Source: Paracoccus seriniphilus (GTDB lineage Bacteria > Pseudomonadota > Alphaproteobacteria > Rhodobacterales > Rhodobacteraceae). From it: 64,000 nt of DNA. Location: positions 201,001 to 265,000 of the forward strand of contig NZ_CP067129.1 in assembly GCF_028553745.1 (NCBI RefSeq), given 5' to 3'. Position numbers and translations under genes: made by a program. Shown in pieces: positions 1 to 64,000 of this stretch (positions are counted from its first letter, which is position 1; each line of letters starts with the position of its first letter). The notes under the pieces were generated by a model. The model was given only the letters and a program-made list of their open reading frames with translations. It had not been told where the DNA came from and searched no databases.

Positions 1-516
1 GAACTGCGAATGGACCTCAATGGGCTTGCCGTCACCTTGCTGGATACAGCCGGGCTTCGCGATACCGATGATCATGTCGAGGGCCTCGGTGTCGATGTAG
101 CGCGTCGGCGCGCAAGTTCAGCTGATCTTCGGATTCATCTGTCCGATATGGGAAAAGCAGACCCGGATCTGTATGCTGAAGGCGATATTGTTGCCCGCAG
201 CAAGGCGGATCTGCAGCCTGGCGATAACGGAATTTCGATTTCATCGTTGAGCGGGCAGGGGATTGATGAACTTCTGTCGGAACTTTACTCACGCCTGCGG
301 CAAAGGATTGCCGGTGCCGGTATCGTCAGCCATGAAAGGCAGGTCGCGGCATTGCGTTTGGCGGCCGACTCCCTGACAATAGACCACGATCTGCCGGCCG
401 AACTTGTGGCCGAATCCATCCGTCAGACGGCAGTTTCTCTTGATCGACTGCTTGGACGAATCGGTGCGGAAGAGTATTTAGACGTGATCTTCTCGTCTTT
501 CTGTATCGGTAAATGA
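1..516 (+). CDS. mnmE: tRNA modification GTPase MnmE, C-terminal part (cut by window start)
   Basis: The reading frame is open from base 1, so only the last 171 residues are visible. MnmE, with MnmG, installs the carboxymethylaminomethyl group on U34 of certain tRNAs. Seen here: the G3 motif DTAGLR near the start of the fragment, a G4-like SKAD in place of the usual NKxD, the helical C-terminal domain, and the terminal CIGK motif whose cysteine is conserved in the family. The stop lies 3 bases before the mnmG start, so translation is probably coupled. The serine in SKAD is a mild deviation. Identity is secure from the ending and from synteny with mnmG. Confidence 0.95.
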   Translation, partial: ELRMDLNGLAVTLLDTAGLRDTDDHVEGLGVDVARRRASSADLRIHLSDMGKADPDLYAEGDIVARSKADLQPGDNGISISSLSGQGIDELLSELYSRLRQRIAGAGIVSHERQVAALRLAADSLTIDHDLPAELVAESIRQTAVSLDRLLGRIGAEEYLDVIFSSFCIGK

Positions 517-519
517 AAG

Positions 520-2388
520 GTGTTTCACGTGAAACAATTTGATGTCATCGTGATCGGAGCCGGACATGCCGGTCTGGAAGCAGCCTGCGCATCTGCGCGA
601 ATGGGGGCTGAGACCGCGCTGATCACGATGCGTCAGGCAGATGTAGGCGCACTTTCCTGCAATCCCGCGATTGGTGGATTGGGAAAAGGGCATCTTGTTC
701 GTGAAATTGATGCGCTGGATGGTGTGATGGGAGTCCTGGCTGATCGCGCCGGGATTCAGTTTCGACTTCTCAATCGCCGTAAAGGGCCGGCAGTGCAGGG
801 ACCGCGTGCGCAAATGGACCGGGCTCTATACCGGATTGCGGCGAATGACGTGATTTCCCGGCAAAAGAACTTGTCTTTGGTCTATGGTGAAGTCGCCGCC
901 CTTACCAGTGAATCGGGACGTATTACTGGCGTCGAACTGGCCGACAGCACCTTGATTGGCGCCAAAGCTGTCATCTTGACGACAGGAACCTTTCTCAATG
1001 GCGTTATTCATATAGGTCAGGTGAGTCGGGCTGCTGGCCGTTGGGGTGATACGCCTTCGAACCGTCTTGCTGAGTCACTCAATCAGTTCCAGATTTCGTT
1101 CGGTCGGCTGAAGACCGGAACTCCGCCACGATTGAACGGGAAAACGATCGATTGGGCCAAGCTGGAAATGCAACCGGGCGATGATGATCCGGTGATGTTT
1201 TCCTATCTGAACGATGTCCCGCAGGCCGCACAGATAAGCTGCGGGATCACCCATACCAACGAGCGCACGCATCAGATTATCCGTGACAATCTGGATAAAT
1301 CGGCGATGTACGGGGGCAAGATATCGGGACGCGGCCCGAGGTATTGTCCGTCGATCGAAGACAAGGTGGTCCGCTTCGAGACAAAGACCTCGCACCAGAT
1401 CTTCCTTGAGCCGGAAGGGCTGGACGATGACACGGTTTATCCGAACGGCATATCGACATCTCTACCGGCTGAGGTGCAGGTTGACTATGTGCGATCCATC
1501 TATGGTCTTGAAAACGCTGAGATTACCCAACCGGGTTACGCAGTCGAGTATGATTTCGTCGATCCACGATCTCTCGATGCGTCAATGAAATTGCGTGGGG
1601 CCGAAGGGCTCTATCTGGCTGGACAGATCAATGGGACAACCGGCTACGAAGAGGCTGCTGCCCAGGGCTTGGTCGCGGGGATCAATGCAGCGCGCCAAGT
1701 TCAAGGCATGGAATCGGTGCATTTCAGCCGTACCAATAGTTATATCGGCGTCATGGTCGACGATCTGACAACGCGGGGCGTGACCGAACCCTATCGGATG
1801 TTTACCTCCCGCGCGGAATTCCGGTTGTCGTTGCGGGCAGATAATGCCGATCAACGTCTGACGCCACTTGCTATCCGGATCGGGCTTGCCTCCGACAAAA
1901 GAAAACAGGCGTTTGAAGAGCGTCAGTCTAGATATGACGAGGCCCGTGCCATCGCCGAGTCTTGCGTTTTTTCGCCAACCGAGCTTTCGCGCGCTGGGTT
2001 GCAAGTCAGAATGGATGGACAAAAGAGGTCGGCTTTTTCTTTGCTGGGCCTGAATTCGATTGATCGCGAAACGGTTCTGTCACTGGTTCCGGATCTGAAC
2101 GAATATTCGGCTGATACCCTCAAGCAGTTGGAAAATGATGCGCTATATGCGCAGTATACCGACCGTCAAGCGCAGGATGCAGAGGCGCTGCGTGCGGATG
2201 AGTCGATAGAAATCCCGGAAGATCTTGAATATTCTGAAATATCAGGGCTTTCTGCCGAATTGCGGGACAAGTTGACGGCGGCCAAACCGAGGACTTTGGC
2301 TGCGGCTGCCAAGATCGAAGGTATCACTCCGGCTGCGCTTTCCCTGATCGTTGCGATCACGCGCATGAAAAATCGGAAGATTGCATGA
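520..2388 (+). CDS. mnmG: tRNA uridine-5-carboxymethylaminomethyl synthesis enzyme MnmG (GidA)
   Basis: 622 residues, the usual family length. This FAD-dependent partner of MnmE modifies U34 of tRNA. The N-terminus carries the dinucleotide-binding [10 protein letters not shown] motif, followed by the conserved SCNPAIGG segment and a second conserved cysteine in RYCPSIEDK. The start is a GTG at 520; the first codons (encoding MFHVKQ) are themselves a perfect parS palindrome at 521-536, so the N-terminal sequence is constrained by ParB binding as well as by coding. The stop overlaps the rsmG start by 4 bases (ATGA). Confidence 0.97.
521..536. promoter_or_regulatory. parS: parS site 1 (ParB-binding palindrome)
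   Basis: TGTTTCACGTGAAACA is a perfect 16-base palindrome and matches the bacterial parS consensus exactly. It overlaps the GTG start of mnmG. ParB, encoded 3.2 kb downstream, is expected to load here as a CTP-dependent clamp and spread to organise the origin region. Confidence 0.95.
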
Positions 2389-2981
2389 GCAACGATGTTT
2401 CACGTGAAACAGAAGAACGTCTTCACGCGTTTCAGGCCTTGGTGAAAAAGTGGAATCCGCGTATCAATCTGGTTTCATCATCGACGCTTTCGGTATTTTG
2501 GGACCGTCATATCGTTGATTCACTCCAGATTTCCCAGCATATCCTGCCGAAATGTGGAAGATGGGTGGATCTCGGTTCGGGCGGAGGATTCCCAGGGGTC
2601 GTGCTGGCTGTCGTCTTCGCCGAGCAAGATCTGGACTTCATTCTTGTCGAAAGTGATCAGCGAAAGGCGACTTTTCTGCGTACCGCTATTCGGGAGTTAT
2701 CACTCGATAAAGTTAAAGTGATTTGTGACCGCATCGAGAATGTTCCGCCCTTGCAGGCCGATCATGTCTCGGCGCGGGCTCTTGCGCCTCTTTCTCTTCT
2801 TTTGTCGTTTGTGGACAGGCATATGTCGCGGGATGGCACTGCGTGGCTTCTGAAGGGCGAAAACTGGCAACGCGAAGTTCAGGAGGCCCAGAGCGATTGG
2901 GCATTCAATCTTGAAAGTTTTCCAAGTATGACAAGCTCAGAGGCAGCTTTACTGAAGGTGAGCGAGGTTTCCCATGTCTGA
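2385..2981 (+). CDS. rsmG: 16S rRNA (guanine-N7) methyltransferase RsmG (GidB)
   Basis: 198 residues. RsmG methylates G527 of 16S rRNA using S-adenosylmethionine; in other bacteria its loss gives low-level streptomycin resistance. The SAM-binding loop [11 protein letters not shown] is intact in the first third. The start ATG overlaps the mnmG stop (ATGA). Codons 5-9 (VSRET) lie in the second perfect parS palindrome at 2396-2411. The 3' end overlaps parA by 8 bases, so mnmG-rsmG-parA-parB look like one operon. Confidence 0.95.
2396..2411. promoter_or_regulatory. parS: parS site 2 (ParB-binding palindrome)
   Basis: A second exact TGTTTCACGTGAAACA, inside the 5' end of rsmG, 1,875 bases from the first. 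Both copies are identical although they sit in different reading frames of different proteins (FHVKQ versus VSRET), which shows selection on DNA rather than on peptide sequence. Confidence 0.95.
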
Positions 2982-3759
2982 CACCCGTATCGTGGCCATT
3001 GCCAACCAGAAGGGCGGAGTGGGGAAAACCACAACTGCCATCAATCTGGGCGCAGCGCTTGCAAGCCAAGGCTATCGCACGATCCTGGTTGATCTGGATC
3101 CGCAGGGAAATGCTTCAACAGGTCTGGGAATAGAAGTTGATCGTCGTGAACGGACGGTCTACGATTTGCTTGCAGGGGATGAAACCCTCGAAGATTGCGC
3201 CATGGAGACCGAAATCGCGAATCTGCGCGTGGTTCCGGCGACCTCGGACCTGGCGTCCGCAGATGTGCAGTTGGCCCAGTTTGAAGGGCGAAGCATCCTG
3301 CTGAAGCGCAAACTGGTTGAAGCCGAGCCGGAAACCATCATCCTGATTGATTGCCCACCAGCGCTGGGACTGTTGACACTGAACGCCATTATCGCGGCGG
3401 ACAGCGTATTGGTCCCGCTGCAGACGGAGTTTTATGCACTGGAAGGCCTGTCGCAATTGCTCGCAACCGTGCAACAGGTGCGCAAGAACGCCAACCCGGA
3501 TTTGCGCGTCAACGGTATTTTGTTGACGATGTCGGATTATCGCAACAATCTGTCTCAACATGTCGAAGCAGATGTCAGAGAGCAGCTTGGAGAACTGGTT
3601 TATCAGACCGTCATTCCGCGTAATGTGCGTGTGTCTGAAGCGCCCTCCTTTGGACAGCCGGTACTTGTTTACGATCCGTCGTCCAAGGGAAGCATGTCCT
3701 ATCTGAAGTTCGCCGAAGAATTTGCCGCGCGTACAAAACTTGCTAGGGAGGTGGCTTAG
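2974..3759 (+). CDS. parA: Chromosome-partitioning ATPase ParA (Soj)
   Basis: 261 residues. ParA binds the nucleoid as an ATP dimer and is released by ParB, pulling origin regions apart. The deviant Walker A box KGGVGKTT is at residues 13-20, followed by the DLDPQGNAS strand-loop and the Walker B-like ILIDCPPALG. The start overlaps the rsmG end by 8 bases. ParB follows after 2 bases. A short protein with no N-terminal DNA-binding extension is typical of chromosomal ParA. Confidence 0.96.
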   Translation: MSDTRIVAIANQKGGVGKTTTAINLGAALASQGYRTILVDLDPQGNASTGLGIEVDRRERTVYDLLAGDETLEDCAMETEIANLRVVPATSDLASADVQLAQFEGRSILLKRKLVEAEPETIILIDCPPALGLLTLNAIIAADSVLVPLQTEFYALEGLSQLLATVQQVRKNANPDLRVNGILLTMSDYRNNLSQHVEADVREQLGELVYQTVIPRNVRVSEAPSFGQPVLVYDPSSKGSMSYLKFAEEFAARTKLAREVA

Positions 3760-3761
3760 CT

Positions 3762-4655
3762 ATGGGAGAGAACAAGCTGGCAAAACGAGGATTGGGGCGC
3801 GGGCTTTCGGCATTGATGGCCGATATGGATCTTGCGACACCGGAACCCACGACCCCTGCGCGGGAGCGCACGATGGTGCCGATCGAGCAGATCACGGCCA
3901 ATCCGGATCAGCCGCGCCGGACCTTTGACCCTGAGGCACTGCAGGAACTGGCGGCTTCACTGAAGAACCGCGGCGTGTTGCAGCCGCTGATCGTGCGCCC
4001 GCATCCACAGGACGACGGCATCTTTCAGATTGTTGCCGGAGAACGTCGCTGGCGCGCCGCACAGATGGCGCAACTGCATGAATTGCCTGTCATTATTCGT
4101 GATCTTTCCGATACCGAGGTGCTGGAAGTCGCGATTATCGAGAACATTCAGCGGGCTGATCTGAATGCGATCGAGGAAGCCACCTCGTTCCGGCAACTGA
4201 TGGATCGTTTTGGACATACGCAGGAACGGCTGGCCGAAGCACTGAACAAGAGCCGCAGCCATATCGCGAATTTGCTGCGCTTGCTGAACCTGCCGGATCA
4301 GGTTCAGGATTTCGTGAAGGAAGGTCGCCTGTCTGCGGGCCATGCGCGCGCCCTGATCACGGCACCCAATGCAAACCAGTTGGCGCGCAAGATCATGGAA
4401 AAGGGACTTTCGGTTCGCGAAACCGAAGAACTGGTGCGCAAGCAGGCCAATCCCGATCAGGCCGGCAAGAAGCAACAGCGTCGCCAGAAGGAAAAGGATG
4501 CTGATACCCGCGCATTGGAATCCGATCTGTCGGCGCAGCTTGGCATGAAGGTGTCGATCGATCACGGCGGCGCGAAAGGCGGGTCGATCACCATCAACTA
4601 TCATGATCTAGAGCAGCTGGATCAGCTGTGCCAAATTCTGGGCGGGCATCGCTGA
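3762..4655 (+). CDS. parB: Chromosome-partitioning protein ParB (Spo0J)
   Basis: 297 residues. ParB binds parS, hydrolyses CTP and slides as a clamp. The conserved N-terminal motif with GERRWRAAQ (CTP-binding box) is present, then an HTH region around NKSRSHIANLLRLLNLP, and a C-terminal dimerisation segment. The lysine/arginine-rich linker (KKQQRRQKEK) precedes the dimer domain. It is the last gene of the mnmE-parB run; the next gene is convergent. Confidence 0.96.
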   Translation: MGENKLAKRGLGRGLSALMADMDLATPEPTTPARERTMVPIEQITANPDQPRRTFDPEALQELAASLKNRGVLQPLIVRPHPQDDGIFQIVAGERRWRAAQMAQLHELPVIIRDLSDTEVLEVAIIENIQRADLNAIEEATSFRQLMDRFGHTQERLAEALNKSRSHIANLLRLLNLPDQVQDFVKEGRLSAGHARALITAPNANQLARKIMEKGLSVRETEELVRKQANPDQAGKKQQRRQKEKDADTRALESDLSAQLGMKVSIDHGGAKGGSITINYHDLEQLDQLCQILGGHR

Positions 4656-4694
4656 TTTGGTAGAAGGCCGTCAAATTGGCCTAGATATGGAAGA

Positions 4695-5048
4695 TCACGT
4701 TTCGGGACGTGTTGTCACATAAGCGGCGACAAGAATACAGATCGCCGCCTGCATCCCGACCACCCAATGTGGCATCCCGACCCAGAAAGACAGGCCGACG
4801 CCAAAGGACATGGCACCGACGGCCCAGATCTTTGCGCTGCGGCTGATGGCTCCGCGTTCCTGCCAGGCACGTACCGAAGGCCCATAGGTCGGATGTTCGC
4901 GGATACGGCGGCGCAGTTCGGGAGAGCTTTTCGCAAAGGCCCAGGCGGCAACCAGCAGGAACGGAACGGTGGGCACCACAGGCAATGCGATGCCGATGAT
5001 TGCCAACCCGAGGAAAAGCGCTCCAATTCCATACCAGAGTGTTCGCAT
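4695..5048 (-). CDS. YbaN/DUF454 family inner-membrane protein
   Basis: 117 residues with about three hydrophobic segments, beginning MRTLWYGIGALFLGLAIIG, with the family's ALPVVPTVPFLLVAAWAFAKSS core. Function of the family is not established. I chose the ATG at 5048, two bases after the hemW stop; a longer upstream frame would run into hemW. It is probably the last gene of the rph-rdgB-ridA-hemW operon. Confidence 0.85.
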   Translation of the reverse strand: MRTLWYGIGALFLGLAIIGIALPVVPTVPFLLVAAWAFAKSSPELRRRIREHPTYGPSVRAWQERGAISRSAKIWAVGAMSFGVGLSFWVGMPHWVVGMQAAICILVAAYVTTRPET

Positions 5049-5049
5049 A

Positions 5050-6228
5050 TCAATCCGCCAATTCACGCAAGATCGCATTCAGGACCGGTCGTCCTGCCGC
5101 TGTGGTGGCCAGACGGCCATTCTTTCGTGTGACCATGCCCAGTTCGATAAGCCGTGCCAGGACCTCGGGATCGAAGGCATGGCCCGCCAGCCGTTCATAT
5201 CGGGTGATGTCCAGGCCCTCGGCCAGCCGCATAGACATCAACAGATACTCCAGTGCCATTTCATGCGGGGGAACGATCTCACGGTTGCTGTCCCCGTTGC
5301 CGGTCTGCTCGACGGCCTTCAGCCATGCTCCGGGTGCCCGGTGGGCCTCGGTGGCGATCCGGCCATGGGGCAGGGTGATGCGGCCATGCGCGCCGGGCCC
5401 TACGGCGGCCCAGTCGCCCTGACGCCAATAGATCAGGTTGTGGCGGCTTTCTGATCCTGACGCCGCGTGGTTCGAGGTTTCATAGCCGGGCATACCGGCT
5501 GCCTCGCAGATTTCCTGCGTCTCGAGATACATGTCGGCGGCCAGGTCATCTGCGGGCAGGTCACGCAGCTTGCCTGCCGCAGCGCGGGCGCCAAAGGCCG
5601 TGCCGGGCTCGATGGTCAGCTGATACAGCGACAGATGATCCACGGCCATGGTCAGCGCCTCGGAGAGTTCATCGCGCCATTGCTCCATCGTCTGGTTCTG
5701 GCGCGCATAGATCAGGTCAAAGCTGACGCGACCGAAACAATCCCGAGCCACATCGAAGGCGGCGCGGGCTTCGGCAACGGAATGCATGCGGCCCAGTCGC
5801 CGCAGATCTTCGTCATTCAGCGCCTGAATGCCCATGGACAGGCGATTGACGCCGGCCTGAGCATAGCCGCGAAAGCGCCCCATCTCGACGCTGGTCGGAT
5901 TGGCCTCAAGCGAGATTTCGATGTCATTGACAAAACCCCAGCCACGCCGGGCTGCGGTGATCACCTGATCGGCGGTCTCTGGCTGCATCAACGAGGGTGT
6001 TCCGCCGCCAAAGAAGATGCTGTTCAGGTGCCGACCGGGCAGTTCTGCCGCAAGCCGGTCTATTTCGGCCGATAGCGCCCTGGCCCAACGGGCCTGGTCT
6101 ATCTGATCGACGACATGGCTGTTGAAATCGCAATAGGGGCATTTGGCAGCGCAGAAGGGCCAATGGACATAAAGACCAAAGCCACCTGCGCGCCAGTCAT
6201 TCGACAGATCGCCGCGGGCGGGGGTCAT
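5050..6228 (-). CDS. hemW: Radical SAM protein HemW (heme chaperone, HemN-like)
   Basis: 392 residues. HemW-type proteins resemble coproporphyrinogen III dehydrogenase but act as heme-binding chaperones. The radical-SAM cluster motif CAAKCPYC has cysteines at residues 26, 30 and 33, followed by the GGGTPSL SAM-binding loop and NRLSMGIQ. The shorter N-terminus compared with true HemN favours HemW. The start overlaps the RidA-family gene by 4 bases (ATGA). Confidence 0.9.
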   Translation of the reverse strand: MTPARGDLSNDWRAGGFGLYVHWPFCAAKCPYCDFNSHVVDQIDQARWARALSAEIDRLAAELPGRHLNSIFFGGGTPSLMQPETADQVITAARRGWGFVNDIEISLEANPTSVEMGRFRGYAQAGVNRLSMGIQALNDEDLRRLGRMHSVAEARAAFDVARDCFGRVSFDLIYARQNQTMEQWRDELSEALTMAVDHLSLYQLTIEPGTAFGARAAAGKLRDLPADDLAADMYLETQEICEAAGMPGYETSNHAASGSESRHNLIYWRQGDWAAVGPGAHGRITLPHGRIATEAHRAPGAWLKAVEQTGNGDSNREIVPPHEMALEYLLMSMRLAEGLDITRYERLAGHAFDPEVLARLIELGMVTRKNGRLATTAAGRPVLNAILRELAD

Positions 6229-6599
6229 GGCTTCAACGCCGTGACTTCGACCTCGATCTTCATTTCCGGGCGGATCAGCCCCGCGATGATCATCGTGGCC
6301 GCAGGTCGGATGTCGCCCAGTGACTCTTGCAGGGCAGGGGCCAGCGGCTCGACATCGGCAGGATCGGTGACAGTGTATTGGACGCGCATGATGTCGTTGC
6401 GGGAAAATCCGGCCTGTGCCAGCACGTCGAAGATCGTCGCAAAGCAGTTGCGCGCCTGTTCGGCCACATCTTCGGGCATGGTCATGCTGGCATAGTCATA
6501 GCCTGTCACGCCCGAGACAAAGCACCATTTGTCCCGGACGACTGCACGGCTATAGGCCATCCGGCTTTCGAATGGCGATCCGGTCGAGATTCTATGCAA
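6225..6599 (-). CDS. RidA family protein (YjgF/RutC-like)
   Basis: 124 residues. RidA proteins hydrolyse reactive enamine/imine intermediates made by PLP enzymes. The RISTGSPFE opening and the C-terminal EVEVTALKP are typical of a RidA subgroup found beside rdgB in Rhodobacteraceae. Starting here needs a TTG codon overlapping the end of rdgB by 8 bases; the next ATG (6560) would remove the conserved RISTGSPFE, so TTG is preferred. The exact substrate cannot be read. Confidence 0.82.
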   Translation of the reverse strand: MHRISTGSPFESRMAYSRAVVRDKWCFVSGVTGYDYASMTMPEDVAEQARNCFATIFDVLAQAGFSRNDIMRVQYTVTDPADVEPLAPALQESLGDIRPAATMIIAGLIRPEMKIEVEVTALKP

Positions 6600-7200
6600 A
6601 GCAGGATCCGATCATCTGTTGCACGGCAAGCGCCCGGTGGCTGAGGCTGTTCTTCATCTCGGCGCTCATCTCGCCCAAGGTATCGGAATATCCGTCCGGC
6701 ATGAAGATCGGGTCATAGCCGTGACCTTCGGCCCCACGGGGCGGCCAGACCACCCGACCGGGCAGCACGCCTTCGAAGACCTCGTCATGACCGTCAGGCC
6801 ACATCAGGACCAGCGTGCAGCGAAACTGCGCCTGGCGGGGCTCGGGGGCCTTCACGGCCTCCAGCTCGTTCCAGGTGCGCTGCATGGCCATGGCGAAATC
6901 GCGGCCATTGCCGGTTTCCGCCCAATCCGCCGTATAGACGCCGGGTGCCCCGTTCAGCGCATCGACGCAAATGCCGCTGTCATCGGAAAGCGCGGGCAGG
7001 CCGGTGGCCTGAACTGCGGCGCGTGCCTTGATGCGGGCATTGCCGACGAAATTGTCCTCGGTTTCTTCCGGCTCGGCCAGACCGGCCTCGGCGGCACCGA
7101 GGACCTCGACCCCATAGGGGGCCAGCAGGGCGCGCATCTCTTCCAGCTTGCCGGCGTTATGCGTCGCCACCAGCAAGCGCTTCTCGGTGAACTTCCTCAT
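6592..7200 (-). CDS. rdgB: dITP/XTP pyrophosphatase RdgB (HAM1 family)
   Basis: 202 residues. Removes non-canonical purine nucleoside triphosphates from the pool. The N-terminal [11 protein letters not shown] signature and the central [12 protein letters not shown] and PGRV elements are intact, as is the SHRALA motif near the C-terminus. Start overlaps the rph stop by 4 bases (ATGA). Confidence 0.95.
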
Positions 7201-7910
7201 GAAAGAACGGCTTTCTGGGCGGCGACCAGTTCGGACATGCCAGCATCGGCCAGGTCCAGAAGCTGGTTCATTTCATCGCGCGAGAAGGTCGCACCCTCGG
7301 CTGACATCTGCACCTCGATCAGCTTGCCCGAACCGGTCAGGACAAAATTGCCGTCGGTGCCGGCTTCGCTGTCTTCGGCATAATCCAGGTCCAGAACCGG
7401 CTGACCCGCATAGATGCCACAGCTGACCGCCGCCACATGGTCAAGAATCGGATCGCTGTTCAACACGCCCGCTGCCAGCAGCTTGTTCACGGCAAGGCGC
7501 AAAGCCACCCAGCCGCCGGTGATCGAGGCACAGCGCGTCCCGCCATCGGCCTGAATGACATCGCAGTCGATGGTGATCTGGCGTTCACCGAGGGCCACGC
7601 GGTCGATGCCCGCCCGCAGGCTGCGTCCGATCAGTCGTTGGATCTCCTGTGTGCGACCCGATTGCTTGCCCTGGGCGGCCTCGCGGCGGTTGCGGGTATT
7701 GGTGGCACGGGGCAGCATGCCGTATTCGGCAGTGACCCAGCCAAGGCCGGTGCCCTTCAGGAAGCGCGGCGGATTGTTTTCGACCGAGGCGGTGCAAAGC
7801 ACATGCGTATTGCCACAGCGGATCAGGCATGATCCCTCTGCATGGCGCATCACGCCGGTTTCGATTGAAATTGAGCGCATTTCGCTTAGATTCCGGCCAG
7901 AGGGGCGCAT
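7197..7910 (-). CDS. rph: Ribonuclease PH
   Basis: 237 residues. Phosphorolytic 3' exonuclease that trims tRNA 3' ends. The MRPSGR start, [25 protein letters not shown] and [10 protein letters not shown] motifs match the family closely. The ATG at 7910 gives the canonical N-terminus; an upstream in-frame codon would add 11 unrelated residues. Divergent from hrcA with under 50 bases between starts. Confidence 0.95.
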
Positions 7911-7958
7911 GGGTATTCCTTTCGGTGAAGATTGGCTGCCCAATACAGGTCCGCGCCC

Positions 7959-9038
7959 ATGTCACGCAAGCCCGTGAGGGATATGAACCAGGAAACGCTG
8001 CTATCCGAGTTGAACGACCGCTCCCGCGAAGTGTTTCGCCGGGTGGTTCAGGCTTATCTTGAGACAGGCGAGCCGATCGGTTCGCGCACATTGACGCGCG
8101 AGTTGTCGGAAAAGGTCAGTGCCGCCACTGTCAGAAATGTGATGCAGGACCTTGAACTGCTGGGGCTGCTGGACAGCCCGCATGTTTCCGCAGGGCGGTT
8201 GCCATCGCAACTGGGGCTACGGCTGTTCGTCGATGGCATGATGGAAATCGACAATGTCACCCCGACCGATCGTGCCGCAATCGATCAGACCCTGGGCAAT
8301 GACGATCCGGATACGGGCATGTTGCTGGACCGGGTCAGCACGACGCTCAGTTCGCTGACGCATGGTGCCTCGCTGGTCCTGATGCCCAAGCACGAAGCCC
8401 CCATCCGCCACATCGAATTCGTCAGCCTTGCGCAGGATCGGGCGCTGGTCATTCTGGTTTTTGCCGACGGCCATGTCGAAAACAGGATCTTTACACCGCC
8501 GCCGGGGCAGACGCCGTCCTCGATGCGCGAGGCGGCAAATTTCCTCAATGCCATGGCAGAGGGAAAGACCGTTGCCGAGTTGCGCAGTTTCATGGCCCGC
8601 GAGATCGCCGCACGCCGGCGCGAACTGGACGTGCTTGCCGCCGAACTGGTCGATTCAGGGCTGGCGCTGTGGGACAATGAGGCTTCGGATCCGCGACTGA
8701 TCGTGCGCGGGCGGGCGAATCTTCTGGACAGCGAGGCCGCCGATCTGGACCGCATCCGGGTTTTGTTCGATGATCTGGAGCGCAAGCGAGACATTGTCGA
8801 ATTTCTGGAACTGACCGAAGAAGGAGACGGGGTCAGAATTTTCATCGGGTCCGAGAACAAGCTTTTTTCACTTTCGGGTTCCGCTCTGGTGGTTTCACCC
8901 TATATGAATGCCGACCGGAAGATTGTAGGCGCGGTGGGCGTCATCGGACCGACGCGGTTGAATTATGGCCGCATCGTGCCGATTGTCGATTACACCGCCC
9001 AACTGGTCGGGCGCGTGTTGTCCGGCCGGAAAGGATGA
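7959..9038 (+). CDS. hrcA: Heat-inducible transcription repressor HrcA
   Basis: 359 residues. HrcA represses chaperone operons by binding CIRCE. The winged-helix start ([25 protein letters not shown]) and the C-terminal [19 protein letters not shown] are diagnostic. Two starts are possible: ATG 7959 (AGGT about 9 bases upstream) or ATG 7983. No CIRCE repeat is visible in the short rph-hrcA gap, so its operators must lie elsewhere, for example before groES. grpE follows 7 bases after the stop. Confidence 0.93.
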
Positions 9039-9045
9039 ATTGAGA

Positions 9046-9576
9046 ATGACCGAACAGAACGAACAGCCTCTAGACGACATGATGGAAGACCCGCTGGCCG
9101 ATCCTTCGGACGAGGTCGAGGCGCTCAAGGCTGAACGCGACGAATTCCGCGACAAGTGGATGCGTGCGCTGGCCGATGCCGAGAACTCGCGCAAGCGGGC
9201 CGACAAGGATCGTCGCGATGCCGAGCAATATGGCGGTTCGCGCCTGGCTCGTGATCTGCTGCCCGTGCATGACGCGCTGACGCGCGCGCTGGATGCCGCG
9301 AATGAGGAACAGCGCGCCGCCGCCGGGGCCTTGATCGAAGGGGTCGAACTGACGCTGCGCGAATTGTCCAATGTCTTCGCCAAGCACGGGATCACCGTGA
9401 TTCGCCCCGAGCATGGCGAGAAATTCGACCCGACCTACCACGAAGCCATGTTCGAGGCCGCGGTGCCCGGAACCACCGCCGGAGAGATCATTCAGGTCAT
9501 GGACAACGGTTTCCGTCTTCACGACCGTCTGCTGCGCCCTGCCAAGGTCGGCGTCAGCTCGACTCCGGCCAGCTGA
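9046..9576 (+). CDS. grpE: Nucleotide exchange factor GrpE
   Basis: 176 residues. GrpE releases ADP from DnaK. It has an acidic N-terminus, a long charged coiled-coil helix (residues about 20-75, with DKWMRALADAENSRKRAD), and the C-terminal beta domain with FDPTYHEAMFE and RLLRPAKVGV. The ATG at 9046 is chosen because upstream codons lie inside hrcA. dnaK is not in the window. Confidence 0.95.
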   Translation: MTEQNEQPLDDMMEDPLADPSDEVEALKAERDEFRDKWMRALADAENSRKRADKDRRDAEQYGGSRLARDLLPVHDALTRALDAANEEQRAAAGALIEGVELTLRELSNVFAKHGITVIRPEHGEKFDPTYHEAMFEAAVPGTTAGEIIQVMDNGFRLHDRLLRPAKVGVSSTPAS

Positions 9577-9584
9577 CCCTTTTG

Positions 9585-9610
9585 GCGCCGCGCGTATCGT
9601 CGCGCGGCGC
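9585..9610 (+). terminator. GC-rich hairpin after grpE
   Basis: Ten-base perfect arms GCGCCGCGCG / CGCGCGGCGC around a six-base loop, 8 bases after the grpE stop. There is no strong T-run afterwards, so it may be a weak terminator or mRNA-stabilising end. Confidence 0.6.
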
Positions 9611-9687
9611 TACAACCTTCCGCTGACTTGCCGATTCTTCCCGCGCGCGCGACCCTAGGAGATGTTCGGTCATCTCAGGAGGGGACC

Positions 9688-10272
9688 ATGGCAGGTACAG
9701 ATGGGGTGAAGATTCATCCCGCGGTCGACGAAGGCATCGCGCCGGGACGCGCAGGCTTCCAGGGAGGCGTGCTGTCTTGTCATTGCGGTATCGATCCGGT
9801 CAAGGTCCGCATCACATCCCAGACGTCCCATAATCATATCTGCGGCTGCACGAAATGCTGGCGGCCAGCGGGGGCGACCTTCAGCCTGGTCGCCGTTGTC
9901 GCCCGCGACTGCGTCGAGATCATCCAGAACTCCGACAAGCTGGAAATCGTTGACCGCAATGCTGCAATCCAGCGCCATCGCTGCCGCGACTGTGGCGTGC
10001 ATATGTTCGGGCGCATCGAGGACAAGCAGCATCCCTTTTATGGGTTGGATTTCGTGCATACGGAACTGTCCTCCGAGCGCGGCTGGTCCGCCCCGGAATT
10101 CGCGGGCTTTGTCAGTTCGGTGATCGAATCGGGCGTTGACCCGTCGCGGATGGGCGGCATCCGCGCCCGCCTGCGTGAACTGGGGCTTGAACCCTATGAC
10201 GCCCTGTCCCCCGCATTGATGGATGCCATCGCCACACATGTCGCAAAGCGGACGGGGGCCCTTCCTGCTTGA
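9688..10272 (+). CDS. gfa: S-(hydroxymethyl)glutathione synthase (formaldehyde-activating enzyme Gfa)
   Basis: 194 residues, the length of the Paracoccus denitrificans enzyme. Gfa accelerates condensation of formaldehyde with glutathione. The zinc-binding cysteines are all there: C31 and C33 (CHC), C52, C54 and C57 (CGCTKC) and C99/C102 (CRDC). The ATG at 9688 follows an excellent AGGAGGGG ribosome site. It stands directly upstream of the glutathione-dependent formaldehyde dehydrogenase, as in P. denitrificans, giving the first step of formaldehyde clearance. Confidence 0.93.
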
Positions 10273-10370
10273 CGGGATCGTCATATCAATCGAAACGCGA
10301 AGTCAGGGGCGCAAGCAAGACCCCTCTGGCCATTTAGAATCCTACGAACTGGAATGACAGGAGACAGCCA

Positions 10371-11498
10371 ATGAGAACCCGTGCTGCCGTGGCCCTTGAG
10401 GCCGGCAAACCGTTGGAAGTGATGGAGGTCAATCTCGAAGGACCCAAAGAGGGCGAGGTTCTGGTCGAGATCAAGGCAACCGGCATTTGTCACACCGATG
10501 AATTCACCCGCTCGGGTGCCGACCCCGAAGGGCTGTTTCCGTCCATTCTGGGCCATGAGGGCGCGGGCGTGGTACTTGAGGTCGGACCGGGCGTGACCAG
10601 CCTGAAGCCCGGCGATCATGTCATCCCGCTCTATACGCCGGAATGCCGTGAATGTGCGTCCTGCCTGTCGGGCAAGACCAACCTCTGCACCAGGATCCGC
10701 GCGACGCAGGGGCAGGGGCTGATGCCCGATGGCACCACGCGTTTCTCGATGCTGGATGGAACGCCGATCTATCACTACATGGGCTGTTCGACCTTTGCGA
10801 ACCATACGGTTCTGCCCGAAATCGCATTGGCCAAGGTGCGCGAAGACGCACCTTTCGACAAGATCTGCTATATCGGCTGCGGCGTGACCACCGGCGTTGG
10901 CGCGGTGATCAACACGGCCAAGGTCGAAATCGGCGCCAAGGCGGTTGTCTTCGGGCTGGGCGGCATCGGGCTGAACGTGATTCAGGGCCTGCGTCTGGCC
11001 GGGGCCGACATGATCATAGGCGTCGATCTGAATGACGACAAGAAGGAAATGGCCGAGCGTTTCGGCATGACCCATTTCGTGAATCCGAAGAACGTCGAGA
11101 ATGTCGTGCAGGAAATCGTCGAGATGACGAAAACCCCCTTCGACCAGATCGGTGGCGCGGATTACAGCTTTGACGCGACCGGCAACGTCAAGGTCATGCG
11201 CGATGCGCTGGAATGCACCCATCGCGGCTGGGGTCAGTCGATCATCATCGGCGTTGCGCCTGCAGGGGCCGAAATCAGCACCCGTCCGTTCCAGCTGGTG
11301 ACCGGCCGCGTCTGGAAAGGCACGGCATTCGGCGGCGCCCGCGGACGTACCGATGTGCCCAAGATCGTCGACTGGTACATGGACGGAAAGATCGAGATCG
11401 ATCCCATGATCACGCACACCATGTCGCTGGATGACATCAACAAGGGCTTTGACCTGATGCACAGCGGTGAATCGATTCGTTCGGTCGTGCTTTACTGA
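10371..11498 (+). CDS. frmA: S-(hydroxymethyl)glutathione dehydrogenase (class III alcohol dehydrogenase)
   Basis: 375 residues. Oxidises S-hydroxymethylglutathione to S-formylglutathione with NAD. Catalytic-zinc motifs CHTDEF and GHEGAGVV, the structural-zinc loop with four cysteines (PECRECASC...NLC), and the Rossmann [12 protein letters not shown] are all intact. Called flhA in Paracoccus and adhI in Rhodobacter. A consensus AGGAGA site lies before the ATG. Gap to gfa is 98 bases and contains a small GGGG/CCCC inverted repeat. Confidence 0.96.
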
Positions 11499-11523
11499 TC
11501 CTTCATGGCTGCTTAGGTAAAAG

Positions 11524-11550
11524 GACGGCGGGGCCGCTGGTCCCGCCGTC
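11524..11550 (+). terminator. Intercistronic hairpin between frmA and the clpP-like gene
   Basis: Nine-base perfect arms GACGGCGGG / CCCGCCGTC, 25 bases after the frmA stop, with no T-run. It could attenuate transcription or stabilise the frmA mRNA end. Confidence 0.55.
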
Positions 11551-11577
11551 GCTATGAGAAAAACAAGGAGCAGGCCC

Positions 11578-12213
11578 ATGCGCCATCAGTGGCTGGACGA
11601 TGACGACGACAATGATGACGATGACCGCCCTGACCAGGGTGACAAGGAAGGTGGCCTGGGCCTTCCCGATGGCGACAATATCGGCAAGCTGTATTTCAAA
11701 TCGCGTACGGTGATCGTGGCCGGCGCGATCAATGACAAGCTGGCACAGCGCACCGTCGCCCATCTGCTGGCCCTGGCCGAGGAAAGCGACAAGCCGATCA
11801 ACATGCTGATCAGCTCGCCCGGGGGGCATGTTGAATCGGGTGACATGATCCATGACGTGATCAAGTTCATCCGTCCCACCGTGCGCACGATCGGTTCGGG
11901 CTGGGTGGCCAGTGCTGGCGCATTGATCTTTGTCGGTGCGGCCAAGGAAAACCGCTATTGCCTGCCCAATACCCGCTTTCTGATTCACCAGCCCTCGGGC
12001 GGGATTGGCGGAACCTCGTCGGACATGATGATCCAGGCCGAACAGGTTCGTTTGATGCGGGATCGCCTGAACCAGATCTTTGCGGATGCGACGGGTCAGA
12101 CGGTGGAACGGATCGAAAAGGACACGCATCGCGATTTCTGGCTGAACACCCAGGAAGCGCTGGATTACGGCCTGCTGGGCAAGGTCATTCGTTCGGTCGA
12201 CGAACTGAAGTGA
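11578..12213 (+). CDS. ClpP-like serine protease with Asp-rich N-terminus
   Basis: 211 residues. The fold signature of ClpP is clear: SSPGGHVESGD oxyanion region, nucleophile S112 in GWVASAGA, H137 in RFLIHQPSGG, and acidic residues D182/D186 in the EKDTHRDFWLNTQEALDYGLLG block. All three catalytic positions are kept, so it is probably active. Unlike housekeeping ClpP, residues 7-23 are almost all Asp/Asn (DDDDDNDDDD) and no clpX follows. Start chosen at 11578 because AAGGAG lies 7 bases upstream. Its place between frmA and fghA suggests a role tied to C1 metabolism, for example protein turnover during formaldehyde stress; that is inference. Confidence 0.85.
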   Translation: MRHQWLDDDDDNDDDDRPDQGDKEGGLGLPDGDNIGKLYFKSRTVIVAGAINDKLAQRTVAHLLALAEESDKPINMLISSPGGHVESGDMIHDVIKFIRPTVRTIGSGWVASAGALIFVGAAKENRYCLPNTRFLIHQPSGGIGGTSSDMMIQAEQVRLMRDRLNQIFADATGQTVERIEKDTHRDFWLNTQEALDYGLLGKVIRSVDELK

Positions 12214-12218
12214 TGCAA

Positions 12219-12242
12219 CGGGCAGGGCATCAGTTCTGCCCG
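12219..12242 (+). terminator. Hairpin after the clpP-like gene
   Basis: Arms CGGGCAG / CTGCCCG with a ten-base loop, 5 bases after the stop, followed by a mixed T-rich stretch (ATCTCTATT). A plausible weak terminator before fghA. The remaining bases to 12493 show no gene. Confidence 0.5.
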
Positions 12243-12493
12243 GATCTCTATTGATCATCGTGCGGGGGCCGGGTTTCCCGGTCCCCGCCGCCCTTGCGAG
12301 AGGCTGCGCAGGGCGCGCGATACCATGCCGGGCTGGCGCTATGGCCGAATCCCGAACCGATCTGCCCCAAGCGACGCAAGCTGTATGATTCCTTTGTGTG
12401 GCTTCTTGTCTTTTCGCGTTGCCCTCGGGGCGTCTCATGGGTTTGGTGGGGCGCAGAACGGGACCGCAATATCTTGCAGAAAAGGGGCATGAT

Positions 12494-13327
12494 GTGACCA
12501 TCGAAACGCTTTCGGAAAATCGCAGCTTTGGCGGGACGCAGGGCGTCTATCGTCATAAATCCCAATCCACTGGCACGGACATGACATTCGCGCTGTTTCT
12601 GCCCGAAGAGGCGCAGCATGGCCGGGTTCCGGTGCTGTGGTATCTGTCGGGCCTGACCTGCACCCATGAAAACGCCATGACCAAGGCCGCCGCCCAGGAA
12701 TGGTGCGCCGAAGCCGGGATCGCGATCGTCTTCCCCGACACATCCCCGCGCGGAGATGAGGTTGCCGACGACGAAGCCTATGATCTGGGGAAGGGCGCAG
12801 GGTTCTATGTGAATGCCACCCAGGACCCGTGGAAGCCGCATTACCAGATGTGGCAATATATCGTTCACGAGCTGCCCGAGCTGGTCAGCGACAATTTCGC
12901 CATTGATCGCGATGCCATGGGGATCACCGGCCATTCCATGGGCGGGCACGGCGCGCTGACCATCGCCATGACACACCCGGACCGCTATCGCTCGGTTTCG
13001 GCATTTTCACCGATTGCGAATCCGACCGAGTCGGACTGGGGCAGGAAACAGCTTTCGGCCTATCTGGGCGAGGACAGGGCGACCTGGCGCGCCCATGATG
13101 CCACGATCCTGATGACGGAACGGGGATATCCCGGCGAAGTGCTGATCGATCAGGGCAGCGAAGATCAGTTCCTGGACCTGCTCAAGCCCGAGGCCCTGGC
13201 GCAGGCCATGATGGCGCGGCGTCAGCCCGGTCAGTTCCGGATGCAGCCGGGCTATGATCACAGCTACTTCTTCGTGCAGACCTTCATGGCAGACCACATC
13301 CTGTGGCATGCCGAACGGCTTGCCTGA
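12494..13327 (+). CDS. fghA: S-formylglutathione hydrolase
   Basis: 277 residues. Hydrolyses S-formylglutathione to formate and glutathione, completing formaldehyde oxidation. The alpha/beta-hydrolase nucleophile S148 is in GHSMGGHGA; H256 is in GYDHSYFF; DTSPRGDEVADD and YLSGLTCTHEN are family hallmarks. I chose the GTG at 12494 (AAAGGGG 7 bases upstream) because the family begins just before SFGGxQxVYRH; longer frames add unrelated sequence. Confidence 0.93.
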   Translation: MTIETLSENRSFGGTQGVYRHKSQSTGTDMTFALFLPEEAQHGRVPVLWYLSGLTCTHENAMTKAAAQEWCAEAGIAIVFPDTSPRGDEVADDEAYDLGKGAGFYVNATQDPWKPHYQMWQYIVHELPELVSDNFAIDRDAMGITGHSMGGHGALTIAMTHPDRYRSVSAFSPIANPTESDWGRKQLSAYLGEDRATWRAHDATILMTERGYPGEVLIDQGSEDQFLDLLKPEALAQAMMARRQPGQFRMQPGYDHSYFFVQTFMADHILWHAERLA

Positions 13328-13355
13328 ACGATTTTGCCAAATCTTCCCGATCGCG

Positions 13356-13394
13356 CTGCCAAAACTCCCATCAGACTTTAGGGGTAAGTGGCAG
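13356..13394. promoter_or_regulatory. Imperfect inverted repeat upstream of xoxF
   Basis: CTGCCA (13356-13361) and TGGCAG (13389-13394) form exact inverted arms with CCC/GGGG continuing inwards, about 105 bases before the xoxF start. It is in the only gap where an xoxF promoter and regulator site could lie. The regulator is unknown. The xoxF gene has a strong AGGGAGGAG ribosome site at about 13483-13491. Confidence 0.35.
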
Positions 13395-13498
13395 TGCGGC
13401 GGATTGACGCAGAAGGGTGTGCATCCAACACTACCTGACATGGAGAGCCGTGGCCGGAGGAAAATCCGCGGCGTCTGATCCAAGGGAGGAGCACATCG

Positions 13499-15319
13499 AT
13501 GAAATATCTGCTGAACAGTGCCCTGGCGGCACTGCTGCTGACCAGTGCCACGGCCTATGCGAACGAAAGTGTCATGGCCGAAATGGCCAAGCCGGAACAA
13601 TGGGCGATCCAGATGGGTGATTACGCGAATACGCGTTATTCCGAGCTGGACCAGATCAACAAGGACAATGTCAAAGATCTGCGCGTGGCGTGGACATTTT
13701 CAACCGGCGTCCTGCGTGGCCATGAGGGCAGCCCCCTTGTGATCGGCGACATGATGTATGTCCACACGCCGTTCCCCAACAAGGTTTTCGCCCTGGACCT
13801 GGCCAATGACGGCAAGATCGTCTGGCGCTATGAACCCCAGCAAAACCCCGAAGTCATTGCGGTCATGTGCTGCGACACGGTCAACCGCGGGGTCGCCTAT
13901 GCCGATGGCATGATCCTGCTGCATCAGGCGGATACGACGCTTGTGGCGCTGGATGCCAAGACCGGCGAAGAGAAATGGAAGGTCCAGACCGGCGATCCGT
14001 CGATCGGCGAAACCAACACCGCAACGGTTCTGCCGGTCAAGGACAAGGTGATCGTCGGCGTATCCGGGGGTGAATATGGTGTGCGTGGCCGCGTCACAGC
14101 CTATAGCCTGGCCGATGGATCAGAGGTCTGGAAAGCCTATTCCACCGGCCCCGATGACGAAATGCTGGTGGATCCGGAAAAGACCATGCATCTGGGCAAG
14201 CCCATCGGTCCCGACAGCAGCCTGAACAGCTGGGAAGGCGATCAGTGGAAGATTGGCGGCGGCACGACCTGGGGCTGGTATTCCTATGATCCCGATCTGA
14301 ACCTGATCTATTACGGCACCGGGAACCCCTCGACCTGGAATCCCTCTCAACGGCCGGGTGACAACAAATGGTCGATGACCATCATGGCCCGCGACGCCGA
14401 CACCGGCATGGCCAAATGGTTCTATCAGATGACGCCCCATGACGAATGGGACTTTGACGGCGTCAATGAAATGATCCTGACCGATCAGGAAATCGATGGC
14501 GAACAGCGCAAGCTGCTGACCCATTTCGACCGGAACGGTCTGGGCTATACGCTTGATCGCGAAACCGGCGAGTTGCTGGTGGCCGAGAAATTCGATCCTG
14601 CTGTCAACTGGACCACCGGCGTCGATATGGATCCGGAATCCGAAACCTATGGTCGTCCTGCCGTGGTCGCCGAATATTCGACCTCTCAGAATGGCGAGGA
14701 TACCAACACCACGGGCGTCTGCCCCGCGGCACTGGGATCCAAGGACCAGCAACCGGCAGCCTTCTCGCCCAAGACCAACCTGTTCTATGTTCCCACCAAC
14801 CATGTCTGCATGGATTACGAACCCTTCCGTGTAGCCTATACGGCCGGTCAGCCCTATGTCGGGGCAACGCTTTCGATGTTCCCCGCACCTGACAGCCATG
14901 GCGGAATGGGCAATTTCATTGCCTGGGACAATGTCAACGGCGAGATCAAATGGTCGCTGCCCGAACAGTTCTCGGTCTGGTCCGGTGCGCTGGCAACGGC
15001 GGGGGATCTGGTCTTCTATGGCACGCTGGAAGGCTATCTGAAGGCGGTAGACGCCGAAACGGGTGAAGAGCTTTACAAGTTCAAGACTCCGTCCGGCGTG
15101 ATCGGCAATGTCATGACCTATGTCCATGGCGGCAAGCAATATATCGGCATTCTGTCCGGTGTGGGCGGTTGGGCCGGTATCGGTCTGGCAGCGGGTCTGA
15201 CGAACCCCAATGACGGTCTTGGCGCCGTCGGCGGTTATGCCGCGCTGAGCGACTATACCGAGCTTGGCGGCCAGCTGACCGTCTTTGAACTGCCCGGTGA
15301 TGCGCCGGTCGAGGGCTAA
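13499..15319 (+). CDS. xoxF: Lanthanide-dependent methanol dehydrogenase XoxF (PQQ enzyme)
   Basis: 606 residues with a Sec signal (cleavage after about residue 21, TAYA). Periplasmic oxidation of methanol using PQQ. The vicinal cysteines C124-C125 that cap PQQ are present, as are tryptophan-docking beta-propeller repeats. The DEWDFDG motif holds the catalytic aspartate D318 and the extra aspartate D320 two residues later; this D-x-D pair marks lanthanide (XoxF) rather than calcium (MxaF) enzymes, which have alanine there. Followed by xoxG and xoxJ. No mxaI-like small subunit is near. Confidence 0.96.
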
Positions 15320-15358
15320 TACTTTCGTTTCGCAAAACCAGAAGTGATCTGTGAAGGG

Positions 15359-15385
15359 ACCGCCCCAGCGATAAACTGGGGCGGT
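15359..15385 (+). terminator. Hairpin between xoxF and xoxG
   Basis: Ten-base perfect arms ACCGCCCCAG / CTGGGGCGGT with a seven-base loop, 40 bases after the xoxF stop and without a long T-run. Likely a partial terminator or 3' stabiliser that lets xoxF mRNA exceed xoxG mRNA. Confidence 0.55.
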
Positions 15386-15433
15386 TCTGCCTGAGGAGAG
15401 CAGGCGGGACCAACTCTAGGGAGGAAGACAAGA

Positions 15434-16000
15434 ATGAAAGCCATCACCAGCCTTGCGGCGCTGGTTGTCGCGGCGTCGCTGGCCGGACCGGCCATGGCGC
15501 AGTCCGAGACCACATCAGACGCTTCAGCCGGAACCGAAGGGGCGACATTGCCGAACGGCATGGATATCACGCCCGACTACACGGAATATGGCCGCTGGTA
15601 TAACGCCGAAGGGATTCCGACCTACAAGATCGACGCGGATGGCAGCGTCGATTTCGCGACCTTCAACGGCTATCGCCGCTATTCTGCGGAATGCCATGTC
15701 TGTCACGGCCCGGATGGCGAGGGTTCGACCTATGCCCCGGCGCTGAAGGATTCGGTGTTGCGGCTGGATTACTATGATTTCCAGGAGATCGTCGCATCGG
15801 GCAAGCAAGAGGTGAACACCGCCCAGAACCAGGTGATGCCGGCATTTGGCACCAACAAGAATGTCTGGTGCTATATTGACGACATCTATGCCTATCTGGT
15901 CGCGCGGGGTACCGATGCCCTGCCGCGCGGACGACCGGCCAAGAAGGGACCGAAAACGGATGAATTCGCCGAGCAGGAAGATTCCTGCATGTCGATGTGA
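15434..16000 (+). CDS. xoxG: Cytochrome c XoxG (electron acceptor of XoxF)
   Basis: 188 residues with a signal peptide ending about residue 22 (GPAMA). Single heme-binding CHVCH (C87, C90, H91) and a likely axial methionine M135 in QVMPAFG. It corresponds to the cytochrome c553i gene (cycB) known beside xoxF in Paracoccus denitrificans. Takes electrons from reduced PQQ in XoxF to the terminal cytochrome chain. A GGGAGG site precedes the ATG. xoxJ starts one base after the stop. Confidence 0.92.
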   Translation: MKAITSLAALVVAASLAGPAMAQSETTSDASAGTEGATLPNGMDITPDYTEYGRWYNAEGIPTYKIDADGSVDFATFNGYRRYSAECHVCHGPDGEGSTYAPALKDSVLRLDYYDFQEIVASGKQEVNTAQNQVMPAFGTNKNVWCYIDDIYAYLVARGTDALPRGRPAKKGPKTDEFAEQEDSCMSM

Positions 16001-16001
16001 C

Positions 16002-16817
16002 ATGCGCAGGCTGATCATCACGGCAATATCAGGCTGGCTCTGCGTGGCACATATGGGTGCCGCGCAGGTCGCCGACCTGAGATCGACCACCAGTTTCCGC
16101 GTTTGCGCCGATCCGGCCAATGCCCCCATGTCGCACAAGGATGGCAGCGGCTTTGAAAATCGCCTTGCCGCGCAGTTCGGCGAATGGCTGGACCTGCCGG
16201 TGACCTATAGCTGGTTTCCCTCGGGGATGGGCTTCATTACCAAGACGCTGCGCGCGGGCACCTGCGATGTGGTGATGGGATATGCGCAGGGCGATGAGCT
16301 GGTGCAGAATACCAATCATTACTACACCTCGGTCTTTGGTATCGTGACGCGCAAGGACAGCGCGCTGGCCGATGTCGACCACCTGGGCGATCCGGTGCTG
16401 AAGGATCATCCCATCGGAGTCATCGCGGGCAGCCCGCCTGCGACCATCATGGCGCGGGCCGGTCTGGCCAAGGACATGCGCGGGGGTGATCTGTTCGTGG
16501 ACCGCCGCGTCAAGGATCCGGTGGGTCGGATGATCGACTCGGTCCGGGATGGCAGCCTGGATGCCGCCGTGCTGTGGGGGCCTTTGGCTGGCCCGCGCAT
16601 CAAGGATGACCCTGACCTGCAGTTCACGCCGCTGCTAAGGGAAAAAAGCGGCCCGAAGATGTTCTATCGCATCACCATGGGGGTGCGTCCGGGCGAGCAG
16701 GAATGGAAACGCCAGCTGAACAGCCTGATCCGCCGCCATCAGGATGAAATCAACCAGACGCTGCGCGAGGCCGGGGTGCCCCTTGTGGACGATTATGGCA
16801 AGGAGATGTTGCCATGA
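16002..16817 (+). CDS. xoxJ: XoxJ, periplasmic solute-binding-like protein
   Basis: 271 residues, signal peptide of about 21 residues. It has the fold signature of family-3 solute-binding proteins (FRVCADPANAPMSHKDGSGFENRL, then GTCDVVMGYAQGDELV) and is the expected xoxFGJ partner thought to help activate XoxF in the periplasm. The ATG at 16002 is adjacent to the xoxG stop; the longer frame would run inside xoxG. The stop overlaps the next gene by 4 bases. Confidence 0.9.
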   Translation: MRRLIITAISGWLCVAHMGAAQVADLRSTTSFRVCADPANAPMSHKDGSGFENRLAAQFGEWLDLPVTYSWFPSGMGFITKTLRAGTCDVVMGYAQGDELVQNTNHYYTSVFGIVTRKDSALADVDHLGDPVLKDHPIGVIAGSPPATIMARAGLAKDMRGGDLFVDRRVKDPVGRMIDSVRDGSLDAAVLWGPLAGPRIKDDPDLQFTPLLREKSGPKMFYRITMGVRPGEQEWKRQLNSLIRRHQDEINQTLREAGVPLVDDYGKEMLP

Positions 16818-17347
16818 TCCGGCTGGCGATCGCGATATCTGTCGTGATCGCCGTCCCCGCATGGGCCGATATCGCCGAGCCCTCAGGATTTCGCGGCGAA
16901 CCCTATACGGCCCCGGTGCCATCGACCCTGCAAGGGGCCAAGGTGATCGATGCCGAAATGGCCCTGACGCTTTGGGCCGAAGATGCGGGTTTTGTCGATG
17001 TCTATCCGCGCACCCTGAAGCCGCAGGGGCTGCCCGAGGGCACTATCTGGCAAGAGCCGCGCCATGACACCATTCCCGGTGCGATCTGGCTGTGGAATAC
17101 CGGTTATGAAAGCCTGACAGCGGAAGAGATGCAGCGTCTGGAAGACGGTCTGGCCAGCATGACGCGGGGCAATCCGGATATGCCGCTGGTGATCTTCTGT
17201 CGGGCTGATTGCTGGATGAGCTGGAACGCGGCGAAACGTGCCGTCGATCTGGGTTATCGGAAGGTCATGTGGTTTCCCGGTGGCATTGATGAATGGCAGG
17301 ACGCGTTGGGACCGGATCTGGTCAGGGCTGAACCTGTCGCCCCGTGA
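16814..17347 (+). CDS. PQQ-associated CXXCW-motif rhodanese-like protein
   Basis: 177 residues with a signal peptide (about residue 19). C-terminal rhodanese-like domain in which the active loop is CRADCW, the motif that defines the 'PQQ-dependent catabolism-associated CXXCW' family. Two cysteines spaced by two residues suggest thiol redox or metal handling rather than plain sulfur transfer. It overlaps xoxJ by ATGA, so it belongs to the xoxFGJ operon. Its 3' end overlaps the convergent beta-propeller gene by 26 bases. Confidence 0.85.
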   Translation: MIRLAIAISVVIAVPAWADIAEPSGFRGEPYTAPVPSTLQGAKVIDAEMALTLWAEDAGFVDVYPRTLKPQGLPEGTIWQEPRHDTIPGAIWLWNTGYESLTAEEMQRLEDGLASMTRGNPDMPLVIFCRADCWMSWNAAKRAVDLGYRKVMWFPGGIDEWQDALGPDLVRAEPVAP

Positions 17348-18254
17348 ACTGACCAAAGGCGCGCGGACCGGCGGGAACATCCAGCTCTGCGGTGATGGTC
17401 AGATCGCGGGCATCAAGCACCATGATCGTATCGGAATCCCAATTGGCCAGCACGACACCGCTGTCATCGGGCAGGCTGGCGATGCCTTCGGGATAATCCC
17501 CGACCTCGAGTGTTTCTGTTACCTCAAGACTTTCGGGATCAAAAACCGTGACGGTGCTGGCATATTGATTTGTCACGAAACCCCGTCCACCGGCAAAAGC
17601 GATACCATAGGGGCGATGCCCCGTCGCGACATGGCCAAGCAGGGTGCCGCTGTCGGGATCCATGATCGAGACGCGATCGCCAAGGACATCCGCACTGTAG
17701 AGGCGGCCGCGATGAAAGGTGACCGCGAAAGGATGTTCGCCCGAGGTCGTGATCTTGCGCAGCAGTTTCCCCGTCTCGATGTCGAAGATGCTGACCGTGT
17801 CGTCATCGCGATCAGCTGTGGCGACCAATGCCCCGTTCGCGCTGATGGCAACGCCCGAGGGAATCTGGCCGGTTCGGGCGGTCCAGAGCGGTTCCAGATC
17901 CCCGTCCAGCCGCATCAGGCGGTTGTTGTACCAATCGGTGATCACGACCCCTTTGCCGGGGATGGCCGCGATCCCAAAGGCGCCGGCGCCCAACTCGGCG
18001 TGTCGCGTGATCTGTCCCGCTTCGTCCAGAACCGACAGCCGCCCGCTATCTGCGGCGATCACATAGGCCCGCGCGCGTTTCGGATCATAGGCCACCGGGG
18101 CAGGCGCGCCCGGCAGTTCGGTGCTGGCGATGATCTCCATGCGGTTCAGGTCGATGACCGTCACCGCATCTGCATTTTGCGAGGTGACGAATGCGAGATC
18201 CCCGGCACAGGCCGGGGAGAGCATGGACAGAAATGCCGGCAGCCACAGCCGCAT
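17322..18254 (-). CDS. Exported YVTN-type beta-propeller protein
   Basis: 310 residues with a signal peptide of about 17 residues (SPACAG). Six to seven short repeats of the form 'AFVTSQNADAVTVIDL', 'VATADRDDDTVSIFDI', 'FVTNQYASTVTVFDPE' predict a beta-propeller. Proteins like this accompany PQQ-dehydrogenase and lanthanide-uptake genes, but the molecular role is not known. It is read toward xoxJ, downstream of the SRPBCC gene with which it appears to form a two-gene operon. Confidence 0.8.
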   Translation of the reverse strand: MRLWLPAFLSMLSPACAGDLAFVTSQNADAVTVIDLNRMEIIASTELPGAPAPVAYDPKRARAYVIAADSGRLSVLDEAGQITRHAELGAGAFGIAAIPGKGVVITDWYNNRLMRLDGDLEPLWTARTGQIPSGVAISANGALVATADRDDDTVSIFDIETGKLLRKITTSGEHPFAVTFHRGRLYSADVLGDRVSIMDPDSGTLLGHVATGHRPYGIAFAGGRGFVTNQYASTVTVFDPESLEVTETLEVGDYPEGIASLPDDSGVVLANWDSDTIMVLDARDLTITAELDVPAGPRAFGQFTGRQVQP

Positions 18255-18259
18255 GCGGC

Positions 18260-18817
18260 CTATTCCACCTTGCCGAAACGTTCGGCCAGGGCATCGAAAC
18301 CGGCCTGGTAGATGGCCGTGACCGCAGCAACCGCCGCATCGTCGTTCAGTTCTTCGGGCGGATCGTTATTGGGAAAACCCCGGTAATAGCCTCCCTTCCA
18401 CAGAACTTCGGCCTTGCCGTCCTTGTCACTGACCTGCAGCGTCGCCGAATAATTGGTGACGGGCAGAACCTCGACCGCAACATCGGTGATCATGTATTTG
18501 TACATCATCTTGTCGGGGTCGATCTTCATCAGCTGTTCCGTGATGGTCGGATCGCCGCTTTCCGCCTTCAGATGCAGGACTCGCGTCGATTCATCGGGAA
18601 CATCGACGGGTGCGCCCTCGGGGGTCATTTCGGTCGAAGCGACGGCAGGATGCCAGCTCATGTCATCGAAATGCCCGATCACCTCCCAGACCTCGGTGGG
18701 GCTGGCATCAAGGGTGATCGTCATCTGGGTTTTCTGTCGCGAGGGCCCATGTGCCGACGCCGTGCTTGCAAGGGCCATGCCGGCAGCCAGGGTCAGGCCG
18801 AACATTGCTTTCAACAT
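18260..18817 (-). CDS. Exported SRPBCC-domain protein (MxaD-like)
   Basis: 185 residues, signal peptide about 22 residues (ASTASA). The mature part has the polyketide-cyclase/SRPBCC pattern (MTITLDASPTEVWEVIGHFDDMSWHPAV). MxaD, a protein of this type, assists methanol dehydrogenase and cytochrome interaction in methylotrophs; a comparable role with XoxF is likely but not proven. Reads divergently from the ABC operon, with about 160 bases between starts. Confidence 0.78.
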   Translation of the reverse strand: MLKAMFGLTLAAGMALASTASAHGPSRQKTQMTITLDASPTEVWEVIGHFDDMSWHPAVASTEMTPEGAPVDVPDESTRVLHLKAESGDPTITEQLMKIDPDKMMYKYMITDVAVEVLPVTNYSATLQVSDKDGKAEVLWKGGYYRGFPNNDPPEELNDDAAVAAVTAIYQAGFDALAERFGKVE

Positions 18818-18899
18818 ATTTCTTCATCCTCCCGTGAACCCGTGTGGAGCATGATCGCCACCGGCGTCATCGTCCATACGACCAAAGACTTAGGAAAAC

Positions 18900-18920
18900 A
18901 TTCCCGTGCCGCGCGGGAAT
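18900..18920. promoter_or_regulatory. Inverted repeat in the divergent promoter region
   Basis: ATTCCCG (18900-18906) and CGGGAAT (18914-18920) with a seven-base loop, followed by AAAAAA. It sits midway between the SRPBCC and the ABC-binding-protein genes, where a shared operator is expected. The A-run, not T-run, on the plus strand argues against a terminator for either gene. Confidence 0.4.
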
Positions 18921-18978
18921 AAAAAACGTCTTGCCCTGCGGGATGCCCGGGCCCAACATGAGCTGGGGAGAGTGCAAA

Positions 18979-20178
18979 ATGTTCAGGGAAATCCTTGCTT
19001 TTCTGGCGATTGCCGGATTGTTTGCGACGGCTGCAGTTGCCCAGCAGCCATCGCCCGAGGTGATCCGCGCGGCCGTGTTGCGGGTCGACAGGCCGGATCT
19101 GCCGCCGATCTCTCGTCTTGAACTGGCGACCGATGATCTGGGTTTTGCCGGGGCGCGTCTGGCCATCGAGGACAATGACACCACCGGGCGCTTCATGGGG
19201 CAGAAATTCGAGGCCGAAGAAGTGGTCGTCGCGCCCGAAACAGCCGCCGAGGAACTGGAGCGGCTGATTGCCGAGGATGTGGGTTTCGTCGTGCTTCTGG
19301 CCGATGATGACACCACGCTGGCGCTGGCCGATCAGGCGGGGGACCGCATCACATTGCTGAATGCGGCGGCACGTGGTGACAATCTGCGTGGCCGCGACTG
19401 TCGCTTCAACATGATCCACGTGGCCCCCAGCCATGCAATGATCGCCGATGCGCTGGCCCAGTTCCTGATGTGGAAGAACTGGTCGCGCTGGTTCCTGATT
19501 GAAGGCAGCCATGCCGCAGATACCGATCTGGCCGAGGCCTATCGCCGGGCAGCGCGCAAATTCGGGGCCAAACTGGTCGAGGAACGCCTGTATGAAGATA
19601 CCGGCGGGGCGCGGCGCACGGATTCCGGCCATGTGCAGGTGCAAAAACAGATCCCGGTCTTTACCCAGCGTGCGGCGGAACATGACGTGATCGTTGCCGC
19701 AGATGAGGCAGATGTCTTTGCCGCCTATCTGCCCTATCAGGTCTGGGATCCGCGCCCGGTCACCGGATCTGCCGGGCTTGTTCCGCGCAGCTGGCATCCG
19801 GCAATGGAATCTTGGGGTGCGTCCCAGTTCCAGAACCGTTTCGAGGCATTGGCCAACCGCCCGATGCGGGAAATCGACTATCAGGTCTGGCTGGCCCTGC
19901 GCATGCTGGGCGAGGCCGCGACACGCAGTGGCTCGTCCGATACAGAAACCCTGCGCGAATATCTGTTGTCCGACAGTTTCGAAGTGGCGGGCTTCAAGGG
20001 GCAGAAGCTGACCCTGCGCGACTGGGACCACCAGCTGCGCCAGCCGATCCTGCTGACCACGGGGTTGCTGATGACCTCGGTCAGCCCGCAAGAGCAATAT
20101 CTCCACCAGACCAGCCGGCTGGATACGCTGGGTATCGATCGGGCTGAAACCGAATGCAAATTCCCGGAGGCAGAATGA
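18979..20178 (+). CDS. ABC transporter substrate-binding protein, PQQ/lanthanide-associated (PedA1/LutA-like)
   Basis: 399 residues with a signal peptide (about residue 22, ATAAVAQ). Type-1 periplasmic binding fold related to the branched-chain amino-acid binding group: FLMWKNWSRWFLIEG, EAYRRAARKFGAKLVEERLYEDTGG, DVIVAADEADVF. Homologues are PedA1 of Pseudomonas putida and LutA of Methylorubrum, which belong to ABC systems needed for lanthanide supply. Starts at 18979 where a GGGGAGAG site precedes. Overlaps the next gene by ATGA. Ligand unproven here. Confidence 0.82.
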   Translation: MFREILAFLAIAGLFATAAVAQQPSPEVIRAAVLRVDRPDLPPISRLELATDDLGFAGARLAIEDNDTTGRFMGQKFEAEEVVVAPETAAEELERLIAEDVGFVVLLADDDTTLALADQAGDRITLLNAAARGDNLRGRDCRFNMIHVAPSHAMIADALAQFLMWKNWSRWFLIEGSHAADTDLAEAYRRAARKFGAKLVEERLYEDTGGARRTDSGHVQVQKQIPVFTQRAAEHDVIVAADEADVFAAYLPYQVWDPRPVTGSAGLVPRSWHPAMESWGASQFQNRFEALANRPMREIDYQVWLALRMLGEAATRSGSSDTETLREYLLSDSFEVAGFKGQKLTLRDWDHQLRQPILLTTGLLMTSVSPQEQYLHQTSRLDTLGIDRAETECKFPEAE

Positions 20179-21134
20179 AACCGCTTATCGTTATCGGCCT
20201 TTGTCTGGCGGCAACGCCTTCTGTCGCGAACCGCGTCTTTGTCAGCAATGAAAAGGGAAATGACGTCACGGTTCTGGACAGCGCCACATTCGAGGTGATC
20301 GGCACCTATCCGGTCGGGAACCGTCCGCGCGGGATCACCATCAGCCCTGATGGGCGCGAGTTGTATGTCTGTGCCTCGGATGACGATCTGGTGCGGGTCT
20401 TCGATCCGCAGACCATGGAAGAAATGCACACCCTGCCATCGGGGCCTGACCCGGAACTGTTCGTCCTGCATCCCTCGGGCAATCCGCTGTATGTCGCCAA
20501 TGAGGATGACAATCTGGTGACCGTCGTGGATACCCAGACCCACAAGGTGCTGGCCGAAATTCCCGTGGGGGTCGAGCCCGAAGGAATGGGGGTCAGCCCG
20601 GATGGGAAGGTGGTGATCAATACGTCTGAAACGACCAACATGGCGCATTTCATCGATTCGGAAACTTTCGAGATCTTCGGCAATGTGCTGGTCGATTCAC
20701 GCCCACGTTTTGCGCAGTACAATCACGATGGTTCCAAGCTATATGTCAGTTCCGAGATCGGCGGCACGGTCAGCGTGATCGACCCGCAGACGCAGGCGAT
20801 TACCCACAAGATCGAATTCGACATTCCGGGCGTGCTGCCCGAGGCGATCCAGCCGGTCGGCGTGCGGATCAGCAATGATGGCAAGAAGGTCTTCGTGGCC
20901 CTGGGGCCCGCGAACCGTGTTGCGGTGATCGACGGCGAAACGGATGAGGTTCAGGACTATCTGCTGGTCGGCCAGCGGGTCTGGCAAATGGCCTTCACGC
21001 CGGACGAGAAATATCTGTTCACGACCAATGGCAATTCCAACGACGTTTCGGTGATCGATGTCGAAGCGGTCAAGGTCGTGAAATCCATCGCCGTCGGACA
21101 GCAGCCCTGGGGCGTTGTCGTGGCGCCGGACTGA
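20175..21134 (+). CDS. Exported YVTN beta-propeller protein of the ABC operon (PedA2-like)
   Basis: 319 residues, signal peptide about 18 residues. Seven regular repeats such as RVFVSNEKGNDVTVLD, LYVANEDDNLVTVVDT, LYVSSEIGGTVSVIDP and LFTTNGNSNDVSVIDV. Matches the 'PQQ-dependent catabolism-associated beta-propeller' type coded beside the binding protein. The start at 20175 is supported by GGAGG 4 bases upstream and the ATGA overlap. It probably works with the binding protein in the periplasm. Confidence 0.82.
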   Translation: MKPLIVIGLCLAATPSVANRVFVSNEKGNDVTVLDSATFEVIGTYPVGNRPRGITISPDGRELYVCASDDDLVRVFDPQTMEEMHTLPSGPDPELFVLHPSGNPLYVANEDDNLVTVVDTQTHKVLAEIPVGVEPEGMGVSPDGKVVINTSETTNMAHFIDSETFEIFGNVLVDSRPRFAQYNHDGSKLYVSSEIGGTVSVIDPQTQAITHKIEFDIPGVLPEAIQPVGVRISNDGKKVFVALGPANRVAVIDGETDEVQDYLLVGQRVWQMAFTPDEKYLFTTNGNSNDVSVIDVEAVKVVKSIAVGQQPWGVVVAPD

Positions 21135-21160
21135 AATCTTATCATGGGGGAGGAAAACCA

Positions 21161-21718
21161 GTGATACGTTTCATCATGCTGATGGCACTTATGGCGGGGA
21201 CCGCAACGGCCCAGCAAGCGGCCGCCCAGTCCGATGACGACATGGCGGCAACGGCTGTGGAAATGTCTCAGGACGCAGACGATGACGACGACGATGATGA
21301 GGAGGAGGAAAGCGGCGAAGCGGGCGTCCACGAGGCCGGGGCCAGGTTCGACTATGGCTTTTCGGGCCTGATGGCGCGTGACAACCGCACCCAGCTGGCG
21401 CCCTTGACGCTGGCAGCAGGCAAGCCCGTGGCCACGGCGGAATACACGCTCAAGTCGGGCGGCTACTACCGTCTGGACATCAATGCCGATGGCAGCCAGG
21501 AACTGGCCCTGTCAGGGGGGGATTTCTTCCGCGCGATCTGGGTGAATGAGATCGTCATCGAGGATATCGAAATCCGGCCGATGGGGGTCCACAGTCTGGA
21601 ATTCGACGATGCCGGCACCGCGACCATCAGCTTTGTTGCCGTTGTTCCCGGGCGCTATACGCTGTCGATTCCCGGATCGAAGGGCGAGACGCAGCAAGCC
21701 GTCTTCAATATCCGCTGA
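21161..21718 (+). CDS. Exported acidic protein of the lanthanide-type ABC operon, unknown function
   Basis: 185 residues. Signal peptide of about 17-22 residues, then an acidic tract (residues about 37-52) made almost only of Asp and Glu, then a compact C-terminal domain of about 110 residues rich in beta strand (AEYTLKSGGYYRLDIN ... GTATISFVAVVPGRYTLSIP), reminiscent of a cupredoxin-like or immunoglobulin-like fold but without obvious copper ligands. I do not recognise the family. It sits between the propeller and the ATPase genes, 2 bases before the latter, so it is part of the transporter operon. An acidic tract in such a setting suggests binding of hard trivalent cations; this is inference. 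Confidence 0.75.
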   Translation: MIRFIMLMALMAGTATAQQAAAQSDDDMAATAVEMSQDADDDDDDDEEEESGEAGVHEAGARFDYGFSGLMARDNRTQLAPLTLAAGKPVATAEYTLKSGGYYRLDINADGSQELALSGGDFFRAIWVNEIVIEDIEIRPMGVHSLEFDDAGTATISFVAVVPGRYTLSIPGSKGETQQAVFNIR

Positions 21719-21720
21719 CG

Positions 21721-22446
21721 ATGACCCTCAGCGCGCTGGAGATAGATCAGGTCAGCCACAGCTACGGATCTGTCCGGGCGTTGACGGATGTGTCCTTCGA
21801 TATCCCCAGGGGGCGCTTCACGGCACTCTTGGGGATCAATGGCGCGGGGAAGACGACGCTCTTTTCCCTGATCACGCGGCTTTATGACAATAATTCCGGC
21901 AGGATCCGCGTCGCGGGCCATGATTTGCGTCGCGAACCGGCGCAGGCGCTGGCCCGTCTGGGCGTGGTGTTTCAAAGCCGGGCGCTGGATGCCGATCTGA
22001 CCGTGCTGCAGAACCTTGCCTATCACGCCAGCCTGCATGGCATCGGCCGGGTCAGGGCCCGCGCGCGCATCGACGAGGTGATCGCACAGGTCGGGCTGAG
22101 AGAAAAGCTGGGCGAAAGGGTCGCCGCGCTTTCGGGCGGACAGCAGCGACGGGCCGAGATCGCCCGCGCCCTGATCCACCGCCCCGACGTGCTGTTGCTG
22201 GATGAGGCCACCGTTGGGCTGGATGTGAAATCGCGCGCCGAAGTCCTGTCGCTGACGCGCAGACTGGTCGCCCAAAGCGGTGTTTCGGTTCTTTGGGCAA
22301 CGCATATCATGGACGAGATCCAGCCCGATGACGGGCTGGTCATCCTGCATCGGGGCAGGGTGTTGAAAAAGGGACTCATGGCAGAGATTTCTGGCGCAGA
22401 TGGGCTGACGCGATCATTCCTGGACCTGACGGGAACCGCTGCATGA
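21721..22446 (+). CDS. ABC transporter ATP-binding protein (PedB/LutE-like)
   Basis: 241 residues. Walker A GINGAGKTT, signature LSGGQQRR, Walker B LLLDEAT and H-loop WATHIMDEI are intact. It belongs to the CcmA/NodI-like ATPases paired with ABC-2 permeases, the type encoded with PQQ alcohol dehydrogenases. Stop overlaps the permease start by ATGA. Confidence 0.88.
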   Translation: MTLSALEIDQVSHSYGSVRALTDVSFDIPRGRFTALLGINGAGKTTLFSLITRLYDNNSGRIRVAGHDLRREPAQALARLGVVFQSRALDADLTVLQNLAYHASLHGIGRVRARARIDEVIAQVGLREKLGERVAALSGGQQRRAEIARALIHRPDVLLLDEATVGLDVKSRAEVLSLTRRLVAQSGVSVLWATHIMDEIQPDDGLVILHRGRVLKKGLMAEISGADGLTRSFLDLTGTAA

Positions 22447-23264
22447 CCCGCAAGGCGTTTCCTGCCAGCGCATGGCTGATCGCATTCGCGGGGATCACCC
22501 GGCGCGAGTCACTGCGTTTCGTCAATCAGCGCGGGCGCTTTCTGGCGGCTCTGGTGCGGCCACTTGTCTGGCTGTTCATCTTTGCCGCCGGGTTTCGTGC
22601 GGTGCTGGGACTGTCGATCACCGAACCCTATGACACCTATGTTCTGTATGAAGTCTATGTGACGCCGGGCCTTTGCGCGATGATCCAGTTGTTCAACGGC
22701 ATGCAGTCCTCGCTGTCGATGGTCTATGACCGTGAAACAGGGGCGATGCGGACATTGCTGGTCAGCCCCTTTCCCCGCTGGTTCCTGCTGGGGTCGAAAC
22801 TGCTTGCCGGCGTCATCGTGTCCATCATTCAGGTCTATACCTTTCTGGCCATCGCATGGCTGTGGGACATCCGCCCGCCACTGTGGGGATATGTTGCGGT
22901 CCTGCCGGCGCTGATCTTGTCGGGCCTGATGCTGGGCGCGATGGGGCTGTTCCTGTCATCGGCGATCAAACAGCTGGAGAATTTCGCGGGCGTGATGAAT
23001 TTCGTCATCTTCCCGATGTTCTTTGCCTCTTCGGCGCTCTACCCGCTGTGGCGGATGCGGGAAAGCTCGACGCTGTTGCATGACATTTGTGCCGTAAATC
23101 CCTTCACCCATGCGGTCGAACTGATCCGCTTTGCCCTTTACCTGCAGGTGAACTGGCTGTCGCTTGCGGTTGTTCTGGGCTGTCTGACCGCGTTTTTCGG
23201 TCTGGCGATCTTCATGTATGATCCCGGCAAGGGGCGTTGGAAAAACCGAAGGGGCAACGGATGA
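22443..23264 (+). CDS. ABC-2 type transporter permease (PedC/LutF-like)
   Basis: 273 residues, about six membrane segments. The motif region PRWFLLGSKLLAGVIVSIIQVYTFLAIAW (shown in part) and the late NPFTHAVELIRFAL are typical of ABC-2 permeases of the NodJ/PedC group. Partner of the preceding ATPase; the pair would drive the system with the two periplasmic proteins upstream. Note that ABC-2 permeases are usually exporters, so the direction of transport deserves care. Confidence 0.86.
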   Translation: MTRKAFPASAWLIAFAGITRRESLRFVNQRGRFLAALVRPLVWLFIFAAGFRAVLGLSITEPYDTYVLYEVYVTPGLCAMIQLFNGMQSSLSMVYDRETGAMRTLLVSPFPRWFLLGSKLLAGVIVSIIQVYTFLAIAWLWDIRPPLWGYVAVLPALILSGLMLGAMGLFLSSAIKQLENFAGVMNFVIFPMFFASSALYPLWRMRESSTLLHDICAVNPFTHAVELIRFALYLQVNWLSLAVVLGCLTAFFGLAIFMYDPGKGRWKNRRGNG

Positions 23265-23854
23265 AACTGACTGCAATCCTGACGGCCATTTTGCTGGCCG
23301 GTCCTGCCATGGCGGCCGATGGAACGGATCCCGACTGGCCGTGTATTCAGCGCAAGCAACCGCATCTCTCCTTGGGCCAGATGTGGAGTGGACCGATACC
23401 TGACGACCGGATCATGCAATTGGCGCAGGACGAACAGATTTCGGCGCTGGCCGCCCGGCTGGAACAGCGTCGCCTGCCCATTGAAACCGCCGAGGCCGAG
23501 ATCGCCGAATTCGCCGGGACAACGGACAATGACGGTTTGACCGCTCTGATGGTGGCCATCCTGAACCGGATCGAGCCAGACCGCTCGGCGCTGATCGAGG
23601 GGATCGCGCGCTATGGCCGAAAGCAGGTCCAGCTTGCACAGGCCATCGAAAAGCGGCGCGAAACCATGGCCCGGCTTGAAGCCGCCGATCCACCGGATTT
23701 CGACGCCATCGATGCCGAAGAAGAAGCCTTGGACTGGGATCAGCGCATCTTCATCGAGCGGCAGAAATCGCTGACCTATGTTTGTGAAACGCCGGTCATC
23801 CTTGAACAACGTGCCTTTGCGCTTGCCCGCGCCATTGCAGGGCATCTGCAATAG
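23261..23854 (+). CDS. Exported protein of unknown function, last gene of the ABC operon
   Basis: 197 residues. Signal peptide about 18 residues (AGPAMAA), mature part mostly helical and charged, with two cysteines (PDWPCIQRK near the N-terminus and TYVCETPV near the C-terminus) that could form a disulfide. I do not recognise a named family; an unknown exported protein is also found at this place in related lanthanide-uptake clusters. ATGA overlap with the permease gene. The stop is 7 bases from the convergent glf stop. Confidence 0.75.
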   Translation: MKLTAILTAILLAGPAMAADGTDPDWPCIQRKQPHLSLGQMWSGPIPDDRIMQLAQDEQISALAARLEQRRLPIETAEAEIAEFAGTTDNDGLTALMVAILNRIEPDRSALIEGIARYGRKQVQLAQAIEKRRETMARLEAADPPDFDAIDAEEEALDWDQRIFIERQKSLTYVCETPVILEQRAFALARAIAGHLQ

Positions 23855-23861
23855 GGGTGCT

Positions 23862-26038
<2,177 letters not shown>

Positions 26039-26110
26039 GAAAATTCGCCTTTGTCTCAGAGGGGCCCGCAGGTTCACGGCCAGCGGGCCATGAGGGTCTC
26101 TTGGCAAAGC

Positions 26111-26124
26111 GTATCACATGATAC
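26111..26124. promoter_or_regulatory. Short palindrome GTATCA-CA-TGATAC in the GT2/OMP intergenic region
   Basis: A perfect 6+2+6 inverted repeat in the divergent gap (26039-26340). The gap is clearly AT-richer than its surroundings near 26200-26280 and probably carries promoters for the outer-membrane protein; I see no gene in it. Confidence 0.35.
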
Positions 26125-26340
26125 AAGCTTGCCGCTGCAATGGCAGAAGGTGAAGGGGCGAAATCTCGCCAACTCGCCTATTGCGTGTGATCGAAGAGTC
26201 GCGCAAAAATTTTTTGTGGCGTGTATAACGTCATTCGCCGGTGCGTTTCGTTGATCCAAAATAAAAACACGCGTATTCCGGTGGTATGCGGAACTGCTGA
26301 GTCCGTTCTGCCCGTTCGCTCGCTTATCGAGGATATTGAA

Positions 26341-27066
26341 ATGTTTAACAATTTGACGACGCCAGTTGTGTTTGCAGGTGCGCTGGTTGCAGCCACTGGA
26401 GTAGCCTCTGCTGGTGGCTATACCGTTCCGGTCGTGGCAGAACCGGTGATTGCTCCCGTCGCCGCACCTGTCGCGGACTGGGCCGGCGCATATGGCGGTC
26501 TGTCCGCCGGATATGTTTTCGGCGGGGATGACCGCGTCGGAATTCACGACCCTTCGGATGCCTTGCTTGCCACCCCCGGCAGCGCCGATCTCAGCGGTGC
26601 CACCTATGGCGTGCATCTGGGTTATCGCTGGCAGCGCGAATTCCGTGGCCGCCAAATCGTCTATGGTCCCGAACTGGCCTATGAAGGCAGCAGCGCCGAC
26701 GATTCCTTCGATACGGGTTCGGCCTCGGCTGAATCGCAACTGGACAATCTGATTGCCCTGCGTTTCAAGACCGGTATCCTGAACGAAGCCCAGAACACCA
26801 TGTTCTATGGCATTATCGGTGCCATGCGCGGAGAATTCGACTATCAGGTCGAAGGCGCAGGCATGGATTATGATGACAGTTTCGACACCAATGCCTGGAC
26901 CGTTGGTCTGGGTGTGGAGCGCATGATCAATGATCGCGTCTCGGTCTTCGGTGAATGGGAATACCGCGATTTCGGTCGCACGACCCTGACCGATGCCGCC
27001 GGATACAGCACCGAGGCCACCCCGGAACATCACGTCGTGAAAATGGGCGTGAACTTCAGCTTCTGA
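26341..27066 (+). CDS. Outer-membrane beta-barrel protein (Omp25/opacity-type porin)
   Basis: 241 residues, signal peptide about 24 residues (ATGVASA). Alternating strands of an eight-stranded barrel: WAGAYGGLSAGYVFG, YGVHLGYRWQ, GLGVERMINDRVSVFGEWEYRDFG, and the final VKMGVNFSF ending in phenylalanine, which is the BAM recognition signal. Upstream in-frame codons are out of a signal peptide, so the ATG at 26341 is used. Followed by a strong terminator. Confidence 0.85.
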   Translation: MFNNLTTPVVFAGALVAATGVASAGGYTVPVVAEPVIAPVAAPVADWAGAYGGLSAGYVFGGDDRVGIHDPSDALLATPGSADLSGATYGVHLGYRWQREFRGRQIVYGPELAYEGSSADDSFDTGSASAESQLDNLIALRFKTGILNEAQNTMFYGIIGAMRGEFDYQVEGAGMDYDDSFDTNAWTVGLGVERMINDRVSVFGEWEYRDFGRTTLTDAAGYSTEATPEHHVVKMGVNFSF

Positions 27067-27091
27067 GCTTCATTCCATCACCCAAGAATTC

Positions 27092-27121
27092 GGCCGGCTG
27101 CCCTGAGCATGCCGGCCTTTT
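27092..27121 (+). terminator. Rho-independent terminator of the outer-membrane protein gene
   Basis: GGCCGGC / GCCGGCC arms with a twelve-base loop followed by TTTT, 25 bases after the stop. Confidence 0.85.
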
Positions 27122-27284
27122 CATTGCATGGCTTCTGCTGTGATCGCGACTGGGAATGGAACAGGGAAAACCGTCCACAAAGGCCTGTGCCATTCGCGAC
27201 AGCCTTTCTCCGGCCTGGCAGCGATTCCCGCTATGGTTGAAAAATCAAGGTGGAATCCACGTGAAATTCCCGGCGCCGAGCGGG

Positions 27285-27695
27285 TCAGCCGGGCAGGCCG
27301 CGGTCCAGAAGTTCCTTGATCTGACCGTGCGAGGTTCCGGCCACGATGCGACCAAGTTCGGTCTTGCCACGCAGCAGAATCAGGGTCGAGCGACGGGGCA
27401 CCGACAAATCCTTGACGATCTGGCTGCCTTTCCACTGATCCCAGTCCACCTGCATGAAGGTGATGGCCTCATCATAGGCGGGGTCGGCGCTGCGCAGGGC
27501 ATCGATCACGCGTTCCTGTGCGGCGCAGGTCGTACACCAATCGGCCTTGAAATCCAGAAACACGGTCTGCCCCTGGGCAAGGGCGGATTGCAATGCCTCG
27601 GGTGAATAGGCAACGCTGGCCGGCGTGGCACGGGCGGCCATGGGGGCGACCAATGTGATCGTGGCGGTCAGGGCAAGAAAATCGCGGCGGTTCAT
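27285..27695 (-). CDS. Exported thioredoxin-fold protein (DsbD C-terminal-like)
   Basis: 136 residues. N-terminal MNRRDFLALTAT looks like a twin-arginine (Tat) signal. Thioredoxin active site WCTTC in FKADWCTTCAAQ, followed by the cis-proline region (SVPRRSTLIL). Similar to the C-terminal domain of DsbD, as a separate protein. Upstream on the same strand is a CcdA-type protein, so the two form a split DsbD-like electron path from cytoplasmic thioredoxin to the periplasm. Confidence 0.85.
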   Translation of the reverse strand: MNRRDFLALTATITLVAPMAARATPASVAYSPEALQSALAQGQTVFLDFKADWCTTCAAQERVIDALRSADPAYDEAITFMQVDWDQWKGSQIVKDLSVPRRSTLILLRGKTELGRIVAGTSHGQIKELLDRGLPG

Positions 27696-27713
27696 TCTGG
27701 TGTCTCCTTGAGG

Positions 27714-28427
27714 TCAGATCGAAACGGAAAGGTCCTGAAGCCAAAGCGGCATATGCTGCACCGCCAGAGCCTCGATGAGATGCATCACGCCCGACAGCAT
27801 CGCCAGGCCAACGGCGATGAACACCAGTCCCATCATGGGTCTGGCGCGGATGGCCAGGGCCTGGGCGCGGGCGCGGTTGCGCATCAGCAGATCGCGTGCG
27901 CCATAGGCCAGCGCAAGGATCAGCGTCGCTACGCCGGCGGCAAAGGCTGCCATGATGGCACCTGCCTGCCAGAGGCTGCCGCCACCGCTGGCCAGCGCGA
28001 TGGCACCACCCAATGTCGGCCCGATGCAGGGGCTCCATGCGGCGCCCAGCAGCACACCGCCTGCGGCCTGACCTGCCAGCCCCGCGCCCTGCGTTCTGTC
28101 GATGCCCGCATCGGCACGAGATGCAAATCCGGCGGTGGCGGTCTGGAACAGCGCGCCCGCCTGCGGCATCAGCAGCGCGGCACCAAAGGCCAGCATGCCG
28201 ATGGCGGCAATGCCGTTCAACCGGTCCTCGGTCAGGCCGATCGCGTGGCCGAAGGCGGCGACCGTCAGTCCCAGGATCACGAAAGACAGGCTCATCCCCG
28301 CAGCCATGGCGACCGGACCCAGCCGATGTTTGCCCAATGCGCCAGTCACCACGATGGGCAGCACCGGCAGGACGCAGGGATTTATCAGGGTCAGCAGCCC
28401 GGCGAGATAGGCGAAAATCAGCGTCAT
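27714..28427 (-). CDS. CcdA-type cytochrome c biogenesis / disulfide reductant transporter
   Basis: 237 residues and six hydrophobic segments. The paired membrane cysteines are in NPCVLPVLP and WSPCIGPTLGG, characteristic of CcdA/DsbD-beta. Start at 28427 with AGGATGG upstream. 18 bases before the thioredoxin gene, so co-transcribed. May serve c-type cytochrome maturation (XoxG) or periplasmic thiol balance. Confidence 0.87.
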   Translation of the reverse strand: MTLIFAYLAGLLTLINPCVLPVLPIVVTGALGKHRLGPVAMAAGMSLSFVILGLTVAAFGHAIGLTEDRLNGIAAIGMLAFGAALLMPQAGALFQTATAGFASRADAGIDRTQGAGLAGQAAGGVLLGAAWSPCIGPTLGGAIALASGGGSLWQAGAIMAAFAAGVATLILALAYGARDLLMRNRARAQALAIRARPMMGLVFIAVGLAMLSGVMHLIEALAVQHMPLWLQDLSVSI

Positions 28428-28486
28428 TTGTCCATCCTGTTTTCCGACCATACGTGCGGAAACAGGATGGCGTTACAGCGCTGGGT

Positions 28487-29368
28487 TCACGTGCGCGTGA
28501 TCGAATTGACCTTGGATATCTGCACCATGAGGATGCCGATTGCGACAATCAGCGCCCCGACCACATCGCTTGGTCCCAGGGATTCGCCCAGAAAGGCGGC
28601 CGCGATGGTGACGCCCAGAAAGGGGGTCAGGAAATGGAAGGTCGCGGCACGCACCGCGCCAATGCGACCGACCAGAATGAACCAGACCCATGTAGCGGCA
28701 ATGCCCGGCACCAGAACCGTGTAGATGAAGGCAATCAGGCCGCGGGCAGACATGTGCAGGGACCATGTTTCGAAGAGGGGCGAGATCAGCGCCAATGTCG
28801 CTGCGCCGACCAGCATCTGCAGGCCGACGATCATCATGACATTGCCGCCGGAACTGGCGCCGCGCACGGTCAAGGTCGCGATCGCCAGCGCCAGGGCAGC
28901 CAGGAAACACATGGCGATGCCGACCGGATCGCTGCCCCCCTGAAGTCGCGCGCCCATGATCACCGCCACCCCTGCCACCCCAAGGGCCAGGCCAAGGACG
29001 CCGATCGGCTTCAACCGTTCACCCATGAAGAGCCAGCCCAGCAGGGCCACGATCAGTGGCATGGTTGCCGCGATGATCGAGGCCAGTCCGGCCTGGATCC
29101 ATTGCATGGCAACCCAGTTCAGACCCAGGTAGAGCGCATTCTGGCACAGACCCAGAATGACAATGGCACGCCATTGATTTCTGGTCAGGTTTTTCCACGT
29201 CTGGCCCATGGCAAAGGCAATCAGAACGCCCAGAACGCCCGACAGGGCAAAGCGCAGGGACAGCGCCATGAGTGGCGGGATTTCCGTCACGATCATTCGT
29301 GTCGAGGTAAAGGCCGAAGCCCACATGATCCCGAAAACCAGACCCATGAGGATTGCGCGCAAGTCCAT
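28487..29368 (-). CDS. EamA/DMT family transporter
   Basis: 293 residues, ten predicted membrane helices in two EamA repeats (first GIMWASAFTSTRMIV, second around ATWVWFILVGRIGAVRAA). The substrate cannot be inferred. It stands alone between the CcdA-like gene and the HU gene. Confidence 0.85.
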   Translation of the reverse strand: MDLRAILMGLVFGIMWASAFTSTRMIVTEIPPLMALSLRFALSGVLGVLIAFAMGQTWKNLTRNQWRAIVILGLCQNALYLGLNWVAMQWIQAGLASIIAATMPLIVALLGWLFMGERLKPIGVLGLALGVAGVAVIMGARLQGGSDPVGIAMCFLAALALAIATLTVRGASSGGNVMMIVGLQMLVGAATLALISPLFETWSLHMSARGLIAFIYTVLVPGIAATWVWFILVGRIGAVRAATFHFLTPFLGVTIAAAFLGESLGPSDVVGALIVAIGILMVQISKVNSITRT

Positions 29369-29440
29369 GAAGCCTCCTGCTTCTGCATGTCGTGCAGCAT
29401 GGCTAGCAGAGGTCTTCTTGAAGGTGAAGGGCGCAACGAA

Positions 29441-29468
29441 GAACGGCCGCGCAATGGCGCGGCCGTTC
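29441..29468 (-). terminator. Terminator hairpin after the HU gene
   Basis: Twelve-base perfect arms GAACGGCCGCGC / GCGCGGCCGTTC with a four-base loop. On the minus strand it follows the HU stop by 23 bases and is trailed by TTCGTT. Confidence 0.75.
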
Positions 29469-29491
29469 TGATCGTCAATCCGGAATGCGGA

Positions 29492-29791
29492 TCAGCTGTT
29501 CACGCTGTCTTTCAGCGCCTTGGCAACAGTGACCTTGACCTGCTTGTCAGCGGGTTTGGTCATCATTTCCTGGGTCTGGGGGTTGCGCACCTGACGCTCG
29601 GGGCGAGCGCGGCAAGCGATCTTGCCGATACCGGGCAGGGTCACGGCGCCGCCATTGGCGACTTCACGCGTCACAACAGCCGCGATCGCGTCCAGCACAG
29701 CCGAAGCCGATTTCTTGTCCGAACCCATTTCCTCGGCCAAGGTGGTGACGAGTTGCGTCTTGGTCATCGGTTTTGCGGAAGGCGTAGCCAT
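29492..29791 (-). CDS. HU family DNA-binding protein
   Basis: 99 residues. Nucleoid-associated protein with the HU/IHF helix (MTKTQLVTTLAEEMGSDKKSASAVLDAI), GKIACRARPERQVRNPQT beta-arm with the conserved RNP motif in RVRNPQT-like form, and C-terminal helix KVTVAKALKDSV. The arm is a little shorter than in typical HU. The ATG at 29791 removes an unlikely extension. Confidence 0.88.
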   Translation of the reverse strand: MATPSAKPMTKTQLVTTLAEEMGSDKKSASAVLDAIAAVVTREVANGGAVTLPGIGKIACRARPERQVRNPQTQEMMTKPADKQVKVTVAKALKDSVNS

Positions 29792-29941
29792 TATTCTGTC
29801 TCCGTTCTTGCCCTGTTGTTCGGGCCCACAAATTGCGCCTTTTGCGGCATAACGCCTGCTACACACGGTTTTGTCCGGCAGATCAAGCCCTTTTCGCTTA
29901 TCCTGCCAAAAGCGGCGTTGCAGCGTGTGCTCGCTGCCAAA

Positions 29942-31426
29942 TCAGAGAAATGCGGTCTCGCTGAAAGAGCGCAGCTTGCGTGAATGGATGCGTTCCAGCG
30001 GCATCTCTCGCAGTTTCTCCATGGCGCGTATTCCGATCTGCAGGTGGTTGGCGACCTGGGTGCGATAGAAATCCGTGGCCATGCCGGGCAGTTTCAACTC
30101 TCCGTGCAGCGGCTTGTCACTGACGCAGAGCAGGGTGCCATAGGGCACGCGAAATCGGAATCCATTGGCTGCGATGGTGGCGCTTTCCATGTCCAGCGCG
30201 ACGGCCCGCGACAGCGACAGGCGATGGACCGGGCCGGACTGGTCGCGCAATTCCCAGTTGCGGTTGTCGATGGTGGCGACGGTGCCGGTGCGCATGATCC
30301 GCTTGAGTTCATATCCGTCCAGACGCGTCACCTCGGCCACGGCCTCCTGCAGCGCCACCTGAACCTCGGCCAGCGCCGGGATGGGAACCCAGACCGGCAG
30401 ATCGTCGTCCAGCACGTGATCTTCGCGCAGATAGGCATGGGCCAGCACGAAATCTCCCAGCCGCTGGCTGTTGCGCAGCCCGGCACAATGCCCGACCATC
30501 AACCACGCATGCGGTCGCAGCACCGCGATATGGTCGGTGGCGGTCTTGGCGTTGGATGGGCCGACCCCGATATTGACCAGCGTGATCCCCTGACCATTCG
30601 CCCTTTTCAGGTGATAGGCGGGCATTTGCGGCATCTTGGACAGCGGAGTCAGCGGATCATCGGGGCCGTGGATCTCTTGATTGCCCGGCGCGACAAAGCT
30701 GCTGTAACCCGATTCCGGGTCAGAGAGGGCGCGGCGGCCAAAGGCCTCGAATTCGTCGACGTAGAACTGATAGTTGGTGAACAGGACGAAATTCTGGAAA
30801 TGCTCGGCCGCGGTGGCGGTGTAATGCTGCAACCGCGCCAGCGAGTAATCGACCCGCTGCGCGGTGAAGGCCGCAAGATATTGCGCGCCATCGGCCATGG
30901 GCTGGGCCACGCCATTGACGATGTCATCATTCATCGTGTTCAGGTCGGGCACGTCAAAGACATCGCGCAGCGAGAAGTCCAGCACGCCTTCCTGCGGCAC
31001 CGCCAGATCGCTATGCGCGGCGACCGCGAAATGCACCGACATCGGCGTATCGCTGAGCCCGACTGTGACAGGCACCGAATGGTTCTTGATCAGCAGGGCG
31101 ATCTGTTCCTTCAGATAGCCTTCGAACAGGTCGGGACGGGTCACGGTAATGGCATAGCTGCCCGGCGCCACCACATGGCCGAAGGACAGGCGCGAATCCA
31201 CCTGCGGATGGTTGGCGACGGTCAGTCTCAGTTCGGGATAGAAGGCGCGATAGCGTGCCCGTGGCTTTTCGCCTTCGATCAGACGCCCGAAATGGCCCAG
31301 CAGGAACTGCGTGGCTTCGGTGTAAAGCTGTTGCAGCCGGGCAACGGCGGCGGCCGGATCGGCAAATTGTTCGCGCGCCGCTGCGGGGGGTGTTTCCACC
31401 GGAAGATAGCGGGAATCCATGTCCAT
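29942..31426 (-). CDS. amn: AMP nucleosidase
   Basis: 494 residues. Cleaves AMP to adenine and ribose-5-phosphate. An N-terminal AMP-nucleosidase domain (about 1-170) precedes the phosphorylase-like catalytic domain with VNIGVGPSNAKTATDHIAVL, MVGHCAGLRNSQRLGDFVLAHAY (in part) and ALDMESATIAANGF. ATG 31426 with AGAAGG nine bases upstream is preferred to the TTG at 31453. Divergent from the SDR gene. Confidence 0.92.
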   Translation of the reverse strand: MDMDSRYLPVETPPAAAREQFADPAAAVARLQQLYTEATQFLLGHFGRLIEGEKPRARYRAFYPELRLTVANHPQVDSRLSFGHVVAPGSYAITVTRPDLFEGYLKEQIALLIKNHSVPVTVGLSDTPMSVHFAVAAHSDLAVPQEGVLDFSLRDVFDVPDLNTMNDDIVNGVAQPMADGAQYLAAFTAQRVDYSLARLQHYTATAAEHFQNFVLFTNYQFYVDEFEAFGRRALSDPESGYSSFVAPGNQEIHGPDDPLTPLSKMPQMPAYHLKRANGQGITLVNIGVGPSNAKTATDHIAVLRPHAWLMVGHCAGLRNSQRLGDFVLAHAYLREDHVLDDDLPVWVPIPALAEVQVALQEAVAEVTRLDGYELKRIMRTGTVATIDNRNWELRDQSGPVHRLSLSRAVALDMESATIAANGFRFRVPYGTLLCVSDKPLHGELKLPGMATDFYRTQVANHLQIGIRAMEKLREMPLERIHSRKLRSFSETAFL

Positions 31427-31522
31427 ATGTCTTTGGTCCTTCTCGTTCACCAAAGCCTGCCAGCGCCACCGCCATCAAGCAAGCGTCTGGCGCAGGGATC
31501 GTCGCGCCGTTACCTTGTTGTC

Positions 31523-32374
31523 ATGGAAATGCTGATTATTGGTCACGGCTATACCGCCAGTTATCTGACACCCAAGCTGGTGTCGCGCGGCTGGAACGTC
31601 ACTGGCACCACGCGGGGATCGCCCGACAGGGTTGCATCTGCAGGGGCCGACCCGCTGATCTGGCCGGGAGAGGAAACGCGCCTGCGCGATGCCATCGCCC
31701 GTGCCGATGCGATTCTGGTATCAGCCGCGCCGACATCTGACGGAGATCCGGTTCTGCTGGCGCTGTCGGCGGATCTGGGCTCGGCAAACCCGCGCTGGCT
31801 GGGCTATCTGTCCACGACTGGCGTTTACGGAGATCGCGGTGGCGATTGGGTCGATGAGGACAGCAGGCTGGACCCATCGACAGAACGGGGCAGGGCCCGC
31901 GTCCGGGCCGAACGGGCATGGCAGGATCTGGCCCGCGCCCATGATCTGCCGCTGCATATCTTTCGCCTTGCCGGCATCTATGGCCCCGGACGTGGCCCCT
32001 TTGCCAAGATCCGCAAGGGCACCGCGCGGCGGATCATCAAGCCGGGGCAGGTCTTTTCGCGCATTCATGTCGAGGATATTGCCCAGGTTCTGCTGGCATC
32101 CCTGGCATCGCCCGATCCGGGGGCGATCTACAATCTGTGCGATGACGATCCCGCGCCGCCGCAGGACATCATTGCCTGCGCGGCGGAATTGCTGGGGGTG
32201 CAGCCCCCACCCGAGGTCAGCTTTGATCAGGCCGATATGGGCGCGATGGCGCGATCCTTCTATGCCGACAGCAAGCGCGTGCGGAATGACCGGATCAAAC
32301 GCGATCTGGGCATCCGCCTGCGCTATCCCGATTACCGCAGTGCGCTGATCGCGATTCTGAAGGCCGAGGCGTGA
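31523..32374 (+). CDS. NAD(P)-dependent epimerase/dehydratase (YeeZ-like extended SDR)
   Basis: 283 residues. N-terminal MLIIGHGYTASYL nucleotide-binding turn, SAAPTSDGDP, STTGVYGDRGGDWVDED with the catalytic tyrosine region, and FRLAGIYGPGRGP. Typical of YeeZ-type proteins whose substrate is unknown. The coding region begins at ATG 31523; the frame upstream of it is antisense to amn. Confidence 0.85.
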   Translation: MEMLIIGHGYTASYLTPKLVSRGWNVTGTTRGSPDRVASAGADPLIWPGEETRLRDAIARADAILVSAAPTSDGDPVLLALSADLGSANPRWLGYLSTTGVYGDRGGDWVDEDSRLDPSTERGRARVRAERAWQDLARAHDLPLHIFRLAGIYGPGRGPFAKIRKGTARRIIKPGQVFSRIHVEDIAQVLLASLASPDPGAIYNLCDDDPAPPQDIIACAAELLGVQPPPEVSFDQADMGAMARSFYADSKRVRNDRIKRDLGIRLRYPDYRSALIAILKAEA

Positions 32375-32438
32375 TGTCGCGCCATTCCGGCAACGGGCCG
32401 CATTGTCTTTGCCCGCTGTCCGTGCATGATCGCCGGCG

Positions 32439-33662
32439 ATGAAACATGATGTCGATGTTCTGATTGCAGGCGGCGGGCTGAACGGCCCGACCTTGGCGCT
32501 GGCTCTGGCCGGGGCGGGATTGCGTGTGGCCGTTGTCGATCCGCGACCGGCGGATGCCCGTGCGGATGAGGGGTTCGACGGTCGCGCCTATGCGCTGGCC
32601 GTGGCCTCGCAACGGCTGCTGGCGGCGCTGGGACTGTGGGGCGATCTGGCAGAAAAGTGCCAGCCGATTCGACAGGTGAAGGCGTCGCAGGGCCAGCCGG
32701 GCGAAGGGGCTGCGCCCTTCTTTCTGCATTTCGACAGTGCCGAGATCGAAGAAGGCCCCGTGGGCTATATGCTGGAGGACCGCTTCCTCTATCGGGCGCT
32801 GCTGGGCGGGATGACCGACAATGTCGATCATCGGTCGGGACTGTCGGTGATCGATCATGACACGGATGATTCAGGCGTGACCGGGCATCTGTCAGACGGC
32901 AGCCGGATTCGCGCCCGGCTTCTGATCGGTGCCGATGGTCGCGGATCGGGCGTGGCCCGTCGTGCGGGCATTGCGCGCAGGGGATGGGACTACGGCCAGA
33001 CCGCGCTGGTGGCCGCGATTGACCATGACCACGATCATCAGGGCATTGCCCAGCAGTATTTCATGCCGACCGGGCCGCTTGCGATCCTGCCCCTGCCGGG
33101 CAATCGCAGCAGCGTGGTCTGGTCCGAGACGCGCGAAAATGCAACGGCCATTGCTGTATTGTCCGACAGGGACTTTCTGGATGTGCTGCGCCCGCGTTTC
33201 GGAGAATATCTGGGCGAGGTTTCGCTGGCGGGGCGGCGCTTTTCCTATCCGCTCAGCCTGTCGCTGGCCGAACGCTATGTGGTGGCCCGCGTGGCGCTGG
33301 TCGGAGATGCCGCCCATGGCGTGCATCCGGTCGCCGGGCAGGGGCTGAATCTGGGCCTGCGCGATGTTGCCGCCCTTGCCGAGACCCTGGTCGATGCCGC
33401 AAGACGTGGCGAGGATATCGGCGCCATCAATGTGCTGGAACGCTATCAGGGCTGGCGGCGTTTCGACGCGACCAGCCTTGCGCTGGGAATGGATGCGGTC
33501 AATCAGATCTTCGGCACGGACAATCCGCTGATCCGCGCGGCGCGCGGGCTGGGCATGGGGGCGGTGACAGCCATCCCCTCGCTGCGCCGAGGCTTCATGC
33601 GTCAGGCCGCTGGCCTGTCGGTGGATCCGATGCCGCGCCTGCTGACCGGACGGGCGCTCTGA
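32439..33662 (+). CDS. FAD-dependent ubiquinone-ring hydroxylase (UbiH/UbiF/VisC family)
   Basis: 407 residues. FAD motif GGGLNGPTLALALAGAG at the N-terminus, GADGRGSGVARRAGI in the middle and LVGDAAHGVHPVAGQGLNLGLRD near residue 290. These define the UbiH-type aromatic hydroxylases of ubiquinone synthesis. Which ring position it hydroxylates cannot be told from sequence; UbiH, UbiF or UbiL are all possible. Confidence 0.88.
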   Translation: MKHDVDVLIAGGGLNGPTLALALAGAGLRVAVVDPRPADARADEGFDGRAYALAVASQRLLAALGLWGDLAEKCQPIRQVKASQGQPGEGAAPFFLHFDSAEIEEGPVGYMLEDRFLYRALLGGMTDNVDHRSGLSVIDHDTDDSGVTGHLSDGSRIRARLLIGADGRGSGVARRAGIARRGWDYGQTALVAAIDHDHDHQGIAQQYFMPTGPLAILPLPGNRSSVVWSETRENATAIAVLSDRDFLDVLRPRFGEYLGEVSLAGRRFSYPLSLSLAERYVVARVALVGDAAHGVHPVAGQGLNLGLRDVAALAETLVDAARRGEDIGAINVLERYQGWRRFDATSLALGMDAVNQIFGTDNPLIRAARGLGMGAVTAIPSLRRGFMRQAAGLSVDPMPRLLTGRAL

Positions 33663-33752
33663 CCGGGCTGTCACGAAGCCGAGAGCAGGAAGACCCAAAT
33701 CGTTCCGTCAGACGTGATGTGCAGTGCCAGATGAAAAGGATATGATCCGACC

Positions 33753-34346
33753 ATGAACATCAGATCGCTCGCCCTTGCGCCCGCCCTTGTCCTTGCCCTT
33801 GCCTTTCCGGCCCTGGCCGAGAAGATTCCGCTGAACGAGATCTCGCGCTATCTCAACAGCCTGAAAACCGTGACCTCCGAGTTCACGCAGGTGAATCCCG
33901 ATGGCACGATTTCGACCGGGACCGTCTATATCCAGCGGCCGGGCCGGGCGCGTTTCGAATATAACAATGACCAGACGCTGGTTCTGGCTTCCGCAGGTTC
34001 GGTGGCGGTGTTCGATCCGAAGTCCAATGCCGGACCGCAGCAATATCCGCTGTCGAAAACGCCGCTGTCGATCATCCTTGATGCCAATGTGAACCTGGGG
34101 CGGGCCAATATGGTCACCGGCTATGCCGAGGCCAAGAATTCGACCGTCGTGACCGCGCAGGATCCCGCGCACCCCGAGTATGGCAATATCAAGATGGTGT
34201 TCACCAGTCCGACGCAATTGCGGCAATGGGTGGTCACCGACAATGCCGGAGAGAAGACGACGGTGATCCTGGGTGAAATGCGCAGGGTGAATTCGATCCC
34301 ATCGTCGAAATTCTCGATCTCGGCCGAGATGGCGCGGCACAAGTAA
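33753..34346 (+). CDS. lolA: LolA-like outer-membrane lipoprotein carrier
   Basis: 197 residues with a signal peptide (about residue 22, FPALA). The mature part LNEISRYLNSLKTVTSEFTQVNPDGTISTGTVYIQRPGR (partly given) is the LolA/YopE-like beta fold that shuttles lipoproteins to the outer membrane. The gene symbol is the likely ortholog, but LolA-like paralogs exist. Confidence 0.82.
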   Translation: MNIRSLALAPALVLALAFPALAEKIPLNEISRYLNSLKTVTSEFTQVNPDGTISTGTVYIQRPGRARFEYNNDQTLVLASAGSVAVFDPKSNAGPQQYPLSKTPLSIILDANVNLGRANMVTGYAEAKNSTVVTAQDPAHPEYGNIKMVFTSPTQLRQWVVTDNAGEKTTVILGEMRRVNSIPSSKFSISAEMARHK

Positions 34347-34469
34347 GCTCCCGCCTCACCGCGGGCCGTGCCCATGGCCCCGGTGGGAGGCGGAAACATC
34401 TTGCTGGCTTGATTTTTTGCCCGCCGGGGTCCAACGCCATCTGTGACACATTGCTACACAGGTGACACC

Positions 34470-35723
34470 ATGACCTCGCAAGCCCGCCTTTTCACACCCG
34501 TTCTGATTGGCGGCTGCCTGATCCTGATGATCAATTTTGCGCTGCGGGCCAGTTTCGGAGTTTTTCAGATTCCGATCGGCACCGAGTTCGAATGGCCGCG
34601 TGCCGAATTTTCCATGGCCATCGCCATCCAGAATCTGGCCTGGGGCATCGGACAGCCGCTGTTTGGCGCCCTTGCCGAAAGATGGGGGGATCGTTGGGCG
34701 ATCATTCTGGGCGCGCTGCTGTATTCGGCAGGCCTGATCCTGACGGCCTTTGCCACCACCCCGGCAAGCATGCAGTTGCTGGAGGTGATGGTCGGATTCG
34801 GGGTCGCGGGAACCGGCTTTGGTGTCATTCTGGCGGTGGTCGGCCGGGCGGCCAGTGATGACAACCGCAGCCTTGCGCTGGGGATCGCCACGGCGGCGGG
34901 TTCGGCCGGACAGGTCTTTGGCGCCCCTCTGGCCGAGATATTGCTGGCATTCTACAGCTGGCAGGCTGTCTTCATCATCTTTGGCGTGATCGTGCTGGGC
35001 TGTCTGCTGTTCCTGCCCATGCTTGGAGGCGGCAAACCCGCCAGCCGCGACGAGCTTGAAGAGAGCCTTGGCAGCGTGCTGGGGCGGGCCTTTCGCGACC
35101 CGTCCTTTCTGATGATCTTTATCGGCTTCTTTTCCTGCGGCTATCAGTTGGGTTTCATCACCGCCCATTTCCCGGCCATGATTACCGAGATGTGCGGACC
35201 GATCAGCCCCCTTGGCACGCTGGCCTCCATCGGGATCACCAGCACCTCGGCGCTGGGGGCCATTGCAATCAGCCTGATCGGTCTGGCCAATATCGCCGGA
35301 TCGCTTCTGGCCGGGTGGCTGGGCAAGCGCTACAGCAAGAAATATCTGCTGGCCGGAATCTATGCGCTGCGCACGCTGACCGCAGCGGCCTTTATCCTGG
35401 CGCCGATCACACCCCAGACGGTGATCCTGTTTTCTCTGGTCATGGGGGCGCTGTGGCTGGCAACGGTGCCGCTGACCTCGGGTCTGGTCGCTTATATTTA
35501 TGGTCTGCGCTACATGGGAACGCTGTATGGATTCGTGTTCCTGTCGCATCAGATCGGCTCTTTTCTGGGGGTCTGGCTGGGCGGTGCGCTTTACGACCGC
35601 TATGGCGATTACACGCTGGTCTGGTGGGTCGGCGTGGGTGTCGGGGCGATAAGCGCGCTGATCCATTTGCCGGTACGCGAAAAGCCATCGCAGATGCCCA
35701 TGGTGAGGTCAGCAGGAGCGTAA
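34470..35723 (+). CDS. MFS transporter
   Basis: 417 residues with twelve hydrophobic segments. LFGALAERWGDRWAIILGALLYSAG is the conserved loop 2-3 motif of the major facilitator superfamily. Similar in layout to oxalate/formate and monocarboxylate antiporter relatives, but the substrate is not readable. Start at 34470, with AGGTGA upstream; the earlier GTG is weaker. Confidence 0.85.
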   Translation: MTSQARLFTPVLIGGCLILMINFALRASFGVFQIPIGTEFEWPRAEFSMAIAIQNLAWGIGQPLFGALAERWGDRWAIILGALLYSAGLILTAFATTPASMQLLEVMVGFGVAGTGFGVILAVVGRAASDDNRSLALGIATAAGSAGQVFGAPLAEILLAFYSWQAVFIIFGVIVLGCLLFLPMLGGGKPASRDELEESLGSVLGRAFRDPSFLMIFIGFFSCGYQLGFITAHFPAMITEMCGPISPLGTLASIGITSTSALGAIAISLIGLANIAGSLLAGWLGKRYSKKYLLAGIYALRTLTAAAFILAPITPQTVILFSLVMGALWLATVPLTSGLVAYIYGLRYMGTLYGFVFLSHQIGSFLGVWLGGALYDRYGDYTLVWWVGVGVGAISALIHLPVREKPSQMPMVRSAGA

Positions 35724-35785
35724 GCGGATTTGACCTTTCGCCCGGCGCCACCTAGCGTCCGCAACGCAATCAACAAGGGCCAACC

Positions 35786-36496
35786 ATGAGCGATCACAGT
35801 GCAAACCGTCATCCGCGCGAACATGCGGTGGCCATCCGCTATCAGCAGCAGTCAGCCGAGATCAAGGCGCTGCAAAGGCAATGCTATGCCCTGGCAACCC
35901 TGCGCCTGCAGGCGGCGGTCGATGCCGCAGGCGGTCAGGGGCAGGGGCTGGCGATCATGTCCGATATCGACGAGACGATTCTGGACAACTCGGCGGTCAT
36001 GGCACATGCAATGACCCTGGACGAGCGCCACGACAATATCGAAACCTGGAAACTGTGGGAGCGCGAAGGCGACCCGCATCTGATTCCCGGTGCCGCCGAT
36101 TTCCTGGCCCTGGCCGACAGGCTGGGCGTGACGATATTCTATGTTTCCGACCGTTTCGATGAAAACAAGATGGCGACGATCGCGACCCTGTCCCGGCTTG
36201 GATTACCGCAGGTGGATGCCGATCATGTGCTTTTGTTCGGTCCGCCGAAATCGGTGCGGCGCGCCGCGATCGAAAGCGACTATCGCATCATCCTTCAGCT
36301 GGGGGACACATTGCATGATTTCGATGGCGGTTTTGCCACTGACGATCTGCAGCACCAGCATCGCCTGACCGAGGATCACGCCCATCGCTTTGGTGTGGAC
36401 TGGATCGTCTTTCCCAATGCGGTTCATGGCAAATGGATGGATGCCGAGATCATGCCCTGGAAGGCTCCACTTGCAAGATCATCGGGCCGAACATGA
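35786..36496 (+). CDS. HAD-family acid phosphatase (lipoprotein e(P4)-like), no signal peptide
   Basis: 236 residues. HAD motif I is SDIDETILDNS (nucleophile D60, D62), then ADFLALADRLGVTIFYVSDR and LQLGDTLHDFDG. This is the DDDD / class C acid-phosphatase group, members of which are usually outer-membrane lipoproteins; here the N-terminus (MSDHSANRHPREHAVAIRYQQ) has no signal or lipobox, so it seems cytoplasmic. Confidence 0.85.
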   Translation: MSDHSANRHPREHAVAIRYQQQSAEIKALQRQCYALATLRLQAAVDAAGGQGQGLAIMSDIDETILDNSAVMAHAMTLDERHDNIETWKLWEREGDPHLIPGAADFLALADRLGVTIFYVSDRFDENKMATIATLSRLGLPQVDADHVLLFGPPKSVRRAAIESDYRIILQLGDTLHDFDGGFATDDLQHQHRLTEDHAHRFGVDWIVFPNAVHGKWMDAEIMPWKAPLARSSGRT

Positions 36497-36542
36497 AAAA
36501 AACCGCCGGAATGCACTGAAGAGGGGCATGCACTTCCGGCGG
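36496..36542 (-). terminator. Rho-independent terminator (minus strand, possibly bidirectional)
   Basis: Arms CCGCCGGAATGCA / TGCACTTCCGGCGG (one bulge). On the minus strand the stem is followed by TTTTTTT (36496-36502). It probably ends the minus-strand Mla operon, whose last gene stops 220 bases upstream of it, and starts within the end of the phosphatase gene. Confidence 0.8.
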
Positions 36543-36638
36543 CGAATCGAAAAAAGTATTGATTTTAATTACTTGTAAATCTGCTACTCGCTACCCAAGC
36601 TCAGGGTCGGACAGCTTGTACGACCTAGAAATAACACC

Positions 36639-36749
36639 ATGAAAAAGGTCTCGGCATGTCTGCTTGCCTCGACTTGCATCCTTATCGAACATTTCGGTCC
36701 GTCAGGCTATTCGCGCGATTACGTAGGTGCTGTTGCCTATGTCTCTTGA
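36639..36749 (+). CDS. Possible small secreted/lipoprotein-like peptide (36 residues)
   Basis: A short plus-strand frame beginning MKKVSACLLASTCILIEH and ending GAVAYVS. The N-terminus looks like a signal peptide (two lysines, hydrophobic core, cysteines). Upstream is an AT-rich stretch (36550-36590) that could be a promoter, but I see no good ribosome site. Function unknown. It lies in an otherwise empty gap (36543-36765). Confidence 0.35.
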   Translation: MKKVSACLLASTCILIEHFGPSGYSRDYVGAVAYVS

Positions 36750-36765
36750 TGGCAAGCAATGGCGA

Positions 36766-37395
36766 TCAACGGCAAGATGACGGGTTCACGCCCGTCGCGC
36801 GCAATGCCCATTGCGTCATCTGTGCAGTCAGTTCCTGTCCCGCCAGATCGAAGGCCGGGATCAGGTCGGCGGTCTTGCTGCTGGCGGCGGGAATCTCGAT
36901 GTCAAAAGCTTCGCGCGAAACCACGCTGGCGTCCATTTCGCGCACCAGCTGCGCCTTGACGGCCATTCTGACGGTGATCGCATCCCCATTGATCCGGGCA
37001 TTGAAGGCATCGATCTCGCTGATCAGGGCATAATCGCCGGCCAGCCCCAGCGGCGCGCGACCGACATGGCTGAAGCTGTCATAGCTGCCCAATCCCTGCA
37101 CCAGCAGGCGCTGCAGGGTGACGGGGACGGTATCTCCCCATTCCGCGTCGGGCAGATACTGGGTCTGAAGCGCCGAGGGGCGGATCATGATGCGCTCGCT
37201 GTCCAGCGTGCCACGGGTCTTGGGCAACTCAACGACCAGCTCGGTTGCATGGCGGCGCCCGCAGGATGTATGTTCAAAGCTGGGCGCGCGCAGTTCAAAC
37301 ACGTCCCGATCCGGCCCCCCCTCCAGTGCGGAAATGATCGAGCATCCCGGCAGCAAGGCGAAAAGGGCCAGCAGAGCAAAACTTGAACGGTGCAT
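36766..37395 (-). CDS. ABC-type transport auxiliary lipoprotein (PqiC-like)
   Basis: 209 residues. Lipoprotein signal with lipobox LLPGC, followed by the PqiC/DUF330 body (FELRAPSFEHTSCGRRHATELVVELPKT in part). Likely outer-membrane end of the phospholipid transport complex coded upstream. The ATG at 37395 gives a clean signal peptide; 8 bases after the mlaD stop. Confidence 0.82.
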   Translation of the reverse strand: MHRSSFALLALFALLPGCSIISALEGGPDRDVFELRAPSFEHTSCGRRHATELVVELPKTRGTLDSERIMIRPSALQTQYLPDAEWGDTVPVTLQRLLVQGLGSYDSFSHVGRAPLGLAGDYALISEIDAFNARINGDAITVRMAVKAQLVREMDASVVSREAFDIEIPAASSKTADLIPAFDLAGQELTAQMTQWALRATGVNPSSCR

Positions 37396-37403
37396 CGGGA
37401 ACC

Positions 37404-38663
37404 TCAACGACGGAACTCAGGGGTGCGCGGGCCGGTCAGCAGCTGGGCCGGATTGCGTTTCAACAAGTTGATCAACGCATCCGTATCGGCAACCAGACCG
37501 CGCAGTTCAACAGACAGGCGCGAAAATTGTGGCAGGGCTTCGGCGGTGAATCTTTGCACGGGGCTGCGGGCGCTGTCCAGAACGCCACGAAGCGAGCTGA
37601 AGGCATCTGCGGCCGATGTGGCGGCGCTGCGCAGCTGCTCCATGATCTCGGGCAGGTTGTCCGAGACGCTGCCAAGGGCGGTGTTCACCTTTCCGAGGGT
37701 GTTGCGCAGATCAGAGATGACCGGTCCCAGGTCGGTGCCGAACATCTCGGTCGCGGCCTTGAAGGCATCATTTCCCGATGTCAGCGCCAGGTCCAGCTTG
37801 GTCAGGCTGTCCTCGGCCCGCGTGGACAGCCGCGCGAAATCGCCGCGCAGTTCACCGGCCGTTTCGTTCAGCGTCTGCGTCAGATCCTTCAGATCTCCAG
37901 CTACATAGCCGCGGACTTCATCCAGTGTGCCGGTTGCGGCGGACAGCGTGCCATCGGCCTGTTTGGCGGCATCCGAGAAATTCTGCAGCGCGGTTTCGGC
38001 GGTCGCGCTGAGCGTGTCCAGCTTGCCGCCGAAGGCCGCGATCCCGTCTGCGGCCTGACCGATGGCGCCGGTGGCCGATGACACATCGGAAATCGCCTGA
38101 TCCAGATTGGCGCTGGAATGTTCGACATTGTCCAGAATATTTGAGACGCGCTGCACATTCTCATCGCTGAGCAACAGCGTCAGCCGGTCCGCAACGGTGC
38201 CCAGCTTGTCGATGATCTCGGGGCCTTCCTGCGTCAGTTTCTGCAGGGCCGATTTGCTGGAAGGGATCACCGGCACATCTTCATCGGTTGAATCCCTGAG
38301 AAGCGGAGAGCTTTGCGTCCCGGCAGTGATCGAGATATTGGATACGCCGGTCACGCCCTGAGATTCCACCGAAGCGCGCGAGGTCACGCGCACCGGCGTA
38401 TCCTCGTCCACCTCAAGGCGCACCCGCACGGGGGCATTCTGCTGGGGGGCCAGGTCGATATCGACGACCGATCCGACCTTCAGCCCCGCAAAGCGCACAT
38501 CGGAAGAGACGCCCAGGCCCGAAACCTCGTTGAAATACACGTCGTAATAGGCGAATTGCTGATCCAGTTCGAGCTTGGCGAACCACAGCAGGAAACCGAT
38601 GATCCCCAGAAACCCGGCTATCGCAAATGCGCCGATCAGGACGTAATTCGCCTTGGTTTCCAT
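37404..38663 (-). CDS. mlaD: MlaD-family MCE-domain protein
   Basis: 419 residues. One N-terminal membrane helix (NYVLIGAFAIAGFLGIIGFLLWF) and an MCE domain at about 40-120 (YYDVYFNEVSGLGVSSDVRFAGLKVGSV), followed by a long helical/coiled tail. Binds and passes phospholipids between membranes with MlaE and MlaF. The tail is far longer than in E. coli MlaD, resembling the LetB/PqiB-like tunnel formers or Rhodobacteraceae-type MlaD. Confidence 0.87.
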   Translation of the reverse strand: METKANYVLIGAFAIAGFLGIIGFLLWFAKLELDQQFAYYDVYFNEVSGLGVSSDVRFAGLKVGSVVDIDLAPQQNAPVRVRLEVDEDTPVRVTSRASVESQGVTGVSNISITAGTQSSPLLRDSTDEDVPVIPSSKSALQKLTQEGPEIIDKLGTVADRLTLLLSDENVQRVSNILDNVEHSSANLDQAISDVSSATGAIGQAADGIAAFGGKLDTLSATAETALQNFSDAAKQADGTLSAATGTLDEVRGYVAGDLKDLTQTLNETAGELRGDFARLSTRAEDSLTKLDLALTSGNDAFKAATEMFGTDLGPVISDLRNTLGKVNTALGSVSDNLPEIMEQLRSAATSAADAFSSLRGVLDSARSPVQRFTAEALPQFSRLSVELRGLVADTDALINLLKRNPAQLLTGPRTPEFRR

Positions 38664-38667
38664 CCTG

Positions 38668-39447
38668 TTATCCTTCGATCTGGTCGGCCGGCTGCGCGGC
38701 GCGTGCGCGCGGACCGTGGAAATATTCGCGGACCCAAGGATGATCCACCTTCAGCATCTCTGCCATCGTTCCCGTGGTCAGCACCCTCTTTTCCGCAAGC
38801 ACCGCGATCCGGTCGCAACAGGCATGCAGGGTATCAAGATCATGGGTGACCAGAAAGACCGACAGGTTCAGTGCGTCGCGCAGCCCGACGATCAGCCTGT
38901 CAAAGGCATCCGCGCCGATCGGGTCAAGCCCGGCGGTTGGCTCGTCGAGAAAGACGATTTCGGGGTCAAGCGCCAATGCGCGGGCCAGACCGGCACGTTT
39001 GCGCATGCCGCCCGACAGATCCGACGGGTAATCGGCATTGGCCTTGTAGGGCAGCCCGGCCATGGACACCTTCAACTGCGCAAGGCTGACGCGCTGTTCG
39101 TCCGACAGACCGGGGACGGCGCGCAGTGGCACCTCGACATTTTCCTGCACGGTCAGCGATGAAAACAGCGCGCCATCCTGGAACATCACGCCCCAGCGCC
39201 GTTCGATCGCTTCGCGTTCCGCGCCCGACAACGCGGTCACATCGCGACCAAAGACCGAGATTTCCCCCGAAGCCGGTTTGATCAATCCGACGATGCTGCG
39301 CAGCAGGACCGATTTTCCCGTGCCAGAGCCTCCGACGACGCCAAGAATCTCTCCGCGGCGAAGCTCCAGATCCAGATCCTTGTGGACGACATGATCACCG
39401 AACTGGGTGCGCAGGCCACGGACCTTGATGACGTTCTCGACGCTCAT
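38668..39447 (-). CDS. mlaF: MlaF-family ABC transporter ATP-binding protein
   Basis: 259 residues. Walker A GGSGTGKSVLL, signature LSGGMRKRAGLARAL and Walker B IVFLDEPTAGLDPIG match the MlaF/MkaF group of MCE-system ATPases. Start at 39447; the longer frame seen above it is antisense. The start overlaps the mlaE stop by ATGA. Confidence 0.9.
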   Translation of the reverse strand: MSVENVIKVRGLRTQFGDHVVHKDLDLELRRGEILGVVGGSGTGKSVLLRSIVGLIKPASGEISVFGRDVTALSGAEREAIERRWGVMFQDGALFSSLTVQENVEVPLRAVPGLSDEQRVSLAQLKVSMAGLPYKANADYPSDLSGGMRKRAGLARALALDPEIVFLDEPTAGLDPIGADAFDRLIVGLRDALNLSVFLVTHDLDTLHACCDRIAVLAEKRVLTTGTMAEMLKVDHPWVREYFHGPRARAAQPADQIEG

Positions 39448-40583
39448 ATGCCGATCACCGAGAAGAGGACGGAAAAGGCAGCATCCGCGATGATGATGGC
39501 AAAGATTGCAGCCACGACCGAGGCTGATGTCTGGCTGCCAAGGGATTCGGCGTCCTTGCCGACCATCATGCCCGCGTGACAGCCGATCACGCCGATGATC
39601 AGCGCAAAGACCGGGGCCTTGACCAGACCGACGATGACATGATCCACGCTGATGTCGGACAGCCGCGTCAGGAACATAGAGGGCGATACCTTCAGTTCGA
39701 TCCATGACATGATCGCGCCGCCCAGCAATCCCGACAGATCCGCAACCAGCCCAAGGATTGGCAGCATCAGCACCAGTGCCAGAACCCGTGGCAGGATCAG
39801 CACCATGTCGGGGTCCATCCCCAGCGTGCGCATGGCGTCGATTTCCTCGCGCATCTTCATCGAACCAATCGAGGCCGTCAGCGCCGATGTGGTTCGCCCT
39901 GCCACGACGATGGCAGTCAGCAGGATGCCCAGTTCGCGCAGAACCGAGATGGCGATCAGATCGACGACAAAGACTTCGGCCCCGAACTGGCGCAACTGCG
40001 CAGCGCCCTGAAATGCCAGAACCACGCCGATCAGGAATGACATGACGGCAACGATGGGAACCGCGCGCAGCCCCGTTTCCTGGCAATGATGGACCAGAGA
40101 GGTCAGGCGGAATTGTGACGGATGGCGGATGCCACGCAGGAATGCGGCAAGAAACCGGCCCAGATATTCGGTCAATTGCCGAAAGATCGACAGCCCCGCG
40201 ACGACCTGTATTCCGGTCTGCTGCAGGATCTGGCGCCACCAGATCAGTGGTATGGGCAGGGCATCGGGCGTGGGGATCGCATCGGATACCGTTTCCAGCA
40301 GCTGCGCCTGCGATTGTGACAGGCCGACAAGTCTGGCCCCGGCATTTCGCTGAACGGCGAGGTAATGGGCGCCGGCCGTATCAAGCTGTTCCACGGCCGA
40401 CAGGTCGATCCGAGTTGCAGTCTGTTGCGGGGTTTGGGGAAGGGTCCAGACCACAAGTGCACCGCTGAACGACAGATCTCCGTCGCGATCTGTGATCATC
40501 AGGCGGGCCTGACTGGGGTCGGGCAGTTTCACGGCGAACAGTCCTTCATTGCGCAACCTCAGATTGCCGCTCTGCATGTGCAT
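39444..40583 (-). CDS. mlaE: MlaE-family permease with an N-terminal STAS domain
   Basis: 379 residues. Residues about 1-110 form a STAS-like domain (LSFSGALVVWTLPQ, IDLSAVEQLDTAGAHYLAVQ), followed by the five-helix MlaE permease with the conserved ELGILLTAIVVAGRTTSALTASIGSMKMREEIDAMRTLGMDPD (in part). Fused STAS-MlaE occurs in alphaproteobacteria, replacing separate MlaB. Start ambiguous between two ATGs, 6 bases apart. Confidence 0.9.
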   Translation of the reverse strand: MHMQSGNLRLRNEGLFAVKLPDPSQARLMITDRDGDLSFSGALVVWTLPQTPQQTATRIDLSAVEQLDTAGAHYLAVQRNAGARLVGLSQSQAQLLETVSDAIPTPDALPIPLIWWRQILQQTGIQVVAGLSIFRQLTEYLGRFLAAFLRGIRHPSQFRLTSLVHHCQETGLRAVPIVAVMSFLIGVVLAFQGAAQLRQFGAEVFVVDLIAISVLRELGILLTAIVVAGRTTSALTASIGSMKMREEIDAMRTLGMDPDMVLILPRVLALVLMLPILGLVADLSGLLGGAIMSWIELKVSPSMFLTRLSDISVDHVIVGLVKAPVFALIIGVIGCHAGMMVGKDAESLGSQTSASVVAAIFAIIIADAAFSVLFSVIGI

Positions 40584-40718
40584 GTCAAACGTACAGGCCG
40601 TCGCGACCGGATTTCGACCCTTGATTGAGGCGTGACGGCCACGAGCAACTCTGGCGTCATCGCCCGCCGTCCGCGGGGGGCTGCCGGACAGACCATGCCC
40701 CGGATGTTGGGTTCGACG

Positions 40719-41363
40719 TCAGTCGGCCCGGCCGTAGTAATCCGCGCGCCGCGCCAGATCGATCAGTTCCACCACCGAGGCGACATCCAGCTTTTCAAGA
40801 ATGCGGGCCCGGTGGTGATCCACCGTCCGGGGGCTTATGTCCAGGTGACGGCCGATTTCCTTGCTGGAGATCTCGCGCGGATTGGCAAGGATGTGATCGA
40901 CGATCTCTGTTTCGCGGGGGGTCAGGCGTTCAAAGCGGGATCTCAGCTCGATCTGGACCTGTGCGTTGGAACGGCTCTCTTCGGCCAGATGCAGCGCCAT
41001 ATGGATGCGTTCGATCAGATCCGACTGCTTGAAGGGTTTTTCCAGGAAGTCCAGCGCCCCGGCCTTCATCGCCTGCACGGATTCGGGAATGCCCCCATGG
41101 CCGGTGATAAAGATCGTGGGCAGGGATTTCCCGGTTCTGTTCAGATGTTCCTGCAGTTCCAGTCCCGACATTCCGGGCATGCCGTAATCCAGTATCAGGC
41201 AGCCATTCGCTGGGTTTTCCTCGTAGGTTTCCAGAAAGTCCTGGGCATTCTGGAAGGTTTCGGTCGTGAAGCCACGCATCACCAGAGCACGCGCCAGCGA
41301 GGTTCTGACGGCAGGATCGTCGTCAACGACAAACACGGTAAGATTTTTTTCAGTTCCGGACAT
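40719..41363 (-). CDS. FixJ/NarL-type two-component response regulator
   Basis: 214 residues. Receiver domain with acidic pocket VVDDDPAVR, phospho-acceptor D59 in LILDYGMPG and KPFKQSDL (lysine), followed by a LuxR-type HTH (LTPRETEIVDHILANPREISSKEIGRHLDISPRTVDHHRARILEKL in part). Downstream of the Cache histidine kinase, so they form a pair. Targets are not visible. Confidence 0.9.
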   Translation of the reverse strand: MSGTEKNLTVFVVDDDPAVRTSLARALVMRGFTTETFQNAQDFLETYEENPANGCLILDYGMPGMSGLELQEHLNRTGKSLPTIFITGHGGIPESVQAMKAGALDFLEKPFKQSDLIERIHMALHLAEESRSNAQVQIELRSRFERLTPRETEIVDHILANPREISSKEIGRHLDISPRTVDHHRARILEKLDVASVVELIDLARRADYYGRAD

Positions 41364-41428
41364 GACAGACTATCCATGTTGCGGCATCAGGAAGGGCTGA
41401 TACTGCATGTCGTGCAGTTATGAATATG

Positions 41429-41456
41429 TCATATAACGAATACATCATATAGCGAA
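41429..41456. repeat. Twelve-base direct repeat upstream of the response-regulator gene
   Basis: TCATATAACGAA (41429-41440) and TCATATAGCGAA (41445-41456), differing at one base, period 16. They lie between the kinase stop and the regulator start, 66-93 bases upstream of the regulator ATG, beside the palindrome CTGCA-TGTCG-TGCAG. A separate regulated promoter for the regulator is likely. Confidence 0.5.
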
Positions 41457-41475
41457 AATGGCTGGGAATAGCTTG

Positions 41476-43818
41476 TCAAACGGCTTTGGGCGCAATCTTG
41501 CTGCCGTCCCCGCCCGCAGCGGGAACCGTGAAGCAAAAACGTGCACCCTGAGTATATGTTTCGTCCAGCCACATCTTGCCGTCATTGGCATCGATCATCG
41601 AACGGCAGATGGACAGGCCCAGCCCCATGCCGGTTTTCTTGGTGGTTTCGAATTTCGTGAACAGGTTGATCTCGGGGCTGATTCCGGGGCCGGTATCCTC
41701 GATCCGGACCTCGATCATGCCGTTGCGCGCGGTTCCGCGGATGGTGATTTCGCGGATCGGGGAATTCGCCTCGGCAATTGCCTCGATTGCATTCCTCAGC
41801 AGATTCACCAGAACCTGTGCGATCTGGATGCGGTTGGCGCGCACCATCGGCAGGTCCCCGGGCAGTTCGGACCGGATCCGGACATTGGCTTCGATGGCTT
41901 CGGCATGCACCAGAAGCCTTGACTGTTCCAGCAATTCGGCCAGATCGAATTCGGATATGTGGATTTCGTCCTTGCTGATAAAGCCGCGCAGCGCGCGAAT
42001 GATCTCACCGGCGCGCAGGGATTGCTGTTCGATCTCTTCTAGTATCTCGCGCAGTTCGGGGGCGCTGTTGCCGGCATTTCCGACGACCAGCAGACCGGTA
42101 TCGGCATTCTGGGCAATCGACGCCAATGGCTGGTTCAATTCATGGGCCAGCCCTGCCGCCATCTCGCCCATGGTATTGCCGCGCGCCAGATGGGACAGAT
42201 CGCGGTTCAGGCGGACGATCTCCTGCTCGCGCGCCTTCACCATGGTGATGTCATCCATCGTCACGACGGCATGCAGCGGGTTTCCGGCCTGATCGCGAAT
42301 GAGGATGGCATTGACCGAAAGATTGATCAGCGCACCGTCCTTGCGCAGGATTCGCATGTCATTGTTGATGGCAAAGGTATCGTCGGACAGTTCCGAAAGC
42401 GGGGTCAGCTTGCCCTTGTCCTGCGGCGCGATCAGATCGGTATAGCGCATCGACAACAGTTCTTCGCTGCTGTAGCCGGTAACCTGGCACAGCTTCGCAT
42501 TCACCCGGATGAACCGTCCCGTGCGCGAGGAAATCTGCGCCATCGCACGCGAGGACAGGTTGAAGGTCTGGCCATATTCGCGTTCGGCCTTCTTGCGCGC
42601 GACGATCTGCTGAACCAGTGATTCATTGGCCTGCGACAATTCCTTGTAGGTGCGGGGCAGCGGTTCGGACGGATCGGCTTCGCCCTGAGAGATGAGGGCT
42701 GACCTGACCGCGAAGGCGCGCACGGGCTGATAGATGTAATTTGCCAGGATCAGGCCGGCGACACCGGTGATGGCGGCGACCATGACAGCGATCCAGACGT
42801 TCTTGGCCCTGTTGCGCTTGATCTCGCCAATGAAATCGTCCTGCTGGGCATAGACGGCGATGGTCCAGGGCAGCTGTTCGCTGATGACCGGCATAACATC
42901 GGCGATATAGTCACGATGGCCGATGGTGAACTCGGAAAAGAGCTCTTCCTTCACGGGAAAACCGATGCTCTTGTCTGGTTCGGAAAAGGCCGCACGGGCA
43001 ATGGGATCGCCGAATTCATCGATGCTGACAAAGCGCAATGTGCCTTGGTTGTCACGGATCTTGATCAGCGACTGGTCCGGATGGGCGATGACGTCGCCAT
43101 TGCGGTTGATGATCAGCGCCTTTCCGCTCTTGCCGATCTTGAGACGTGCCAGGAACTCCGAAATATTGCTGATCTCGATATCTACGCCGACGACGCCCTT
43201 GATGTTCGAACTGCCTTCCAGAACCGGCGCGGCCAGCGTGATGCCGGGCTGCTGGGACGAAAAGAAGATATAGGGATCGGTCCAGATGGTCGTCAGGCTC
43301 TTCTTGGCACGGTCATACCATGGCCTGCTGCGCGGATCGAATGTGTCTGTCGGGTCCAGTTCATCGCGAACGCGGCTGAAATCCTCGTTGCGCCAGACGA
43401 ATTCGACCCTGCGCTGGCCATTGGGAAAGGTGATCAGCTTCGATCGATAGGGTCCGGGACCGTCGCTGCGCATGACATAGACGAAGCTTCCGTCCTCGCC
43501 GCCGAAATACAGCCCCGAGAATTGCGGGGTGATCTGCAACTGCTGGAACAGGAACAATTCCAGCTGGTTGGGATCATCGCTGGCGACGACCTTGTGCTGG
43601 GCCAGGCGTGCTGCAAGTTCGGCGGCCCCGCGAGCGGGGTCCAGAAAGCCCTTTGAATGTTCGGCCGTATTCGTGCCGACATCGCTGAGAAGGCTGCGCG
43701 CATGGTCAAGCAGCACGCGTTCCGAGGTGACATAGGATGAGAACACGACTGCCAGCACCGCCAGAAGCTGAAGTCCGGCAAGACCGATAGCCAGGAGGGC
43801 AGAAAGCGAAAATCTCAT
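41476..43818 (-). CDS. Sensor histidine kinase: Cache sensor, PAS, HisKA-HATPase
   Basis: 780 residues. TM1 at about 5-28, an extracytoplasmic dCache sensor (about 35-310), TM2 at about 325-345, a PAS domain (about 430-540, GRFIRVNAKLCQVTGYSSEELL), dimerisation/phospho-acceptor with H559 in AHELNQPL, and HATPase motifs NLLRNAIEAI, RIEDTGPGIS and GLGLSICRSMI. The start at 43818 removes a hydrophilic extension. The sensed ligand is unknown; dCache domains often bind small acids or amines. Confidence 0.9.
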   Translation of the reverse strand: MRFSLSALLAIGLAGLQLLAVLAVVFSSYVTSERVLLDHARSLLSDVGTNTAEHSKGFLDPARGAAELAARLAQHKVVASDDPNQLELFLFQQLQITPQFSGLYFGGEDGSFVYVMRSDGPGPYRSKLITFPNGQRRVEFVWRNEDFSRVRDELDPTDTFDPRSRPWYDRAKKSLTTIWTDPYIFFSSQQPGITLAAPVLEGSSNIKGVVGVDIEISNISEFLARLKIGKSGKALIINRNGDVIAHPDQSLIKIRDNQGTLRFVSIDEFGDPIARAAFSEPDKSIGFPVKEELFSEFTIGHRDYIADVMPVISEQLPWTIAVYAQQDDFIGEIKRNRAKNVWIAVMVAAITGVAGLILANYIYQPVRAFAVRSALISQGEADPSEPLPRTYKELSQANESLVQQIVARKKAEREYGQTFNLSSRAMAQISSRTGRFIRVNAKLCQVTGYSSEELLSMRYTDLIAPQDKGKLTPLSELSDDTFAINNDMRILRKDGALINLSVNAILIRDQAGNPLHAVVTMDDITMVKAREQEIVRLNRDLSHLARGNTMGEMAAGLAHELNQPLASIAQNADTGLLVVGNAGNSAPELREILEEIEQQSLRAGEIIRALRGFISKDEIHISEFDLAELLEQSRLLVHAEAIEANVRIRSELPGDLPMVRANRIQIAQVLVNLLRNAIEAIAEANSPIREITIRGTARNGMIEVRIEDTGPGISPEINLFTKFETTKKTGMGLGLSICRSMIDANDGKMWLDETYTQGARFCFTVPAAGGDGSKIAPKAV

Positions 43819-44069
43819 GTCACCATTATCCGAGACAGGTCGCTGCAAGATGGCGTGAAACCTGACCACGAGGCAAGCCATTCGTGACCGGATACCTGGC
43901 TGCTCATTCAGATTTGCGACAAGCCAGCCACAGCGGGAACGGATTGCGAATGCGACAGATTCGCCCCATGGTGCCGCCCGAACCGACGGGCCCGTTCCTG
44001 CGGTTCCCGAACACAATATCATTGTCGCGGTCCGTGTGCCGATGCGCCGGGCTGAAACCGGAGTCCGCC

Positions 44070-45455
44070 ATGTCCATTGTCCAATCCCTCAGCGAAATCG
44101 TCGGACCGTCCCATGTCCTGACCGGAGCTGATTGCGCCAGATGGGCCAGCGACTGGACGGGGGGCTATCAGGCCCAGCCACTTGCGGTGGTCCGTCCCGC
44201 CAGCCGTGACGAGGTTTCCGCCATTCTGCGCCTGGCCTCGCAACATCGTTTGCCGGTCGTGCCCGTGTCAGGAAATACCGGCCTTGTGGGCGGGGGGCTG
44301 GCGGATGGCGCGGTGATGCTGTCGGTGGAGCGGATGAACCGCATTCGCGACATTCGTCCCGATGCGCGGATCGCCACGGTCGAGGCCGGGGTGGTGGTCG
44401 CCGCGCTGGATGCTGCGGCAGAAGAGCATGGGCTGACCTTCCCGCTGTCCTTCGGCGCGGCCGGTTCGGCGATGATCGGCGGGGTGCTGTCCACCAATGC
44501 CGGCGGGGCGAATGTGCTGCGCTATGGCAATACACGCGATTTGTGTCTGGGGCTGGAGGTCGTGCTGGCTGATGGACGCGTGCTGGATCTGATGACGGCC
44601 CTGCACAAGAATAACTCGGGTCTGGATCTGCGCAACCTGATGATCGGCGCCGAAGGGCAACTGGGCATCATCACGGCGGCGGTGATGAAGCTGCACCCGC
44701 GACCGGTGCAGCAGGCCACGGCAATGGTGGCCATGTCGTCACTTGACAGGGCGCCCGACCTGCTCAACGCGCTGCAGGATGCCTCGGGCGGGGCGGTGGT
44801 CGCCTTTGAGTTCATGCCGCGCAGCTTTATCGAGGGGCATCTGGCGGTGATTCCCGATGCGCGCGAACCCTTTGACGCACCCCATCCCGTCAATCTGCTG
44901 GTCGAGATGGCGGCCACCCGCGACAGCGGGCTGAGCGACGTCATGGAGCAGGTGTTGTCGGACTGGATGGAACGCGAAGAGGTCACGGACGCCGTAATTG
45001 CCCAGAACGAGGCACAGCGCCGCGAGATGTGGGCAAGGCGTGAGGCGGCGGCCGAGATCGCCTTTCACCGCAAGCCCTTCATCGACACCGATATCGCCGT
45101 GCCGCTGAATCGCGTGGCCGATTACCTGCGTGATATCGAGCCATTGCTGCGTGCCATTGATCCCGATTGCAGCGGACTGTCGGTCGCGCATCTGGGGGAT
45201 GGGAACATCCACTACACCTGTTTTCCCAGCCGTGACGATCGCCAGCTGAAATCCGCGCTGCGGGCACAGATAGACCAATTGGCGATAGAGATGGGCGGCA
45301 CCTTCTCGGCTGAGCATGGGGTGGGTCTGTCCAAGCTGGCACCCATGGCCCGCTTCAAGGATCCGGTCGCGCTGGAGATGATGCGGGCGGTCAAACAGGC
45401 ATTCGATCCCCTGGGCATCCTCAATCCCGGCAAGACATTGCCCGCGCGGAACTGA
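44070..45455 (+). CDS. FAD-linked oxidase, D-2-hydroxyacid dehydrogenase (GlcD/D2HGDH-type)
   Basis: 461 residues. FAD-binding PVVPVSGNTGLVGGG and the FGAAGSAMIGGVLSTNAGG segment, then a C-terminal oxidase domain with HLGDGNIHYTCFPSR and EHGVGLSKL (zinc/substrate region). Likely D-lactate, D-2-hydroxyglutarate or glycolate oxidation; substrate not determined. Start at ATG 44070, divergent from the histidine kinase; the 251-base gap carries the promoter region. Confidence 0.88.
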   Translation: MSIVQSLSEIVGPSHVLTGADCARWASDWTGGYQAQPLAVVRPASRDEVSAILRLASQHRLPVVPVSGNTGLVGGGLADGAVMLSVERMNRIRDIRPDARIATVEAGVVVAALDAAAEEHGLTFPLSFGAAGSAMIGGVLSTNAGGANVLRYGNTRDLCLGLEVVLADGRVLDLMTALHKNNSGLDLRNLMIGAEGQLGIITAAVMKLHPRPVQQATAMVAMSSLDRAPDLLNALQDASGGAVVAFEFMPRSFIEGHLAVIPDAREPFDAPHPVNLLVEMAATRDSGLSDVMEQVLSDWMEREEVTDAVIAQNEAQRREMWARREAAAEIAFHRKPFIDTDIAVPLNRVADYLRDIEPLLRAIDPDCSGLSVAHLGDGNIHYTCFPSRDDRQLKSALRAQIDQLAIEMGGTFSAEHGVGLSKLAPMARFKDPVALEMMRAVKQAFDPLGILNPGKTLPARN

Positions 45456-45485
45456 GCCTTTGGCCCCTTCCGCAGCGCGAAGGGG

Positions 45486-45929
45486 TCAGATGCTGGACAG
45501 CAGGATGCTGGTCTCGCTGTTCAGCACCCCATCCACCATGCGCACATCGCGCAGCACGCGGTCGAACTGGGCCAGATCGTCGACGATGATTTCCGCGATC
45601 AGATCCCATTTCCCGCTGGTGGTATGCATCATTGCCAGTTCGGGCAGGCCGCGCAGTTTGCGGATGACATGGGATGTGTTGCGCCCGACCACCTCGATCA
45701 TCATGATCGCGCGGATGCGGCTGCTGTCGTAATCTTCGCGCACCCTTGCGGTGAAGCCCAGCAAGGCCCCCGAGGCCAGCAGGCGGTCCAGCCGGGTCTG
45801 CACGGTGCCCCGCGAAACTCCCATGATCTGCGCCAGTTTTGACACCGGAGCGCGCCCGTCCTTGCGCAGCAGGCTGATCAGCATCCGGTCGTGATCGTCA
45901 AAGACATGCTTGCCGGGTTCATTCGTCAT
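45486..45929 (-). CDS. Lrp/AsnC-family transcriptional regulator
   Basis: 147 residues. N-terminal HTH (DDHDRMLISLLRKDGRAPVSKLAQIMGVSRGTVQTRLDRL in part) and C-terminal RAM ligand domain (MIEVVGRNTSHVIRKLRGLPELAMMHTTSGKWDLIAEI). Divergent from ocd-ctlX with a striking inverted repeat in the shared 130-base gap, so it likely controls that operon in response to an amino acid such as arginine or ornithine. ATG at 45929 chosen. Confidence 0.88.
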   Translation of the reverse strand: MTNEPGKHVFDDHDRMLISLLRKDGRAPVSKLAQIMGVSRGTVQTRLDRLLASGALLGFTARVREDYDSSRIRAIMMIEVVGRNTSHVIRKLRGLPELAMMHTTSGKWDLIAEIIVDDLAQFDRVLRDVRMVDGVLNSETSILLSSI

Positions 45930-45962
45930 GTGTTCAGTCAATTTGTATGATCAACCTGTATA

Positions 45963-46016
45963 AATTGCATAATTCTTGAAGAAATATCCAGCAAAATTGG
46001 TATTTCTTATGCAATT
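45963..46016. promoter_or_regulatory. Long-spaced inverted repeat, probable Lrp operator pair
   Basis: AATTGCATAA (45963-45972) and TTATGCAATT (46007-46016) are exact inverted arms. Extended, AAGAAATA (45978-45985) mirrors TATTTCTT (46001-46008). Arm centres are 44 bases apart, about four helical turns, as expected for a looping Lrp-family regulator. Located between the Lrp-family gene and ocd. Confidence 0.6.
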
Positions 46017-46061
46017 TGCGGTGTTCATATTTCCATGCAACGGAAATGAATGAGGTTCGTC

Positions 46062-47129
46062 ATGGCTGCTGTTGCCCCTTCGGAACTGGCTTTTGTGCCA
46101 TTCGTCAGCGTTGAAAACATGATGCGGCTGATCCATCGCATCGGCATTGAAGAGATGCTGAAAGGCATTGCAGGCTATATCGAGGATGATTTCCGCCGCT
46201 GGGAATCCTTTGACAAGACTCCGCGCATTGCATCGCATTCGGCAGAGGGCGTGATCGAGCTGATGCCGACCTCGGATGGCGAGGTTTATGGTTTCAAATA
46301 TGTGAACGGCCACCCCAAGAACACGAAATCCGGCCTGCAAACCGTGACGGCCTTCGGTTTGCTGGCGGATGTGGATACCGGCTATCCGGTGCTGTTGTCG
46401 GAAATGACCCTGCTGACGGCGCTGCGCACGGCGGCGACTTCGGCGCTTGTGGCGCGCTACCTGGCTCCGGAAGCTGCCGATACGATGGCGATGATCGGCA
46501 ATGGCGCACAATCCGAGTTCCAGGCGTTGGCGATGCGGGCTCTGTGCGGCGTGTCGCGTTTGCGGCTGTACGATATCGATCGCAAGGCCACCGACAAGCT
46601 GATCGGGAATCTGTCGGGACTGGGATTTGACCTGACCGCCTGTTCCAGCCCGCAAGAGGCAATCGAGGGGGCGCAGATCATCACCACCTGCACCGCGGAC
46701 AAGCAATACGCAACGATCCTGACCGACAACATGGTCGGCGCAGGTGTCCATATCAACGCCATCGGTGGCGATTGCCCCGGCAAGACCGAGCTGCACAGCG
46801 ATATTCTGAAACGCGCGACTGTCTTTGTCGAATATCCGCCCCAGACCCGGGTCGAGGGTGAAATCCAGCAGATGCCCGAGGATTTCCCCGTCACCGAGAT
46901 GTGGCAGGTGATCACAGGTGCAGCCCAGGGGCGTCGCGATGCCCGCCAGATCACCCTGTTCGACGGAGTCGGCTTTGCGACCGAGGATTTCTCGGCGCTG
47001 CGTTTCGTGCGCGACAAGCTGGCGGCAACCGGTCTGTGCCAGCAGCTTGATCTTGTCGCCGACCCTGATGATCCGCGCGACCTGTTCGGCATGCTTCAGC
47101 GCGCCACCCTGTCAGAGGGCGCGGCATGA
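46062..47129 (+). CDS. ocd: Ornithine cyclodeaminase
   Basis: 355 residues. Converts ornithine to proline and ammonia with NAD. Family features: VIELMPTSDGEVYGFKYVNGHPKN, ALRTAATSALVARYL, GNGAQSEFQALAM (Rossmann) and GGDCPGKTEL. Either ATG 46050 or 46062 could start it; the AGGTT site favours 46062. Followed by ctlX with 4-base overlap, forming an arginine/citrulline catabolism operon. Confidence 0.9.
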   Translation: MAAVAPSELAFVPFVSVENMMRLIHRIGIEEMLKGIAGYIEDDFRRWESFDKTPRIASHSAEGVIELMPTSDGEVYGFKYVNGHPKNTKSGLQTVTAFGLLADVDTGYPVLLSEMTLLTALRTAATSALVARYLAPEAADTMAMIGNGAQSEFQALAMRALCGVSRLRLYDIDRKATDKLIGNLSGLGFDLTACSSPQEAIEGAQIITTCTADKQYATILTDNMVGAGVHINAIGGDCPGKTELHSDILKRATVFVEYPPQTRVEGEIQQMPEDFPVTEMWQVITGAAQGRRDARQITLFDGVGFATEDFSALRFVRDKLAATGLCQQLDLVADPDDPRDLFGMLQRATLSEGAA

Positions 47130-48046
47130 GCCGGCCATCGGTTCAGGCTCCGGCGGCGGTCGTCATGGTGCGGCCGCATCATTTCACGGTGAACACGCAG
47201 ACGGCCGCAGACAACAGCTTTCAGGCGCGTCAGGCTGCCGGTGGCGATCTGGCCGGACGTGCCTATCGCGAACACAGTGAGGCCGTGCGGCAGCTTCAGC
47301 AGGCGGGCGTCACCGTTCATGTCTTCGAGGGGACCGACCCCGATACGCCGGACTGCGTCTTTCCCAACAACTGGTTTTCGACCCATGCCGGCGGCCATGT
47401 CGCCATCTTTCCGATGAAGGCACCCAACCGGCGGCTGGAACGTCGCCCGGATGTGATCGAGATGCTGAAAACCCGCTATCGGGTGCAGGATGTGATCGAC
47501 TATTCCGGGCTGGAGGCGGACGGGCTGTATCTGGAAGGCACCGGCGCGATGGTCCTGGATCACATAGGCCGCGTGGCCTATGCCGCGCAGTCGGACCGGA
47601 CAAATCCCGTCGCGCTGGAACGCTTTTGCACGCATTTCAATTTCGAGCCGATGGTCTTTCCGGCCGCCGACAGCGCGGGTGCGCCGGTCTATCATACCAA
47701 TGTGATGATGTGCATCGGCACCGATTTCGCCATGATCGGAGATGGCATGATCACCGATGCCGCGCGGCGCGGTGAGATCCTGTCCCGTTTGCGGCAATCG
47801 GGCCGCGAGATCATCTCGCTGAGCGAGGAGCAGATCGCCCGTTTTGCCGGGAATGCGATTGAATTGCAGGGGGCCACAGGGCGTATTCTGGCACTGTCGC
47901 AAACCGCTTTCGACGCATTGCAGCCCGATCAGATTGCCACCATCCAGCAGAGCACCACCTTGGTGCCGCTGAATATTCCCACCATCGAAATGGCGGGCGG
48001 TTCGGTGCGTTGCACGATTGCCGGGATCCATCTCTCTGCCCGCTGA
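47126..48046 (+). CDS. ctlX: Amidinotransferase-fold hydrolase CtlX (citrulline/arginine-type)
   Basis: 306 residues. N-terminal VMVRPHHFTVN, central FPNNWFSTH (binding/catalytic region) and catalytic C296 in GGSVRCTIAGIHL place it in the arginine deiminase-like superfamily, CtlX type. Coupled to ocd, it would supply ornithine from citrulline or arginine, feeding ornithine to ocd. Confidence 0.85.
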   Translation: MSRPSVQAPAAVVMVRPHHFTVNTQTAADNSFQARQAAGGDLAGRAYREHSEAVRQLQQAGVTVHVFEGTDPDTPDCVFPNNWFSTHAGGHVAIFPMKAPNRRLERRPDVIEMLKTRYRVQDVIDYSGLEADGLYLEGTGAMVLDHIGRVAYAAQSDRTNPVALERFCTHFNFEPMVFPAADSAGAPVYHTNVMMCIGTDFAMIGDGMITDAARRGEILSRLRQSGREIISLSEEQIARFAGNAIELQGATGRILALSQTAFDALQPDQIATIQQSTTLVPLNIPTIEMAGGSVRCTIAGIHLSAR

Positions 48047-48075
48047 CGGGCAGAGAGCAAGCCATTCAGGCCGGG

Positions 48076-50352
48076 CTACTTGATCATGCCCAGCCCGCCG
48101 GCGGAAATGGCGGCCATGTTCAGAATGTCATTGACCGTCGAGGTCGTGGAACAGATCTGGATGGGGTGGGGCGCACCGGTCAGGATCGGGCCGATGACGG
48201 TCGCACCCGCCATTTCCTGCAGCAGCTTGACCGAGATCGAAGCCGAATGCCGGGCCGGCACAACCAGCACATTGGCCGGTCCGGTCAGGCGGCTGAAGGG
48301 ATAGCGCGCCGCCGATTCCGGGTTCAGCGCGACGTCCACGGTCATTTCTCCCTCGTATTCGAAATCGACTCCGCGCTGGTCCAGCACCTTCGGGGCCTCG
48401 GCCATCTTGATCGCCCGTTCGCTGACCGGATAGCCGAAATTCGAAAATGACAGGAAGGCCACCCGTGGCTCCAGCCCCAGCCCACGGGCAACGGCCGCGC
48501 CGCGCGTTGCAATATCGGCCAGATCCTCGGCCTCGGGCCATTCATGCACCAAGGTGTCCCCGATCAGAACGATCCGGCCATTATGCAACACCCCGGTGAT
48601 GCCGACGGCACCGTCCTGCGGGCGCAGGTCGAAAACATGGCCGATCTGGGCCAGAACCGGCGCGTTCTTGCGGGTGGCTCCGGTCACCAGCCCGTCGCCA
48701 TGACCATGGGCCAGCATCAGCGCGCCAAAGATATGGCGGTCGCGATTGGCCATCTTCTGTGCGTCTTCACGATCAACGCCCTTGCGCTGAAGGCGGGCAT
48801 AGAGAAACTCGTGATAGGCATCGAGATGGCGCGAATTGCCGGCATTGACCACGGTGATTTCGCGTGCGGCATCGGCCAGCCCTTCGGCGGCCAGCTTGTC
48901 CTTGACGTCGCTTTCGCGTCCGACCACCAAGGCCTGCCCCATGCCACGGCGCTGCCACGCCACGGCGGCGCGCAGGACCCGCGGGTCGTCGCCCTCGGCA
49001 AAGATCATGCGGGCCTGTTTCTGGCGGGCGCGGGCATGGATGCCCTGCAGGATGGTGGCCGTCGGATCCATGCGGGCGCGCAGCGTCTGGACATAGCCCT
49101 CCATGTCGATGATCGGGCGGCGCGCGACGCCGGTATCCATCCCGGCCTGAGCCACGGCGGGCGGCACGACATGGATAAGTCGCGGGTCAAAGGGTGTCGG
49201 GATGATATAGTCGCGTCCGAATTGCAGCTTGCGACCATAGGCCACCGCGACCTCGTCGGGCACATCCTCGCGGGCAAGTTCGGCCAGGGCACGGGCGCAG
49301 GCGATCTTCATGTCGTCGTTGATGGCGCGGGCATGGATGTCCAGCGCACCACGGAACAGATAGGGAAAGCCCAGAACATTGTTGACCTGATTGGGATAGT
49401 CGCTGCGGCCCGTCGCGACGATGGCATCGGGGCGCACCGCATGGGCGTCCTCGGGGGTGATCTCCGGGTCGGGATTGGCCATGGCGAAGATCACCGGGTT
49501 CTCGGCCATGGATTGCACCATCTCCTGGGTGACCGCGCCCTTGGCACTGACGCCCAGAAAGACATCGGCACCCTTCATAGCCTCTTCAAGACTGCGGGCA
49601 TCGGTGACGGCGGCATGGGCCGATTTCCACTGGTTCATGCCTTCGGTGCGGCCCTGATAGATCACGCCCTTGGTGTCGCACATGATGCAGTTTTCATGCC
49701 GCGCGCCCATGGATTTCAACAGTTCAAGGCAGGCGATTCCGGCCGCCCCGGCACCGTTCAGCACAATGCGGACATCCTCGATCTTCTTGCCCGACAGTTC
49801 CAGCGCATTGAGCAGGCCGGCCGCGCAGATCACCGCGGTCCCGTGCTGGTCATCGTGAAAGACTGGAATATCCATCAACTCTTTCAGGCGCTGCTCGATG
49901 ATGAAACATTCGGGCGCCTTGATGTCTTCCAGATTGATACCCCCGAAGGTCGGTCCCATCAGCCGCACGGCATTGATGATTTCCTCGGCATCTTCGGTGT
50001 CCAGTTCGATGTCGATGGCGTTCACATCGGCAAAGCGCTTGAACAGAACGGCCTTGCCTTCCATCACCGGTTTGCTGGCCAAAGCGCCCAGATTGCCCAT
50101 GCCAAGGATGGCGGTGCCATTCGAGATCACCGCGACCATATTGCCCTTGGTCGTATAGTCATAAGCTGTTTCCGGCTGGTCGGCGATCGCCTGAACCGGC
50201 ACGGCGACGCCCGGGCTGTAGGCCAGCGACAGATCGCGCTGCGTCGTCATCGGGGTCGAGGCCACGATGTCGTATTTTCCGGGATGCGGGTCCATGTGAT
50301 AGGCCAGCGCCTCTTCGGGTGTGATGCGGGCGCGATGGGTTTTGTCTGCCAT
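48076..50352 (-). CDS. maeB: NADP-dependent malic enzyme, with C-terminal phosphotransacetylase-like domain
   Basis: 758 residues. N-terminal malic domain (YDYTTKGNMVAVISNGTAILGMGNLG, in part), NAD-binding RIVLNGAGAAGIACLELL, and from about residue 440 a phosphotransacetylase-like region (MIFAEGDDPRVLRAAVAWQRRG) which is regulatory, not catalytic, in MaeB. Produces NADPH and pyruvate from malate, supporting growth on gluconeogenic or C1 substrates. Confidence 0.94.
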   Translation of the reverse strand: MADKTHRARITPEEALAYHMDPHPGKYDIVASTPMTTQRDLSLAYSPGVAVPVQAIADQPETAYDYTTKGNMVAVISNGTAILGMGNLGALASKPVMEGKAVLFKRFADVNAIDIELDTEDAEEIINAVRLMGPTFGGINLEDIKAPECFIIEQRLKELMDIPVFHDDQHGTAVICAAGLLNALELSGKKIEDVRIVLNGAGAAGIACLELLKSMGARHENCIMCDTKGVIYQGRTEGMNQWKSAHAAVTDARSLEEAMKGADVFLGVSAKGAVTQEMVQSMAENPVIFAMANPDPEITPEDAHAVRPDAIVATGRSDYPNQVNNVLGFPYLFRGALDIHARAINDDMKIACARALAELAREDVPDEVAVAYGRKLQFGRDYIIPTPFDPRLIHVVPPAVAQAGMDTGVARRPIIDMEGYVQTLRARMDPTATILQGIHARARQKQARMIFAEGDDPRVLRAAVAWQRRGMGQALVVGRESDVKDKLAAEGLADAAREITVVNAGNSRHLDAYHEFLYARLQRKGVDREDAQKMANRDRHIFGALMLAHGHGDGLVTGATRKNAPVLAQIGHVFDLRPQDGAVGITGVLHNGRIVLIGDTLVHEWPEAEDLADIATRGAAVARGLGLEPRVAFLSFSNFGYPVSERAIKMAEAPKVLDQRGVDFEYEGEMTVDVALNPESAARYPFSRLTGPANVLVVPARHSASISVKLLQEMAGATVIGPILTGAPHPIQICSTTSTVNDILNMAAISAGGLGMIK

Positions 50353-50659
50353 ATTTTCCTCCGGGGGAGCCTTGCGCCCTGATTAACGTGGTTTCGGCAT
50401 TGCCTCAATGTCGAAGACTTGGGCAGAGTTCTGCAAGCCGCAGGCAGCGCCGACCTGTCTGAAATCCGTCACATTACCGGCATGGCAAGAAAGTTTCCCG
50501 AGATTTCATGCGATTGACAGACCTGGGCCACCTTTTCGGCCTGTTCCGGGGTTTCGCGGGACTGTGGGGCATCTGCACAATTTCCGGAAAATATACGTCC
50601 CGCGCTTGGACTTGTTGCGCAAATCTGCCAAATCGAAGGCTGCATAAACATAAGAACCC
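50353..50659. other. Intergenic gap between maeB and cysD
   Basis: About 307 bases with divergent promoter functions for maeB (minus) and cysD (plus). I see no convincing gene, riboswitch or repeat; a plus-strand frame of 79 codons (50408-50647) lacks coding character. Confidence 0.5.
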
Positions 50660-51601
50660 ATGGCCATGTCATCTCAAACCGATACTGATCCCAGCATCAG
50701 CCAAGAAACGCTGACCCATCTGCAGCGCCTGGAAGCAGAGAGCATCCATATCATGCGGGAGGTTGTGGCAAATGCCGACAATCCCGTGATGCTGTACTCT
50801 GTCGGCAAGGATTCGGCATGCATGCTGCATCTTGCGAAAAAGGCATTTTACCCGGCGCCGCCGCCGTTCCCGTTGCTGCATGTCGATACGACCTGGAAGT
50901 TCCAGGCCATGTATGAGCTGCGCGACCGTGCCGCGGAAGAGGCCGGGATGAAGCTGCTGGTTCATCACAATCCCGAGGCCATGGAAAAGGGCATCAATCC
51001 CTTTGATCATGGCAGCCTGCATACCGACATGTGGAAGACCGACGGTCTGAAACAGGCGCTGACCAAATACAATTTTGACGTGGCCTTTGGCGGTGCGCGT
51101 CGGGACGAGGAGAAATCCCGTGCCAAGGAACGTATCTTCTCGTTCCGCTCGGCCAACCACCGCTGGGATCCGAAGAACCAGCGCCCGGAGCTGTGGCGCC
51201 TGTATAACACCCGCAAATCCAGGGGGGAATCGATCCGGGTCTTCCCGCTGTCGAACTGGACCGAACTGGATATCTGGCAATATATCCACCTTGAAGGCAT
51301 CGATATCGTGCCGCTGTATTTCTCGAAACCGCGCCCGGTGGTCGAGCGTGACGGCCTGCTGATCATGGTCGATGACGATCGCTTCCCGCTGCGTGAGGGC
51401 GAAGAGCCGCAGATGAAATCCGTTCGTTTCCGGACCCTGGGATGCTATCCCCTGACCGGCGCCGTGGAGTCCGAAGCCAGCACCCTGCCCGAAGTGATCC
51501 AGGAAATGCTGCTGACCACCACTTCGGAACGGCAGGGCCGCGCGATCGACCATGATCAATCCGCCTCGATGGAAAAGAAAAAGCAAGAGGGGTATTTCTG
51601 A
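50660..51601 (+). CDS. cysD: Sulfate adenylyltransferase small subunit
   Basis: 313 residues. With CysN activates sulfate to APS. The PP-loop [13 protein letters not shown] (variant SVGKDS) and the [19 protein letters not shown] segment are diagnostic. Its stop overlaps the cysNC ATG by one base (TGATG), so the pair is translationally coupled. Confidence 0.95.
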
Positions 51602-53529
51602 TGGACCAGGACGTGAAAGACCCCGTCTACGTCACCGACCAGCTGATCGCCGACGATATCGACGCCTATCTGCTGAAGCACCAGCACAAGACCATGCTGC
51701 GCTTCATCACCTGCGGTTCGGTCGATGATGGCAAATCCACGCTGATCGGGCGGCTGCTCTATGACAGCAAGATGATCTTCGAGGATCAGCTGGCCAGTCT
51801 GGAAAACGATTCGAAATCCCTGGGCACCCAGGGGCAGGAAATCGATTTCGCGCTGCTGGTCGACGGTCTGGCGGCCGAGCGTGAGCAGGGCATTACCATT
51901 GATGTCGCCTATCGCTTCTTTGCCACCGACAAGCGCAAGTTCATCGTCGCCGACACCCCGGGCCATGAACAATACACCCGGAACATGGTGACCGGTGCCT
52001 CGACCGCCGATCTGGCCGTGATCCTGATCGACGCCCGTCAGGGCGTGCTGACGCAGACGCGGCGGCACAGCTATCTGGTGAACCTGCTGGGCATCAAGAA
52101 TGTGGTGCTGGCCGTCAACAAGATGGACCTTGTCGATTATTCGGCCGAACGCTTCTATGAGATCGTGTCCGATTATTCGCATTTCGCCAAACAGATCGGC
52201 ATGGACAGCTTCCTGCCGATTCCGATTTCGGGCCTCAAGGGCGACAATATCGTCACACCCAGCGAGAACATGCCCTGGTACCAGGGGCCAACGTTGCTGG
52301 GCCATCTGGAAGAGGCGCCGGTCAGCGATACCGAAATGCAGGGGCATCCCTTCCGCATGGCGGTGCAATGGGTCAACCGTCCGAATCTGGACTTCCGTGG
52401 CTTTGCGGGCCAGATCGGTGCGGGTGTGATCCGGCCGGGCGATGCCATTCGCGTCCTGCCCTCGGGCAAGACAACGAAGGTCAAATCCATTGTCACCTTT
52501 GATGGCAACCTGGATCACGCCGTCGCCGGGCAATCCGTGACCCTGACCTTCGAGGATGAAATCGACTGTTCGCGCGGCGATGTGATCGTGCAGTCGGACC
52601 AGCCCTGCGAGGTTGCCGACCAGTTCGAGGCCACACTGGTCTGGATGGCCGAAGACGCCATGCTGCCGGGGCGCCCCTATACGCTCAAGATCGGCACGCA
52701 GACCGTCACCGCCACCGTGACCGAGCCCAAATACGAGGTGAACGTCAACACGATCGAACATGTCGCTTCAAAGACATTGGGTCTGAATGCGATCGGTGTG
52801 GTGAATATCTCGACCGACCGGGCAATTCCCTTCGAAGCCTATGAGCAGAACCCCGATCTGGGTGGGTTCATCCTGATCGACCGGATGACCAATGCCACGG
52901 TCGCGGCCGGGATGATCCATTTTGCGCTGCGCCGCAGCCAGAACATTCACTGGCAGGCCGTGGATGTGGACCGCGATGCGCATGCCGCGCTGAAGAACCA
53001 GAAACCCGCCGTGGTCTGGTTTACCGGCCTTTCGGGCTCGGGCAAGTCGACGATTGCCAATATCGTCGAGAAGAAGCTGCATGCTCTGGGCAAGCACACC
53101 TTCCTTCTGGATGGGGACAATGTGCGCCACGGGCTGAACCGCGATCTGGGCTTTACCGATGCCGACCGGGTGGAAAACATCCGCCGCGTGGGCGAAGTTG
53201 CGCGGCTGATGACCGATGCCGGGCTGATCGTTCTGACGGCCTTCATCTCGCCCTTCCGTTCGGAGCGGCGGATGGTCCGCGACCTGATGCCCGAGGGCGA
53301 GTTCATCGAGGTCCATGTCGATACCCCGCTTGAGGTCGCGGAAGCGCGCGACGTCAAGGGTCTGTACAAGAAGGCCCGCGCTGGCGAGTTGAAGAACTTC
53401 ACCGGCATCGACAGCCCCTATGAGGCGCCTGAATTGGCGGAACTGACCGTGAACACGGTGGAACTGTCGGCAGAAGAGGCGGCTGAACAGGTCGTGCAGT
53501 ATCTTCTGAGCGGCAGCGACCGCAGCTAA
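51601..53529 (+). CDS. cysNC: Bifunctional sulfate adenylyltransferase GTPase subunit / APS kinase
   Basis: 642 residues. Residues about 35-440 are the CysN GTPase ([26 protein letters not shown]). From about 470 an APS kinase domain follows with P-loop GLSGSGKS and [16 protein letters not shown]. Together with CysD makes PAPS, the donor for sulfotransferases. Ends with a strong terminator. Confidence 0.96.
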
Positions 53530-53556
53530 CAGGCCGATCCGGCCAAGCAAGCTTTG

Positions 53557-53597
53557 TCAGCGCATGAGGCCCCGGGCTTCATGCGCTGATTTCTTTT
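53557..53597 (+). terminator. Rho-independent terminator of cysD-cysNC
   Basis: Eleven-base arms TCAGCGCATGA / TCATGCGCTGA around an eleven-base loop, followed by TTTCTTTT; 27 bases after the cysNC stop. Confidence 0.88.
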
Positions 53598-53696
53598 GCG
53601 CCGCTGAATCCGGGCGGGATTTCCCGAGGCACACTTACCGGATCGTAACCTTTCCCGTCTAAGTCTGGATTCGTCAGGATCAGGCAAGGGTTCCAT

Positions 53697-54029
53697 ATGC
53701 AGTTCAACGTTACCGACACCGAGCCAGCACTGGTCATCTCGATCGGTGAGAACAGGATCGACGCTGCCATAGCGACAAGGTTCAAGGACAAGCTGCGCGA
53801 GGTTATCCTGCGTCATCACAAGCCGGTCGAAATGCATATGTCGGCGGTCGACTTCATGGATAGTTCGGGATTGGGGGCGATGATCGCCCTGCGCAAGGCC
53901 ATGCCTGCCGAGTTGCCGATGATCCTCGTCGGGCTGACCCCGAATGTCGAGCGGGTGTTCCGCCTGACAAGGATGGATTCTGTTTTCGATATTCGCACCG
54001 CCAACACGAATGAGGAGCAGAGGGAATGA
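53697..54029 (+). CDS. STAS-domain anti-sigma factor antagonist (SpoIIAA/RsbV-like)
   Basis: 110 residues. The whole protein is a STAS domain; the phosphorylatable serine is S56 in VDFMDSSGLGAMI, matching Ser58 of SpoIIAA. Overlaps the downstream anti-sigma kinase gene by ATGA. Together they form a partner-switch module. Confidence 0.88.
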   Translation: MQFNVTDTEPALVISIGENRIDAAIATRFKDKLREVILRHHKPVEMHMSAVDFMDSSGLGAMIALRKAMPAELPMILVGLTPNVERVFRLTRMDSVFDIRTANTNEEQRE

Positions 54030-54538
54030 CTTCCGCAGGACGGCAGAAGGCCGGGCTGAGCGGGCATGCAATCGCGCGTGCCAGGCCAATGTTTCACCGG
54101 GTGCTTTCGGCGCGCCCCGATACGGTGCGCCGCACCCTGACGGATATTCGCAGTCGTTTTCGCAGCGAGATCGGTGAAGACACCATGGGCCGGCTGGAAC
54201 TGGTTCTGGCCGAGGTGATGAACAATGTCGCCGAACATGCCGTCAGAATATCCCAGAACGGTACGCCGGGGCAGGTGCCGCTGATCCATCTCAGCGTCGT
54301 CATGCAGGACAGTGGCCTGTCCTGTGCCATTTCCGATGACGGCGTGACATTGCCGGATGAATGCCTGCGCCCGCGTGGCCTGCCCTTGATAGATGGGGCG
54401 GAACTTCCGGAAGGAGGTTTCGGCTGGTATCTGATTCAGGATCTGACCCAGGCGCTGTGCTATTACCGTGAAGAACAGCGCAATTTCCTGGCCTTCAGCA
54501 TTCCCTTTGACGACAGCGGAAAGGAAGCTTCGACCTGA
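54026..54538 (+). CDS. Serine-kinase anti-sigma factor (RsbW/SpoIIAB-like ATPase)
   Basis: 170 residues. GHKL ATPase core: N-box LVLAEVMNNVAEHAV, G1 box AISDDGV and G2-like PEGGFGWYLIQDL. Expected to phosphorylate the preceding STAS protein and sequester a sigma factor or another partner. No sigma factor or PP2C phosphatase is near. Its TGA stop (54536-54538) lies inside a TGACC pentamer repeat. Confidence 0.85.
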   Translation: MTSAGRQKAGLSGHAIARARPMFHRVLSARPDTVRRTLTDIRSRFRSEIGEDTMGRLELVLAEVMNNVAEHAVRISQNGTPGQVPLIHLSVVMQDSGLSCAISDDGVTLPDECLRPRGLPLIDGAELPEGGFGWYLIQDLTQALCYYREEQRNFLAFSIPFDDSGKEAST

Positions 54539-54550
54539 CCTGACCTGACC
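54532..54550 (+). repeat. TGACC pentanucleotide repeat at the anti-sigma gene end
   Basis: GACC followed by three full TGACC units; the first unit supplies the stop codon. The same unit in reverse orientation recurs at 60421-60449. Confidence 0.8.
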
Positions 54551-54559
54551 GTTGCAGGA

Positions 54560-54892
54560 TCAGTTCAGATGTCCGACCAGAGGATAACGACCTTCTTCGA
54601 AATCGCCAAACATGTCCAGAACGTCAGGATGTTCCAGCGGTTCCCCCGAGGCATCGGGAACCAGGTTCTGCTCGGAAACATAGGCAACATAATATGTCGC
54701 CTCGGTTTCGGCATAAAGATGGTAGAAGGGCTGATCCTTTTCCGGACGAACGTCTTCGGGGATCGATTCGTACCATTCCTGAGTGTTGGCAAATTCAGGA
54801 TCGACATCAAAGATCACCCCCCGGAACGGACGATTCCGGTGGCGTACAACCTGACCCAGGCTGTATTTCGCAACGCGATTATGTGTTTGCAT
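54560..54892 (-). CDS. hspQ: Heat shock protein HspQ (YccV)
   Basis: 110 residues. KYSLGQVVRHRNRPFRGVIFDVDPEF and QPFYHLYAE are family hallmarks. HspQ binds DnaA and hemimethylated DNA in E. coli and is a specificity-enhancing factor for Lon. ATG at 54892 is preferred over an upstream frame. Minus strand, convergent with the partner-switch genes. Confidence 0.88.
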   Translation of the reverse strand: MQTHNRVAKYSLGQVVRHRNRPFRGVIFDVDPEFANTQEWYESIPEDVRPEKDQPFYHLYAETEATYYVAYVSEQNLVPDASGEPLEHPDVLDMFGDFEEGRYPLVGHLN

Positions 54893-55020
54893 CTGCGACA
54901 ACCTCACTCCTCGGTCCGGTTTGACGCCGGACTGCCGGGCTTTTTAGCGCCGAAAGACGATTCTGTCTACCAAAGCACAAGAATTTGTCTGTTTTTCAAG
55001 CCGACTTCTGTCGCCCCCGG

Positions 55021-55488
55021 TCAAGGCTGCCCGGGCGCAGGGGGCGCTGCATTGAACAGCGGAACAGTGGCAATGGCCATCTTGGCCGAGCCTTCGGTGA
55101 CCTCATTGGCATGGGCCAGATAGATCAGGACCTGGTTCTTCTCGTCCAGAACCCGTTTCACCCGCAGCGATTTGAAGATCAGGGACCGGCTTTCGCTGAA
55201 GACATTTTCTCCATCGGGTGCCCGTGAAATGTCATCGATGTCGATCGGTCCCGTCTGTGCGCATTCGATGGCACTGTTGGAGGGATCCTCGAACCAGTTA
55301 CCCTTGCTCAACCTGTCGATGACCGAGCGTTTGAAATAGGCAAGATGGCAGGTGACACCACCGACAGCAGTGTCTTCGAAGGATTCGATGATGATGTCGT
55401 TGCCGACCCAGTCGACGCCAATTTCCCCCACCGTCTCGGCAAAGGCGCCAAACGGCATCACGGAAAGAAAGAGCAGTAGCTTGCGCAT
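55021..55488 (-). CDS. creA: CreA family exported protein
   Basis: 155 residues with a signal peptide (about residue 17). IIIESFEDTAVGGVTCHLAYFKRS, SRSLIFKSLRVKRVLDEKNQVLIYLAH and the final AIATVPLF match CreA. Function poorly known. Two bases after the stop of the metallophosphatase gene, so one operon. Confidence 0.85.
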   Translation of the reverse strand: MRKLLLFLSVMPFGAFAETVGEIGVDWVGNDIIIESFEDTAVGGVTCHLAYFKRSVIDRLSKGNWFEDPSNSAIECAQTGPIDIDDISRAPDGENVFSESRSLIFKSLRVKRVLDEKNQVLIYLAHANEVTEGSAKMAIATVPLFNAAPPAPGQP

Positions 55489-55489
55489 C

Positions 55490-56218
55490 TCAGGCCCCGG
55501 GTGGTGTCAGCGGCTCTCGCCCCTCATCCGTCACAAGATGCACCCCTTCGGGTTCGATCACAACCACACAAAGTGGCCGTCCATAGGCAGCCCCACCATC
55601 GATGTTCAGGCGATTGCCGTAATGTGTCGCGGTATCGATCGCCGTATGGCCGTGAACGACCAGCGGCCCGTAATCCACATTGCTCTCCAGGAATCCCTTG
55701 CGGATCCAGACCAGGTCATCCTCGGCCTGATCATGCAGGTCGACGCCAGGGCGGATACCGGCATGCACGACCAAGGCCAGCGGATGCAGATACCACAATG
55801 GCAGGGTCGCCAGAAATTTCGCGTGACTGTCCGGTACGGCCTTGCGTGCCTGTGCAAGAATTTCGTCGCGCGGCAGCGTCGGATCGACACCATAGGATTC
55901 CAGGGTGGCGGCCGCACCCAACCCCTGATGCTCGATCCAATGCCGCCTCGAACTCAGTCCGGGGTCGATCCAGTCTGGGTCTGAAAGGAACTTGGCCAGG
56001 AAACGGTCGTGGTTTCCGCGGGTGACGACCCAGGGACGCCCCTCGGCCTGTCCTGACATCAGGTAGTCAACCACACCGCGCGAATCCGGACCGCGATCAA
56101 TCAGATCTCCGACATGGGCAATGACGGCCTCTTCGCCACCATCCCGCAGGATCCGCTCATGCGCGGCCTTCAACAGATCTAGCTGTCCGTGAACATCACC
56201 GATCGCATATAGCCGCAT
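55490..56218 (-). CDS. Metallophosphoesterase, serine/threonine phosphatase-like (PrpA/PP-like)
   Basis: 242 residues. Metal-binding motifs AIGDVHGQ, HVGDLIDRGPDSRGVVD, TRGNHD and VVHGHTA define the PPP phosphoesterase family (E. coli PrpA/ApaH relatives). ATG at 56218 with GAAAGG upstream; a longer frame is part of the serA end. Candidates include diadenosine tetraphosphate or protein phosphate; not determinable. Confidence 0.86.
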   Translation of the reverse strand: MRLYAIGDVHGQLDLLKAAHERILRDGGEEAVIAHVGDLIDRGPDSRGVVDYLMSGQAEGRPWVVTRGNHDRFLAKFLSDPDWIDPGLSSRRHWIEHQGLGAAATLESYGVDPTLPRDEILAQARKAVPDSHAKFLATLPLWYLHPLALVVHAGIRPGVDLHDQAEDDLVWIRKGFLESNVDYGPLVVHGHTAIDTATHYGNRLNIDGGAAYGRPLCVVVIEPEGVHLVTDEGREPLTPPGA

Positions 56219-56294
56219 GAGCTGCCTTTCCATGTCTTGCCTGACCCGGGCGGGGCAGAGGCGCGCCACCTGAAAGGCAGCGCGCGAATTGAGC

Positions 56295-57884
56295 TTAAAG
56301 CTCGAACTGCAGGCGACGGGCTTGCAGGAATTTTCCCGTGCTGCGCAGGGCGTCCAGAGCCTCGTCGCTGATGGCTTCGTCCAGGTAAAGGATGGCAATC
56401 GCGTCGTCGCCCGTTGCCGAACGGCCAAGGGTAAAGTTCGCGATGTTCACGCCCAGATCGCCAAGCGTTGCGCCAAGCGCCCCGATGACGCCGGGAACAT
56501 CCTTGTTGCGCGTGTACAGCATGTGCTCGCCAATCTCGGCGTCCACATTGATGCCGCGAATCTGGATGAATCGGGGTTTGCCATCGCTGAAGACGGTGCC
56601 GCCGATGGAACGTTCGCGCTTCTCGGTGACCACGGTCAGCTTGATATAGCCCTCATAGACACCCCCCTTGTCCTGGGTGGTGGTCGCAACCTGAACGCCG
56701 CGCTCTTTCGCCATGACAGGGGCGGACACCATGTTCACATCGGGATTGGTCGCCTTCATCACGCCGGCAATCACCGAGGCATTCAGCGCGTTCAGGTTCA
56801 TTGTCGAGGCAACGCCATCATACAGGATGTTGATGGCCTTGATCGGCTCGTCGGTCATCTGCCCGACAAATGCACCCAGATATCCGGCCAGCTTGATCCA
56901 CGGGCCCATGACAGCGGCTTCCTCGGCCGTGACCGAAGGCATGTTCAGCGCGTTCTGCACGGCACCGGTCAGCAGGTAGTCCGACATCTGTTCTGCCACC
57001 TGCAGCGCCACGTTTTCCTGCGCTTCGGTTGTCGATGCCCCCAGATGCGGCGTCACGACAACATTGGGCAGGTTGAACAGCGGGCTGTCCGTGGCGGGCT
57101 CGACGGCGAACACGTCAAAGGCGGCACCGGCAACGCGGCCTTCCTTCAGTGCCTCGGCCAGGGCTTCCTCGTCAACCAGACCGCCACGGGCACAATTGAT
57201 GATGCGAACGCCCTTTTTCAGCTTGGCGATATTCTCGCGCGACAGGATGTTCTTGGTCTTCTCGGTCAGCGGCACATGGAAGGTGATGAAATCAGCCTTG
57301 GCCAACAGATCGTCCAGCTCGACCTTGGTTACGCCCATTTCCTTGGCGCGCTCTTCCGACAGGAAGGGATCATAGGCCAGAACCTTCATGTGCAGGCCCA
57401 GGGCGCGGTCGATTACGATGCTGCCGATATTGCCTGCGCCGATCACGCCGAGCGTCTTGTTGAACAGTTCGACACCCATGAAGCGGCTTTTTTCCCACTT
57501 CCCGGCATGGGTGCTGGCGCTGGCTTCGGGCAGTTGTCGCGCAACGGCAAACATCATCGCAATCGCATGCTCGGCCGTCGTGATCGAGTTCCCGAAAGGC
57601 GTGTTCATCACGATCACACCTTTCTTCGAGGCAGCCGGAATGTCGACATTGTCCACGCCGATTCCCGCGCGTCCCACGACCTTTAGATTGGTCGCGCTTT
57701 CCAGCAGCTTCTCGGTCACCTTGGTGGCCGAGCGAATGGCCAGACCATCATATTGCCCGATGACCTCGGCCAGCTTTTCCTTGTCCTTGCCCAGATCGGG
57801 CATGTAATCGACCTCGACACCGCGATCGCGGAAAATCTGGACGGCGGTTTCCGACAGTTTGTCTGATACAAGTACCTTCGGCAT
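56295..57884 (-). CDS. serA: D-3-phosphoglycerate dehydrogenase
   Basis: 529 residues. First step of serine synthesis. Rossmann GVIGAGNIGSIVIDRALG, catalytic HLGAST, intervening domain and C-terminal ACT regulatory domain (MLYTRNKDVPGVIGALGATLGD). ATG at 57884 gives the canonical MPKVLVSDKLSE. The serC gene follows upstream on the same strand with 118 bases between. Confidence 0.94.
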   Translation of the reverse strand: MPKVLVSDKLSETAVQIFRDRGVEVDYMPDLGKDKEKLAEVIGQYDGLAIRSATKVTEKLLESATNLKVVGRAGIGVDNVDIPAASKKGVIVMNTPFGNSITTAEHAIAMMFAVARQLPEASASTHAGKWEKSRFMGVELFNKTLGVIGAGNIGSIVIDRALGLHMKVLAYDPFLSEERAKEMGVTKVELDDLLAKADFITFHVPLTEKTKNILSRENIAKLKKGVRIINCARGGLVDEEALAEALKEGRVAGAAFDVFAVEPATDSPLFNLPNVVVTPHLGASTTEAQENVALQVAEQMSDYLLTGAVQNALNMPSVTAEEAAVMGPWIKLAGYLGAFVGQMTDEPIKAINILYDGVASTMNLNALNASVIAGVMKATNPDVNMVSAPVMAKERGVQVATTTQDKGGVYEGYIKLTVVTEKRERSIGGTVFSDGKPRFIQIRGINVDAEIGEHMLYTRNKDVPGVIGALGATLGDLGVNIANFTLGRSATGDDAIAILYLDEAISDEALDALRSTGKFLQARRLQFEL

Positions 57885-57965
57885 TTGATTTTTCCTTGTG
57901 ACAGCATCCGGGCCAGGCCTCGCGGATGCGTGTTTCATCTTCTTCTTCGCAGAAATACCCCGGGG

Positions 57966-57987
57966 GTCCGGGGGCTGGCCCCCGGAC
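57966..57987 (-). terminator. GC hairpin between serC and serA
   Basis: Ten-base perfect arms GTCCGGGGGC / GCCCCCGGAC with a two-base loop, followed on the minus strand by GGGGTATTTCTG. Similar GC hairpins with a GGGTATTT tail are common between genes in Rhodobacteraceae; I cannot show copy number here. Confidence 0.6.
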
Positions 57988-58002
57988 GCAGCCGGATCAC
58001 AT

Positions 58003-59148
58003 TCACTGTGCCGAGAGTTCCGCACGATAGGCGTATTCGATCCAGGGCATCAAAGCCGTGACATCGCTGGCTTCTACGGTCGAACCGCACCAGATCCGCA
58101 AACCTGCGGGGGCGTCGCGATAGGCGCCGGCGTCCAATGCCACGCCTTCCTTTTCCAGCCGTTTGGCAACGGCCTTTGCAAAGGCTGCGCCGTCCTTGAT
58201 GGCCGGATCGGTGAATTTCAGGCAGACACTGGTGGTCGAGGCCGTTGCCGGATCTTCGGCCAGATCCGCGATCCAGTCCTTGTCGGCAATAAAGTCGCGC
58301 ACGGCCTTGGCATTGGCATCGGCACGCGCGATCAGCCCTTGCAGACCGCCAATGCCCTGCGCCCATTTCAGGGCGGCCAGATAGTCTTCGACAGCCAGCA
58401 TCGAGGGGGTATTGATCGTCTCGCCCCGGAAAATGCCCTCGTTCAACTTGCCGCCCTTGGTCATGCGAAAGATCTTGGGCAGCGGGCGGTCGGGGGTATA
58501 GTTTTCCAGGCGGGCAACCGCGCGCGGCGACAGGATCAGCATGCCATGCGCAGCTTCACCGCCCAGCACCTTTTGCCAGCTGAAGGTAACCACATCCAGC
58601 TTGTCAAAAGGCAGTTCCATGGCGAATGCGGCGCTGGTTGCGTCACAGATGGTCAGGCCTTCGCGGTCGGCGGGGATTGCGTCGCCATTGGGAACGCGGA
58701 CGCCGCTGGTCGTGCCGTTCCAGGTGAACACCACGTCCTTGTTGAAATCGACGTCGTTGAAGTCAACGATCTGGCCGTAATCGGCCTTGCGCACGGTGGC
58801 GTCCAGCTTCAGCTGTTTGACCGCGTCGGTGACCCAGCCTTCGCCAAAGCTTTCCCAGGCCAGCATCTCAACCGGGCGCTCACCCAGCATCGACCACATC
58901 GCCATTTCGACGGCACCGGTGTCGGATGCGGGCACGATGCCGATACGATAGTCTGCGGGAACGCCCAGCACTTCGCGAGTCAGGTCGATGGCTTCGGCCA
59001 GTTTGGCCTTGCCAACCGCTGCACGATGCGAACGGCCCAGGGGCGCGTCAGCCAGCAGATTCAGATTGTAACCGGGGAATTTGGCACAAGGGCCCGAGGA
59101 AAAACGCGGATTGGCCGGCCGCGTGGCCGGGATCTTCGGATCAGTCAT
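58003..59148 (-). CDS. serC: Phosphoserine aminotransferase
   Basis: 381 residues. PLP aminotransferase of serine synthesis: [43 protein letters not shown] (lysine of the PLP Schiff base in SWQK) and alphaproteobacterial C-terminus. A candidate leader RNA precedes it. Confidence 0.93.
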
Positions 59149-59235
59149 TTTGACTCAGCCTTCCAGCTAAAAGCCCCTCGTTGGGGAGGGGTGTCCCGCC
59201 GCAGGGCATACGCTTCCATCGGTCCTACTGCAACA
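59149..59235 (-). ncRNA. Candidate serC leader RNA
   Basis: Upstream of serC on the minus strand there is a hairpin CCCCTC-CCCAAC-GAGGGG (59191-59174) followed by CTTTT and a second small stem before the ATG, preceded by CTTTTTTTGTTGC. A conserved 'serC motif' leader is known in alphaproteobacteria at this position. The terminator-like hairpin followed by Ts suggests control by attenuation. Assignment is from memory of the motif, so moderate. Confidence 0.5.
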
Positions 59236-59436
59236 AAAAAAGAATCCCGCCCTTCCTGCTGCTGCCAGATCCCGCGCAGGATGCTTGCTCATTTCGCAAA
59301 CCCGCGGGCAAGCGGAAGTACGGCAAGTCCTTCGCCGTCAAGGAAGAAATGCACCACGAAACACGGGTATCAATCCGTCATATCTTCCCTCGCCGCCAGG
59401 ATGGACATCGTGGCAGCCTGTTTCATAGGATGGGTC

Positions 59437-59904
59437 ATGGGACAGGCATTCGATCCGCAGGTATTGCTGTCAGAAGCGTTGATGGCGAATCTGGCGACGC
59501 TTGGCGATGAGGGGCCGCGAAACGCGCCGGCCTGGTTTCTCTGGGAAGGTGGCGCGATCTGGATGCCGGCGTCCGGAAGCAACAGTTCGGTGCGCCGGTT
59601 GCAGGCAGATCCAAGATGCGCGGTCGAGGTTACCCGTTTCGACAATGAGGCCGGAATCCTGTTGCATCTTGGCCTGCGGGGCCGTGCCAGCATCCAGGTG
59701 ATGGATGGCGCCAGGTTCAGAAGGCTGCTTTCGAAATATCTTGGGCCGGAGGAGGCGCGCTGGAATCCGTGGTTCATTCGGAACGTGGCGGCGATCGACG
59801 ACCCGGACGGGCGCATGATCAAGCTGCGGCCGCAGACGATCTTTACGAATAACGTCTCATATGCTCGCAGCGGGCCGCAACTGGCATGGCCCCCGGAAGA
59901 TTGA
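59437..59904 (+). CDS. Pyridoxamine 5'-phosphate oxidase-like (PPOX) family protein
   Basis: 155 residues. FMN-binding split-barrel features: MANLATLGDEGPRNAPAWFLWEGGAIWMPA, SSVRRLQADPRCAVEV and the late RMIKLRPQTIFTNNV. The longer frame upstream is antisense to serC. ATG 59437 chosen (AGGATGG upstream). Substrate unknown. Confidence 0.8.
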   Translation: MGQAFDPQVLLSEALMANLATLGDEGPRNAPAWFLWEGGAIWMPASGSNSSVRRLQADPRCAVEVTRFDNEAGILLHLGLRGRASIQVMDGARFRRLLSKYLGPEEARWNPWFIRNVAAIDDPDGRMIKLRPQTIFTNNVSYARSGPQLAWPPED

Positions 59905-59959
59905 GCAACCAACCATGCGGCGGGGCGACAGGCGCCCCGCCAATCGTGTTGTGCCAGGC

Positions 59960-60298
59960 TCAGATCGCAGCGGTCACGATGATCTCGACGCGCAGGGTGT
60001 CGCGTGCCAGCCGGGCTTCGCCGCAGGCGCGGGCGGGGGCGTGGCCCTCGGGCACCCATGCGTCCCAGACCTCGTTCATTTCGGCGAAATCATCCATATC
60101 GGCCAGCCAGATGATGGCCTGCAGGATCTTTTCGCGCGAAGAGCCGGCTTCTTGCAGCAGGGCATCCACGCGCGACAGGCAGTCGCGGGTCTGTTCGGCA
60201 ACGGTTTCGCCCGCGCCGACCTGGCCACACAGGTAGACCACGCCGTTATGTTTGACGATCTTGCTCATTCGCGTGCCGGTATGCATGCGCTCGATCAT
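59960..60298 (-). CDS. RidA family protein (second copy)
   Basis: 112 residues. The pattern [22 protein letters not shown] and VEIIVTAAI belong to the RidA/YjgF family. Different subgroup from the one at 6225-6599. Convergent with the PPOX gene. Predicted to deaminate or hydrolyse reactive imines. Confidence 0.85.
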
Positions 60299-60420
60299 GG
60301 GGAATTCCTTTCATCTCTCCGCGTCACTGCGCTTGTCGCGCATCGGCGCGGCTTCGCCAAGGGGCAGAGCCGAATGGCCGGGACCTTTCGATGGCGCATG
60401 GTGGCAATTCGGAGATCACT

Positions 60421-60449
60421 GGTCAGGTCAGGTCAGGTCAGGTCAGGTC
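60421..60449. repeat. GGTCA pentanucleotide tandem repeat at the transporter gene end
   Basis: Five full GGTCA units plus GGTC. Read on the minus strand it is TGACC, so every frame meets TGA; it supplies the stop of the EamA transporter gene (stop codon at 60438-60440). Same unit as at 54532-54550. Confidence 0.85.
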
Positions 60450-61385
60450 GGGCTGGGGCGGCGTCGCCGCAGATTTTGGGGCAGGTCTGCCTGCGCGCGG
60501 ACAGGGCATGGTCAGGATCGCCAGACAGGCGACGACCAGCGCGACCCCGGACCAGCCAATGGCAGGCAATCTTTCCCCGATCAGGATGACCGCGAGGACG
60601 GCCGCGACAACCGGTTCCAGCAGGGTCAGGGTTGTTGCCATGCTGGCCTGAACGCGGGCCAGCCCGTAACCAAAGCACAGATAGCCCAGGAACATCGGCA
60701 CCCCCGCCATGTAGAGTCCCACCGCGGCATTGTTCCACGAGGCGAGAAAGGGCGCTCCGGTCGCGATCAGCACCGGCATCAGCAACAGCCCGCCCAGCCC
60801 GAAGGTCGCGCCCATCGCCACCGAGGATCTTGTGCCGCGCAGCATCATCCTGCGTGCCGACCATGAATAAAGGGCATAGGTCAGACCGCCGATCAGCCCC
60901 AGCGCCACGCCAAGCGGGACCGAGGTGCCACCCACCTGCAACCCTTCCGGGGCGGTCTCGGCAAGGCAGATCAGGGTCATCCCGGTCGCGCCGATCAGCG
61001 CGCCGATTCCCCATCGCCAGGTCAGCCCCGTCCGGTCCAGCAGATATTCGATCACCGCCGCCAGCAAGGGGGCCGAGCCGATCGTGACCACGGTGCCCAC
61101 GGTCACGCCAGCCAGGCGCATCGACCCATAAAAGGCCAGCGGATAGATGGCGACGGCCACCGCGCCGATCACCAGCAGCCGCCGCTGCTGCGTCAGCAGG
61201 GCGCGCGCGCGCCAGATGCCCCGGAATGCGACCAGCGCCTGGGCGATGCCGCCCAAGCCCATGGCCGCCGCACCGATTGCCGCTGCGCTGACCTCGGGCG
61301 CGAATGTCGCCGCCGTGCCGGTGGTGCCCCAGACGAAGGCCGCAAAGAGGATGCCGGCGACGCCCAGCAGATAGCCCTGTGTCAT
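60438..61385 (-). CDS. EamA/DMT family transporter under TetR control
   Basis: 315 residues with ten membrane helices (LLGVAGILFAAFVWGTTGTAATF at the start, GWSGVALVVACLAILTM at the end). Follows the tetR gene by one base on the same strand, so it is likely co-transcribed and is the regulator's substrate exporter. The last residues PQPDLT and the stop lie in a pentamer repeat. Confidence 0.86.
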   Translation of the reverse strand: MTQGYLLGVAGILFAAFVWGTTGTAATFAPEVSAAAIGAAAMGLGGIAQALVAFRGIWRARALLTQQRRLLVIGAVAVAIYPLAFYGSMRLAGVTVGTVVTIGSAPLLAAVIEYLLDRTGLTWRWGIGALIGATGMTLICLAETAPEGLQVGGTSVPLGVALGLIGGLTYALYSWSARRMMLRGTRSSVAMGATFGLGGLLLMPVLIATGAPFLASWNNAAVGLYMAGVPMFLGYLCFGYGLARVQASMATTLTLLEPVVAAVLAVILIGERLPAIGWSGVALVVACLAILTMPCPRAGRPAPKSAATPPQPDLT

Positions 61386-61386
61386 G

Positions 61387-61977
61387 TCAAAACGCCTTCA
61401 GCATGTCATCGACCATGCCTCGCGCCGCAGCCACCCGTGCGCTGTTGCCTTCCAGTCCTGCGCGCGCCATGGCTCCTTCCAGCAGAAAGGCGATATGGGC
61501 GGCCATCTTTCTGGCCCGCGCCGGGTCTTGCGGCAGCAATTCCGCCAGATGCCGGGCCAGAATATCCTCGACCTGTTCCTTGTGCCGGCGCACGGCCTGG
61601 CGACCGTCATCACCGGCATCCAGCTCGGCAGCGGCATTCAGCAGACCGCAGCCGCGGAAGCCGCGCTCATAGGCATGTTCGGCATGATCCTGATAGGCAT
61701 CGAATACGGCCAGAATACGCTGTTTCGGGTCAGGCGCCCGCGCAAGTCGGCGTTCGTAGAGTTCCAGCCATTCGGCGTGGCGCGCCTCGAGATACTGGTT
61801 CACCAGATCCGCTTTCGAGGCAAAGTTGTTGTAGAGGCTTTTCTTGGCCACCCCGGCCCGGGCGACGATGGCATCGATTCCGGTTCCGGCGATGCCGTGA
61901 TTGTAAAACAGCACGGAAGCCGCCTGCAAAAGGCGGTCGCGTGCGGGTTCCCTGGCAGATGTGTCTGGCTGCGCCAT
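61387..61977 (-). CDS. TetR/AcrR family transcriptional regulator
   Basis: 196 residues. HTH GIDAIVARAGVAKKSLYNNFASKADLVNQYL, then a variable ligand domain with C in RGFRGCGLLNAAAEL. Shares the strand and direction with the exporter. An almost perfect palindrome immediately upstream is its likely operator. Confidence 0.88.
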   Translation of the reverse strand: MAQPDTSAREPARDRLLQAASVLFYNHGIAGTGIDAIVARAGVAKKSLYNNFASKADLVNQYLEARHAEWLELYERRLARAPDPKQRILAVFDAYQDHAEHAYERGFRGCGLLNAAAELDAGDDGRQAVRRHKEQVEDILARHLAELLPQDPARARKMAAHIAFLLEGAMARAGLEGNSARVAAARGMVDDMLKAF

Positions 61978-61994
61978 TCATGTCTCCTAATATG

Positions 61995-62014
61995 TAGGTA
62001 GACCGGTATACCTA
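61995..62014. promoter_or_regulatory. TetR-type operator palindrome
   Basis: A 20-base palindrome TAGGTAGACCGGTATACCTA, matching its reverse complement at 18 of 20 positions, starting 18 bases upstream of the tetR start. Core AGACCGGTAT is typical of TetR operators. Suggests autoregulation and coupled control of the exporter. Confidence 0.65.
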
Positions 62015-62157
62015 TTTCGGGATTTGTCAATGCGTTCCCGCCGGTCCCGCAACAAGGTCACGTTTCGTCGCGGGATCGCGGCAGGTTTTGCGATACGCGT
62101 GGCACATCGCCGGCCCGCCCAGGGCGTTGCCCAGAGGTCGCGCTGCCGGGAATAAAA

Positions 62158-62186
62158 TTGATGAATGGACCTCAACTCTGTATAGG
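62158..62186 (+). promoter_or_regulatory. Candidate sigma-70-like promoter for the sulfotransferase gene
   Basis: TTGATG, a 17-base spacer and TATAGG, ending 63 bases before the TTG start. The stretch from 62015 to 62248 has no gene that I can see. Confidence 0.4.
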
Positions 62187-62248
62187 TTGGGCGCTTCACC
62201 GTAATCTGGCAACCAGTCAGGCCGCAACAAAAGTCAGAAAGACATACC

Positions 62249-62923
62249 TTGCTTATCTCTCATCGGCACAAGTTCATTTACATCAAGACCCATAAGACGG
62301 CGAGCACCAGCATCGAGGGAATTTTGGAGGCCGCTTGTGTGCTTTCCGATGATGCGGCAAAGCACCGGCGCCCCTATATCACGACATCCGACGGAATTGT
62401 CGCCGGTCGCAATGGAGGGGAAAGGCCGGAAGATCCCCTGACAGCACATTCGCCGGCTGCCGCCATCAGGCGTGTGATCGGGGCGAGGAAGTTCAAGCAA
62501 TATTTGAAGGTATATGCAGTCCGGAATCCCTATGACAAGGTGGTTTCCTGGTATTGGCATGTCATGCCGAAAGACCTGCGTGTCGAACTGAAAGAAGATT
62601 TTTCGGAGGCGCGCAAGTTTTTCAGAAACTGGCTTCTCATGCGGCCGACACTTCCTACGGACCTGAAATTCTATCGCACGCCTGCGGGACGTTTCAAAGC
62701 ATATCAAATCCGCTACGAGAGCATGAACGAGGATCTGCAAGCGCTTGCTGACAAGCTGGGCTTCGACCTGGACACCACAGCCATGCCGCAATGGAAGACA
62801 GCAGCCCGTGGTCATAAGGACGTTGATTTTGAGAACTATTACGACCCCGAGACGCGTAAGGTCGTTGAAGAGGCTTTCAGCTACGATTTCAAGAATTTCG
62901 GCTATCAGATCATGAAGGACTGA
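62249..62923 (+). CDS. Sulfotransferase family protein
   Basis: 224 residues. 5'-phosphosulfate-binding loop YIKTHKTASTSIE near the N-terminus and the 3'-phosphate-binding VRNPYDKVVSWYWH are both in place, as in carbohydrate sulfotransferase-2-type bacterial enzymes. Needs PAPS, which cysD-cysNC can supply. The only plausible start is TTG at 62249 (AGAAAG upstream). Codon use is more A/T-rich than its neighbours, hinting at horizontal origin. Confidence 0.82.
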   Translation: MLISHRHKFIYIKTHKTASTSIEGILEAACVLSDDAAKHRRPYITTSDGIVAGRNGGERPEDPLTAHSPAAAIRRVIGARKFKQYLKVYAVRNPYDKVVSWYWHVMPKDLRVELKEDFSEARKFFRNWLLMRPTLPTDLKFYRTPAGRFKAYQIRYESMNEDLQALADKLGFDLDTTAMPQWKTAARGHKDVDFENYYDPETRKVVEEAFSYDFKNFGYQIMKD

Positions 62924-63226
62924 CATTCCGGGCGCTGGCGACTTTCGGCGGGGCTGTCTATCCGTCGGTCGACAGATTTGATGGTCGCCGGGAGAGAGCC
63001 TGTCAGGCAAAACTGCCCCGCGGCGCTGTTGGCGGTGGGCTGATTGGCGTGCTTGCAGAGGTGGACGGCTGAGTTTTTCCTATCGGGTGGGCCGGTGCTA
63101 CCGCTGGCTTTGGTTTTCGCCTATAGAAACCTATAAACAACAGCACTCACGGGCGGATGTGGGTGACATTCAGAACATGATGGCCGCTGCGTTTCGGCAC
63201 GGCAAGATCGAGAGTCGAACAGGGTG
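62924..63226. other. Gap between sulfotransferase and capsule genes
   Basis: About 303 bases without a visible gene; AT-rich near 63105-63150 (TATAGAAACCTATAAAC), which could hold a promoter for the capsule gene. Confidence 0.4.
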
Positions 63227-64000
63227 ATGAGCAAGACAACCGGCGAGCATGTGACAGTCCCCGATCTGCAGCGCAAATTCCTGGACCTTGTCGATCGGCC
63301 CGACCGGAAGGATGTCGGCGATTTTCGCGAGCATTTTCTGGCCCAGGCCGCAAAGCCCCATCGCATCGGCTTTCAGCGGCGCAATCTGAAGACCGCATTT
63401 TCGGCAAATCTGACGCGGTTGTTTCCCGATCTGATTGCCGTGGATGAAGAGGGCATTGATGGCGATGCGCCGGTGTTGATGTATGGCGCGGTTCTGGACG
63501 ATCTGACCAAATCGCATGAAAGCACCAAGGCGTTGCTGCCCCACGTGCGGCCCGGCGATACGGTGACCTTCTTCGAGATGGGGTTTCTGGCCTCGACCAC
63601 CAGCTGGTCCGAGGCCCTGGCATCGCGCGACCCCAAGCAGGCCTGCCTGGGGTATGTCTTTGACGACCGCGCCCAATATTACATGTCCGATTACGAAACC
63701 CGCCTCGATGAGAAGCTGAACGGCGATTTCGAACTGACCGATGCTGAACGCGCGCGGGCGGAGCGGGTGATGCGCCGGATCGTCGAAGCGAAGATCTCGA
63801 AATACAATTCGCAGCCGTTCTTCCGCCCGGATGTCTCGCCCGATTATGCGCGCCGTGTGCTGGTCGTGGATCAGAATTTCTCGGATGCCTCGACCTACTA
63901 CGGGCGGGCCTCGGAAAAGGAATTCCGCGCCATGCTGAAGGCGGCGATCGCGGAAAATCCCGATGCGGAAATCCTGGTCAAGACCCATCCCGATCTGAAC
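63227..64000 (+). CDS. Capsular polysaccharide biosynthesis protein, KpsC/KpsS-like (cut by window end)
   Basis: The frame is open from ATG 63227 (AGGGTG just before) to base 64000 without a stop: 258 residues visible. The segment RVLVVDQNFSDAS...GRASEKEF...ML...IAENPDAEILVKTHPDLN matches the conserved Capsule_synth region of KpsC/KpsS-type Kdo transferases. The first 220 residues are unlike typical KpsS N-termini and I cannot name them. Function: probably starts or links capsule polysaccharide to its lipid. Confidence 0.78.
   Translation, partial: MSKTTGEHVTVPDLQRKFLDLVDRPDRKDVGDFREHFLAQAAKPHRIGFQRRNLKTAFSANLTRLFPDLIAVDEEGIDGDAPVLMYGAVLDDLTKSHESTKALLPHVRPGDTVTFFEMGFLASTTSWSEALASRDPKQACLGYVFDDRAQYYMSDYETRLDEKLNGDFELTDAERARAERVMRRIVEAKISKYNSQPFFRPDVSPDYARRVLVVDQNFSDASTYYGRASEKEFRAMLKAAIAENPDAEILVKTHPDLN

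Follow-up and report, generated by a model that had tools for sequence, protein, structure and literature searches.

The handling of lanthanides in the periplasm is poorly understood, and LutC is one of its named but uncharacterised parts. The locus in this study raises the question of which protein is encoded between the beta-propeller gene and the ABC ATPase gene of a putative lanthanide operon in Paracoccus seriniphilus, and whether that protein handles the metal itself. An earlier reading of the 64,000-nucleotide stretch of DNA analysed here (the window), made from the letters alone, had proposed an acidic exported lanthanide-binding component of a distinct protein type. In the present analysis, the protein is best read as the LutC of a lut-type lanthanide operon, an identity assigned by gene order. 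The analysis thereby supplies LutC with a defined family, a probable fold ancestry, a residue shortlist for mutation and a genomic tie to dehydrogenases of the Asp type.

The gene is one open frame that encodes 185 amino acids from a GTG start, and the purine-rich GGGGGAGG sits just 5' of that start (Table 1). Its N-terminus is hydrophobic and, judged by eye from the translation, signal-peptide-like, so that the open frame, the signal-like start and the position between the propeller and ATPase genes were all confirmed as the sequence-only reading had them; export is predicted, and a periplasmic location is probable. The predicted pI is about 4.05 from residue 19 onward and about 4.9 for residues 60-185, and cysteine is absent from the entire protein. 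No Pfam or NCBIfam family scored above cut-off, and neither an EF-hand in these two collections nor the lanmodulin model NF053806 was matched. The protein thus resembles lanmodulin (LanM) as a small acidic exported protein linked to lanthanide use but has no EF-hands, and the earlier statement that it is not lanmodulin holds.

The gene is separated from the propeller stop by 26 bases and from the ATPase start by 2, and the ATPase and permease genes overlap by 4 bases; this tight arrangement makes it look part of one transcription unit. Between the CXXCW gene and the substrate-binding gene lies an opposite-strand pair (propeller-like and SRPBCC). The starts of the substrate-binding and LutG-like genes are internal ATG codons chosen within the listed open reading frames 18844-20178 and 23237-23854, respectively, and the LutG-like protein had no match in Pfam or NCBIfam. 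Elsewhere in the window, a ClpP-family protease (Pfam CLP_protease; 11554-12213, plus strand) carries an N-terminal Asp-rich stretch, LDDDDDNDDDD, which shows that acidic runs in the window also occur outside the lut operon.

Table 1. Features of the dehydrogenase and lut-type genes in the window, with the parts of the LutC-like protein
Feature	Position	Strand	Basis or remark
XoxF-type PQQ dehydrogenase, WDFDG (lanthanide-type Asp)	13499..15319	+	TIGR03075; XoxF by motif and neighbours
Cytochrome c, methanol metabolism-related (XoxG-like by position)	15434..16000	+	TIGR03874
XoxJ-like periplasmic protein	16002..16817	+	TIGR03871
PQQ-associated CXXCW protein	16814..17347	+	TIGR03865
Periplasmic substrate-binding protein (LutA-like by position)	18979..20178	+	TIGR03863
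Beta-propeller (LutB-like by position)	20154..21134	+	TIGR03866
LutC-like protein, predicted export, 185 aa	21161..21718	+	ORF and family searches
Signal-peptide-like N-terminus, residues about 1-18	21161..21214	+	By eye from translation
Acidic tract, residues 38-53	21272..21319	+	11 uninterrupted D/E at residues 40-50
Conserved core, residues 60-185, probably all-beta, seemingly cupredoxin-derived	21338..21715	+	Profiles; low-confidence models
ABC ATPase (LutE-like by position)	21721..22446	+	TIGR03864
ABC-2 type permease (LutF/PedC-like)	22443..23264	+	TIGR03861
Protein without known family (LutG-like by position)	23261..23854	+	Relatives occupy same place elsewhere

The excerpted text of the study on Methylorubrum (M.) extorquens AM1 (PMC7391723) describes a cluster, META1p1778-1787, that comprises genes for a binding protein (lutA), two exported proteins (lutB and lutG), an ATPase (lutE), a membrane protein (lutF) and a TonB receptor (lutH), as well as lanM; it states that LutD, the product of META1p1781, binds lanthanides. 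By elimination in the AM1 gene list, META1p1780 would be lutC. With La3+, loss of lutC impaired growth only slightly (lag of 9 h, 0.11 per h, against 0.16 per h for the wild type with La in Table 3 of PMC7391723). LutC was already named there as a hypothetical periplasmic protein, and the same excerpts make no mention of metal binding by LutC; in a literature search on lanthanide and LutC, this was by title the only paper on the topic. The gene of the window lies between a propeller and a LutE-type ATPase in an operon of binding protein, propeller, this gene, ATPase and permease. Moreover, a Methylobacterium-like locus (L126) runs in the order binding protein, propeller, member of the window protein's family, 80-aa exported protein, ATPase, permease, exported protein and TonB receptor, which is the order of META1p1778-1785 (PMC7391723), so that the family fills the lutC slot. 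The claim of a distinct protein type therefore survives only in part, since LutC had been named before.

In all five Methylobacterium-like loci (L125-L129, a label that is our reading), a small exported-looking gene directly follows the LutC-like gene; the protein in this LutD slot of L126, the only one tested, matched nothing in Pfam or NCBIfam. A three-EF-hand gene lies nearby in L125, L127 and L128, and the one tested, from L125, was recognised as lanmodulin (NF053806, 186 bits against a cut-off of 135). The window protein thus shares slot, gene order and an exported look with AM1 LutC, and its family supplies the slot gene of the Methylobacterium-like loci. It differs in its long acidic tract, whereas acidic runs in those five loci reach only 1-2, and the window operon has no small LutD-slot gene after LutC. 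By gene order, then, the protein is the LutC orthologue of a lanthanide operon and carries an acidic tail specific to its lineage.

Among 198 same-family genomes, 53 yielded a homologue, at 60 places, in a single-protein search that could miss diverged copies, and the nearest named relatives come from Paracoccus. The TIGR03864 ATPase exceeded its cut-off in 55 of these genomes, and 50 hold both genes (Fisher p 3e-37, 198 genomes, not corrected for kinship); three hold the homologue only, one of which is 83 percent complete and two of which have a sub-cut-off ATPase, and five hold the ATPase only. The gene was inspected in 61 loci, comprising 58 of the 60 homologue places and L031-L033. A propeller gene lies within 6 kb on the same strand in 56 of them, and the ATPase adjoins downstream in 41. 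Five loci are propeller-free (L049, L072, L077, L078 and L091), with the ATPase adjacent in four and neither gene in L077. Operon membership, as first read from the window, was thus borne out across genomes by adjacency and co-occurrence, and homologues were not confined to places outside xoxF, ped or lut loci, which had been named as a ground for doubting a lanthanide role. In L077 (9395-9832 and the next ORF), a LutC/PepSY-type pair stands about 100 kb away from the lut operon of that genome (L092), where no LutC gene was seen.

The proposed comparison of the gene with xoxF-type enzymes gave a clear association, of a wider kind than XoxF. An XoxF of at least 75 percent identity is present in only 22 of the 53 genomes that carry the LutC-like gene, and of the remaining 31, 29 carry another PQQ dehydrogenase, whose motif is EGWD[FYH]DG. 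Many of the loci L034-L071 belong to these 29 genomes, which pair a lut-type operon with such an enzyme and which, on their motif, are read as having lanthanide operons without an XoxF-type enzyme. According to excerpts of PMC5487730, PedE has Ser and Ca, and PedH has Asp, at the type-marking residue; Asp in the aligned column would accordingly be the lanthanide-type marker, the equivalence of the columns being our own reading. A PQQ dehydrogenase with the strict motif WD[FYH]DG occurs in 51 of 53 genomes with the LutC-like gene versus 6 of 145 without it (Fisher p 6e-38, 198 genomes, not corrected for kinship), a count that leaves out several more distant enzymes with Asp at the column but other motifs. 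The two exceptions with the gene are G191, which has no PQQ dehydrogenase match at E 1e-60, and G165, which has only a sub-cut-off enzyme of another motif. Any PQQ dehydrogenase match at E 1e-60 was seen in 13 of the 145 gene-free genomes; two of these matches (L152 and L155) are fragments that do not span the motif. The enzyme of the gene-free genome G083 has Ala at the Asp column. The genome of the window itself encodes a second methanol/ethanol-family PQQ dehydrogenase on contig C2 (L188:4458-6437), with Ser (DAWDFSGNN) where XoxF has Asp, and on this residue the enzyme is probably calcium-type.

The conserved part of the family is a core of about 120 amino acids, probably all-beta. A beta-rich domain had been proposed from the letters alone, and structure prediction agreed with it at low confidence: two AlphaFold models, from 4 and 5 sequences, show a core of mostly strand and are both poor (mean pLDDT 45 and 51). 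None of 36 close members matched a cupredoxin in Pfam, and the close-family profile found nothing significant in the PDB. The family profile nevertheless reaches Cupredoxin_1 proteins in a 398-genome sample of the phylum. Intermediate members match Cupredoxin_1 weakly and below cut-off (L131, 4e-4; L137, 6e-3), the profiles of close and distant members align end to end, and the distant (A3) profile, which includes three Cupredoxin_1 proteins, matches plastocyanin at E 0.002. In Foldseek with the second, low-confidence model, the top three rows were Cu nitrite reductases at E about 0.005-0.006, and no row reached E 0.001 or better. At the position of the outgroup cupredoxin His, 32 of 33 aligned close members have Leu; in the window protein, Leu stands at that position and Cys is lacking, so that these type-1 copper ligands are missing. 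Four distant members (L131, L135, L137 and L138) keep a Cys in the copper loop, which indicated that loss of the copper site is not family-wide. The conserved core therefore seems to be cupredoxin-derived, with the copper site lost in the branch of the window protein, a link weakened by profiles that pass through distant members and by poor models.

The core also holds conserved carboxylates. Positions E114, E137 and E147 are acidic in 44 of 44 aligned family members and D149 in 43 of 44. Outgroup cupredoxins are also acidic at E137 (3 of 3) and E147 (2 of 3), and less so at E114 (1 of 3) and D149 (0 of 3); the family is thus distinguished by E114 and D149 alone. On the usual layout of cupredoxins, these carboxylates would lie near the old copper end. 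The window protein is accordingly related to the cupredoxins (Pfam Cupredoxin_1; plastocyanin, Cu nitrite reductase) at the profile level, via distant members, and differs from them in the lost ligands and in the conservation of D149 and E114.

The best explanation overall, to which we give about an even chance, is that LutC has a copper-less cupredoxin-derived domain and acts in the periplasm, where it holds or hands on Ln3+. It would work alongside the substrate-binding protein, the propeller and the ABC transporter; its most likely task would be to hold or pass on Ln3+, free or chelated, and the core carboxylates may form or support the Ln3+ site. In the Paracoccus-like lineage, the poly-acidic tail may add low-affinity local capacity. 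What is shown is the open frame with its conservation, the operon membership and lutC position, the tie to dehydrogenases of the lanthanide type, the lack of copper ligands and the conserved carboxylates. Direct binding of Ln3+ is plausible, and it is inferred along with export to the periplasm, the direction of relay and the role of the tail. If LutC does bind Ln3+, it would represent a new fold for rare-earth binding, in which a copper site was replaced by a lanthanide site. A literature search that combined lanthanide, cupredoxin, periplasmic and transporter gave a single match, which concerns a copper protein.

The acidic tract had been described as a nearly pure Asp/Glu stretch of about 16 residues. 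The tract is real, with 13 of 16 residues acidic at 38-53 (DADDDDDDDEEEESGE), and its pure part is the run of 11. Across 20,000 composition-preserving shuffles, the longest run was 10. Among relatives, the longest D/E run is 12 in P. homiensis (L032) and 4 to 8 in 25 other loci, and it is at most 3 in the remaining 58 of 85 loci (overall range 0 to 12); the emphasis once laid on the tract as the defining feature cannot be kept, as it is not conserved. A reading that falls a little short of even is that the tract is a low-complexity run, without function or at most solubilising, grown by GAN-codon slippage on an ordinary LutC. The tract is indeed encoded as a string of GAN codons, run length varies widely among relatives, and there is no acidic tract in the LutC of P. 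alcaliphilus, a species of the genus to which the nearest named relatives belong. In opposition to this reading, runs of at least 6 occur in 7 of 942 coding-like ORFs, and all 7 belong to the LutC-like family; these ORFs, of at least 100 aa, come from L031-L093 and 22 kb of the window, that is, from LutC-gene neighbourhoods rather than whole genomes. Furthermore, an annotated PepSY protein directly follows the LutC gene in P. alcaliphilus and Ruegeria sp. AD91A, and an unnamed small look-alike of it does so in Haematobacter. Of the 85 loci (three seeds included), a run of at least 4 is seen in 27 and a neighbouring PepSY-type gene in 13, with no overlap between the two groups (Fisher p 0.007, uncorrected for kinship), which also speaks against a tract without function.

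This exclusion is no more than suggestive of an acidic tail that might stand in for a missing partner. LutD and LanPepSY are, like the window protein, small exported proteins tied to lanthanide use, and they directly follow LutC in some relatives, but they showed no sequence likeness to the window protein, and no such gene follows LutC in the window. In the window's genome, no convincing LanM was found (best E 0.115), nor was a relative of the PepSY protein, in a search without a positive control whose empty answer shows little. An unlikely, more ambitious combination is that a LutC cupredoxin swapped copper for a carboxylate Ln site at the same end of the fold and that the Paracoccus-like tail replaces a LanM/PepSY buffer; its standing was lowered slightly, since true cupredoxins also carry acidic residues at two of the four carboxylate positions. 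If it were true, one protein would do the work of two in Paracoccus-like bacteria without a LanM or PepSY partner.

LutC may instead work as a protein-protein adaptor, tethering the propeller or the binding protein to the ABC transporter without touching metal, its carboxylates keeping the fold or the interface; we regard this as possible but somewhat doubtful. The close linkage to the propeller in 56 of 61 loci agrees with an adaptor, and so does the phylum sample, in which the family profile matches 28 of the 398 genomes and 25 of these are among the 59 with a TIGR03866 propeller over cut-off; the other three matches (37 to 51 bits) lack a propeller and score above cut-off for Cupredoxin_1. 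An adaptor would also fit a gene that is optional in propeller operons. A propeller at E 1e-60 without a family match was present in 36 phylum genomes, and in the 20 of these loci that were inspected no family match was found at E 0.01; the propeller is followed directly by the ATPase and permease in 18, and the other two have neither gene within the fetched stretch. The LutC-like gene is thus an accessory that the system can do without. The two carboxylates common to ordinary cupredoxins are likewise what structural residues would give. On the other side, the next gene is that of a LutD-slot protein in 5 of 5 Methylobacterium-like loci, LutD being a lanthanide binder (PMC7391723), and a PepSY-type gene in 13 of 85 loci, which makes this a neighbourhood of small metal handlers.

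A further explanation, which we judge improbable, is that the ABC system carries a non-lanthanide cargo, for example by exporting a chelator or peptide, and that LutC serves this purpose. The ATPase and permease do resemble DrrAB-like and ABC-2 families in Pfam and NCBIfam, which include exporters, so that transport could run in either direction, and a figure legend of PMC12482762 places an ABC transporter and a TonB receptor in the secretion and reclaiming of Ln-chelating peptides. Against this stand the failure of lutE and lutF mutants in La-dependent growth and the authors' statement that a TonB-ABC system is needed for Ln to be incorporated into the cytoplasm (both in the excerpts of PMC7391723), together with the strong tie of the LutC-like gene to Asp-type enzymes. 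Finally, a copper or electron-transfer cupredoxin that serves the dehydrogenase is very improbable despite the cupredoxin ancestry and the Cys and Met kept in the copper loop by some distant members, given Leu at the His position in nearly all close members, the absence of Cys from the window protein and a cytochrome c already in the operon.

Several loci depart from the usual arrangement. In a stretch from Roseomonas (L236:6311-8836), with no propeller annotated in the part shown, as well as in stretches from Sinorhizobium (L212:10424-12769) and Ruegeria (L235:9651-11965), an extra substrate-binding, permease and ATPase set lies beside LutC. In a diverged cluster (L052, L053, L055 and L209), the LutC-like gene precedes the propeller, and the binding protein where this is visible, and the nearby ATPase is below the TIGR03864 cut-off or absent. 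The L209 copy terminates an IMG/VR contig on which the remaining ORFs appear phage-like by eye.
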